Virus record (IMG/VR): IMGVR_UViG_3300032560_000079
Span: 1 to 32,822 of that record
Length of the DNA stretch: 32,822 nt
Strand: one strand, 5' to 3'
Source: a virus
Below are positions 1 to 32,822 of this stretch, one piece after another. A model generated the notes under the pieces. The model was not told the origin of the DNA and did no database searches. It worked only from the letters and a program-made list of their open reading frames with translations. A program made the position numbers and the translations under genes. Each line of letters opens with the position of its first letter. Position 1 is the first letter of the stretch.

Positions 1-103
1 TTATTAAGATGCTCTCTAGTTAATCTAGCTGCTTCTTTTTCACTTCCTTTACCAAATTTACTTAATTCACTTAACCTTTTGTCTAATGTTGTAAATTCTT
101 GAA
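1..103. repeat. Terminal direct repeat, left copy
   Basis: These 103 bases are identical to 32720-32822. The repeat lies inside a coding region, and the reading frame is maintained when the copies are merged, so it marks where a circular or circularly permuted genome was cut. A biological terminal repeat for packaging would more often lie between genes. An assembler overlap from a headful-packaged genome is the simplest reading. Confidence 0.95.
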
Positions 104-1328
104 AAGTCATTACACCATTTTTATCATCTATTTTATTTAATAATTCATCAATACTTTTTCTTGCATCTTCAGTAAACATTTCAGAATTTAAAGTTTTCTT
201 AGAATTTTCAACAAATAATTTTCCGTCTAATGGTAGATCATTTGATTCTTCTAAACCTAGATTTTTCTTTATTTCGTTATAGGCATTTTTTAAATTTGAA
301 TATTTATTTTGAATATTTTGAAGTCTAGATTTATCTTTTTCAACTAAACCATTTATTTCATGTTGGCCAAGCTCAGAAGCATCAGCATCAGAGTGTATTC
401 TTGGAGCATGACGTTGTTTAGATTGTTCAAATGCTTGAGATAATTGCTTAGGTTGTTGTGCAAAATCAGATGATAAACCGTTAGCTTCTCTTTGATTCCA
501 TGACTGAACGTAATCTGAAAGATTGTTAGTTCTTTGACTTTTTAATAAATCAACACCATGCTTTTCTTCTAAAACTCTAGTTTCTAAAGCAGGCACATTA
601 ACATTAGTTGGCTCTTGCGCATTGATATGCGTTTGTAGTTCAGGAGAAGCATTTGCTATAGCAGCATTGATATTGCCTTGAATCATCTCAGGCGTTTCAG
701 TTGCTGCAGCACCTGCGCTTCTTAAGCCTGGCACAGTTTCAATTGTAACTTTTGGTCTAATCTTTTGAAATTGCGCATTCAATGCTTGCTTTGCGGTTTG
801 TACACCCTTGCCTGCCATTTGTGTTTCAGCAGTTAATCCACCAATTTCAGGAACAACAGGCGGTATTTTTGATGCTTCAAATGCTTTTTGTAAACTTTCT
901 AAATAAGATTTACCTTCTTCGGTTTCAGGTTGTGTACCAGCATTAAGCATTGCTTGCTGAACTCTTTTAGCAGTTTCTTGCCCTGCTTTTATACCTTCAG
1001 GCGTACCGTATTTACCACTTGTTAAAGTACCATATATACCCGCAGCAGCACTAACAGGCGCAGAAACAATACCAGCAATTGAATGTAATGCAGCTTCTCC
1101 AGCGCCTTTTAAGAAAAGAGGCAGATAACCACCTGGCTCTGGTTTTTCTGCAGGCGTAACTTTTCTGTTAGATATTGAAGTTATATCAGGATCTGTTTCG
1201 TAACTATATTCCGCATCAGGTTGCAATTCTGGGTTTTTGCCATACATTGCACTTTTTGGCATATTGACAGGCATTCTTCTGCGAATGACTGCAACATCTG
1301 GATCTAATTCGTACGCATCATTTGCCAT
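1..1328 (-). CDS. Putative ejection (internal virion) protein, N-terminal two thirds of a gene split by the window ends
   Basis: The ATG at 1328-1326 opens a frame (MANDAYELDPDVAVIRRR...) that has no stop before base 1. Merging the terminal repeats continues it in frame through 32719-32717 to the stop at 32044, for 667 aa in total. Residues of about 60-85 form a hydrophobic, Ala/Gly-rich stretch (GAGEAALHSIAGIVSAPV) that could insert in a membrane. The rest is helical and rich in Gln, Lys and Glu. It is the third and largest of three proteins (289, 495 and 667 aa) placed like P22 gp7, gp20 and gp16 (about 229, 471 and 609 aa), which leave the capsid to help DNA cross the cell envelope. The gp16 role is inferred from position and size, since no motif is recognised. 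The start overlaps the next stop as TAATG. Confidence 0.75.
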   Translation of the reverse strand, partial: MANDAYELDPDVAVIRRRMPVNMPKSAMYGKNPELQPDAEYSYETDPDITSISNRKVTPAEKPEPGGYLPLFLKGAGEAALHSIAGIVSAPVSAAAGIYGTLTSGKYGTPEGIKAGQETAKRVQQAMLNAGTQPETEEGKSYLESLQKAFEASKIPPVVPEIGGLTAETQMAGKGVQTAKQALNAQFQKIRPKVTIETVPGLRSAGAAATETPEMIQGNINAAIANASPELQTHINAQEPTNVNVPALETRVLEEKHGVDLLKSQRTNNLSDYVQSWNQREANGLSSDFAQQPKQLSQAFEQSKQRHAPRIHSDADASELGQHEINGLVEKDKSRLQNIQNKYSNLKNAYNEIKKNLGLEESNDLPLDGKLFVENSKKTLNSEMFTEDARKSIDELLNKIDDKNGVMTFQEFTTLDKRLSELSKFGKGSEKEAARLTREHLN

Positions 1329-2815
1329 TAGAAATCTCCACGCTCTAAGCGTTTTAAATTCTTCATGTTATTAGCTAACGTATCTAATTGATCTCTACTC
1401 ATATCATGTGTGTAGTAATCAATAATTTTGTCTTTGTCTTTTTGTGGAATATTTTGACGATTGGTATTTTGAATAATAAAAGCTATTGGGTTGTAAGAAT
1501 TGGCCCAAGCATTTTTAAAATTATCGTTGTTTAAATATGTTCTTTCTTTGCCATATTTTTCTTGCATTTTTGTTAATGCTTGATTGTATTTAGAAGCCGC
1601 TAAGTTTGTTGCTTCAGCTCTTTCAACAATGTGCGCCAACGCTTCTGCAGTTATTTCAGAACTACCGCCTGCAGTTCTTTGATCAGCCTCTGCAGCTTGA
1701 TTTTTCAACCCCATTAACTGAGATTGTCTTAATTGTTGATCTGCCAAACTCTTAACTAAAATATCTAATTGTGGATCACCAATTACAGTTTGACCAATTG
1801 ATCGTAAAACCCTGCCTGGTGCACTACCAGCTGCAGCAGATAAATTCTTTTTAATATTTTGCGCAGTTAAAGCGCTATCTTGCGCAAGTGTCGCACGTTC
1901 ATTAGCAGCATTAAAATCAGCTTGGCCTGCATTGTATCTAGCAACTTCTTGTGTATTTTGTTGACCAAGCGCAGAAAAATTGTCAATTTTTACAATTGAT
2001 GGCATTTTGTTTTGCCCAGCTGCAGATGGTGCAGGCGTTGGCGCCATGCCAGGCGCAGGAGGATTACCAGGTTGTTGACCAGGTTGTACGTTGAATGGTA
2101 CAAATTTACCAGTTGCATCATACTGTCCAATGATACCGTTAACAGTTGTGACACCTGGTTGCATTGGGTTTGGCGTTACTGCAATAGATGGTCCAGTAGC
2201 TGTGCCTGGCACAGTTCCTGTTAACATTTGATTACCTAATTGTCTAGGTGTTATTTGACCACCTTCTGAAATCATAGTAGATGGGGGTAATAATTTGTCT
2301 AATGCTGCTTCTGCAGCCAATGATTTAGTTGCATGTTTAGCAATAAATGCTTTATTTTCTAGAGTGCTACCTTGCGTTGGAAGATCCAACATTGCATATT
2401 TAATTTGTTGAGGTGTGGCCCCAGCAATTTCTAAGTGAGTTTTAACATGATCTTGTATATCTTTTGCTGTGACTTCAGGTTTATTTAATAAACTTAATAA
2501 ATCTCTAGAAGATGCTGCCAAATGTTCTCTTGTATTTTTTAATTGATCTGAATTTAAATTAATAGCTGCTCTAGTAGATTCAGCTTTAATTCTTTCAATT
2601 TCAGGATCTAATGTTGCCTGCGCTTTTTGAGCTGCAACTTGTGAAGTTGTTAAATCTGCTTTAGCTCTTTCAACTGCTAATGGATTAAGTTGTTGTGCTT
2701 GTTGATATTGTTGAATACCTTGCGCAGTATTCATCAATGAAGATATAGGTGTACCTTGCACAGGGTTAGTCTGTACAGGTGTTGGTGTAACTATTGGAAA
2801 CGATTGTATTGCCAT
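1328..2815 (-). CDS. Putative ejection protein (gp20 position)
   Basis: This 495-aa protein starts MAIQSFPIVTPTPVQ. An N-terminal, probably coiled-coil, Gln/Ala-rich region (about 30-120) is followed by a Pro/Gly-rich linker near 240-275 and a helical C-terminal half. No enzyme motif, signal peptide or membrane segment is visible. It lies between the Gly/Ala-rich 289-aa protein and the 667-aa protein, all on the minus strand, and its stop overlaps the next ATG as TAATG. Order and length match P22 gene 20 (ejection protein). The function is therefore inferred from synteny, not from sequence similarity I could test. It could equally be another internal virion protein. Confidence 0.7.
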   Translation of the reverse strand: MAIQSFPIVTPTPVQTNPVQGTPISSLMNTAQGIQQYQQAQQLNPLAVERAKADLTTSQVAAQKAQATLDPEIERIKAESTRAAINLNSDQLKNTREHLAASSRDLLSLLNKPEVTAKDIQDHVKTHLEIAGATPQQIKYAMLDLPTQGSTLENKAFIAKHATKSLAAEAALDKLLPPSTMISEGGQITPRQLGNQMLTGTVPGTATGPSIAVTPNPMQPGVTTVNGIIGQYDATGKFVPFNVQPGQQPGNPPAPGMAPTPAPSAAGQNKMPSIVKIDNFSALGQQNTQEVARYNAGQADFNAANERATLAQDSALTAQNIKKNLSAAAGSAPGRVLRSIGQTVIGDPQLDILVKSLADQQLRQSQLMGLKNQAAEADQRTAGGSSEITAEALAHIVERAEATNLAASKYNQALTKMQEKYGKERTYLNNDNFKNAWANSYNPIAFIIQNTNRQNIPQKDKDKIIDYYTHDMSRDQLDTLANNMKNLKRLERGDF

Positions 2816-2855
2816 ATTATTCCTTTATCTTGGATTATTTTTAGCATTAATTTGT

Positions 2856-3725
2856 TTAACCGCCACTTTGTTTGGCAGGGTTAAGAAGTGATGCTAAAAA
2901 GTAATTATTTCCAATAGTGTTTGCTCCAGTTGCTATTGCATTTGCTGATCCAACTTGTCCAGTTGCTTGAGCATTTGCAGCGCCAACTCCAAGATTGCTG
3001 ATATTTGTTGCATTACCAGTTGCTAAATTAGAAAGATTTTGCAAACTTTGTTGACCCAGTCCTGCAATATTAGATAATTTATTGTATATATTTGATTGCT
3101 GTGTTTGGTAATTGTTAAAAGCATTTTGGTATGCGTTAGAGGCATAATCTTCAGCAAACTTAGTTCCAGCAATTCCAATATTAGAACCACCACCACTTGC
3201 ATTTAATCCTTGATTTTGAGCACCCAAACCTTGCTCAAGCATAAATTGATAATTTGGTGCAAGATTAGACTTTAATTGATCTGGCCCAAATGTTTGAGTT
3301 AGGCTTGGTAATTGTTGCTGTAATTGAGCAAGTCCTTGATTGCCTGCTTGTAAATATGGATTAAATTGAGGAGCTAATTCTCGATAATTTGCTTGCAATA
3401 ATTGTTGCCCAGCAAGAGAAGCGTTAGCTTGGGTATTTGCTGCATTTTGTGCTGCATTAGATTGTATTAATGCACCAGCTAAACCTAAACCACCAGAAAT
3501 TGCTAATCCAGATCCTAATCCCATACCTGCTCCTGTTGCTGCGCCTGCCCCAGCGGCTGCTCCTGCACCTGCTGCCGCACTTGTTCCTGCACCTGCTCCT
3601 GCAGCTGCTCCCGTAGCATCAAATGCTCCAGCTCCATAAGCACCACCCGCAGCTAAAGCAGCTACAGTACCCCAACCGCCAGGTATTTTATCCACGGCAG
3701 AACCAATATCTGACCAGAAACTCAT
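2856..3725 (-). CDS. Putative DNA ejection protein, gp7-like, Gly/Ala-rich
   Basis: This 289-aa protein has residues of about 25-85 almost entirely Gly, Ala, Ser and Thr, in short AGAG-type runs. A helical region with many Gln, Asn and Ala follows (NAAQNAANTQANASLAGQQ, then FNNYQTQQSNIYNKLSNIAGLGQQ). This pattern of a Gly/Ala-rich N terminus followed by repeated Asn/Gln-rich helices is typical of phage DNA-transfer proteins annotated as gp7-like. It is the first of three putative ejection genes. A possible promoter lies just upstream (3746-3774), and the ribosome site AAAGGAATTAAT precedes the ATG. The low-complexity part makes distant similarity searches unreliable, so I give the role moderate weight. 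Confidence 0.7.
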   Translation of the reverse strand: MSFWSDIGSAVDKIPGGWGTVAALAAGGAYGAGAFDATGAAAGAGAGTSAAAGAGAAAGAGAATGAGMGLGSGLAISGGLGLAGALIQSNAAQNAANTQANASLAGQQLLQANYRELAPQFNPYLQAGNQGLAQLQQQLPSLTQTFGPDQLKSNLAPNYQFMLEQGLGAQNQGLNASGGGSNIGIAGTKFAEDYASNAYQNAFNNYQTQQSNIYNKLSNIAGLGQQSLQNLSNLATGNATNISNLGVGAANAQATGQVGSANAIATGANTIGNNYFLASLLNPAKQSGG

Positions 3726-3745
3726 ATTAATTCCTTTGATTGGTA

Positions 3746-3774
3746 GTTATATACCATATTTTATCAATAAACAA
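3746..3774 (-). promoter_or_regulatory. Possible sigma70 promoter before the ejection genes
   Basis: On the minus strand, TTGTTT (3774-3769) lies 17 bases from TATAAC (3751-3746), in the 78-base AT-rich gap before the 289-aa gene. The -10 matches five of six consensus bases and the -35 three of six. It would give the ejection genes transcription independent of the fibre block. Confidence 0.35.
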
Positions 3775-3803
3775 TTTTTTTGTAATGAAAATATTAACAT
3801 CAT

Positions 3804-4055
3804 TCAAAATGTACCCCCTGAAATACCGCCCAAGGCCGTCAAAGTGCCTTTTACTATCTCATTTCCATCAATTATTGAGTTACCAGTAATTTCTTGACTA
3901 CCTTGAATTGTCTGTTGTCCAGTTTTCATGCTTACAAAATTAGGGCTTTGTAGCCACAATAACCAAGGCAAAGCAGGCTGACCAGAAGTAGGGTCAATAA
4001 ATGGCACTCTAGGCCAAATAATATTGCCACTAGAACTAGAATTTGTGGTTGCCAT
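3804..4055 (-). CDS. Small virion-associated protein in the gp26 (tail needle) position
   Basis: An 83-aa protein. The N-terminal half is Ser/Pro-rich and aromatic (IIWPRVPFIDP...LPWLLWLQSP). The C-terminal half is a polar, beta-type stretch (QQTIQGSQEITGNSIIDGNEIVKG) ending GGISGGTF. The large 612-aa fibre protein also ends GGTF, which suggests a shared C-terminal motif of fibre-type proteins. The start overlaps the stop of the gp10-like gene (TAATG), so the two are translationally coupled. P22 has its tail needle gp26 here, but this protein is far shorter than gp26 and shows no long coiled coil. A plug or small decoration protein is possible. Confidence 0.6.
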   Translation of the reverse strand: MATTNSSSSGNIIWPRVPFIDPTSGQPALPWLLWLQSPNFVSMKTGQQTIQGSQEITGNSIIDGNEIVKGTLTALGGISGGTF

Positions 4056-5530
4056 TAATTTTCAGCACCTTCAGCCTTCAGGTTAGCGCTTACTATTACC
4101 GCCTTTACTGGATCGCTTATGCTGACCTCATAAATACGGTCCCTGGCTTGGCCCAATCTGCGCCAAATAGCACGGTTTTTATACTTGCCAACTGCGCCAA
4201 TCGTACACCAATGTTCGTTAGAGTACGTTGAACCACCGTCATTTGACCATCTAAGCATAGCTTGTGGATTCTGTCCTTGACCATTTTCCAACCCCACACC
4301 AGGCTGAAACTGTATCTGTAATTCAGCAAAATATTGTCTTTGCAAATCAGTTACCAAATGTGGTGCTCTCCTAAGCCTTCTAATAGTATTGCCTGCATCA
4401 GTATAAACAGCATTATCTAATTGATAGATTTGACCATTTTGGTAATCTCCAACCAAATAAACATTGTTAAAAAAAGCACCGCAATTGGATCTGTGACGAT
4501 TAAACTGCTGACCATCCCAAGATAACCATTTATGCCACATTTCAGATGCTAAATCAAATACCCAAGTAATATTAATAGTTGGAAATGTAACCACATAAAA
4601 CTCATGTCCATCGAGCTGGTATGTATACGCCACAGCATCCGCAATATATTGGTTCATTAGGGTTTGCTCTACTGCATGGGTACTTATTCTTTTAAATGAG
4701 TAACCTTGCATTACACCAATGATGTTTTGACCCCTTGTATCTTGAGATACAAATGCAAACTGTTCACCAAATCTAGCCACGCTAAAAGGCGCAGCTATAC
4801 CATGCTGTACAGATGTTCCACTTACACGCTGAAACGGAAAACTAATAATGCCAGGAATTACATTTCCTACATCTGTCCACATTTCAGCTGTAAATTCACC
4901 AAGCAAAAACACTTGCCTATGATCTACTATAAGTGAAACAAGTGGATCAGGAGCACCATCTTTAGAGCCATAATAGGCATTATTGGATGTGACTAACCCC
5001 AGGTCTGTTGCCGCCCAGAGCTGTGTATTTGGCTGATTGTAAATAATATAATTATCTACAACATCACAAATGGTTGCCCCTTGCCACGGCCCATCTGTAT
5101 TGGGCAACATCACCAATGATGCTTGCCCTGTTTGCCAATAATATCTATTTGTTCCATCAACAATATAAGCAACTAATCCTAAATTTGTGGTCACATTATC
5201 AGTAATAGATACTTGACCAGTTGTGGTAGTTAATGCACCAATTTGTGTTGATTGATAGCCCAATGCAGATGAATAGGTAACTGAATAAACAATTGCACCA
5301 GCAACAACAATCAAATATTTGCCACCAGAAAGTGTCCTCATCCCTCTTATTGGAGCTGGATTTAAGGACAAAATAGATGTAAGTCCTGGCGTTGGATAAA
5401 GAGCAACTACCCCTCTGCTACCAGGCGGCTTGAGTGGATCAATCTCAGGATAGAAATTAATGCACTCTTGCGCTTCCTGATAAATGGATGCAGCTTCGTA
5501 AGATGGGCCAACAAAGCCAAAATCGCTCAT
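4055..5530 (-). CDS. P22 gp10-like packaged-DNA stabilisation (tail hub) protein
   Basis: A 491-aa protein starting MSDFGFVGPSYEAAS. The N-terminal pattern (FVGPSYEA...CINFYPEIDP...RGVVALYPTPGL) is the one I associate with the phage gp10-like stabilisation family. In P22, gp10 binds below the gp4 ring and helps close the portal after packaging. The rest is beta-rich with regularly spaced aromatic residues, as expected for a propeller-like tail hub. An upstream in-frame start at 5557 exists. The ATG at 5530 is preferred because it forms an ATGA overlap with the stop of the gp4-like gene and leaves the conserved N terminus first. The length matches P22 gp10 (472 aa). Confidence 0.8.
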   Translation of the reverse strand: MSDFGFVGPSYEAASIYQEAQECINFYPEIDPLKPPGSRGVVALYPTPGLTSILSLNPAPIRGMRTLSGGKYLIVVAGAIVYSVTYSSALGYQSTQIGALTTTTGQVSITDNVTTNLGLVAYIVDGTNRYYWQTGQASLVMLPNTDGPWQGATICDVVDNYIIYNQPNTQLWAATDLGLVTSNNAYYGSKDGAPDPLVSLIVDHRQVFLLGEFTAEMWTDVGNVIPGIISFPFQRVSGTSVQHGIAAPFSVARFGEQFAFVSQDTRGQNIIGVMQGYSFKRISTHAVEQTLMNQYIADAVAYTYQLDGHEFYVVTFPTINITWVFDLASEMWHKWLSWDGQQFNRHRSNCGAFFNNVYLVGDYQNGQIYQLDNAVYTDAGNTIRRLRRAPHLVTDLQRQYFAELQIQFQPGVGLENGQGQNPQAMLRWSNDGGSTYSNEHWCTIGAVGKYKNRAIWRRLGQARDRIYEVSISDPVKAVIVSANLKAEGAEN

Positions 5531-6504
5531 CTGAAGAATCCACCAGATAAAATCCAACCAGCATCTTTTTGTCTACCAACTAATAATGAATCTGCATAAG
5601 TAGATACAATTGCTGGGTTCATATTTGTGCGTTTAACAGTAGATTTAGATTGCGCAGCAAACTTCATAATCATCTGTATCTGCGTAGGGCTTGCCTTGCC
5701 ATACATAGGCATAAGGCGCTCTGCTAAATTCCACCGCAGACACATGTTGTAGCCTTGGGGCAGATTGATGTTGTCAAACTGCGTTGTAAATCTTTGGAAC
5801 AATTGATCTACAAATATGTGCATTTCGCCTTGGCTTGGATTAGGCCAAACGTATATATTACCTAATGTTTCTGTTGGTTCATAATAAATTGCTTTAGGCC
5901 AAGGACCATTCAATGTTTTTAAACCAATCATTTCGTATTGCTCAATATTCAATACTGAAACTGGGTAATCAAGGCCACCGTTTGTAATTGGTTGCCCATT
6001 AGAATAAGTATTAATTCTGACAAAACATGAATTAAGTCTAAGTGGTCTTTGATAATATGAATTGATGGTTTCACTTGTTATAGGACTTGTATAAGTCTTA
6101 TTAAGTAAATAAGTGCCTGCCTCATTGACATTGCCACCAGCACCAGTCAACATTTGCGTTATTGTTGTGCCACTTGTAATACCAGTCCCAGACAATGTTT
6201 GTCCTATAGATATTCCACCAGATTGTATTGACGTAATAGTAAGAATGTTACCAGTAATACTACCTGTAAATATTGCCCCAATTTGTCCGCCAGGTCCAAT
6301 TGTGTATTGCGTTTGACCAGGTGTAATTGGAAATATTATTTCATTCTTATAAAACACCATCATGTCCTCGTTAGACCATTGATCTAACATATCTTGAAGC
6401 ATATCAAAAGCATCCTGGGAAGCCTCAGCAGTTGGAGTTTCACCAGCCTCAAGCGCACCAATATCTTTTAATGCTCTACTAATAATGTCATTAGGTGTAG
6501 TCAT
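5527..6504 (-). CDS. P22 gp4-like tail accessory / head completion protein with an inserted beta domain
   Basis: A 325-aa protein. The N terminus (MTTPNDIISRALKDIGALEAGETPT...DAFDMLQDMLDQWSNEDMMVFY) and a C-terminal helical part (LRWNLAERLMPMYGKA) fit the phage gp4-like tail accessory family, which joins the portal to the tail hub. P22 gp4 itself has 166 residues. About 70 extra residues (75-148) form a Gly/Thr/Ser-rich segment (GNILTITSIQSGGISIGQTL, then GTGITSGTTITQ) of a type seen as a movable module in phage virion proteins. The ATG at 6504 is chosen over 6534 because AAGGATAAAA precedes it at good spacing. It lies 9 bases after the tailspike stop. Confidence 0.75.
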   Translation of the reverse strand: MTTPNDIISRALKDIGALEAGETPTAEASQDAFDMLQDMLDQWSNEDMMVFYKNEIIFPITPGQTQYTIGPGGQIGAIFTGSITGNILTITSIQSGGISIGQTLSGTGITSGTTITQMLTGAGGNVNEAGTYLLNKTYTSPITSETINSYYQRPLRLNSCFVRINTYSNGQPITNGGLDYPVSVLNIEQYEMIGLKTLNGPWPKAIYYEPTETLGNIYVWPNPSQGEMHIFVDQLFQRFTTQFDNINLPQGYNMCLRWNLAERLMPMYGKASPTQIQMIMKFAAQSKSTVKRTNMNPAIVSTYADSLLVGRQKDAGWILSGGFFR

Positions 6505-6512
6505 TTTTATCC

Positions 6513-8816
6513 TTAATATGGTTGACCATTCCAAACAACTCCAAGGTTATTACCTCCTCTTGGGGGAGCAACACTTCTTAAAGATAGATTATCAAAATAG
6601 GCAGTTACTCCAGCAGAAACATTTATCCTTGCAGATATTTGAGATGAGCCAAATGGTATAAATGCAGTAATTTCAAGTAATTCCCAAACACCTTCACCTT
6701 GTGAATTGATTGCACTTGTTTGATAACCAGAACCCCAAAACAAAGTAATTCCTGCACCATTGAATGTGGTTGTATAAACCCAAGCAGTAAATCTTACCCA
6801 GCTACCTTGTACATAATTTATTGCATTAGTTGCTAAAGTAGCATCAGCAGTAGCCACATTAGAACTACCACCTACTAATTTTGCAGAACCTGGTGATCTA
6901 GTAATTGATGTATCTACTGCAAAACTTCCTCCTGGATAATTTCCTGTCCAATTTGAAGTATTTGAATCAAATGTTGGGTTTAATAAAAGTTCAGTATTAT
7001 CTACAACTAATCTAGCTAAATTGACATTTTGACCATTTGAATAGCCACCTGAAACAATGTCAAATCCAGTATATGCAACAACATTACTTGGACCTTGGAA
7101 ATGACCACTACAAACAGCATCAACTGAACCATTACAGTTGTTATCTAAAAATACACCATTGTGTTGTACTCTTTGAGTTACAAACCAACCACCACCCAAA
7201 TTGCTTGGGGTTACTGGATTATAAGCAGTAACATTAAAAGTTACACTTGTAGTGGTTTCTGCTGTTAATTGACCATATCCAAAAAATATACCTGATGGAT
7301 TATAAAAAGCCAATTTTGGATAGTAGTTCATTGTTCCTACTGCCCAATTATTTACATTTATTGTGTATGGTCCACTTCCTGTTGCAGTTGCTCCAGATGG
7401 AATACTTGTGAAATTTCTATTGTCATAAGCTCTAGCACCCCTGATAACAACATCAGTAGAACCAGCGGCACAATATATTCCATTAAAAAATGATGCTGTT
7501 TCTGTTTGATCTCCTGCTAATCTATGGTTGTTGTAATAACTTCCACCAAGTACTTGAACTCCACCAACTGAACAATACAAAGATATTCCACTTGTGTAGT
7601 TATCACAGGCTTCACAATTGTCATACCAAAGATCAAATGGAGGCAATCCCTCACCAGGCAATCCAGTACCTGTATTATCAGCATTAGCTGTAAATCCACC
7701 GTCACCATTTCTTAATGCTTGGCAAGATGTAAATTTAGCCTCAAAACTTCCTTGTCCAACTGAAATTCCATCTCTACCATTATCATTAAATTGGCAACTT
7801 GTGAAAGTCAAATGATGGGAGGTACAACGTATTGCAGCGCCAAATCCAAGTTGGTTAGAGCTTGATGTATTTATTGGATAAGGTCTTGTGTTTTGATAGC
7901 CATATCCATTTGCATTTACCTGACAATTTACAAAGTTTAAATATGAAGCCTGATAAGTTTGTATGCCAAGTGAAGAATTATTGCTAAAACTGCAATTAAC
8001 AGTATTTACATAAACTGAGTTATATATACCAAGTCCAACACCATTGCCATATAAACAATTAACATTGTCAAGGGTTGTGTTATTTGCTGTTAAATGAAGC
8101 AAATCACCACCTTGACTGCTTCCTGTCATTGCAGACATATTTCCATTGATTGTTATGTCTCTAAGGGTGCAGTTGTTGGCGGCAATTACCAATAAAGCAC
8201 TAGTGGTAGAAGTTCCAACTTTACCTGTAAAATTTATATTAGCTAAAACAGAATTAGCTTTTGTAACAGATGGCAAACCATTGTATTGAACCAAATAATT
8301 TAAATCATTACCCATTAACACACAAGCATTTGAGTTAATGTAATTTATTGCATTTGTTACAGCAGTAGTATCATCAGTTGAGCCATTTCCTACAGCTCCA
8401 AAGTCTTTAAGAGTAATAAATTGTTGCAATTTGGCTTGCACATTTGTTGTGCTTGCACCAGTTGCTCCTAATGTATATCCAATTAAAGATGATCCTGTTG
8501 AAGCATAAAGTGTTGATAAATCATTTATGCCAGGAATATTGTCATAAGAACCAATTTGTACAGCTGCAGCTGTTTGCAATACAAATTTGTAAGTAGAACC
8601 ACTTATTAACCAAATTTCATTAGAAACCCTGCCACTAGCATCTAAAACAATAGGATTTGAATTAGCAATTGAACCTAAATTAGATGTATAAGTAGCTTGT
8701 GGTGTAGTTGTTCCTGCAGCATATGTATATAACAATCCACCAGCTAAGGGAACACCATTATTATCAAAAAATTGTGCCCCTGCTCCAGCAAAATATGAAA
8801 GATTAACTGATGTCAT
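6513..8816 (-). CDS. Tailspike with beta-helix (pectate-lyase-like) domain and C-terminal carbohydrate-binding-like domain
   Basis: This 767-aa protein has three visible parts. Residues 1-100 (FFDNNGVPLAGGLLYTYAAGT, then IVLDASGR) resemble the virion-binding N-terminal domain of P22-type tailspikes. Residues 138-150 carry DFGAVGNGSTDDT, the signature that opens right-handed beta-helix tailspikes of the pectate-lyase superfamily, and short repeated turns rich in Asn, Gly and Cys follow to about 470. Residues of about 615-755 (NPTFDSNTSNW ... YFDNLSLRSV) look like a carbohydrate-binding jelly roll. It probably binds and cuts or deacetylates a host surface polysaccharide. I cannot identify catalytic residues. 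AAAGGTAAAAC precedes the ATG. Confidence 0.85.
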   Translation of the reverse strand: MTSVNLSYFAGAGAQFFDNNGVPLAGGLLYTYAAGTTTPQATYTSNLGSIANSNPIVLDASGRVSNEIWLISGSTYKFVLQTAAAVQIGSYDNIPGINDLSTLYASTGSSLIGYTLGATGASTTNVQAKLQQFITLKDFGAVGNGSTDDTTAVTNAINYINSNACVLMGNDLNYLVQYNGLPSVTKANSVLANINFTGKVGTSTTSALLVIAANNCTLRDITINGNMSAMTGSSQGGDLLHLTANNTTLDNVNCLYGNGVGLGIYNSVYVNTVNCSFSNNSSLGIQTYQASYLNFVNCQVNANGYGYQNTRPYPINTSSSNQLGFGAAIRCTSHHLTFTSCQFNDNGRDGISVGQGSFEAKFTSCQALRNGDGGFTANADNTGTGLPGEGLPPFDLWYDNCEACDNYTSGISLYCSVGGVQVLGGSYYNNHRLAGDQTETASFFNGIYCAAGSTDVVIRGARAYDNRNFTSIPSGATATGSGPYTINVNNWAVGTMNYYPKLAFYNPSGIFFGYGQLTAETTTSVTFNVTAYNPVTPSNLGGGWFVTQRVQHNGVFLDNNCNGSVDAVCSGHFQGPSNVVAYTGFDIVSGGYSNGQNVNLARLVVDNTELLLNPTFDSNTSNWTGNYPGGSFAVDTSITRSPGSAKLVGGSSNVATADATLATNAINYVQGSWVRFTAWVYTTTFNGAGITLFWGSGYQTSAINSQGEGVWELLEITAFIPFGSSQISARINVSAGVTAYFDNLSLRSVAPPRGGNNLGVVWNGQPY

Positions 8817-8827
8817 GTTTTACCTTT

Positions 8828-9073
8828 TTATGCTGGTTGATTTATAGATGCTTGATATGCAGAAATAACATCAGAAGTCCAAAGTGCATTAGCAATAGCT
8901 TGTACTTTAGGGTCTTGTGTACTTACATTATCACCAGGCACACAAATCCATCTGTTGTATGTTCTTGCAATCTCTACATTATCTTTTTTAATTATTTCAG
9001 CTTGCCTAACTTGAAGTTGCCCAAATTGTAATACTTCAACTTTATCAATTACACTTGTTGTTGATATAGTCAT
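8828..9073 (-). CDS. Small tail-fibre-associated protein, unknown function
   Basis: An 81-aa soluble protein (MTISTTSVIDKVEVLQFGQLQVRQAEIIKKDNVEIARTYNRW...). It begins with beta-type segments, and the second half is helical (VQAIANALWTSDVISAYQ). Proteins of this size and pattern commonly sit next to fibre genes in phages of aquatic bacteria, where they are unassigned. It lies between a fibre gene and the tailspike on the same strand, with 11 bases to the tailspike start. A chaperone or connector for fibre assembly is possible but unsupported. Confidence 0.65.
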   Translation of the reverse strand: MTISTTSVIDKVEVLQFGQLQVRQAEIIKKDNVEIARTYNRWICVPGDNVSTQDPKVQAIANALWTSDVISAYQASINQPA

Positions 9074-9087
9074 TTATTTCCCCAAAA

Positions 9088-10095
9088 TTAAGTTGTTTCA
9101 AAAGTTATGGTTACATATATAGTTGAATATGTACCAAATCCTGAAGTGTAAACATTACCATTGGTATATGCCTCAGTAAATCCACCACTTCCTCTATTAG
9201 CCCAAATTGCAGAACCTGATGTTGGTCTAGCCGGTGTAAATGGTAATCCAGTAAAAAAGTTACCTGCATTTCCAGTTACACTAGTAGTAGCACTTAATGT
9301 GGCTGTAACTGTAACAAATCTGCCAATTTTTGTGTATGTACCACTAGAAGAAAAAGTGCCAACAACAGTTAAATTACCTACTCCTGGTGACCATGTACCT
9401 TCTTCATAATCATTTAAAATTGTGCTAGAACCAAATTGAATACTAGTTGCATTAGCAACACCTAAAATTGGAGTCACCAAAGTAGGTGATGTTGCTAATA
9501 CATTATTTCCTGTTCCTGTATTTGTAACACTTACAAGATTTTTACTTGCATCTGTTGCTACAGCACTTGATGCAGTTAAACCACTAAGATTAACGCCAGT
9601 TATGCTTAAAACACCAGTATTAGGTACAAAACTTAATTTAGTTGAACTTGTGGTTTGTGGTAAATTTCCTGTTGTTGCGCTAACTATGGTTGGATACCAA
9701 GTAGCAATTGAGCTTGTATTGTCAGTTATTGCGGTATTTGTTGCATTTGTTGCAGATCCAACAGATAAGGTAGATTGCGCTACATATTGGGGCGCAGTAC
9801 CGCTAGATGTTAGAACGTAATTTGCCGTTCCTATTCCTAATTTGGATAAGGCTGAACCAGAAGCGTAATATGGTAGATCACCAGCTGTGTAACTGGTTAA
9901 ACCTGTACCGCCTGCGGTTGTGGGCGTTGTTTTCCAGCCAATTACTTGTATTGCAGCGTTGTTATCTTTATAAAACAGTTTGCCATCTGTGTAATTAATA
10001 GCCAATTCACCCGCACCCAAATTAGCAGCGAGAGGCGTGTTAGTAGCCGTTCCGCTGTTATATAGATAAATTGGGGTATAGTTTGTTTGCGCCAT
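9088..10095 (-). CDS. Tail fibre protein with repeat modules
   Basis: A 335-aa protein. The N terminus (MAQTNYTPIYLYNSGTATNTPLAANLGAGELAINYTDGKLFYKD) is a common start of phage fibre proteins, where it mediates attachment. The middle has fibre repeats: APQYVAQSTLSVGSATN, shared almost exactly with the neighbouring 612-aa fibre, and NTGTGNNVLATSPTLVTP. From about residue 230 (ILNDYEEGTWSPGV...) the C-terminal part is beta-rich and ends TIYVTITFETT, likely the receptor-facing domain. No clear Shine-Dalgarno site precedes the ATG, so coupling to the gene above is likely. Confidence 0.75.
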   Translation of the reverse strand: MAQTNYTPIYLYNSGTATNTPLAANLGAGELAINYTDGKLFYKDNNAAIQVIGWKTTPTTAGGTGLTSYTAGDLPYYASGSALSKLGIGTANYVLTSSGTAPQYVAQSTLSVGSATNATNTAITDNTSSIATWYPTIVSATTGNLPQTTSSTKLSFVPNTGVLSITGVNLSGLTASSAVATDASKNLVSVTNTGTGNNVLATSPTLVTPILGVANATSIQFGSSTILNDYEEGTWSPGVGNLTVVGTFSSSGTYTKIGRFVTVTATLSATTSVTGNAGNFFTGLPFTPARPTSGSAIWANRGSGGFTEAYTNGNVYTSGFGTYSTIYVTITFETT

Positions 10096-10097
10096 TT

Positions 10098-10409
10098 TTA
10101 AATATTAGGTGTAAAAACTTGGGGTTTCCAGGGCGGAACAACGGTTTGCTTAGATAAGGATTTTAACTGTTCTATCAGTCTAGATGTAATTAAATTTACA
10201 CCGTCCTTGTAGGTGTCGCTCTCTACCCATTTAGCGACCATATCTTCAGTCACTTGCGCAAAAGGTACAGTCATAACTGGGTTTTTAAACCACCAATTTC
10301 CTTCTGTTTCCACTTTTTTATCATCCTCTGTTGCTGTTACAAAGTATTTTGCGTGAGTAATCAACTCATTTTCAGCAGAAATTTCTAATATTTTCCAAGT
10401 AATTTCCAT
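10098..10409 (-). CDS. Small fibre-region protein, unknown function
   Basis: A 103-aa protein (MEITWKILEISAENELITHAKYFVTATEDDKKVETEGNWW...). It has a beta-rich first half, then a helical second half with PFAQVTEDMVAKWVESDTYKDG. This layout recurs in short proteins beside tail fibre genes of many phages, with no known role. The longer reading frame starting at 10460 is rejected. The ATG at 10409 overlaps the stop of the 612-aa fibre gene as TAATG, and AGGTAC lies upstream. It may help fibre folding or attachment, but this is only a guess from position. Confidence 0.65.
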   Translation of the reverse strand: MEITWKILEISAENELITHAKYFVTATEDDKKVETEGNWWFKNPVMTVPFAQVTEDMVAKWVESDTYKDGVNLITSRLIEQLKSLSKQTVVPPWKPQVFTPNI

Positions 10410-12247
10410 TAAAAAGTACCTCCATTTAAACCACTCGTCAATGCGCCAGTTGCAGGCCAATAAGTTAGTTTTGTAGAACTTGTGTATTCAGTTGTTAAAT
10501 TGCCACTTGTTTGGTTTGCAAACAATATGTACCTGGTCCCTGCGGTTGTCGTGTCATCTGTCACCGTTGCATAGGCCGTAGGCGTTGACCATGATGGGGC
10601 GCTTGTGCCATTTGACGTTAAAACCTGACCAGTTGTGCCGTTTGCAATAAAAGATGTTGCGCCTGCGCCTGTTTGGTAAGGTATCTGACTTGCAATACCA
10701 CCAGCCAAGTTTGTTGCAGTCCCGACCGACAAAGTAGATTGTGCGACGTATTGTGGGGCGCTTGCGCCTGCGGTTAAAACGTAACCAGACGTGCCAAGCG
10801 TTAAGAATGTGGTTGTGCTTGCTGCGCTGTTGTATGCAATTGCGCCTGCCGAGCCACCAGCAATATTAGTTGCCGTACCGACCGATAACGTAGACTGGCT
10901 TACCCAGGTTGGTGCAGAGCCTGTGCCCTGAGTCTGTAGAATTTGGCCCGAAGTGCCTGCCGAAAGGAACGCAGTCGTACTCGCAGCCGTTTGATACGGA
11001 AAGGCATAAGCAGATCCTCCAGCAATATTTGTTGATGATGTCGCAGTTGCAGCATTACCGCCAATGCTCAGTCCGCTTGCAGTACCTGTAATGTTTGTGC
11101 CAACAAGTGCGCTAGGCGTACCCAAAGCAGGCGTTACAAGCGTTGGGCTTGTTGCTAATACTACGTTGCCAGTTCCAGTCGTTGACGTGCTAGAAGCAGC
11201 TGTGAGCTGACCCTGAGCATTCACCGTAAAGTTACCCAATGTGTAACTTCCCGCAGACACCGCAGTATTTGCAATTGCGACCGTTACTGCTGAACTGCCA
11301 TTAAAAGACGTGCCTGACAATCCTGTGCCAATGGTCAACGCATTTGTTGTGTTTGCCGTTACAGTTGCAGACCCACCAAGTGAAATAGCAGATCCGTTTA
11401 CTGTGATTGAACTGTTGGTTAACCCAGAATTAGGAATTGTTGCATTTATTTGACTGGGCGCTATAGAAATTGACGTGTTCGTGACAGATGTAACTTGGCC
11501 TGACGAATTTGTCACAAATACTGGAACACTAGAGGCAGAGCCATAAGTGCCTGCTGTGCCAACTGGAGTAATGCTAAATTGATAGCTTGAAAGAGTTAGT
11601 CCAGTTCCTGCTGTGTATGTAGCATTATTACTGAACTGAGTAAATGTTATTGGAGTTGTTCCAAGAGTTCCATTTTGAGGAATTGTGCTAACCCAAGCTG
11701 ATCCAGATTGGCTTGTTCCATTTTCCACAAACAGAAATGCAGCCACCAACTCAGCATAAGTATTAGCATCACTTGATCTAACCCAAGCACTTGCAGATGC
11801 TATATAAATACCATTATTAGCCTGAGTACTCTGGTTTTTGACCAAAACTCTATCACCAGCTAATGTTGTGTAACCATCAATTGTCTGTAGCCCAGATAAA
11901 GTGATATTTGCAGTGGTTGCTACTTGAGCTGGTTGCTTAAATGATAATCCCTGAATATAAGCATCAACATAACTTTTATTAACAATATCTGTAGCATTTA
12001 CAGGAGTTGTACTAATTGAGCCTGTTGTGGTGCTTATATTGGTAAAAGCACCTGAAGATGGGGTAACTAGTCCAATTGAGGAGCTATTTATTGTGCTATT
12101 TGTGATAGTCAGACCACTCTGAACTGGGTTCAAAGTAGCATAAAAAGGACGCCCCTGGCCTAAAAACGTCTGAAAGTTTCCGAACACATCGAAGTATGCC
12201 TGTACTGGCAGTATATTCTGATCAACGGTTGAGGCAGGGGCATTCAT
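10409..12247 (-). CDS. Large tail fibre / adhesin-like protein with tandem repeats
   Basis: A 612-aa protein dominated by Ser, Thr, Gly, Ala and Asn. Residues of about 80-200 carry the fibre segment VNKSYVDAYIQGLSF ... VLVKNQSTQANNGIY. The C-terminal third has at least three copies of a unit of about 45 residues (PYQTA/G..TTF(L/I)..GTSGQ(I/V)L...APTW/QYV.QSTLSVGTATN(I/L)AGG). The end is GLNGGTF. Beta-rich tandem units of this kind form fibrous shafts. An in-frame ATG at 12262 exists, but the ATG at 12247 forms a TAATG junction with the preceding gene and is preferred. The repeats share wording with the 335-aa fibre downstream, which suggests exchange or duplication between the two genes. Confidence 0.75.
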   Translation of the reverse strand: MNAPASTVDQNILPVQAYFDVFGNFQTFLGQGRPFYATLNPVQSGLTITNSTINSSSIGLVTPSSGAFTNISTTTGSISTTPVNATDIVNKSYVDAYIQGLSFKQPAQVATTANITLSGLQTIDGYTTLAGDRVLVKNQSTQANNGIYIASASAWVRSSDANTYAELVAAFLFVENGTSQSGSAWVSTIPQNGTLGTTPITFTQFSNNATYTAGTGLTLSSYQFSITPVGTAGTYGSASSVPVFVTNSSGQVTSVTNTSISIAPSQINATIPNSGLTNSSITVNGSAISLGGSATVTANTTNALTIGTGLSGTSFNGSSAVTVAIANTAVSAGSYTLGNFTVNAQGQLTAASSTSTTGTGNVVLATSPTLVTPALGTPSALVGTNITGTASGLSIGGNAATATSSTNIAGGSAYAFPYQTAASTTAFLSAGTSGQILQTQGTGSAPTWVSQSTLSVGTATNIAGGSAGAIAYNSAASTTTFLTLGTSGYVLTAGASAPQYVAQSTLSVGTATNLAGGIASQIPYQTGAGATSFIANGTTGQVLTSNGTSAPSWSTPTAYATVTDDTTTAGTRYILFANQTSGNLTTEYTSSTKLTYWPATGALTSGLNGGTF

Positions 12248-12606
12248 TAGTATGGGATGCAAGTCATGACTATCACATCACCAGCAGACATATTTGCTGC
12301 AAGTCCTGTAGTAATTCCGTAACCAGTTACAGTAACTGATGTGGTGCTACTAGCAGTTTGTTGCAAAAATAGGCTTGAACCAGATGTTACATCATTAGCA
12401 ACAACCATCCAACCGTTTGGCGCAGCTGGTAAAGTTAAAGTGCCTGATGCAGCACCACCACTACCAACAGTCACCGCAAAACAGTTTGGTGTCACGCCTT
12501 TAAGCGTAGGGGAAGTACCAAAACCGCTTGAAATAACTGGTTGTGTAGAGTAAGTGCTAAGTAACACCGTATTAGGTGTATTTGTATTAGCTACTTGGTT
12601 TGTCAT
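12247..12606 (-). CDS. Small beta-rich virion protein, unknown function
   Basis: A 119-aa Ser/Thr/Gly/Val-rich protein (MTNQVANTNTPNTVLL...) with alternating hydrophobic pattern and no charged helices. The central ANDVTSGSSLFLQQTASSTTSVTVTGYGI looks like part of a beta-sandwich. It shares an ATGA overlap with the 120-aa gene above and a TAATG with the fibre below, so the three are tightly coupled. A decoration or fibre-base protein is plausible from composition and position. I do not recognise the family. Confidence 0.65.
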   Translation of the reverse strand: MTNQVANTNTPNTVLLSTYSTQPVISSGFGTSPTLKGVTPNCFAVTVGSGGAASGTLTLPAAPNGWMVVANDVTSGSSLFLQQTASSTTSVTVTGYGITTGLAANMSAGDVIVMTCIPY

Positions 12607-12965
12607 GATTGATCTGCCATAGGAGTAATATACAGATTAGCCGTTGATGTCGAAGTAATGGCGCTTACAGAGAATCCGTTGGACGGAACTGCAATCACCA
12701 TTGGCGTTGACATTGACACACCTAATATTACTGTGTTTGTGGGAGTTCCAGCAGTAGGAAATACCGCAGCTGGAGCCGTTAACGAATTGAGAGCGTTATT
12801 CTCTGCAATCGTTAATGCAATTGGATTGGTTGAAGTGTTAAGAAAACCGCAATAGTTGATCTGATCGTTACCTGCAGGCGTAACAGTCAAAGCAGCTGAT
12901 GCGGTTGTCGAAACAGCAACAACGTAAGATGGACCAACTGGTCTAAATACGCTTGTATTTGCCAT
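12603..12965 (-). CDS. Small beta-rich virion protein, unknown function
   Basis: A 120-aa protein (MANTSVFRPVGPSYVVAVSTTASAALTVTP...INYCGFLNTS). The first half has an Ig-like or jelly-roll pattern of alternating hydrophobic strands. The Ala/Thr-rich composition resembles that of its 108-aa and 148-aa neighbours, and the set may be head decoration proteins. The stop overlaps the next start (ATGA). No motif allows a firmer statement. Confidence 0.65.
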   Translation of the reverse strand: MANTSVFRPVGPSYVVAVSTTASAALTVTPAGNDQINYCGFLNTSTNPIALTIAENNALNSLTAPAAVFPTAGTPTNTVILGVSMSTPMVIAVPSNGFSVSAITSTSTANLYITPMADQS

Positions 12966-12967
12966 GA

Positions 12968-13294
12968 TTAAGCAGCGTTTACAGGAACTGGACCTTCAAA
13001 ACGTGTAATCTGGAATTCATACACGCCAGTTGCAGGAGTTGCAGGAGATGTACTGCAGTTACCAAACTGAATTGTCAGAATGTTGTTGGTCAAACAATCT
13101 GTTTCAGCAATGAAAATACCAGCCGTTTGGTTAGCAATGTAACCGCCTGGTTGGATGTAATCAGTTGTTAACAGGCCTGGAACTGTGAAAGTCTGAACTG
13201 CTGTTGTGCTTGCAGCGACCTGCGCAGGCGTAATGGATGGCGCAATGTAGAAAGTGCTTAAAGCATTTCCACGGGCAATTGTGGTAGATGGCAT
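12968..13294 (-). CDS. Small virion-type protein, unknown function
   Basis: A 108-aa beta-rich protein (MPSTTIARGNALSTFYIAPSITPAQVAASTTAVQTF...) with two Cys (CLTNN, NCSTS) and the C terminus YEFQITRFEGPVPVNAA. It is the first gene after an intrinsic terminator (13330-13362) and has a good ribosome site (AAAGGAAAAAAC). A promoter overlapping that terminator may start transcription here. Its placement two genes after the coat gene fits a minor capsid or decoration protein, but this is not shown by a motif. Confidence 0.65.
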   Translation of the reverse strand: MPSTTIARGNALSTFYIAPSITPAQVAASTTAVQTFTVPGLLTTDYIQPGGYIANQTAGIFIAETDCLTNNILTIQFGNCSTSPATPATGVYEFQITRFEGPVPVNAA

Positions 13295-13318
13295 GTTTTT
13301 TCCTTTGGAAATAGGTTA

Positions 13319-13346
13319 ATTGTACTTTAAAAAGAGAAAAAGTCAC
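13319..13346 (-). promoter_or_regulatory. Possible promoter inside the terminator region before the fibre block
   Basis: On the minus strand, GTGACT (13346-13341) lies 16 bases from TACAAT (13324-13319). The -35 uses the descending arm of the terminator hairpin. The arrangement would restart transcription for the 108-aa gene and the fibre genes after termination. The spacing is good, but the -35 is weak and part of a palindrome, so confidence is low. Confidence 0.3.
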
Positions 13347-13362
13347 CCCTTTTGAGGGTGAC
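13330..13362 (-). terminator. Intrinsic terminator after the 148-aa gene
   Basis: On the minus strand, a perfect 7-bp stem GTCACCC/GGTGAC(C-side complement) spans 13362-13356 and 13348-13342, closed by a 7-base loop, and runs straight into TTTTTCTCTTTTT. It lies 22 bases after the stop of the 148-aa gene. It should reduce read-through from the coat region into the fibre genes, as befits the high coat dosage. Confidence 0.85.
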
Positions 13363-13383
13363 CCTTCTCAATTTCAGCTCGGA

Positions 13384-13830
13384 TTAGCTGAAGTCGTAGC
13401 CATAAACATAAACGTCACCTGTTCCAGTTGCGCCAGATGCAGCAGTTACATCAACGTACAAAGTTTGACCTTGTAGAGCTGGTGTATTAGCTGATGCTGT
13501 TGACAATGAAACGCCAAGTGGTGCTGTAGCCAATGCTGCAATCTGAGTCGTTGTCAGCGCTGGAAACAAACCTGTTGGTGATCCTACGTTTGTAGTTGTG
13601 ATGCTCATAGCTGTGGTAGTTGTCAACGCAACTGCAGAACCTGCATTGTTGACGTTAGTAACTAACATAGTCTGTGGCAAGTACGTTGTAGAGTTATTTA
13701 CTGGTACTGGTGTAAAGGCAACGGCATTTAAGTTAACACCTTTTGCAACGCCCAACAAACGCAGAGTCTGGTTTGTTGTGACATTACTGGGGTGTGCCGT
13801 TACTGTGGTTGCTGGTCCTGGATTAGCCAT
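13384..13830 (-). CDS. Probable head decoration / minor structural protein
   Basis: A 148-aa, Thr/Ala/Val-rich, beta-patterned protein (MANPGPATTVTAHPSNVTTNQTLRLLGVAKGVNL...) ending DVYVYGYDFS. It is immediately downstream of the coat gene and is closed by a strong terminator, so it is co-transcribed with coat and probably made at high level. That position suits a capsid decoration protein. Sequence alone does not prove it. A ribosome site AAAGGATAAACAAA precedes the ATG. Confidence 0.65.
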   Translation of the reverse strand: MANPGPATTVTAHPSNVTTNQTLRLLGVAKGVNLNAVAFTPVPVNNSTTYLPQTMLVTNVNNAGSAVALTTTTAMSITTTNVGSPTGLFPALTTTQIAALATAPLGVSLSTASANTPALQGQTLYVDVTAASGATGTGDVYVYGYDFS

Positions 13831-13856
13831 TTTGTTTATCCTTTATAAAATGTTAA

Positions 13857-15101
13857 TTAGGCTGCAATACGGCAGGCAAGCTCAGGGTACAAAGGTGCCC
13901 ATCCGTACAACACGTCTAAACGGGTAGGAATACTATCGTTATTAATTGTGTACTGCCTCACAACCCTCATGGAAAGTCCAATCTCTTTGTCTGATGCACG
14001 ACCAGCAAAGTGAACGCCCTCTGGCAACTCCAAGTCCGCTACCGCCAAAGTGAATGCGTTTCTGTGGAAAAGCACGTTCTGTGGAGACAATGTACCTGTG
14101 TTGTTAAAAGGAGTTACAACTGCTGTTGTGGATGTAGAACCAATCACGATTGTGTTTTGGAACTGACCACCAACAATGATTGCAGGTGAAACTTGAATGT
14201 TTGTTGCGCCAGTTCCTACAGTTGTAGTAGCCTGAACAACAAAATTACGCAGTTTGCCTGAACCATAAGCTTGGCGGTTTTGTGGGTTGGTTGCATATAA
14301 ACCAGCAATCTGGATCACGTCACCAGCATTCAATGTGCTTGATGATGATGCTTTGATCTGAATTGTGGAATACTGTGACCAACCACTTGTCAAATAACCA
14401 ACTTGTGCAGTTGTGTCAGCAGACAATGTATTACCAGAGTAAGAACCAAAAGTTTGTGAAACCACGTTTTGATCTAACTTCCAGTTTGTACCAGCTGAGT
14501 CACGACCCATCAAACCTTTCCTGTATTGCTCCGCAATCGCTTCTTGGGGCATGAACAAACCTTTTAAACTGTCAACGATTGTTGCAGATGTAAAGGGTTC
14601 TACGATACAAGCACGACGTCCGTCTCTAGGTGCGCCTTCAGCATCAAGATAAGCACCAGCTGTTAAGTAGGTGATTAGTCCTGTTGGAGGAGTACCAGCA
14701 ACACCAACAATGTTTGCAGTTTGAAGTGCAGCCATTGTTAGTCCGTCACGGTCTATCTTATTTGCTATGGCGGCCACCGCAGGTTTGAGCACGCGGTCAC
14801 TAAACATATCAAGAGATAGGGCCAGATCCTGGGTGGTAAATTGGGTATCAACGTGAAATTGCGTACTTAAAGTAACAGGAACCGAAGTTTCGTTGAAGTC
14901 CTCTACATTAAGCGCAGGACCTGTGGTACCTACGAAGCGGCCAGGCCTACGGACATTCACGGTATTACCGATTTTGCCACCGACAACCGCAAACTGGTCA
15001 TCATAGTTTCTGTCTACTTCTGATGTGAATGTTAATTCGTTTTCCAGGACCATCAAGGCTTCATTTGTGATCTTGGAAATCGTCAATAAATTATTGGCCA
15101 T
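13857..15101 (-). CDS. Major capsid (coat) protein, P22 gp5-like
   Basis: A 414-aa protein, close to the 430 aa of P22 gp5. The N terminus (MANNLLTISKITNEALMVLENELTFTSEVDRNYDDQF...GNTVNVRRPGRFV...VPVTLSTQFHVDTQFTTQDLALSLDMFSDRVLKPAVAAIANKIDRDG) follows the P22-type coat pattern of an N-arm, the loop with VRRPGR, and the long spine helix. The central Gly/Ser/Thr-rich part (about 215-330) probably holds the inserted I-domain. It is placed directly after scaffold and has a strong ribosome site (AAAGGAAATG). The HK97 fold can be assumed from the family. Confidence 0.9.
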   Translation of the reverse strand: MANNLLTISKITNEALMVLENELTFTSEVDRNYDDQFAVVGGKIGNTVNVRRPGRFVGTTGPALNVEDFNETSVPVTLSTQFHVDTQFTTQDLALSLDMFSDRVLKPAVAAIANKIDRDGLTMAALQTANIVGVAGTPPTGLITYLTAGAYLDAEGAPRDGRRACIVEPFTSATIVDSLKGLFMPQEAIAEQYRKGLMGRDSAGTNWKLDQNVVSQTFGSYSGNTLSADTTAQVGYLTSGWSQYSTIQIKASSSSTLNAGDVIQIAGLYATNPQNRQAYGSGKLRNFVVQATTTVGTGATNIQVSPAIIVGGQFQNTIVIGSTSTTAVVTPFNNTGTLSPQNVLFHRNAFTLAVADLELPEGVHFAGRASDKEIGLSMRVVRQYTINNDSIPTRLDVLYGWAPLYPELACRIAA

Positions 15102-15127
15102 TTCATTTCCTTTAAATTAAAAATTGT

Positions 15128-16021
15128 TTACCTAATCTTTCCAGCCTTACGCAGCTCTTTCCATTGATGTATTGAGCCTGTGAACTCGCCATCTGCGGTC
15201 ATAGGTACATCTACGTTAGATCCGCCTCTGATTGGATTGATAGGCGCTGGTGCGTTACTTTTTCTTACAGCAGGCTTAGGCGCTTCTGCGGTCTTTTCAA
15301 ACCTAGCCTCTAATCTTCCAATCTCTCTTAAAGCACTCGACAAAGGTAAACCGCTGATCTTAGTTGCTATCTCGGGATTCTCAGCCAGATGGTAAAGAAT
15401 TTTGGGTCCGACATCGCTATCTAAAATAGCATCCCTGACTTGATCTGATACAACCACATCTGATGACGCAACCATATCCTCATAATCAGGTAGTTCGCTT
15501 TTCGCTGCCTCTAACTTTGTCTGCCAAGAGGTCATAACTTTCTGGCGTTCTTCGTTAGCTTTGCGTTCAGCTTCCTGTTTATCTCTGTTTGCAAGTGCTT
15601 TAGCAGTCGAAAACTCTGCCAATGCTTTTGCATACTCAAACGCATCGGTAAAATCACTCGGCTGTGGCTCTCTATTAGGCTCCTCAACCTTTGCAGGCTT
15701 AGAAACCCTTTCAAGCGCCTCTAAACGTGCCTCTAAATCACTAGCCCTTAAGCGCTCACGTTCAGCTTCCTGACGTGCCATCTCTCGTTGCTTCGTTAAT
15801 TCAGAAAAACGCTTTTCAAGTTTCGGATTCGGCTTCTTTTCGCCTTCCTCTACTGGTTTGGGTTCGTCTGCAACTGGTTCACTCTGCGGTATATCCTCAA
15901 CTACTGGCTCGGTTTCGACCGCCTCAGTAGGAGCTTCCGTAGCTAAACCAAGTTTATTAGCATAAAACTCACCCGAATTTTCGCTCGTCAATACAGACGA
16001 TGCTTCTCTTTCACTAGACAT
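15128..16021 (-). CDS. Scaffolding protein
   Basis: A 297-aa, highly charged protein, similar in length to P22 gp8 (303 aa). The N-terminal 70 residues are acidic and Pro-rich (EPVVEDIPQSEPVADEPKPVEEGEKK). Residues of about 70-190 are a Glu/Lys/Arg-rich coiled coil (KRFSELTKQREMARQEAERERLRASDLEARLEALERV), and the basic C terminus ends HQWKELRKAGKIR. A basic C-terminal helix binds the coat in the P22 family. It lies between portal and coat, and directly downstream of a consensus promoter. It would direct procapsid assembly and then leave the shell. Confidence 0.85.
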   Translation of the reverse strand: MSSEREASSVLTSENSGEFYANKLGLATEAPTEAVETEPVVEDIPQSEPVADEPKPVEEGEKKPNPKLEKRFSELTKQREMARQEAERERLRASDLEARLEALERVSKPAKVEEPNREPQPSDFTDAFEYAKALAEFSTAKALANRDKQEAERKANEERQKVMTSWQTKLEAAKSELPDYEDMVASSDVVVSDQVRDAILDSDVGPKILYHLAENPEIATKISGLPLSSALREIGRLEARFEKTAEAPKPAVRKSNAPAPINPIRGGSNVDVPMTADGEFTGSIHQWKELRKAGKIR

Positions 16022-16042
16022 AGGTTTTCCCTAAGAATTTGC

Positions 16043-16059
16043 CCTGTGTACCTCACAGG
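16043..16059 (-). promoter_or_regulatory. Hairpin in the 5' leader of the scaffold gene
   Basis: A 6-bp inverted repeat CCTGTG / CACAGG with a 5-base loop sits between the scaffold promoter and the scaffold ribosome site (AGGGAAAACCT). It has no T-run, so it is not a terminator. It may affect leader stability or translation. P22 scaffold synthesis is autoregulated after transcription, but no link can be shown here. Confidence 0.45.
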
Positions 16060-16071
16060 TAAGGTTTAGTC

Positions 16072-16100
16072 AATATAACTGAAAGTAATTATACTGTCAA
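16072..16100 (-). promoter_or_regulatory. Consensus sigma70 promoter before scaffold and coat
   Basis: On the minus strand, TTGACA (16100-16095) is a perfect -35, 17 bases from TATATT (16077-16072, five of six). It lies directly after the portal stop codon in the only sizeable gap between portal and coat. It would give scaffold, coat and the 148-aa gene extra transcripts, ending at the terminator 13330-13362. Confidence 0.75.
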
Positions 16101-18209
16101 TTATTGTTGATTATTTGGCATGATAGATTGATCGGCTGCTTGCATGGCTGCGTATTGCTCACGGTTGCGCATCTGTATCTCACGTTCTAATCGTGCCGTG
16201 TCCATGTTGTGCAATAGTAAGTCTGCAATAGCTTCGATCTCTACCCGATTTTGGCTTGTAATGGCTCTGGTGTTGGCATCATGCACCCTGGCCTGCAATA
16301 TAGATTCTGTATTGTGCGCTTTGCTTGTTTGGCGCATCAATTCACGTTGTGTTTCAGCTTGTTGCTTCACGCCCTCAATGTCAGCACGTTGCTTCATAGC
16401 CAATTGCATAGCTTGCATTTGTTGTTGCATTTGTTGCACTTGGCCTTGCGCTGCTTTGAGCTTAATTTGTATTTCAGGAGGTATGTCTGAATGCTCGTCA
16501 ATCTGAGCCATCGGATTAAGCGCTGCCAAACGATCTGCAATGGTCTCTGCGCCAGGAAAGTCCATGTTGCGGAACACCAAGTCGGCTGCAGCGTTAAACA
16601 ATTGCTCGTTGCCCTGTAGCAATGGCATCATGGCTTCAACCGCTTCCTGGCGCTTGGAGTTGTAACCTGGCCCTGTTTCCATAACCACATCGTATTGGCC
16701 TACAGTCACGTCATTTTTAACTTTGCCAACTGCTGTGCGCTCGTTAATTGATATTAGATCGGGCTTCCCGTCATCTCCAATGATACGCATGATGCGCTCA
16801 GTATCATAAATCTTAGGAATTAGGTCTAATATTACCTTGCCTGTGTACGCAATTGACTTGGTTAAATTGTCGTACAGGTCAAAATTGGTCAGATCAACCT
16901 GCATTTGCTGACCATTTAGCGCTTTACCAGACATGTTGCCTGGCAATTGCTGTGATGGATCATATATTCCAATGATCGTTGCCATGTCTGAATTAATTTC
17001 TTGCGCTGCAGCCATTACACCAGCTGGAGGCGGTTCAGGTTGCAATCTCTGTGGCGGAGGCGCTGGGTTGCCATCAATGTCAGTCTGTTTGTACCGCAGA
17101 GTAGCCATAGATTTAATGTTCGCTGCAGCCCAATCCAACTCACGCCCTTCGTCCTGGCCTTCAGCCATGATCCACTTGGCCTTTGGTGCAAGCGCTACAG
17201 ACTCGGTGAGTGACGTGACCCAAAAGTTATACATGCGCTGGGCATCTTTAGCGTGGCGCACCATACCAAACTTTTTGCGTTTGTCACCAATTACGACATG
17301 CCGACCGTAAACTGGCACGATTGGTATGTAATAGCCAGGCCAATCACGCTCCTCCAGCACCGATACCGCAGTTATTTTTTTCCACTTAATCGTGCGCTTA
17401 ATAGATTTACGCTCGTTGACAACAAATAGACCCGCAGTTTCTATTCTTTTAAAAAAGTTTTTATCGTCTGCAAACCGTACGGAACCATCTGAGAGCTGAT
17501 ATAGCGTTGCGGGTTCTCTTACTGTGTACCAATACTCTGCTACTCTTATGTCTTCTTTGGTAATCCATTCGCTTTGCGTATCTCCAGTTCCACGGCTTAA
17601 AAATGATGTTTCATCCACGTCAGGGTACAACTCCCTAAATGTGGTCTTAGGCATCATTGTAGTTATTAAACAACGCTCTTGGTCTGAGCCATCGACCGCA
17701 ATGCTATTCGGGTCTAAATAGACTGTAAATGGGTTGTCAATCGGATCAATGAAGATTTCCTGGTCAAACGAATCTTCCCGCACATAGCGGTGATCGACAC
17801 GCCAGTAGCCCCAACCCATGCGCACAGCATAGTTGTACGCATTATCGTACGCATTGTCAGCGTTGGAATTGACTTCAATGTGGCGAATTATGCCTTGAAT
17901 AACCTTGGCCTCTGCAGCATCCTCAGTCGTATTAGTCGCATGGACCTTGATCCTGGGGCGCTGTTGACGTTGCTGATTAGTAACTTGGCGGCAGTAACCA
18001 TCGAGCTTATTAATGGTAAGAACTGGCCTAGACTCTAAATTACGGCTGTTCTGAAGGTCTACAGGCCATTGATCCCCGCCAGATGCAAACTTTAGATCCT
18101 CAAGCGCTTCCTGGCGGTTCATTGTGTCCGCATCATTGGCAAACTTTAGAAACTGTTTAGCTTCGTCAATTATTGGATCGTAATCTTGCGTATTTGAATC
18201 GTAGGCCAT
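16101..18209 (-). CDS. Portal protein, P22 gp1-like
   Basis: A 702-aa protein, near the 725 aa of P22 gp1. The N-terminal part (AKQFLKFANDADTMNRQEALEDLKFASGGDQWP, then RPVLTINKLDGYCRQVTNQQRQQRPRIKV) is typical of the large P22-type portals. The C-terminal 120 residues are a Gln/Met-rich coiled coil (about 585-650: KLKAAQGQVQQMQQQMQAMQ), which in P22 builds the barrel inside the head. Dodecamers form the DNA channel and dock the terminase. The gene follows the large terminase by 9 bases and precedes scaffold. Confidence 0.9.
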   Translation of the reverse strand: MAYDSNTQDYDPIIDEAKQFLKFANDADTMNRQEALEDLKFASGGDQWPVDLQNSRNLESRPVLTINKLDGYCRQVTNQQRQQRPRIKVHATNTTEDAAEAKVIQGIIRHIEVNSNADNAYDNAYNYAVRMGWGYWRVDHRYVREDSFDQEIFIDPIDNPFTVYLDPNSIAVDGSDQERCLITTMMPKTTFRELYPDVDETSFLSRGTGDTQSEWITKEDIRVAEYWYTVREPATLYQLSDGSVRFADDKNFFKRIETAGLFVVNERKSIKRTIKWKKITAVSVLEERDWPGYYIPIVPVYGRHVVIGDKRKKFGMVRHAKDAQRMYNFWVTSLTESVALAPKAKWIMAEGQDEGRELDWAAANIKSMATLRYKQTDIDGNPAPPPQRLQPEPPPAGVMAAAQEINSDMATIIGIYDPSQQLPGNMSGKALNGQQMQVDLTNFDLYDNLTKSIAYTGKVILDLIPKIYDTERIMRIIGDDGKPDLISINERTAVGKVKNDVTVGQYDVVMETGPGYNSKRQEAVEAMMPLLQGNEQLFNAAADLVFRNMDFPGAETIADRLAALNPMAQIDEHSDIPPEIQIKLKAAQGQVQQMQQQMQAMQLAMKQRADIEGVKQQAETQRELMRQTSKAHNTESILQARVHDANTRAITSQNRVEIEAIADLLLHNMDTARLEREIQMRNREQYAAMQAADQSIMPNNQQ

Positions 18210-18218
18210 GTGTTTCCT

Positions 18219-19505
18219 TTACAACGCCATCCAGCTCTGTGGTGGTGCATAGTTTACTTGTTTTGCTCGTTTTGGTCTAGTTTCCTGTACTCCAAGACCA
18301 ATGTACCTGAACGCATCAGCACCATGCGAATATTGGTCGTGCAAAGGGTTTTTGCTAAATTGCTTGGTGTCTGGATCTACCTCGTACTTGTAATGTCTGA
18401 GGCATTGGAGGCCATCATAGCAATTATCTCGGTCAAAGTAACAGTTTCTGAATATAGTTCTTGCTGCATTAATAGAATCTGCGATAGGCGTTCTAGGGAT
18501 GATTTTTGTTTTAAACCCTGCAGCTCTAACAATTTCCTCAATGGACCGTCCGTTTGATCCGATGGTTCGGTTTTGTGCATCATGTGGCAACCATAAAGTA
18601 TCATAAACGTAACCGTAAGTCTGCATAAGCGACAAATAATGGCTGATTGTCTGCTGATTGTCTTCAATGTAACGAATTAGCCTAATCTCTTGCGCAATGA
18701 ATTGGACAAACCAAATAGACGTACTGTCTGCCCAGCCAAGGTCAAAGACTGCAATAACTGGCTTAGTAGGATCGTAACGCACCTTGGTGATGCGCTCCTC
18801 CAACTCTGCGCTTTGCATCTCTCTGGCAAACACCGCACCGTCCACAGTCTGCCTGCACAATCCTTCCCAAACTGTGTTGTACGCCTCTGGATCTCTGGCC
18901 TGCAATGTCCTGCGCTCATGATCGAGCACTTCAGGAAACCAGGGATTATCTGACCAGTTGACCTTTTTACTGATGCAATTCTCTGGTGGATGTAACACAA
19001 AGCGCTGGTAAGTTGCATCTGACTCCAGCTCTGGGTTCATGGTGATCCAGATCTCAGAATCCTTTGCACGAATCGTAGGAATAAGAATATCCCAAGAACG
19101 TGCGCTTACGGCCTGCGCTTCCTCAACCCAGACAACAGTACACCCTTCAAACGATTTTATGTTGTGCGGATTGTTTTTTAGGCCAACAAAACTAAATTCT
19201 GTGCCGTTTGCGCCCCTAATTGTGCGCTCTGTAATCTCGTAGAACGCAGTCAGGCCAAGCGCAACGATCTGGTCACTTAATAACTTATGAACTGATTGAG
19301 ATATGGAGTTCTGGAATTCCCTGGCGCACAAAACCCTGTGGACCTGCTTTGCACCCAAGATAAGCAGCGCTCTTGCGACAGACCAGCTCTTTGATGATCC
19401 TCGGCCTCCGTAGATACATTTGTATCTGGATTTCTCAAAAAGGCACTGCAGCTTAACAGGGAACTCTGCCTTGGTGATCGCTGCATTAAGTTCACTCTGA
19501 TCCAT
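18219..19505 (-). CDS. terL: Terminase large subunit
   Basis: A 428-aa packaging motor ATPase and nuclease. Walker A is GGRGSSKS at residues 33-40. Walker B with the catalytic acids is TVVWVEEA at 123-130, followed by the coupling motif ITMNP near 154-158. The nuclease domain shows acidic residues in the usual places: D255 and D260 in VFDLGWADS, D309 in LPHDAQ, and D397 in HGADAF. The set fits the Terminase_3/PBSX-like family. It translocates DNA into the procapsid and cuts when the head is full. It overlaps the small terminase by 14 bases. Confidence 0.95.
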   Translation of the reverse strand: MDQSELNAAITKAEFPVKLQCLFEKSRYKCIYGGRGSSKSWSVARALLILGAKQVHRVLCAREFQNSISQSVHKLLSDQIVALGLTAFYEITERTIRGANGTEFSFVGLKNNPHNIKSFEGCTVVWVEEAQAVSARSWDILIPTIRAKDSEIWITMNPELESDATYQRFVLHPPENCISKKVNWSDNPWFPEVLDHERRTLQARDPEAYNTVWEGLCRQTVDGAVFAREMQSAELEERITKVRYDPTKPVIAVFDLGWADSTSIWFVQFIAQEIRLIRYIEDNQQTISHYLSLMQTYGYVYDTLWLPHDAQNRTIGSNGRSIEEIVRAAGFKTKIIPRTPIADSINAARTIFRNCYFDRDNCYDGLQCLRHYKYEVDPDTKQFSKNPLHDQYSHGADAFRYIGLGVQETRPKRAKQVNYAPPQSWMAL

Positions 19506-19770
19506 TTGGCGCTACAAAAGATACTTGTATGCTTTGTATGATTGGCGAACCGTCTGCGTTTTCTATGCTCGTAGCTTGTATTGCTTTACCCTCAAGACGG
19601 TCCATTAGCTCTTTAATCGCCCAAGGTTCGCCTTCCTCTGCCTTCGACACCAACTGCTCGGCAATAGCTCTCAATCGATGTGGCTCAGTCGTTAATACAA
19701 CTCGCAGGCGATCGGAAAACATGCGAGATTTACTTGCATTCTTGTTTCCTAATTGTCCGCCTGGTGTCAT
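19492..19770 (-). CDS. terS: Terminase small subunit
   Basis: A 92-aa protein (MTPGGQLGNKNASKSRMFSDRLRVVLTTEPHRLRAIAEQLVSKAEEGEPWAIKELMDRLEGKAIQ). The GN(K/Q)NASKSRMF start and the GEPWAIKELMDRLEGK segment are characteristic of short phage terminase small subunits. It recognises the packaging start on the DNA and recruits TerL, whose gene overlaps it. No separate pac site can be identified by eye. Confidence 0.85.
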   Translation of the reverse strand: MTPGGQLGNKNASKSRMFSDRLRVVLTTEPHRLRAIAEQLVSKAEEGEPWAIKELMDRLEGKAIQATSIENADGSPIIQSIQVSFVAPNGSE

Positions 19771-19808
19771 ATTCGTTTCGACCCTTAAATAATTGTTCTA
19801 TATTACTT

Positions 19809-19979
19809 TTAGTTATTAGACTCTGCTTGTGTCTGTGCTTCTATCTCAGCCTTTACCGCAGGCATTTGCTCTTGGGTTTTAGCTATCATCTTTTGCACTA
19901 GCAATTGCATATCCCTAATTTTGTGCTCAAGCGCAGTAATGATTAAGTTTACGTCTTGTATTTCGTGATCAAAGTTCAT
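19809..19979 (-). CDS. Small coiled-coil protein, unknown
   Basis: A 56-aa open frame (MNFDHEIQDVNLIITALEHKIRDMQLLVQKMIAKTQEQMP...) preceded by AACAGGGTAACAA, a plausible ribosome site. The whole protein is predicted helical, with heptad-like spacing of Leu, Ile and Val. It lies 38 bases before terS. I do not recognise a function. Its place before terS, with seven other tiny genes, suggests a packaging or head-assembly accessory role at most. Confidence 0.6.
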   Translation of the reverse strand: MNFDHEIQDVNLIITALEHKIRDMQLLVQKMIAKTQEQMPAVKAEIEAQTQAESNN

Positions 19980-19995
19980 TTGTTACCCTGTTTAA

Positions 19996-20133
19996 TTATT
20001 TATTACCCTGTTTATGCTTTCGACCTGGGCCTTTTTTGGTTGACTTGAAGTTCTTGCCTGCTTGCCATTTCATGAACAAATGCTCGTCTATGCCCATAGC
20101 AATCAATAGATGTACAGCTAAACTGGCCTTCAT
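19996..20133 (-). CDS. Small basic protein, unknown
   Basis: A 45-aa open frame (MKASLAVHLLIAMGIDEHLFMKWQAGKNFKSTKKGPGRKHKQGNK). The N-terminal half is hydrophobic, and the C-terminal half is strongly basic with an AT-hook-like KGPGRKH. The start overlaps the stop of the 47-aa gene (ATGA), which supports translation. DNA binding is possible but not shown. Confidence 0.5.
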   Translation of the reverse strand: MKASLAVHLLIAMGIDEHLFMKWQAGKNFKSTKKGPGRKHKQGNK

Positions 20134-20273
20134 TTCTTTTTCTTGGCCTTTTCAGCCTCACGTTTCTCAGAGTACGCAATTGCAACTGCCTGCTTTACAG
20201 GTTTACCAGCCTTGATTTCGGCCTTGATATTCTTTTTAAACGCTTCTGGTTTGGTTGATTTAATAAGTGGCAT
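20130..20273 (-). CDS. Small basic phage protein (MPLIKS...AVAIAYS type), unknown
   Basis: A 47-aa protein (MPLIKSTKPEAFKKNIKAEIKAGKPVKQAVAIAYSEKREAEKAKKKK). Proteins with this KSxxxxAFxxNIKxExxAGKPxKQAxAIAYS pattern are frequent in phages and of unknown function. It is helical and very Lys-rich at the end. Both ends overlap neighbouring genes (TAATG upstream, ATGA downstream), which makes a real operon member likely. Confidence 0.7.
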   Translation of the reverse strand: MPLIKSTKPEAFKKNIKAEIKAGKPVKQAVAIAYSEKREAEKAKKKK

Positions 20274-20545
20274 TAGCAGTTCCAGTTCTTTAGTGATGCT
20301 TTAGCCCGTTCCGCTGGGCCTTTAGCGTTCTTTACAACACCTTCCATTCTTGCACAGAAAGATGCCTTACGGCCTTCGTCTTTCTTTGTTTTAGGGTTTG
20401 GTGCAGGCGGTTTTAAGTTTGCGTTGTTCTTTGCGTTGTACTCAGCACGACCCTTAGCGGTCATCCCAGCGCCCTTTTCTGTAGGGTTGTACGTTTTATT
20501 TTTGCCAGTTGTCTTGTGCTCTATAGGTTTGTCGTGTTTTTTCAT
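20273..20545 (-). CDS. Small basic phage protein (MTAKGRAEYN type), unknown
   Basis: A 90-aa, Lys/Asn-rich protein. The central MTAKGRAEYNAKNNANLKPP and the later KASFCARMEGVV are the hallmarks of a widespread uncharacterised phage family (I believe DUF6321). The abundance of Lys suggests nucleic-acid contact or virion packaging, but nothing is proven. The start is ATG at 20545. It overlaps the 62-aa gene upstream (ATGA) and the 47-aa gene downstream. Confidence 0.7.
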   Translation of the reverse strand: MKKHDKPIEHKTTGKNKTYNPTEKGAGMTAKGRAEYNAKNNANLKPPAPNPKTKKDEGRKASFCARMEGVVKNAKGPAERAKASLKNWNC

Positions 20546-20730
20546 TGAAACCCCGCAATAATGGCTTTTAATTTAACTATTTCCTCGTCACGGTCTTTGA
20601 GTTTTTGCATCAAACTGTTACTTAGCTCAACCCACGCAAAGTTTTGTTTGGTGCGCTCCTCATGATCCTGCTTCATCAAAAGAAACATTTGCTCACTTAT
20701 TTCTAGCTGTTTCTTGATGTAATTGCTCAT
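20542..20730 (-). CDS. Small coiled-coil protein, unknown
   Basis: A 62-aa protein (MSNYIKKQLEISEQMFLLMKQDHEERTKQNFAWVELSNSLMQKLKDRDEEIVKLKAIIAGFQ). It is a nearly continuous charged helix with heptad spacing. It is tightly packed between two neighbours with ATGA overlaps. No function is recognised. Confidence 0.6.
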   Translation of the reverse strand: MSNYIKKQLEISEQMFLLMKQDHEERTKQNFAWVELSNSLMQKLKDRDEEIVKLKAIIAGFQ

Positions 20731-20894
20731 TTCTTTTTGGCAGTTTTGGCAGATTGCTTAAACGCTGCAGCAGTTGGCGCCCCTTTACTGCCAGGTTTGC
20801 GCATGTGTTCTACCTTCTCGCCCTTGGCTTTTTCTTCCTTAATGCGCTCTTGTTTAGCATGGATGTTGGCATATAGCCCTGGTTTACTCGCCAT
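20727..20894 (-). CDS. Small basic phage protein (KPGLYANIHAK type), unknown
   Basis: A 55-aa protein (MASKPGLYANIHAKQERIKEEKAKGEKVEHMRKPGSKGAPTAAAFKQSAKTAKKK). The pattern KPGLYANIHAKxxRI ... MRKPGxKGAPTAxAFKxSAKTAK is very common in phage genomes and has no known role. The ATG at 20894 is chosen over 20909 because the family starts with M(A)SKPGLY. It overlaps the end of the co-chaperonin gene. Confidence 0.7.
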   Translation of the reverse strand: MASKPGLYANIHAKQERIKEEKAKGEKVEHMRKPGSKGAPTAAAFKQSAKTAKKK

Positions 20895-21168
20895 CTGGTT
20901 CCTCCACAAATAAAACGTCTTTCCAAGACATAATTAATAGACGCTCGTCATTATCTTTAAATTCTTGGTATTTAAGATACTCGTCTTTGTATTCTTTTGC
21001 AAGTGTACCAAAATATATTTTGTCACCTACTGCAAGGCCCATCTCAGCGGATTCGTCACTCACCGCAACAATATGCCCTATTGTATCAACCTCTGCCGTC
21101 TGTATATACAATGTGGATACAAGTCTTGGAATTGGTTTGACAATGATTCTGTCGTTTAATGGTTTCAT
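20884..21168 (-). CDS. GroES-like co-chaperonin (Cpn10 fold)
   Basis: A 94-aa protein with the Cpn10 pattern: N-terminal MKPLNDRIIVKPIP, then IGHIVAVSDESAEMGLAVGDKIYFG (the strand and turn that follow the mobile loop) and the C-terminal RLLIMSWKDVLFVEEPDGE. The mobile-loop segment (about 15-30, RLVSTLYIQTAEVDT) is shorter and less Gly-rich than in GroES. Phage co-chaperonins such as T4 gp31 replace host GroES on GroEL to fold the coat protein. That role is inferred from the fold and from its place upstream of the head genes. It could instead be a related barrel protein without chaperone activity. Confidence 0.75.
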   Translation of the reverse strand: MKPLNDRIIVKPIPRLVSTLYIQTAEVDTIGHIVAVSDESAEMGLAVGDKIYFGTLAKEYKDEYLKYQEFKDNDERLLIMSWKDVLFVEEPDGE

Positions 21169-21443
21169 GGTATTTGCCTCCGACTGAGCTTAGGTCTGCC
21201 TGGCTTGCGTTTCTCTGTTTCTTCAGCCATTGCAACTAGATTATCAATCGTATCAGGCAAATCAGAAAAGACCTTGGCGGGTTCCACCAAGGCCAAAGTT
21301 GCTTTTAAGGCAACTGCAAATTCTCCGCACCATTCCTTTGGGGATCGGTTTTGGTACGCTGGATACCTTTTACAGATACCAAGCTGAAAACTATTATTTT
21401 GTAGATCAAAATATCTACAGTCGTTACAATAAACACTATCCAC
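21165..21443 (-). CDS. Cys-rich small protein, probable metal-binding
   Basis: A 92-aa protein. The N-terminal half has four Cys in C-x2-C (CNDCRYF), GICKRYP and WCGEF, a pattern found in many small phage and bacterial proteins and likely to bind zinc. The C-terminal half is helical and ends in a basic tail (EETEKRKPGRPKLSRRQIP) with an AT-hook-like KRKPGRPK. DNA binding is therefore plausible. It overlaps the co-chaperonin gene by four bases. Confidence 0.65.
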   Translation of the reverse strand: MDSVYCNDCRYFDLQNNSFQLGICKRYPAYQNRSPKEWCGEFAVALKATLALVEPAKVFSDLPDTIDNLVAMAEETEKRKPGRPKLSRRQIP

Positions 21444-21470
21444 TTTAAGTCTCCTTACTTAATTTGGCTA

Positions 21471-21512
21471 GAAACCCCAAAGATTTACCGATCAATGGGG
21501 TTTCGCTTTTTT
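21471..21512 (+). terminator. Intrinsic terminator, oriented on the plus strand
   Basis: A perfect 8-bp stem GAAACCCC (21471-21478) / GGGGTTTC (21497-21504) with an 18-base loop, followed by GC and six T (21507-21512). The T-run is on the plus strand only. All annotated genes for several kb to the left are on the minus strand, so it would stop antisense transcription from the late block before it reaches the divergent promoter region. On the minus strand the hairpin lacks a T-run. Confidence 0.75.
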
Positions 21513-21867
21513 ACATACTATCTTGAACGTGCTCTACACGCTTGTGGTCATAAACGCAAGACTCACCCATGTGGCCCTTGCACTCACCGACCATGCCGTC
21601 TTGCTTACCTATGTGGCTTGCTTCACGCATTCCGATGCCATCGGCCTTTCCAAGCGCAACTCCTCCAACTAAAGGCATTTTGCGCTCTCCAGATGTATCG
21701 GCAGAATCAGCGCCTTTTGGCAATTTCTCGCCAGACATGCCTTTAGTGCCCTTCATGCTGTTTACGCCAGTCATTTTGTTAAATGATGTTGGACCCAGTT
21801 TCTTTTCGCCAGTAGTGTCGCTAGATTTAGCTCCCTTTGGTTCTTTTTCCATTTTGTAATAACCCAT
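21511..21867 (-). CDS. Lys/Gly-rich repeat protein, unknown
   Basis: A 118-aa hydrophilic protein with an internal duplication: PKGAKSSDTTGEKKLG near the start and PKGADSADTSGERKMP about 50 residues later. The rest is Gly, Lys and Met-rich (NKMTGVNSMKGTKGMSGEK), with a C-terminal region holding two Cys and several His (GECKGHMGESCVYDHKRVEH). The ATG at 21867 is preceded by AAGGAACAAAA. The TTG at 21882 is less likely. It is the first gene behind the strong late-type promoter. No function is recognised. It is probably disordered. Confidence 0.65.
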   Translation of the reverse strand: MGYYKMEKEPKGAKSSDTTGEKKLGPTSFNKMTGVNSMKGTKGMSGEKLPKGADSADTSGERKMPLVGGVALGKADGIGMREASHIGKQDGMVGECKGHMGESCVYDHKRVEHVQDSM

Positions 21868-21910
21868 TTTTGTTCCTTGCAAGTTTAAAAATTGGAATTG
21901 TTATTCTCTC

Positions 21911-21940
21911 ATTATATCGAGTTTTGTCAAGTCATATCAA
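21911..21940 (-). promoter_or_regulatory. Strong candidate promoter for the late operon
   Basis: On the minus strand, TTGATA (21940-21935, five of six) lies 18 bases from a perfect TATAAT (21916-21911), in the 102-base gap between the divergent genes at 21867 and 21970. Transcription would begin about 40 bases before the 118-aa gene and run into terminase and head genes. Confidence 0.7.
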
Positions 21941-21969
21941 TTGTCACAATAAAATGTTATAAACTGGAT

Positions 21970-22338
21970 ATGAAAAATCTTCCAAATGCCGATCACATAA
22001 CATATTTTGACAAACAAATTTGCTATTGGCAAGTCATTTTAGGACTAAATTGTTGGCGTTTGGAACGTAATCCAAAGATGTCCTCAGCAATGGCTGACGT
22101 ACAAATAGACCACGGTTCTAAACTTGCCGTTTACCGCATAGGCAATTTTGGCGGTTGCTCCATAGACAAAGAGAGCTTATCCCTCACAGCTCTGCACGAA
22201 TGCTTACACGTCCTTTTACACGACCTTATCCGCACAGCGCAAAACCGAGGATCTGATGAAGACTTGGATGCAGCTGAACACGCAGTTATTAATGTACTCG
22301 AAAAGGTAATTTATGGTAGGCACAACGAAGGTATCTGA
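21970..22338 (+). CDS. Putative zinc metallopeptidase-like protein (HExxH)
   Basis: A 122-aa protein. HECLH at residues 76-80, within SLTALHECLHVLLHDLI, is a zinc-binding HExxH motif, with a further His at 84 and candidate third ligands in the helix AAEHAVINVLE (E103, E111). The layout resembles small minimal zincins of the ImmA/IrrE or SprT type. It may be a protease or a metal-binding protein with lost activity. The upstream in-frame start at 21892 is less likely because the conserved-looking region starts at MKNLPNADHITYF. It is co-transcribed with the phosphoesterase gene, whose start it overlaps by 26 bases. Confidence 0.65.
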   Translation: MKNLPNADHITYFDKQICYWQVILGLNCWRLERNPKMSSAMADVQIDHGSKLAVYRIGNFGGCSIDKESLSLTALHECLHVLLHDLIRTAQNRGSDEDLDAAEHAVINVLEKVIYGRHNEGI

Positions 22339-23272
22339 CCAGGAAATTTTAGATGCTTATATGAGACTTGGCAGCCACGAAAAGGTTGCTGAGTATTTAT
22401 CTTTAGATATAAGATCACTACGACGTAGGCGTGTAAGAATGGAAAACGCAGGTTTTGTATTTGTAGCAAAAAAACATTTTGATGCACATGCAATTGAACG
22501 CAAAATTGATTTAGGCATTAAGAACGGCACAGTTATAGTGTTTTCCGATGCACACTTTTGGCCTGGCATAAGGTCAACTGCATTTAAAGGCCTGCTCTAT
22601 GCCATTGGTACATACGCTCCCACAGCTGTGATAGCCAACGGTGACATATTTGATGGCGCTTCCATTTCAAGACATGCCAGGATTGGCTGGGATAAGTCAC
22701 CCAGCGTAATTGAAGAACTTAAGGCTTGCCAAGCTTGCATGTCAGAAATTGAGGAAGTAGCCAAAGCAACCAGACATAATGTGCGCCTGCTCTGGCCTTT
22801 GGGCAACCATGATGCACGATTTGAGACATATTTAGCTGCCAATGCGCCCCAATTTGAGCACACCACAGGGTTTAAGTTGTCGGATCATTTTCAGAAATGG
22901 AAAAAATGCTGGTCCGTTTGGTTGAATGATCAAGTAATAGTTAAACACCGCAATAAAGGCGGAGTACATGCAACGCATAACAATACAGCCCAATCGGGTG
23001 TAACAATGGTTACAGGCCATTTACACAGTCTTAAAGTCACACCTTACGTTGATTACAATGGCGTTCGATATGGTGTAGATACAGGCACTTTAGCGGACAT
23101 TTACGGACCACAGTTTGAGAATTATTTAGAGCAAAATCCTGTTAACTGGCGCTCTGGCTTTGCAATACTGACGTTTGTAAATGGCGTTTTATTGATGCCT
23201 GAGCTTGTAATGGTACATACACAGGACACCATTCAGTTTAGAGGCGAAGTTATTAACGTCAAGCAATACTAG
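22313..23272 (+). CDS. Helix-turn-helix / calcineurin-like metallophosphoesterase
   Basis: A 319-aa protein. Residues 8-45 (DQEILDAYMRLGSHEKVAEYLSLDIRSLRRRRVRM) form a helix-turn-helix that looks like a resolvase or terminase-type DNA-binding unit. Residues 75-240 carry the metallophosphoesterase signatures in order: D79-x-H81, GDIFD 110-114, GNHD 164-167, H212 and GHLH 235-238. The two metals would hydrolyse a phosphodiester, perhaps DNA or a nucleotide. Start ATG with AAAAGGTAATTT upstream. The HTH fused to a phosphoesterase suggests action on DNA. Substrate unknown. Confidence 0.85.
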   Translation: MVGTTKVSDQEILDAYMRLGSHEKVAEYLSLDIRSLRRRRVRMENAGFVFVAKKHFDAHAIERKIDLGIKNGTVIVFSDAHFWPGIRSTAFKGLLYAIGTYAPTAVIANGDIFDGASISRHARIGWDKSPSVIEELKACQACMSEIEEVAKATRHNVRLLWPLGNHDARFETYLAANAPQFEHTTGFKLSDHFQKWKKCWSVWLNDQVIVKHRNKGGVHATHNNTAQSGVTMVTGHLHSLKVTPYVDYNGVRYGVDTGTLADIYGPQFENYLEQNPVNWRSGFAILTFVNGVLLMPELVMVHTQDTIQFRGEVINVKQY

Positions 23273-23281
23273 ATAACCCAG

Positions 23282-23298
23282 CGGGGATTCTCACCCCG
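23282..23298. terminator. Small GC hairpin between convergent operons, possible terminator
   Basis: CGGGG (23282-23286) pairs with CCCCG (23294-23298) around a 7-base loop, 10 bases after the phosphoesterase stop and 53 before the end of the left operon. Following bases are only pyrimidine-rich (ACCTTCCCTTTAT), so an intrinsic terminator is possible but weak in either direction. Confidence 0.35.
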
Positions 23299-23350
23299 AC
23301 CTTCCCTTTATCAATGAGATATTCTAAATATTAAATTACCAGGTTAATCT

Positions 23351-23521
23351 TTACTCCTCGTCTTCTTCTTCTTCCTCGTCATCCCAAACGATTTCGTATT
23401 CTGCCTCAGACTCAGCAACCATCTCAGCTACAAAAGCCTGAATTGCAGCAATAAACTCAAAGTCTGCTGACTCAACTTCTAACTTGAAATCTTCGCCTTC
23501 AATAACAAGATTGTGATCCAT
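23351..23521 (-). CDS. Small acidic protein, unknown
   Basis: A 56-aa protein (MDHNLVIEGEDFKLEVESADFEFIAAIQAFVAEMVAESEAEYEIVWDDEEEEEDEE). It is strongly acidic, with a Glu/Asp tail that could mimic DNA. GGGGAATGTAA precedes the ATG. It is the last gene of the left early operon. DNA-mimic anti-restriction or anti-host-regulator function is conceivable from charge alone but is not supported by family membership. Confidence 0.6.
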   Translation of the reverse strand: MDHNLVIEGEDFKLEVESADFEFIAAIQAFVAEMVAESEAEYEIVWDDEEEEEDEE

Positions 23522-23561
23522 TTACATTCCCCATATTCATTTGCAAAATTGCTAGTAAATC

Positions 23562-23693
23562 TTAATCGGGTTTTGTGAAAGTTTCATTATCTTTAATTAC
23601 AAATATTTCAAAGTATAAGTACAACAAAAGAGTTATAAAGAATGCAAATGCACCCAATAGTAGTATTGACACAATTGTCAGGATATTAAGCAT
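23562..23693 (-). CDS. Small single-pass membrane protein
   Basis: A 43-aa protein: MLNILTIVSILLLGAFAFFITLLLYLYFEIFVIKD... One membrane helix fills residues 2-33, and a short polar tail follows. AAGAGGTTAA precedes the ATG, and the gene overlaps the end of the 98-aa gene by 16 bases. Small membrane proteins in early operons often alter host membranes or block superinfection, but no specific role can be given. Confidence 0.55.
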   Translation of the reverse strand: MLNILTIVSILLLGAFAFFITLLLYLYFEIFVIKDNETFTKPD

Positions 23694-23974
23694 TTAACCT
23701 CTTTTAACTTTTGAGTTACACCATCAAAGATAAATTCAACATTTTGTTTGCCGTATTTAGAAAACTCTAAGTATTCCCCAGTAGTTTTTTGATTAAAAAT
23801 GACATTGGCTGATATAGCAAAGTCCTGCGGTTCTGTCTTAATTCTAAATTGCACGGACCCATTAAAGTTTGGGCAAGCGCCATACACTTCTATCCAACCA
23901 TTTTTTGGACTGAAATACTCAATCTTTTCACCGTTTGCCCATGCTACTATTACGTCATAGTTTTTATGTTTCAT
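23678..23974 (-). CDS. Conserved-type phage protein (KHKNYDVIVAWANGEKIEY), unknown
   Basis: A 98-aa beta-rich protein. The opening KHKNYDVIVAWANGEKIEYFSPKNGWIEV belongs to a small domain (KH.D.I.AWA.GE.I....) common in phage proteins of unknown role. It has no membrane segment. The start overlaps the stop of the 90-aa gene (ATGA). Confidence 0.65.
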   Translation of the reverse strand: MKHKNYDVIVAWANGEKIEYFSPKNGWIEVYGACPNFNGSVQFRIKTEPQDFAISANVIFNQKTTGEYLEFSKYGKQNVEFIFDGVTQKLKEVKCLIS

Positions 23975-24243
23975 TTACTTTGTGCCTTTCTTAATATTGC
24001 ATTAGCAAATTCATATATACCATTAGTTACATTTTTTCCAATACCAGGTTCAGGACTAAAAGTTTTGAACCATTCTTTTTCTATTTCCTCATCTGTCAGA
24101 CTTACCCATTCTTTAGTTGGTGTATTAGCCTTTAACCATTCATTCATCATCTCACCAACTTCATTCCAGTTTTCTGCCTGACGTTCAATTAAATGCCAAG
24201 CAATGGCTCCATCCAAGCCCTTCAAATCTTGCTTAGTATCCAT
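23971..24243 (-). CDS. Unknown phage protein with EWVSLTDEEI motif
   Basis: A 90-aa protein. Helical N terminus (GAIAWHLIERQAENWNEVGEMMNEWLKAN), then KEWVSLTDEEIEKEW, a short motif that recurs in phage and moron proteins, followed by a helix (YEFANAILRKAQSK). The adjacent 52-aa gene contains KEWVGLTNEQI in the same strand, so the two probably descend from one motif-bearing ancestor. No function is known. Confidence 0.6.
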   Translation of the reverse strand: MDTKQDLKGLDGAIAWHLIERQAENWNEVGEMMNEWLKANTPTKEWVSLTDEEIEKEWFKTFSPEPGIGKNVTNGIYEFANAILRKAQSK

Positions 24244-24391
24244 TCTTTTCCTTTAATTTAGCTTCTATTGCTTTTGCTAATTTAGTTGGAAAACCTGCGT
24301 TTTTAATTACCAAATCAACAATTTGCTCATTAGTTAACCCTACCCATTCTTTAGGCTCACCCTGCTCTTGCTTTGGCGCATTTTTAGTCAT
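24233..24391 (-). CDS. Small protein with EWVGLTNEQI motif
   Basis: A 52-aa protein (MTKNAPKQEQGEPKEWVGLTNEQIVDLVIKNAGFPTKLAKAIEAKLKEKNGY). It shares its motif with the 90-aa gene downstream, which it overlaps by 11 bases. The start overlaps the stop of the 53-aa gene as ATGA. The upstream sequence AAGCGAACAAGA is a variant of the exact start cassette used by the two genes before it. Confidence 0.55.
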   Translation of the reverse strand: MTKNAPKQEQGEPKEWVGLTNEQIVDLVIKNAGFPTKLAKAIEAKLKEKNGY

Positions 24392-24549
24392 TCTTGTTCG
24401 CTTGCTTGTAAAGAATTTGTATAAATGTCTTGTAATTGCTTTGAAAGTTTATTTGAGTGATATGCCATTAAATCCATCAATCTATTTACTGACTTTACAA
24501 AACCTGTGTCCCTTCTGGTCATCTGTCTGCGCCATACCCTAATCTTCAT
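24388..24549 (-). CDS. Small basic helical protein, unknown
   Basis: A 53-aa protein (MKIRVWRRQMTRRDTGFVKSVNRLMDLMAYHSNKLSKQLQDIYTNSLQASEQE). The basic N terminus is followed by an amphipathic helix. Start and stop overlap neighbours (ATGA on both sides), and AAGGGGACAAGA precedes the ATG. No function is recognised. Confidence 0.55.
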   Translation of the reverse strand: MKIRVWRRQMTRRDTGFVKSVNRLMDLMAYHSNKLSKQLQDIYTNSLQASEQE

Positions 24550-24740
24550 TCTTGTCCCCTTGCTCTAATTTTGAACGCCATATTTTTTATATGCTCATCA
24601 GTAACTATGTTGTTGTAAACATAATCACACAATTTTGCACATTCCTCACGTTCGTCTTCAGCAATAGCATCAACAATAGTGCGTACCATACCCTCACTAA
24701 AGTGTTCTAAAAGTATCTGTACCGCTGTATCTTTAATCAT
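24546..24740 (-). CDS. Small acidic protein, unknown
   Basis: A 64-aa protein (MIKDTAVQILLEHFSEGMVRTIVDAIAEDEREECAKLCDYVYNNIVTDEHIKNMAFKIRARGQE). The EREECAKLCD segment is seen in many short phage proteins of unknown role. The start at 24740 is preferred to 24791 because AAGGGGACAAGA stands just before it, identical to the site used for the next gene. Confidence 0.6.
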   Translation of the reverse strand: MIKDTAVQILLEHFSEGMVRTIVDAIAEDEREECAKLCDYVYNNIVTDEHIKNMAFKIRARGQE

Positions 24741-24750
24741 TCTTGTCCCC

Positions 24751-25035
24751 TTAAAACATTGCTTGTCGCTTAGGCATACATTGAACATCAATAATAATGT
24801 CCGACATCATGCCTGAGATCATGCGTTTGCTCATGACTGGAACTGGGCGCATACCTCCAGCTTCGCATTCCATTGATGCTTGTATAACTTCATTACGGCT
24901 CATCTGCTGCGCTTGTGGGTCTACTCGTATAGGCACAATCGGAGGGTTTGTGTAAGTAGGCTGTACTGGCGCATCTAATCTTGGCGCTTGAGTTGCGCAC
25001 CCAGCTAATAAAAGTATTGGAATTAAATATTTCAT
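24751..25035 (-). CDS. Small lipoprotein
   Basis: A 94-aa protein with a lipoprotein signal peptide: MKYLIPILLLAGC with the lipobox LLAGC and the modified Cys at residue 13. The mature part is Pro-rich (APVQPTYTNPPIVPIRVDPQ) and carries two more Cys that could form a disulfide. It would be anchored in the periplasmic face of the inner or outer membrane. In an early operon, candidates are superinfection exclusion or envelope modification. An outer-membrane spanin is less likely because it is far from the lysis genes. Function unknown. Confidence 0.75.
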   Translation of the reverse strand: MKYLIPILLLAGCATQAPRLDAPVQPTYTNPPIVPIRVDPQAQQMSRNEVIQASMECEAGGMRPVPVMSKRMISGMMSDIIIDVQCMPKRQAMF

Positions 25036-25352
25036 ATGACCGCCTTTAATATACGTTGATTTCTGCCACTAGATCCTGGGCGCTTTTTGAATGTATCAAT
25101 TACCAAGCCTTTGCGCATAAGCGGTCTGAGCCGAGGAGATATTGAGCTTGGCCTTACATCAGGCAAATGCTTTTCTATCTCCTCCAAAATACACCCATCA
25201 GGAAACGCTTTAATAGCATCTAGAACGACTTTTTCCATGTTGGTCACGTCAATGCTTAAGGCAGCCTCTTTTGATGTGTCAGGGTCTGTTGCCCTAGCAA
25301 ATCCACGGCTAACCATTTCACTCAATTCTGCAAATATATTAAATGTTTTCAT
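25032..25352 (-). CDS. Winged-helix-like protein, possible transcription regulator
   Basis: A 106-aa protein. FARATDPDTSKEAA opens a conserved phage family. It is followed by a winged-helix pattern (EKVVLDAIKAFPDGCILEEIEKHLPDVRPSSISPRLRPLMRKGLVIDTFKKRPGSSGRNQRILKAV). The recognition helix would be VRPSSISPRLRPLMRKG. It is the first gene after the structured terminator 25378-25473, so it heads the accessory half of the left operon. DNA binding is likely; the target is unknown. Confidence 0.7.
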   Translation of the reverse strand: MKTFNIFAELSEMVSRGFARATDPDTSKEAALSIDVTNMEKVVLDAIKAFPDGCILEEIEKHLPDVRPSSISPRLRPLMRKGLVIDTFKKRPGSSGRNQRILKAVI

Positions 25353-25377
25353 AATTTACCTTTATTTATCTTAATTT

Positions 25378-25473
25378 AAAAAAATGGGCGGTTCGCATAA
25401 AGCAGCGTTTTCCATTTTCCAACAACTGACGAAGTAGTTATTTAACATGAGGCGCTAACCCTCATTACCGCCC
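25378..25473 (-). terminator. Multi-stem intrinsic terminator / structured RNA in the left operon
   Basis: On the minus strand, GGGCGGT (25473-25467) pairs with ACCGCCC (25392-25386), a 7-bp GC-rich outer stem, and A plus seven T follow directly (25384-25378). Inside lies another perfect 6-bp hairpin (ATGAGG/CCTCAT, 25465-25460 with 25452-25447, 7-base loop) and a UUCG-containing AACT/AGTT hairpin. It sits between the recombination genes and the accessory genes, where lambda has tL terminators. The large inner part is unusual for a simple terminator, so attenuation is possible. Confidence 0.7.
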
Positions 25474-25479
25474 TAAAAC

Positions 25480-25701
25480 TTAAAACCCAATATCATCTAC
25501 AGGTTTTTTCTCTCTTGGCTCATTCAAGTATGCCCAGCCAGACCAAGCAGGCTCACACACAGGAATGGTGTCAATCTTGAGCATTGGACCGTTCTTTGTC
25601 TCAATAATGGACCCGATTCGCTGATAGCGGTTCTTTTCTTGACCGTTTTGGTCTTTGTATTTACCCACTATTGCCGTAATTTCTGACGTAACTTTAGACA
25701 T
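25480..25701 (-). CDS. Conserved-type phage protein near recombination genes, unknown
   Basis: A 73-aa protein (MSKVTSEITAIVGKYKDQNGQEKNRYQRIGSIIETKNGPMLKIDTIPVCEPAWSGWAYLNEPREKKP). The pattern GKYKDxxGxEKxRYxxIGxxxxxxxGxxxxKxxxxPV..W.GWAxLxEP recurs in phage genomes next to exonuclease and annealing genes. It may be a small beta-barrel, perhaps single-strand DNA binding, but this is not established. It overlaps the exonuclease gene by 8 bases and is closed by the structured terminator. Confidence 0.65.
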   Translation of the reverse strand: MSKVTSEITAIVGKYKDQNGQEKNRYQRIGSIIETKNGPMLKIDTIPVCEPAWSGWAYLNEPREKKPVDDIGF

Positions 25702-26314
25702 TTATTTTCCTTAATTTTTCTACTTTTTCGTTTACTTCTACTAAAAACATGACTACTTCATTCTGCAGTTTCTTTGCGTAATCTTCATCTAACTCGATGC
25801 GCTGCACAAAGAGCTGCAAGTTTTCTGGCAGTCTTGGATCATAGCTCACAAAATCACACCATTTGCGACCAGTGCAAACCATTTGCCAGGTCATCTGAAC
25901 AATGTACTTAGATGGTACTTTTTGCGCCAATAATGTATCCAAATGCGTACTGGTGTTTGGGCATTTGATTTCTATGAGACCTTCACTCCCAACCAAACCG
26001 TCTGGGCTTGCACCAGCTTGTTCAATCATTGGATGCACAACAAACCCAACCTGGTTAACCATTTCGCCAGTCTTTAGCTCGTACTGCGCCCTGGCTAATG
26101 GTTCTGTCTCTGTGCCCCATTGCATTGCAGCGTTTGAGTAAGATTCCGCAGGTTTGCCAGTCAAAATCTCGCAAATAAGTTGCGCCTCATAATTGGCACG
26201 ACTGGCAGAGTAACCTGACTTTGTCGTAGCAATTACGTCCGCAACCCTGGATGCAGTTACTTTTCCGCAGCGAATAGCAAACCATTCGTCTGTTCCTTGC
26301 TCAATATCACTCAT
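25694..26314 (-). CDS. YqaJ-family (lambda-exonuclease-like) recombinase nuclease
   Basis: A 206-aa protein. QGTDEWFAIRCGKVTASRVADVI is the typical YqaJ opening. The PD-(D/E)XK centre is SPDGLV (D105) with LIEIKCP (E115, K117). The lambda-exo family digests one strand of double-stranded DNA 5' to 3', giving tails for an annealing protein. The partner here is the 188-aa gene upstream. ATG 26314 is chosen because it begins the conserved MSDIEQGTDEW, with GGGGGGTTG before it; ATG 26326 is an alternative. It overlaps the 64-aa gene by 8 bases. Confidence 0.9.
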   Translation of the reverse strand: MSDIEQGTDEWFAIRCGKVTASRVADVIATTKSGYSASRANYEAQLICEILTGKPAESYSNAAMQWGTETEPLARAQYELKTGEMVNQVGFVVHPMIEQAGASPDGLVGSEGLIEIKCPNTSTHLDTLLAQKVPSKYIVQMTWQMVCTGRKWCDFVSYDPRLPENLQLFVQRIELDEDYAKKLQNEVVMFLVEVNEKVEKLRKINV

Positions 26315-26501
26315 CAACCCCCCCATTTATGCCTCTTGGCTCAATCTTTTTAAACTCACGCTCTACAAGCATTGCATCTGCAACTTTGTAGGACAATTCA
26401 ATAACATCTTTGTTAACTGTCTTGCGACCAAAGATAATACCGATAAGCGCTTGGCTTGCAAAATAGTCTCTTAAATCAAGTCTGAAAATGTTTTCTCTCA
26501 T
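26307..26501 (-). CDS. Small conserved-type phage protein (DYFASQAL), unknown
   Basis: A 64-aa protein (MRENIFRLDLRDYFASQALIGIIFGRK...IELSYKVADAMLVEREFKK). The LRDYFAxxAL ... AYxVADAMLxER layout is typical of a frequent small phage protein of unknown role. It sits between the annealing protein and the exonuclease, and overlaps the upstream gene as ATGA. Confidence 0.65.
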   Translation of the reverse strand: MRENIFRLDLRDYFASQALIGIIFGRKTVNKDVIELSYKVADAMLVEREFKKIEPRGINGGVDE

Positions 26502-27064
26502 TTTTTACTCCCAAGTTTCTTTTTGATTTCGTCTTTTTTAACAATAAGTTTCTTTTGCCACTCTTTATCCCCATCTGTTGCAGCAATAGCTTGCACAAAT
26601 GCTTTTTGTAATGCCTCAATGGTCACGCACTCCTCAAACAGCGCCATGTAATCCAATAACTCAGATTCGTTAACCGTAGATTCTGGCTCCTCGCCTTGAG
26701 GTACATCTTCACCAGCGTAAATGTATAAACCAATACCATGCAAGGCCAATGATTTAGTCATGCAGCGCATGATGGCAGTATTGATCTGGAACGCATCTGG
26801 GTTGAGAATAGCCTTGTTGCGGTGGTCCATAACTGGAAGTTGGCAAGTCATTTGTTTGCCAAATAGCTGCGTAGTCACAAACACCATAGCAGTATTGTTT
26901 ATTTCCATGTAACATTTGCTGTTAAACATTTGTATATCCCAGGTTGCAGCAGGATCGGCCTCTAACGCCTTTGCCCATGCCCAAGCCCAACTCAGGTATG
27001 TAAGGTTACCTTTGCGCTCTGTGTGATCGTTTACGTTAAGTTTAAGCAGGTCATTGACGTTCAT
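26498..27064 (-). CDS. Single-strand DNA annealing protein (Sak3/DUF1071-like)
   Basis: A 188-aa protein. The opening NLTYLSWAWAWAKALEADPAATWDIQ, the TQLFGKQMTCQLPVMDHRNKAI segment and the ALHGIGLYIYAGEDVP end match the DUF1071 single-strand annealing family. It would anneal complementary strands during phage recombination and repair. With the YqaJ nuclease two genes downstream it makes a Red-like pair. The Lys-rich C terminus (KKDEIKKKLGSKK) may contact DNA. The start overlaps the previous gene (ATGA). Confidence 0.8.
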   Translation of the reverse strand: MNVNDLLKLNVNDHTERKGNLTYLSWAWAWAKALEADPAATWDIQMFNSKCYMEINNTAMVFVTTQLFGKQMTCQLPVMDHRNKAILNPDAFQINTAIMRCMTKSLALHGIGLYIYAGEDVPQGEEPESTVNESELLDYMALFEECVTIEALQKAFVQAIAATDGDKEWQKKLIVKKDEIKKKLGSKK

Positions 27065-27228
27065 AGAACCCCCAAGTAGCCAAGAATAATAATAACAACC
27101 GTGATGATTGCTGCAGCTGTAATAACGATCTTGTCTTCTTTGTCCATAGTGGTCTCAAAATTAGGTTGTGGGGAATCTGGGAATGCCTCTGCTAAAGTGC
27201 GAGGAAACTTGCGAGTTGTGTCATTCAT
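27061..27228 (-). CDS. Small tail-anchored membrane protein (FPRTLxEAF type)
   Basis: A 55-aa protein: MNDTTRKFPRTLAEAFPDSPQPNFETTMDKEDKIVITAAAIITVVIIILGYLGVL. One C-terminal membrane helix occupies about residues 35-55. The KFPRTLAEAF opening is common to many small membrane proteins of phages and bacterial prophages with unknown function. ATG 27228 has GAGGAGTCAGATT upstream. A longer reading from 27384 in the same frame is rejected because another small gene occupies that stretch. Confidence 0.7.
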   Translation of the reverse strand: MNDTTRKFPRTLAEAFPDSPQPNFETTMDKEDKIVITAAAIITVVIIILGYLGVL

Positions 27229-27388
27229 AATCTGACTCCTCACAAAGTTCACATCCTGGGTGATCAGGGTCACGACAGTCTGGGTTGTGACGTAAGAGGT
27301 TGTACCTAAGAGTTTGAAAGTTGACTGCAGCTTGTAGTGCATCAATTTCGTCTTGTATGCTGGGGTCAAAATAATTTCTATCATTCAT
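27221..27388 (-). CDS. Small Cys-containing protein, first gene of the left early operon
   Basis: A 55-aa protein (MNDRNYFDPSIQDEIDALQAAVNFQTLRYNLLRHNPDCRDPDHPGCELCEESDYE). Three Cys and several His lie close together near the C terminus (DCRDPDHPGCELC), a possible metal site. AAGGAAAATT precedes the ATG. It is the first gene behind the divergent control region. No function is recognised. Confidence 0.6.
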   Translation of the reverse strand: MNDRNYFDPSIQDEIDALQAAVNFQTLRYNLLRHNPDCRDPDHPGCELCEESDYE

Positions 27389-27535
27389 AATTTTCCTTAA
27401 TTTATCTAAACTTACTTGATATCAGTTGTGTGCTGATAATTGTTATTGTAAACACAAATTTACGGCATAGTGTTAATAAACATCAAAAATAATTAAAATA
27501 ATTAATTCTGTAAATAAATGTGTACAATAAACAAC
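27389..27535. promoter_or_regulatory. Divergent control region between left and right early operons
   Basis: A 147-base AT-rich gap between a minus-strand operon and the Cro-like gene on plus. It holds a dyad TATCAG-N7-CTGATA (27420-27438) and two inverted near-copies of TTATTGTA(A/C)ACA (27443-27454 on plus; 27519-27530 on minus, 11 of 12 identical). These are likely operators for the Cro-like protein. I cannot place promoter hexamers convincingly. Confidence 0.55.
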
Positions 27536-27697
27536 ATGGACAAACAATACTTTATAGAAAAAGCAGGCACACCTTCTAAGTTAGCCAGGTTGCTTGGTGT
27601 AACACGTCAAGCTGTTAATAATTGGCAACAAATACCTTCATTGCGAATATTTCAACTAAGAGTTTTGCGGCCTGAATGGTTTGACGTTATAAATTAG
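27536..27697 (+). CDS. Cro-like helix-turn-helix repressor
   Basis: A 53-aa protein (MDKQYFIEKAGTPSKLARLLGVTRQAVNNWQQIPSLRIFQLRVLRPEWFDVIN). Residues 12-31 (TPSKLARLLGVTRQAVNNWQ) form the helix-turn-helix of the Cro/YdaS type. The short length fits a Cro. It is the first gene of the right early operon and lies beside operator-like repeats, so it should repress both divergent promoters as in lambda. No CI partner gene is present next to it. No strong ribosome site is visible; ACAAC precedes the ATG. Confidence 0.75.
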   Translation: MDKQYFIEKAGTPSKLARLLGVTRQAVNNWQQIPSLRIFQLRVLRPEWFDVIN

Positions 27698-27738
27698 GAT
27701 ACAATCCAAACCGTTGTCGTGCAAAACAACAAGTTGAG

Positions 27739-27837
27739 GCCACTTAGAGCTAATTTCTGCTTTATCCAATAGACGTGGGAACGTATTGGATAGAGTTTGC
27801 ACCAGAGATTAGCCTTAAGTGGCTTTTTTGTTTTTTA
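27739..27837 (+). terminator. Long GNRA-capped hairpin ending in a T-run: terminator or structured RNA after cro
   Basis: The left arm 27739-27759 pairs with 27803-27823 over 21 positions, with one A-C mismatch and two G-U pairs. Inside, 27763-27770 pairs with 27785-27792 (8 bp), then a two-base bulge (A71, G72), ACGT/ACGT (27773-27776 with 27781-27784) and a GGGA loop, which fits the GNRA tetraloop rule. TTTTTTGTTTTTT follows at 27824-27836. This is much longer than a normal terminator and lies 42 bases after cro, where lambda has tR1. It could be a terminator, a stable small RNA, or a polymerase-modifying element. Confidence 0.75.
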
Positions 27838-28053
27838 AATGGCATCCGTACCCCACACGGAGCAGAGCGTTTGAATGGACGGCTTGGGACAAAACACCGC
27901 ACTCTGATACACCCCAGAGCAAAACGTGACCGAACTTGGTTTAGGTATCGGTAAAGCAATTGGTAGCTCAGGTGGAAAACTAGGCCAGTTGTATAAGCGA
28001 ATAAACCCGTCAAGCGCACTTGGGCTTTTTGTGTAGATAACTTAAGATTAATC
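27838..28053 (+). other. Non-coding stretch rich in hairpins before the replication genes
   Basis: No convincing gene lies in this 216-base stretch. Visible stems include TCCGT/ACGGA (loop ACCCCAC, from 27845), CTCTG/CAGAG (near 27900-27920), ACCGA/TCGGT (near 27929-27952), TGGTTTAG/CTAGGCCA with G-U pairs, and CAAG/CTTG followed by GGGCTTTTT at about 28011-28032, which resembles a terminator. It may be a structured leader or origin-associated RNA. A 118-codon minus-strand frame crosses it but looks spurious. Confidence 0.45.
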
Positions 28054-28131
28054 ATGATGAATAACAATATAGCTGGAGAGGGAATGGTACTATCCACCCT
28101 AGTAGAACCTATGGACAAACGATATGACTAA
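28054..28131 (+). CDS. Possible leader peptide before the replication genes
   Basis: A 25-codon open frame (MMNNNIAGEGMVLSTLVEPMDKRYD) ends in a TAA that overlaps the next gene's start by 8 bases. The overlap would allow coupled translation of the 77-aa gene, which has no strong ribosome site of its own. The ribosome site here is weak (TTAAGATTAATC). I include it as a tentative feature only. Confidence 0.3.
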   Translation: MMNNNIAGEGMVLSTLVEPMDKRYD

Positions 28132-28357
28132 AGATGAACTACAGTCTTATTTTAAAAAGCCCATTTCTTTAGATGAAGCAAAAAAAATGGGGTTAACTAA
28201 AGATCAAATTTACAATTCAGTAAAAAAAGGATGGCTAGTAAACATTAAAAGATTTGATGATTGGGGCAGAGTTATTAAAGGTAAAGGTTTATTTGTAATA
28301 CCTGGAAATAACGAACCTGAATACGATACAAAAACTTTACAAGGAATTTGGAAATGA
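28124..28357 (+). CDS. Unknown protein, N-terminal part of replication region
   Basis: A 77-aa Lys-rich protein (MTKDELQSYFKKPISLDEAKKMGLTKDQIYNSVKKGWLVNIKRFDDWGRVIKGKGLFVIPGNNEPEYDTKTLQGIWK). Residues 15-40 could form a winged or homeodomain-like helix pair (EAKKMGLTKDQIYNSVKKGWL), then beta-type segments. It is coupled to the O-like gene by an ATGA overlap. It may supply the DNA-binding half of a replication initiator that is one protein in other phages. That is an inference from order. Confidence 0.6.
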   Translation: MTKDELQSYFKKPISLDEAKKMGLTKDQIYNSVKKGWLVNIKRFDDWGRVIKGKGLFVIPGNNEPEYDTKTLQGIWK

Positions 28358-28710
28358 CATTTGAAGATTTTTGGAAAGCCTGGCCCAAGTCAACTCGCAA
28401 GGGCGGTAAGTCAGAATGTTTAAAAAAATGGCAGAAATACTACTGTGACACATGTTCTGACCAAATAATCAAACATGTGGAATGGATGAAGACTACGAAT
28501 GATTGGCGCAAAGACAATGGCTCCTTTATACCAGCGCCCCTTGTTTACCTTAACCAGCAGCGCTGGGATGGCGCTGAGATACCTGAAACAAGCGTAATGG
28601 TCCAAGAACGTGATCCTTACTTGGTTAAATTGGATGAGGAACGCAAGAACTTTATGCCCATGCCTGAGCACATCAGAGAAAAAATTAAGGGGATTGGTCG
28701 TGGAAATTAA
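28354..28710 (+). CDS. Replication initiation-like protein (C-terminal domain of phage O-type proteins)
   Basis: A 118-aa protein. The pattern FEDFWKAWPKSTRKGGKSECLKKWQKYY ... IIKHVEWMKTTNDWRKDNGSFIPAPLVYLNQQRWDG is the one seen at the C-terminal end of many phage replication proteins (F..FW..YP....K..A...W.K, then FIP.P..WLN..RW). Such domains recruit host helicase loading. Here it stands alone, without the usual N-terminal DNA-binding half. ATG 28354 has AAGGAATTTGG upstream; the TTG at 28348 is less likely. Confidence 0.75.
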   Translation: MTFEDFWKAWPKSTRKGGKSECLKKWQKYYCDTCSDQIIKHVEWMKTTNDWRKDNGSFIPAPLVYLNQQRWDGAEIPETSVMVQERDPYLVKLDEERKNFMPMPEHIREKIKGIGRGN

Positions 28711-28900
28711 AACAATATGGCAGCCAGTACCGCCCTGGCCTAAAAATGCAGAGCTTTTAGAAGCAAAATACGGTATTAAAGAGCGCTTGCCTAAAGTAAA
28801 AGAATCTTTAAAACACGAAATGCCCAGGCTTTACAAGGCGCTTGGCTATAGAAATACCAATGCAATGCGCAAATGGATTGTCAGAGATGGACCAGTTTGA
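28700..28900 (+). CDS. Small protein, unknown (GTG start)
   Basis: A 66-aa protein (VEIKTIWQPVPPWPKNAELLEAKYGIKERLPKVKESLKHEMPRLYKALGYRNTNAMRKWIVRDGPV). GTG 28700 has AAGGGG six bases upstream and overlaps the end of the O-like gene. The longer reading from 28610 lies mostly over that gene and is rejected. Helical, basic; no motif is recognised. Confidence 0.55.
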   Translation: MEIKTIWQPVPPWPKNAELLEAKYGIKERLPKVKESLKHEMPRLYKALGYRNTNAMRKWIVRDGPV

Positions 28901-29078
28901 CGAAATGTACGATGATACTGTAGAACTGTATGCGCACCTAGCGCAGCAGCCTGGCTGGGTTGAGTTTATTCGAGATCAAGTCAAGCAAAAGATGCAGAGT
29001 AACGTATTATTTACAAGGTTAGCGGAAGACGTAAAAAATAAGATACAGGAACAAAAAAATGCGCAAAGCAGCACGTAG
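28887..29078 (+). CDS. Small acidic-to-basic helical protein, unknown
   Basis: A 63-aa protein (MDQFDEMYDDTVELYAHLAQQPGWVEFIRDQVKQKMQSNVLFTRLAEDVKNKIQEQKNAQSST). Start ATG 28887 overlaps the upstream stop by 14 bases. The TTG at 28842 is a less likely start. The ORF overlaps the nuclease gene by 20 bases. It is helical with no recognised function. Confidence 0.55.
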   Translation: MDQFDEMYDDTVELYAHLAQQPGWVEFIRDQVKQKMQSNVLFTRLAEDVKNKIQEQKNAQSST

Positions 29079-29340
29079 GGACGTAGGCGAAAAAGATATA
29101 GTTGAGGCGCTCAGAGCCAGAGGCGCAACGGTCTATTACTTGGACGATCCCTGCGATCTGTTGATTGGATACAACAATAAGACCATGCTAATGGAAGTAA
29201 AAAACCCTAATAGCGCCTACGGTAAAAAGGGCTTTAACGAAAATCAACAACATTTTGCTGAAAACTGGAAAGGAGGACCGTTTTGCCTGGTTGATTCGCC
29301 AGATAGCGCATTAAGAATGCTGAACCTTATGTTGTCCTAA
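29059..29340 (+). CDS. Small PD-(D/E)XK nuclease (VRR-NUC or resolvase-like)
   Basis: A 93-aa protein with the compact PD-(D/E)XK core: E11 in VGEKDIVEAL, D33 in DLLIGY, and E46/K48 in LMEVKNP. That matches stand-alone VRR-NUC and Holliday-junction-resolvase-like folds. It probably cuts branched DNA during replication or packaging, beside NinB and a zinc nuclease-like protein. AGGAACAAAAAA precedes the ATG. Substrate not shown. Confidence 0.8.
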   Translation: MRKAARRDVGEKDIVEALRARGATVYYLDDPCDLLIGYNNKTMLMEVKNPNSAYGKKGFNENQQHFAENWKGGPFCLVDSPDSALRMLNLMLS

Positions 29341-29358
29341 GTTTGTATACATTTTTGC

Positions 29359-29781
29359 ATGAAATTTAAATTAAATTCAGAACCGCAGGCCAGAGCGTTA
29401 ATGGTCCGCATTTGGCCTAAAGTGCTAGAGGCGCTTAACAGCGGTAAAGAATTAACAATAGAAATTATTGATGCAGTTCGCTCTAACGATCAAAATAAAC
29501 TATATCACGCAATAATTGCAGAGATTGCAAAGCAGGCAAAGCATTTGGGCGCACAATGGGATGAGGAGAGTTGGAAACGGTTTTTAATAGACCAATTTGC
29601 CTCAGAAACAGGGCTTGCAGGCGGTAAAGTCGTGCCGAGCCTAGATAGTCAGCGAATTGTTCAATTAGGTATACAGTCTCGTAAATTTACTCAGCAACAG
29701 GCATCGCAATTTGTCGAGTGGTTATATTGTTGGTGCGCAACAAATGGTATTGAATTAGATGACACCAAACCCCAAACGTGA
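29359..29781 (+). CDS. ninB: NinB-like recombination protein (lambda Orf family)
   Basis: A 140-aa protein, near the 146 aa of lambda Orf. Features are EIIDAVRSNDQNKLYHAIIAEIAKQAKHLGAQWDEESWKRFLIDQF, PSLDSQRIVQLGIQSRKFTQQQASQFVEWLYCWCATNGIEL, the standard NinB layout with the SNDQNxxYHAxIxEIAxQ helix. Lambda Orf helps RecA load on single-strand-binding-protein-coated DNA. It overlaps the downstream zinc protein gene by 23 bases. Ribosome site is unclear. Confidence 0.9.
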   Translation: MKFKLNSEPQARALMVRIWPKVLEALNSGKELTIEIIDAVRSNDQNKLYHAIIAEIAKQAKHLGAQWDEESWKRFLIDQFASETGLAGGKVVPSLDSQRIVQLGIQSRKFTQQQASQFVEWLYCWCATNGIELDDTKPQT

Positions 29782-30115
29782 ATATGTCCGCAGTCGTAAA
29801 CTGTTAGATAATTGCAGGTATTTGCATTGCCAAATGTGTGGCGCAGATGATGGAACTATTGTGGCAGCGCACAGTAACCAAGGCGCACATGGTAAAGGCA
29901 AAGCAATTAAGGCGGATGACAATATGATTGCTGCGCTTTGCTATATCTGCCATTCAGATCTGGACCAAGGCTCAATCTATAGCAAAAAAGAAAAAGAACG
30001 CTACTGGGAAAGAGCACACTTAAAAACGATTTATAGGCTCCATGAGGCGAATTTGTGGCCTGAGAATGTGCCAGTACCAGACACCTATAAAGCCTACCGT
30101 AAAAGCCTTATTTAG
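29759..30115 (+). CDS. HNH-like zinc protein (DUF1364 / NinX-region type)
   Basis: A 118-aa protein. C24-x2-C27 in HCQMCGADDGTIVAAHSNQ, then H38, and C61-x2-C64-H65 in LCYICHSDLDQG make an HNH/zinc-finger-like site. The C..C....AH.....G.GK..DD......C..CH..LD pattern fits the DUF1364 family that follows NinB in lambdoid phages, perhaps as a structure-specific nuclease. The start overlaps ninB. It ends convergently with the small minus-strand gene (8-base overlap). Confidence 0.8.
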   Translation: MTPNPKREYVRSRKLLDNCRYLHCQMCGADDGTIVAAHSNQGAHGKGKAIKADDNMIAALCYICHSDLDQGSIYSKKEKERYWERAHLKTIYRLHEANLWPENVPVPDTYKAYRKSLI

Positions 30116-30133
30116 CCTCTGGATGCGCTTTTT
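30101..30133. terminator. Possible bidirectional terminator at the convergence point
   Basis: AAAAGC (30101-30106) pairs with GCTTTT (30127-30132) with GCC/GG pairing possible inside. A short T-run follows in each direction. The stem is weak, but it lies exactly where the right early operon meets the lysis genes. Confidence 0.3.
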
Positions 30134-30275
30134 CCATTGGCAAATGCTCGTGCTTCTTTAGTTTGTCTTCTAGCCTGTGCAACTCGTGCTCAGTTTTCTT
30201 TTCGTGTTCACGCAAAACCACATAATGCGACTTGGGTGATTTATATTCTTTACCTTCAATTTTAAAATTGTTCAT
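30108..30275 (-). CDS. Small charged helical protein after the endolysin
   Basis: A 55-aa protein (MNNFKIEGKEYKSPKSHYVVLREHEKKTEHELHRLEDKLKKHEHLPMEKAHPEAK). It starts inside the endolysin stop codon (ATGA), which supports coupled translation. It has a His/Glu/Lys-rich helix and no signal or membrane segment, so it is not a normal spanin. Function unknown. Confidence 0.6.
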   Translation of the reverse strand: MNNFKIEGKEYKSPKSHYVVLREHEKKTEHELHRLEDKLKKHEHLPMEKAHPEAK

Positions 30276-30691
30276 GCTATTGCGTTGCCTTCCTTGAGTT
30301 GTGCTATTGTTAAACCGCCAGTATATTGAAAGTGCGCTAATTCTTTAAACGTCTTCCAAGCACCAGCCCACTCTAATCCGTTTTCTTGTCCAATCCTGCC
30401 TACTTCGGCCCAAACTGGATGTGAACCATCCCAGTCTGGCTTGCCATTAACCAAAGGCACAATATCCACAGCGCACCGATGATTATGAAAAGAATCACCT
30501 CCTCTGGCGTTTGTGACAATCTTGCCCTCAGTCGTGCGCCCTTGCGCATAAAGTGCATCCTGACTAGCGTTATCCCTGTATGTAGAAGTGACCAAAATAT
30601 CAATGCCTGCAACCTGGCAAGCCTTGATAAAATTCTCAACTCTTGTTTTAACATTAGGAAGTAAATCATCTAAATTTCTAGAATTAATCAT
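30272..30691 (-). CDS. Endolysin, M15-type peptidase
   Basis: A 139-aa protein. Zinc ligands of the M15 (VanY/L-Ala-D-Glu peptidase) family are visible: H69 and D76 in SFHNHRCAVDI, and H120 in ELAHFQY, with E117 as the likely general base. The TYRDNASQDALYAQGR segment is the usual substrate-groove motif. It cuts peptidoglycan peptides at the end of infection. There is no signal peptide, so release depends on the holin, whose gene overlaps it (ATGA). Length is normal for phage M15 endolysins. Confidence 0.9.
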   Translation of the reverse strand: MINSRNLDDLLPNVKTRVENFIKACQVAGIDILVTSTYRDNASQDALYAQGRTTEGKIVTNARGGDSFHNHRCAVDIVPLVNGKPDWDGSHPVWAEVGRIGQENGLEWAGAWKTFKELAHFQYTGGLTIAQLKEGNAIA

Positions 30692-31182
30692 TTTGCCATT
30701 AAAGAATTATGTAGCATCTCGTCTTTCTTTTGACTACCAGATGAACTACCAAAATAAAACGCAATCACGCCAGTCCAAGCAGTTGATAGCGACCCGAGCA
30801 TAATCATCAACTCATCAGACTTTGTTACCTTGTCTGTCATCAGCGCATACAAAATACCAAAGAAACCAATTGTAATTCCGCAGGCCAAGAATGGGGGTAT
30901 CCAGCTGTGTGTAGCCGTTTGCAGCGCTCGAGCTGATGCTCTGTCTGCCGTAGCCAATTGTTCAAAGTCTAAGTTAAGCTCTTGCGCCTTAGCTTTCAGT
31001 GCAATCTCAGCTTGTTGCACCGCAGCGATCTGATCCGCGGTTAACTTATTAGATTCAAGCATAGTCTTGGCATCATCTTGCGACACACCTAAGACTTTAG
31101 ACACCGCCTCATACGCTAAACCACCAAGCGGTCCACCAATGGCAGTAAAAATTGTGGGCGCTATACTTTTTAACCAGTCCAT
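30688..31182 (-). CDS. Holin, three-helix (3TM_holin family)
   Basis: A 164-aa protein (MDWLKSIAPTIFTAIGGPLGGLAYEAVSKVLGV...). The first hydrophobic stretch is at 6-24. A long charged helix (QQAEIALKAKAQELNLDFEQLATADRASARALQ) follows, and then two membrane helices at about 94-115 and 124-145. This is the layout of the 3TM_holin family. It forms lesions that release the endolysin encoded next. ATG 31182 is chosen for AAGGAATGAT upstream, where the AAGGA lies within the end of the -1 frame of the previous gene. Confidence 0.85.
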   Translation of the reverse strand: MDWLKSIAPTIFTAIGGPLGGLAYEAVSKVLGVSQDDAKTMLESNKLTADQIAAVQQAEIALKAKAQELNLDFEQLATADRASARALQTATHSWIPPFLACGITIGFFGILYALMTDKVTKSDELMIMLGSLSTAWTGVIAFYFGSSSGSQKKDEMLHNSLMAK

Positions 31183-31183
31183 A

Positions 31184-31441
31184 TCATTCCTTACAATACT
31201 TAGGCCAATAGCCTGTTTGACGAAAAATATGCTCACATTCTACATTTGTCGAGTCTTCATAGTAATGTTTTAAGAACATGATGTGCCACTCTTGTCCGCT
31301 TTTCTTGCTTTTGTAATCAAGATTAATCTGATACATCAACGCTGCAATTGTAAAAAAAACCACGAAGACCGCAATACAGATTGCAATTCTAAAATTCCAT
31401 CTCTCCAGACTTTCACGTTTTCTTCTTTGGTTAGCTTCGTC
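31184..31441 (-). CDS. C-terminal part of the lysis-region membrane protein, read in the -1 frame
   Basis: This frame adds 85 residues (DEANQRRKRESLERWNFRIAICIAVFVVFFTIAALMYQINLDYKSKK...YWPKYCKE). It holds a basic segment, one membrane helix (FRIAICIAVFVVFFTIAAL) and a 45-residue outward-facing tail with two Cys. It has no ribosome site or start at its head, and opens only four codons before the A-run, after a TGA. It makes sense only as a continuation of the 157-aa frame, through a -1 shift, transcript slippage or a missing base. A 50-aa frame from ATG 31336 is an alternative start (TGATG with the upstream stop). Confidence 0.65.
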   Translation of the reverse strand, partial: DEANQRRKRESLERWNFRIAICIAVFVVFFTIAALMYQINLDYKSKKSGQEWHIMFLKHYYEDSTNVECEHIFRQTGYWPKYCKE

Positions 31442-31809
31442 TTTTTTTTTAACTTTTCATCTAGCAGTTTCTGTTGGTTTTCTAGCTTTGTTCTCTCAGC
31501 TATAAACTCTGTCCAGACTGCTCCAAGCTCAGGCGGTGACTGATATACCAACATCTGCCTTAGATCGTACTCAGCCTGTTCTAATTGTTTCTTACGCAGT
31601 ACATTTTCTAAAGCAATAGATTGTATTGACTTGCCCTTTGGCGGATTTGATTTTTGCGCTTCAGCATGTTTGTGCGCCTGTTCCTGGTGATCAAAGAATG
31701 ATCCAAGCGCCCCACCCAACTCATTAACAATGTTGACTACTTCGCCACCAGTAGCTTTAATTTCTTTATAGGCTGCAACTCCGCTTTTTACAGCAGAGAA
31801 TGCCATCAT
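31336..31809 (-). CDS. Lysis-region protein, 0-frame product (shifted gene, N-terminal part)
   Basis: A 157-aa frame (MMAFSAVKSGVAAYKEIKATGGEVVNIVNELGGALGSFFDHQEQAHKHAEAQKSNPPKGK...). A small hydrophobic head is followed by long charged coiled coil (about 70-130). Phage proteins of this design usually end in a basic stretch plus a single membrane helix. Here the 0 frame loses that and ends EENVKVWRDGILELQSVLRSSWFFLQLQR, while the -1 frame supplies it. Full shifted product: 208 aa. ATG 31809 lacks a ribosome site. An ATT 21 bases upstream (IDPFTLAMMAF) has GGTGAAG before it and may be the true start. Confidence 0.65.
   Translation of the reverse strand: MMAFSAVKSGVAAYKEIKATGGEVVNIVNELGGALGSFFDHQEQAHKHAEAQKSNPPKGKSIQSIALENVLRKKQLEQAEYDLRQMLVYQSPPELGAVWTEFIAERTKLENQQKLLDEKLKKKTKLTKEENVKVWRDGILELQSVLRSSWFFLQLQR
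31441..31447 (-). promoter_or_regulatory. Slippery heptamer A AAA AAG (possible -1 frameshift site)
   Basis: The minus-strand run of nine A (31450-31442) plus G contains A AAA AAG in the zero frame, the same heptamer used by E. coli dnaX. Slippage by one base here joins the 0 frame to the -1 frame that carries the membrane helix. I see no strong downstream stem-loop, and only weak purine-rich sequence upstream. Confidence 0.5.
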
Positions 31810-31831
31810 TGCTAATGTGAAAGGATCAATT

Positions 31832-32047
31832 TTACTTCACCGTAAGGTAATGCGTTAAAAATCCAACCAACGAACTAACACCAGATACCACCATCATGCC
31901 AACCCAAAACCCACCTTTGGACCTGTTGGCAAGCTCGACCAATTGGCAAACAGATGCCTCAAGTTTGTCGATTTTCTTTTCAAGAGTTTCAACGGTTGCG
32001 ACCAATTGGCCGTACTTAAACATGTCAATTGGTGAATCGGTACTCAT
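31832..32047 (-). CDS. Small coiled-coil, tail-anchored membrane protein (XhlA-like)
   Basis: A 71-aa protein: coiled coil at about 10-42 (YGQLVATVETLEKKIDKLEASVCQLVELANR) and one membrane helix at 47-66 (FWVGMMVVSGVSSLVGFLTHYL). This is the layout of XhlA/hemolysin-type lysis accessory proteins. It lies first in the lysis cassette. The start overlaps the stop of the ejection gene (ATGA), with AAGGAACAACC upstream. A holin regulator is likely. Confidence 0.7.
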   Translation of the reverse strand: MSTDSPIDMFKYGQLVATVETLEKKIDKLEASVCQLVELANRSKGGFWVGMMVVSGVSSLVGFLTHYLTVK

Positions 32048-32822
32048 GGTTGTTCCTTAGTTAGTCCGCCTAATTTATTTCTTTGTTCATTTGCAAAAGA
32101 ATTTTTATCAAATTTTTCTTTTAATTTTTTAGCCATTGATACTGGATATGCAGATAAACCACCAGTTTTTGCAGACAATGCTGTTTCGCCTAAAGTTAAT
32201 AAACCATTTTTTGCTAAATCACCCAACATAGCGCTGTAAGTATTTGAATGGCTAAATGTACCAGCATCAGGTTTACCAATTTTGCTATTTAAAAAACCTA
32301 TTTCAGTTACATCTTGCATAGCGCCTGGCGACAACGCTTCTTTTAAAATAGGTTTATTGTTTCTTAAAAAATCGCCAAATTGATCTGATTTAACTCTTGA
32401 TTCATTTGCATTTATTATTGCTTTTTTAGCTCTATCTAATTCTCCATAAATAATTGCTTCATGCCCAATATGATCTTCTGGTAATTCAGCTTTTAAACGT
32501 CTAATTGCTTCAGGTGTAGCAGTAGAAACATATTGTCTATGAAATTTTCCTGCATTTAAACTTTCACCTTGTGATGTACCACCTTCTAGATCTTTACCTT
32601 CTCCTATTGCTTTAGCATAGGCTGGATTAGAATCAATTACATCAAATCTTTCTTTTGCTGTTGCTTTTGCATCTTTAAGTAATGGATATAAAAGTGCAGC
32701 ATCTTCTGTTAATTCCATATTATTAAGATGCTCTCTAGTTAATCTAGCTGCTTCTTTTTCACTTCCTTTACCAAATTTACTTAATTCACTTAACCTTTTG
32801 TCTAATGTTGTAAATTCTTGAA
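32044..32822 (-). CDS. Putative ejection protein, C-terminal third of the gene split by the window ends
   Basis: Continuation of the gene at 1-1328. An apparent start at 32718 (MELTEDAALLYPLLKDAKATAKERFD...) is internal: the codon before it is sense and in frame with the left-end piece when 32720-32822 is merged with 1-103. The part is helical with a Gly/Ala-rich segment near SKIGKPDAGTFSHSNTYSAMLGDLAKNGLLTLGETALSAKTGGLSAYP and a basic end. It ends just inside the XhlA-like gene. Confidence 0.75.
   Translation of the reverse strand, partial: QEFTTLDKRLSELSKFGKGSEKEAARLTREHLNNMELTEDAALLYPLLKDAKATAKERFDVIDSNPAYAKAIGEGKDLEGGTSQGESLNAGKFHRQYVSTATPEAIRRLKAELPEDHIGHEAIIYGELDRAKKAIINANESRVKSDQFGDFLRNNKPILKEALSPGAMQDVTEIGFLNSKIGKPDAGTFSHSNTYSAMLGDLAKNGLLTLGETALSAKTGGLSAYPVSMAKKLKEKFDKNSFANEQRNKLGGLTKEQP
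32720..32822. repeat. Terminal direct repeat, right copy
   Basis: Identical over all 103 bases to 1-103. Merging the copies gives a circular map of 32719 bp and restores one continuous reading frame. Confidence 0.95.

Follow-up and report, generated by a model that had tools for sequence, protein, structure and literature searches.

A putative noncoding RNA of two structured modules, which has no match in Rfam and belongs to an apparently undescribed RNA family of water-dwelling phages, lies behind a Cro-like gene in the 32.8-kb virus record IMGVR_UViG_3300032560_000079 (hereafter the window, meaning the whole stretch of 32,822 nucleotides that was analysed). The best explanation as a whole, held with about as much confidence as doubt, is that of a two-module phage noncoding RNA in which the 5′ module would act as a portable transcriptional gate. 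The family is frequent in phage contigs (at least 174 loci) and has a clear secondary structure with several pseudoknots. Few large structured phage RNAs are known, and the function of those that are, GOLLD and ROOL, is still open.

Matches to PHROGs in the window include portal, major head and head-closure proteins, a Sak-like annealing protein, a RecE-like exonuclease, NinB and a Cro-like regulator, from which we infer that the phage is a P22-like podovirus. The RNA locus lies, as do all of its features given below in window coordinates, on the plus strand. It is preceded directly by the open reading frame of the Cro-like DNA-binding protein (27518-27697; phrog_409, transcriptional regulator, E 7.6e-9) and followed by small genes and replication-initiation-like genes, among them one at 28357-28710 (phrog_9474, E 8.5e-15). 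Elsewhere in the window, a tRNA at 23274-23345 on the minus strand was called by Rfam (46.3 bits) and not by ARAGORN.

An earlier note on this DNA had described an unusually long hairpin after cro, whose sequence and coordinates were confirmed against the window. Its long stem, P2 (27739-27759 with 27803-27823), spans 21 positions with a single A-C mismatch (A27748, C27814) and encloses an inner arm, P3 (27760-27795; 27760-27771 with 27784-27795, 12 pairs), featuring a two-base bulge (GA), CGT/ACG and a GGGA loop. The thermodynamic fold that the note had proposed as a check places the hairpin far beyond chance: the region 27725-27850 folds at -50.7 kcal/mol, compared to -25.5 +/- 3.6 kcal/mol for 200 shuffled sequences, none of which reached as low a value (z -7.04). 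The hairpin belongs to a larger RNA, as its core and as the body of the 5′ module. Just upstream, a small hairpin, P1 (GTTGT/ACAAC, 27713-27730), presents in its loop the sequence GTGCAAA (27719-27725), exactly complementary to TTTGCAC (27796-27802), an unpaired 7-nt bulge between P3 and the 3′ strand of P2, and these two strands are predicted to pair, joining P1 loop and P2 bulge in a pseudoknot. Neither the bulge as partner of the P1 loop nor the conserved structured domain past the T-run appeared in the earlier note, which had also not recognised that the GGGA loop of the window is unconserved. The GNRA loop as a feature contacting a protein or another RNA was rejected, as the loop is of GNRA type in just 2 of 57 related arms.

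Relatives, gathered by neighbouring proteins and a DNA pattern, gave nhmmer matches in at least 174 loci, and the pairing of the two pseudoknot strands was followed through their 5′ modules, which fall into types A, B and C. Among the matches listed, 64 of 104 distinct modules match exactly over 7 nt at the equivalent positions, with 25 different heptamers, whereas the heptamer of one family matches the module of another in 7 of 3754 swapped pairs. The 40 modules that fail this strict test belong, by eye, mostly to types B and C and to a subtype with a pseudoknot strand not ending in AC-C; locus L214, at least, represents a true loss of exact heptamer complementarity. In a set of type A modules anchored on their core (TTTAC.CATGC / GCAGT.GTAA), which was assembled later and overlaps the first, 122 of the 124 distinct modules among the matches listed pair over 7 nt or more (36 strands), compared to 104 of 2206 swaps. 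Because the heptamer covaries in this way while swapped strands rarely match, the sequence comparison shows the pseudoknot of P1 loop and P2 bulge to be maintained. RNAalifold on 59 type A modules detected double changes at 22 of 29 pairs. The module of the window is without this inner motif of type A, yet has the pseudoknot. Type B modules are predicted to fold differently and have their own long-range helix, which in 55 of the 57 modules is exact over 7 nt or more (36 strands), versus 173 of 3076 swaps. Compensatory changes, whose absence from relatives the earlier note had named as evidence against its reading, are thus abundant, and they support its suspicion of something more than an ordinary terminator.

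Lambda tR1 is a terminator-like hairpin that follows the cro gene, and the hairpin of the window likewise resembles a terminator and follows a Cro-like gene. A plain intrinsic terminator in the tR1 position, merely a long one, would account for the near-perfect stem with its one A-C mismatch and for the T-run. The arrangement typical of intrinsic terminators, a stable stem followed directly by a U-run, is indeed present: P2 runs into T6-G-T6 (27824-27836, that is 27824-27829 and 27831-27836), and stem and U-run together close the 5′ module. A run of T5 or longer is retained in 101 of 107 relatives, and among the matches listed the run is of four or fewer in 6 of 107; termination would therefore not belong to the function in every member. 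Such members without a real T-run, the covarying pseudoknot, the conserved structured RNA behind it, a -10 box of its own and the unrelated gene contexts elsewhere all set the module apart from tR1, and make the plain terminator a very improbable explanation. The earlier note's parallel with tR1, drawn from the position after cro, proved not to be general, since in other phages the module lies amid head genes, next to tRNA genes or elsewhere.

Behind the U-run, comparison of relatives shows a second domain, conserved and likewise pseudoknotted, here named alpha, of about 190 nt (27844-28030), which comprises helices P4, P5, P6, P7, P8 and P9 and ends in CTTGGGCTTTTT. Of at least 174 alpha loci, 169 had both ends and 168 were extracted (L076, with an end missing, was dropped), giving 107 distinct sequences; 79 remained after a 97% identity filter, and 78 were aligned (L170 was incomplete, and the ends of L002, L184 and L207 were trimmed). 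The P4 hairpin (27845-27887) has a stem drawn by eye from the alignment and a loop (27853-27855) whose pairing with 27885-27887 was included in the covariation count, as was P5 (27868-27871 with 27878-27881), which is enclosed in that pairing. The loop of P7 (27929-27935 with 27945-27952) is predicted to form a pseudoknot between 27938-27943 and 28002-28007, with covariation at 5 of 6 pairs of the pseudoknot and double changes at 11 of 13 pairs when both helices are taken together, and P8 (27956-27963 with 27985-27992) has double changes at all 8 of its pairs. The hairpin inside P6 was omitted from the pair counts, its register varying between sequences.

RNAalifold without pseudoknots predicts 29 pairs for alpha, 20 of them with compensatory changes. 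A structure model of 33 pairs that includes one explicit pseudoknot leaves 97.9% of 2574 cells paired across the 78 sequences, with changes on both sides at 25 of 33 pairs and 456 double-change cells; in 500 shuffles these values averaged 79.1%, 19.9 pairs and 125 cells, none being as high as in the real alignment, and sliding the partner by one to three columns reduced the double-change cells from 456 to between 13 and 86. Alpha further contains long unpaired stretches that are nearly invariant, e.g. UGNAUGG, CACCG, AAGYGAA and UCANGNGNACUUGG. Such stretches are usual in RNAs that bind something or adopt a precise tertiary fold. A third conserved element, a short hairpin of the form TGGAGAGGG...CCACCCT (28070-28110), lies before the next gene and shows weak covariation (2 of 11 pairs).

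A coding function was rejected, as no frame stays open throughout the 78 homologs (at best 18 of 78, the frames not having been put in register), and the annotation of a "hypothetical protein" across this RNA in phage genome MW202484 is probably spurious. No family was matched by Rfam 15 covariance models in the RNA region of the window at E values up to 10, nor in a set of 7 loci, and a set of 15 loci yielded just a tRNA; with loose thresholds, chance matches alone were obtained. In the open-licence PMC literature, no description of this RNA was recognised among the papers listed.

The combinations in which both modules occur show them to be exchanged among related phages, and the locus is modular, with 5′ types A, B and C combined with 3′ domains alpha, beta and gamma. 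Counted as loci, several of which are pieces of one contig, at least 108 have A with alpha, at least 41 B with alpha, at least 9 C with alpha, at least 36 B with beta and at least 12 B with gamma. Beta (e.g. L136 from 3606; L051, reverse complement, from 6195) and gamma (e.g. L135 from 3555; L148 from 3005) are other conserved 3′ RNAs that occupy the slot of alpha behind a type B module. Compensatory double changes are seen at 8 of 52 predicted pairs in beta and at none in gamma (4 rows, too uniform for covariation) or in the leader delta1 described below (2 rows). Neither beta nor gamma has a meaningful Rfam match, the gamma region giving just a match to the long hairpin mir-876 below the gathering score and a weaker one to Atu_Ti4. 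In an enlarged set of at least 135 type A instances, the module is followed by alpha in 82, by beta in 10, by gamma in 3 and by none of these in 40. Every alpha domain with enough upstream sequence, in turn, has a 5′ module in front of it.

Further conserved-looking RNAs were noted behind type A modules in L280, L289, L295, L303 and L317, in L281, L299, L313 and L321, and in L297, in L312, and in L323 and L326, some of which start much like alpha (CCGTCAGGGCGCGTTAGC and variants).

The 5′ module also occurs, in gene contexts that are unrelated, in cultured marine phages. Type A modules are found in Pseudoalteromonas phages BS5, HS2, Pq0 and H105/1, in several Vibrio breoganii phages and in Vibrio phage NF. 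In BS5 the module has head morphogenesis and scaffold genes on either side, in Pq0 it follows the major capsid gene, and in NF its place is between early genes. In Vibrio phage 1.085.O (L380, 6980-7254), the U-run is followed within a few nt by a tRNA-Trp and then by a tRNA-Arg, and in L328 a tRNA-Arg is located about 200 nt behind the module; tRNA genes in this position do not occur in the relatives of the window. Behind the tRNA-Arg of 1.085.O, more unannotated, structured-looking sequence was seen. A complement between loop and strand was detected by script in 4 of 5 cultured-phage modules examined (7-8 nt in L380, L381, L382 and L383), and in BS5 (L379) a 6-nt complement, GTGGTG/CACCAC, was recognised by eye. 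Occurring amid head genes and tRNAs, the type A module is therefore not tied to cro or to replication.

Promoter-like signals recur at the 5′ end whatever the upstream gene. A -10-like box, TACAAT (27700-27705), directly follows the cro stop codon in the window, and a box departing from TATAAT by no more than one base, in most cases 8-12 nt ahead of P1, is present in 80 of 92 distinct upstream regions; these are the regions where P1 was located by anchor patterns, some of which (type C rows) were misplaced. No good -35 sequence was found near the TACAAT of the window, which counts against the gate described below, and a generic promoter scan makes no call there. According to simple ORF calls of our own, and again counting loci rather than contigs, the downstream gene is co-directional with the RNA in 89 of 92 lake-phage loci, as is the gene upstream in 83 of 89. 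The co-direction of the downstream gene counts against the gate, because a leader would give the same pattern.

A leader that governs how the replication gene downstream of it is translated or attenuated deserves consideration in this respect. Rep pseudoknots of the IncI complex pair the hexamers UUGGCG and CGCCAA. Two kinds of compact leader, both in the slot of alpha and directly before replication genes, were noticed by eye in related lake phages. One, delta1 (L033, L053, L056, L066, L022, L073 and L020), has a putative loop-strand pseudoknot UUGGCGG/CCGCCAA (UUGACGG/CCGUCAA in L020) and a long stem with a U7-U8 run, and its end comes a short distance ahead of the replication gene's ATG; we take its UUGGCG and CGCCAA to resemble the IncI-complex hexamers. 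The other, delta2 (L018, L034, L046, L054, L062 and others, 24 matches), has an apparent pseudoknot CACCUU/AAGGUG, with variants, and is mostly without a long U-run. In 65 of 92 lake-phage loci, moreover, the first gene downstream is replication-like. IncI-complex plasmids, whose rep leader pseudoknots are the subject of titles cited in PMC10724649, have a pseudoknotted leader before a replication gene as well. Unlike these plasmid leaders, the RNA of the window is without UUGGCG/CGCCAA and its family is not restricted to replication genes: the RNA comes after the replication-like gene in some loci (e.g. L002, L163 and L186), and in cultured phages the module precedes head genes or tRNAs. A leader tied to replication genes, which has very little probability in our view, was dropped on account of these other contexts in marine phages. 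A search of plasmids with L139 as query found none.

The recurring order of promoter-like box, pseudoknotted module, and stem with U-run, followed by a varying RNA, tRNA or gene, makes a gate the simplest device that fits. Transcription would start at P1 from the adjacent -10 box, and the nascent 5′ module, pseudoknot included, would fold while RNA polymerase is arriving at the U-run. A share of the transcripts would stop there as a short RNA with a length of about 115 nt, and the rest would read through into a long form of about 320 nt or more carrying the 3′ domain. The 5′ module might thus be placed as a portable gate before any structured RNA behind it, be it alpha, beta, gamma or tRNAs, and the long RNA would act in infection as a structured noncoding RNA in the manner of GOLLD and ROOL. 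Transfer RNAs placed immediately after a terminator would be unexpected if read-through were not high. A broader proposal, which we put forward tentatively and would not yet bet on, is that of a widespread cassette of promoter, pseudoknotted 5′ gate (A, B, C and rarer types) and large structured 3′ RNA (alpha, beta, gamma and others) or tRNAs, exchanged as units, with the 5′ module setting the amount of the 3′ RNA. If the gate reading is true, it would add a new RNA device by which transcription is made conditional, and one that has branched into several forms lacking similarity in sequence.

The same features may also be read as one or more purely trans-acting RNA genes, the 5′ module being a self-contained small RNA with its 3′ end at the U-run and the 3′ domain a second RNA produced by leaky read-through, with no gating involved. 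The -10 box, the canonical stem with T-run, the varying gene contexts and the single copy in the complete genome MW202484 would all agree with this, whereas the 3′ modules and the tRNA genes of Vibrio phages, which begin a few to about 25 nt behind the U-run, are too close to it for a separate promoter, and the constant company of a 5′ module at alpha is equally unexpected; we regard this possibility as rather unlikely.

An RNA acting on RNA polymerase, like the HK022 put elements, was among the candidates of the earlier note. As described in PMC9378689, put RNAs of about 70 nt form two stem-loops, bind RNA polymerase and suppress termination, and occur twice per genome, one per early operon, with putL at the transcript start. 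A put-like module would bind RNA polymerase while nascent and confer terminator resistance, and thereby full transcription of the structured RNA and operon behind it. Like putL and putR, the module is a structured phage RNA at a putative transcript start, in the early region in relatives of the window, and the tRNAs and long untranslated RNAs behind it do need to be transcribed. Fold and copy number differ: compared with put RNAs, the 5′ module is longer (about 115 nt), pseudoknotted, itself ends in a terminator-like U-run and is followed by further RNA domains, and MW202484 has a single 5′ module, along with one 3′ domain, where put would be present in two copies. A second copy was found neither in that complete genome nor in the window, which has one and may be incomplete. 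A put-like action is accordingly improbable, if less so than a plain terminator.

With the gate as the preferred reading, the closest known likeness is to GOLLD and ROOL, which PMC12286853 describes as large phage-borne RNAs with several pseudoknots and with function open, often near tRNA genes, GOLLD having a conserved 3′ region and a variable 5′ region. The family of the window is likewise phage-encoded and large, with several pseudoknots. It differs in being smaller (about 320-550 nt), in a 5′ module ending in stem and U-run, and in that both modules are swapped as units, and Rfam detected no covariance-model or sequence relation to either RNA in the window or its relatives. It is like GOLLD and ROOL in anatomy and not a member, and comparative evidence suggests a free-standing phage noncoding RNA, similar to them in kind, with a 5′ module that would end in a terminator-like gate. 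Since some members reside in cultured phages, the role of such RNAs in infection is directly testable.

In blastn with the alpha RNA against 50,697 phage records, MW202484 was the one record found, other matches being short or weak. The idea that the RNA belongs to the host, or is common in prophages, was rejected: the alpha pattern has a single match among GTDB genome contigs, and the type A core pattern is specific, being present in 1 of 399 genomes of one bacterial order, the match being the same phage-like contig. This 8.8-kb contig, L278 (CANLWQ010000069.1), belongs to a Comamonadaceae MAG, and is a hint to the host group or else a phage contig binned into that MAG.

Follow-up and report, generated by a model that had tools for sequence, protein, structure and literature searches.

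We describe a lysis-cassette gene, shared by a large group of lake phages, whose membrane helix is encoded in the −1 frame behind a run of nine A (A9), and in which transcriptional slippage on this run probably yields a membrane form beside a soluble one. The window, i.e. the whole stretch of DNA analysed, is a phage record of 32.8 kb (32,822 nucleotides) encoding P22-like portal, coat and stabilisation proteins, Terminase_3, Sak and NinB. In the explanation that we favour, most messages would carry nine A and give a soluble helical protein of about 164 aa, and only messages or ribosomes slipping at the run would give a form able to sit in the membrane. By the positive-inside rule, the N-domain of this form would lie in the cytoplasm and its tail in the periplasm. 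The membrane form would stop beside the downstream lysis-cassette gene and may feed the translation of that gene. Additionally, an AUU, AUA or AUC start in many members would hold the membrane form at a low, fixed dose with the soluble form in excess. Besides the transcript, the ribosome may contribute as well, by slipping back to −1 on A_AAA_AAA or A_AAA_AAG.

The features of the gene and its neighbors are collected in Table 1. Open reading frames and translation agree with the initial sequence-only reading, which had noticed that a 157-aa frame is broken just after nine A and that a helix and a two-Cys tail follow at −1. Specifically, the 0 frame runs on for 34 codons past the run-encoded end DEKLKKK before it stops, while a switch to −1 after AAG gives a 208-aa frame counted from the ATG, the extension of which holds a basic stretch, one membrane helix, and Cys192 and Cys206. 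Two details of that reading had to be corrected: the −1 frame is open starting two codons ahead of the run (TGA AAA GTT AAA AAA AAA), not four, and its stop is separated by one base, not two, from the following ATG (31182). A9 is the sole run of at least nine A/T within the window, where dinucleotide shuffles expect 3.8 on average. The hydropathy was at least 2.34 for every −1 tail tested and at most 1.17 for the 0-frame tails, and the 0-frame stop of most relatives is formed by conserved Leu-Met codons of the −1 frame. The Cys pair of the tail, 14 residues apart, is kept in 96/98 sequences; the remaining two have only one Cys within the part that could be read, and a contig end cuts at least one of them. 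A two-Cys tail of this kind fits a periplasmic disulphide in the long form.

Table 1 Features of the split gene and its neighbors in the window.
Feature	Positions	Strand	Remarks
Upstream 71-aa gene, coiled coil plus one membrane helix	31832..32047	minus	sequence inspection
GGTGA, Shine-Dalgarno-like element for the ATT start	31837..31841	minus	weak in the window, stronger in ATA/ATC relatives
Putative start ATT	31828..31830	minus	followed by DPFTLA, then ATG ATG; comparison with relatives
0-frame ORF, predicted soluble short form	31336..31830	minus	164 aa from ATT 31830, 157 aa from ATG 31809; stop TGA 31338-31336
A9 slippery run, 0 frame TTA AAA AAA AAG	31442..31450	minus	sequence and relatives
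−1-frame extension: basic linker, membrane helix, C-X13-C tail	31184..31441	minus	−1-frame wobble variation; stop TGA 31186-31184
Predicted transmembrane helix IAICIAVFVVFFTIAALMYQI, −1 frame	31325..31387	minus	hydropathy
Holin-like gene (phrog_1544, function unknown), downstream	30688..31182	minus	ATG one base past the −1 stop
M15-type peptidase / endolysin	30272..30691	minus	PF13539, phrog_2649

To place the break among related phages, we searched IMG/VR contigs, a phage collection and a GTDB genome set; a pattern scan of bacterial genomes found no relatives. After identical sequences were dropped, 119 distinct genes with both domains remained; counts of relatives given here refer to such distinct but related, non-independent sequences, and the tree-based counts allow for kinship. 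Alignment of these genes reveals that the shift is conserved, the C-terminal domain lying at −1 relative to the N-terminal domain in 109 of the 119. All 109 frame-broken relatives have at least nine A at the frame transition (A9 in 108, A10 in one, L217), and never 7 or 8. The fused proteins share roughly 45–100% identity. The sequence-only reading had also offered an indel, with ten A giving one 208-aa frame. In its broader form, as an indel, an assembly error or a decaying gene whose true sequence has one frame, this account can point to the relative L002, a contig in which A10 reads through in a single frame; against it, the 109 distinct relatives come from many samples and are broken at the same place, and strong purifying selection acts on the −1 frame. 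Because the relatives consistently keep nine A with a broken frame, we ruled this account out and leave it next to no probability. The L002 allele may mean that a fused-only state is viable.

Unbroken homologs also exist. A sister clade of six distinct sequences (L341-L347), 44–48% identical to a family member, encodes the same protein in a single frame, two-Cys tail included, and its longest A run near the junction is at most 6. The P0001-type relatives are likewise single-frame, and in distant relatives, including the 222-aa gene of MW202462 and gp42 of Roseobacter phage CRP-113, the helix lies in the frame of the N-domain. The MW202462, CRP-113 and sister-clade proteins resemble the window's product in a homologous N-domain, a charged linker and one membrane helix, and MW202462 and CRP-113 also carry a small coiled-coil/TM gene upstream, but all of them differ from it in having a single frame without A9 at the junction. 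Since both the distant relatives and the sister clade are unbroken, a membrane protein read in one frame is evidently the more widespread condition, and breakage at A9 is the mark of a single large clade. Two sequences stand apart. In a distant relative (L198:1501-1989), the 0 frame ends at codon 162 and a membrane helix lies in another frame; no long A run is nearby, and misassembly may account for this arrangement. The A9 member L068 is intact except for an in-frame stop at N-domain codon 42, which probably reflects an error in the sequence or a defunct gene copy.

The pattern of substitutions further illuminates how the gene is read. Upstream of the run, differences mostly affect 0-frame third positions; beginning about 30 bases past it, they affect −1-frame third positions instead, in both of the register groups described below. 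For example, the per-site variation over bases 400-476 is 0.366 at the −1-frame third position versus 0.045 and 0.094 at the other two. The run itself does not vary. Its three wobble bases are A in 47/47 dereplicated sequences, with 0/0/0 changes on a tree of length 8.0; on this tree, the third positions of 15 other conserved K/Q/E codons have each changed 5–13 times. Purifying selection on both the run and the downstream frame is apparent in these data, which show by comparison that the −1 frame is translated and the run selected, and that the frame break is kept by selection, i.e. that the gene is deliberately split at A9. A separate −1-frame start, from which the membrane segment would be translated on its own, could use a GTG inside the helix in the window. 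However, an ATG, GTG or TTG near or before the helix occurs at any one −1-frame position in at most 22/99 sequences, and such a start would leave the conservation of A9 unexplained; we consider it of negligible probability and dropped it, as no start codon is common to the relatives. The two register groups have different 0-frame tails; this suggests that the sequence of the tail, which would end the short form, does not matter. Just past the run, the 0-frame residues LTKE(E/K) (31410-31440, minus strand) are constant in window-type relatives, whereas those of the −1 frame vary at this place, a hint that the first tail codons of the short form or the RNA sequence may be under selection.

The relatives also bear on where translation begins. 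Their gene starts with (M/I)-(D/E)-P-(F/I)-(T/S), seven codons upstream of the ATG chosen by the ORF finder in the window, and the codons of the DPFTLA region vary synonymously with the residues constant. The true start in the window appears to be the ATT (AUU) at this position, one base past the stop TAA (31834-31832) of the upstream gene, so that the two products are probably 164 aa and 215 aa long. The proposal of a soluble and a membrane-bound form made through a −1 shift has strong support from the conservation of the shift, but the sizes given with it, 157 and 208 aa, probably do not hold. Among 91 distinct sequences, the aligned first codon is ATG in 39, ATA in 30, ATC in 14, ATT in 7 and GTG in 1. 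In 45 of the 51 ATA/ATC/ATT cases, no ATG, GTG, TTG or CTG occurs between the aligned codon and the upstream in-frame stop. Shine-Dalgarno pairing is stronger in non-ATG members (medians −7.3 for ATA, −5.7 for ATC and −3.0 for ATT, versus +0.3 for ATG members), the state switches between ATG and non-ATG at least eight times on the tree, and ATT also stands at the start of three distant relatives. From this comparison we infer that the ATA, ATC and ATT codons initiate translation.

Next, we compared the slippage site among members. The run occurs in two registers, TTA/CTA AAA AAA AAG (the window type) and CAA/GAA AAA AAA AGG. Around a common in-phase A_AAA_AAA, the run is extended by 0+2 bases in one register and 1+1 in the other, with a total of nine in both; on a swap of register, an A is lost on the left and gained on the right, and nine is preserved. 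L217, with 1+2 (A10), represents a state that could link the two. Every member holds an in-phase X_XXY_YYZ heptamer, A_AAA_AAA, which in most members is the only one. In-phase A_AAA_AAG is present in only 22/98 A9 sequences and in L217, and absent from about 78% of the distinct sequences; the dnaX-type A_AAA_AAG site that the sequence-only reading proposed thus stands for the window and fails as a family feature, being in phase in about a fifth of distinct members. In simple folds without pseudoknots of 27 representatives, the sequence downstream of the run folded no more strongly than its shuffled versions (mean z +0.27), in line with the earlier remark that no strong stimulatory stem is visible, and no common Shine-Dalgarno-like element was found upstream of the run in these representatives.

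These data bear on which machine slips. Programmed −1 ribosomal frameshifting, in which the mRNA always has nine A and the ribosome slips on A_AAA_AAA or A_AAA_AAG, draws on the in-phase A_AAA_AAA kept by all members, on the A_AAA_AAG of the window and other type-L members, which is the best E. coli site, and on the fact that such shifts are common in phage tail chaperones. Some ribosomal frameshift sites work without a stimulator. Nevertheless, a heptamer alone does not require a length of at least nine over two registers, in-phase A_AAA_AAG is missing from most members, and neither a stem nor a Shine-Dalgarno stimulator is evident; we regard ribosomal frameshifting as the less likely explanation, though a serious rival to slippage of the transcript or a partner of it. 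Transcription is more likely the slipping machine, since the run keeps at least nine A in two registers, only about one member in five has A_AAA_AAG in phase, and there is no evident stem or Shine-Dalgarno element. Slippage of the transcript, raised earlier as a second route, fits the shared homopolymer better than the dnaX-type heptamer does. The length of nine is also the one at which selection against slippage on A/T runs shows in many bacterial genomes, and the slippage site of Thermus dnaX consists of nine A's (PMC1088944). Slippage of bacterial RNA polymerase needs at least 7 T's and even more A's (PMC6260861), and in E. coli A_AAA_AAA is much less shift-prone than A_AAA_AAG (PMC5009743). 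A T7-type RNA polymerase, which would slip more easily, had no match in the window, but the control genomes gave none either, which makes this a weak negative. A third possibility, phase variation at the DNA level, would have the run length vary in the population and toggle the membrane form on and off. Homopolymers mutate often and L002 carries an in-frame A10 allele, but the length is nearly fixed, with A9 in 108 sequences, and the only frame-broken A10, in L217, differs by a G-to-A substitution that leaves the frame broken; we hold this very improbable.

Transcriptional slippage, the reading that we prefer, has close counterparts in bacteria. The genes tssM1 of Citrobacter rodentium and tssM3 of Yersinia pseudotuberculosis are membrane-protein genes with a long A run (11 and 9) and two length variants; for tssM1, slippage gives the long form, was shown to be transcriptional by RNA analysis and involves no Shine-Dalgarno or stem stimulator that could be found, and the A9 of tssM3 is active in a reporter (PMC4256274). 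Unlike the phage gene, both encode unrelated proteins of bacterial type VI secretion, and their case is experimental whereas ours is comparative only. In spa13 and mxiE of Shigella, transcript slippage likewise gives a C-terminal extension, and the spa13 extension overlaps at its end with the start of the next gene, whose expression is affected by slippage (PMC5009743); these genes are unrelated and belong to type III secretion, and the phage gene differs in placing a membrane helix in its extension. The nine A's of Thermus thermophilus dnaX are a transcriptional slippage site as well, but with the roles reversed: the long product comes from the templated frame and the short one from slippage (PMC1088944). 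E. coli dnaX and the phage tail-chaperone frameshifts G/GT share the −1 direction (PMC5009743), and the window too contains A_AAA_AAG; they are ribosomal, however, and lie outside a lysis region, and most A9-family relatives lack this heptamer in phase. In tailed phages, tail-assembly chaperones are the main known case of programmed recoding, and the E. coli dnaX frameshift has stimulators.

The genomic setting points to lysis. The ends of the record are identical over 103 bases (1-103 and 32720-32822) and the ORF QEFTTLDKRLSEL continues from one into the other; the genome is therefore probably complete, and either circular or terminally redundant. The lysis-cassette setting recognised in the window recurs in several lineages, where the following genes encode a holin (phrog_3427), Rz-like spanins or an M15 endolysin. 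In about 95 of 96–99 scorable sequences, the ATG of the next ORF lies between 4 bases inside and 11 bases past the −1 stop. Neither the short nor the long product has a convincing match in Pfam or PHROGs, including known spanin and holin families. Structure prediction gave a low-confidence helical model (mean pLDDT 72.6, pTM 0.36), and comparison of this model with the PDB found no meaningful match (best E 1.3). We propose that the gene encodes a lysis-cassette membrane protein with a low membrane-bound dose and an excess of the soluble domain, which may act itself, oppose the membrane form or be a by-product, and we infer a role in timing or regulating lysis.

The family offers a conserved and naturally controlled lysis-cassette case, in which a clade with a broken frame plus A9 can be compared with an unbroken sister clade that lacks A9, and in which slippage would decide whether the protein enters the membrane. 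Our literature search, which covered few subscription journals, found no earlier account of a frameshifted lysis-cassette gene. Standard gene callers would report the short soluble ORF only; they would overlook the membrane helix and also, in many members, the AUA/AUC/AUU start. This may explain why the family lacks a name. More speculatively, many lake phages might carry a doubly throttled lysis regulator: an AUA/AUU/AUC start combined with A9 transcript slippage for the helix would fix the ratio of soluble to membrane form, and the two forms, with opposed roles, would set the lysis time and couple it to the translation of the next lysis gene. The A9 gene provides a simple way to ask whether transcript slippage sets the lysis dose. 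Additionally, we observed similar small lipoprotein-like ORFs in the lysis region of two distant phages (L095:2056-2265, LVSGCKDRYRYHCQDPKH, with no PHROG match, and L082:3785-3997, LLTGCSDRYRYKCQDPNH), which possibly represent an o-spanin-like family.
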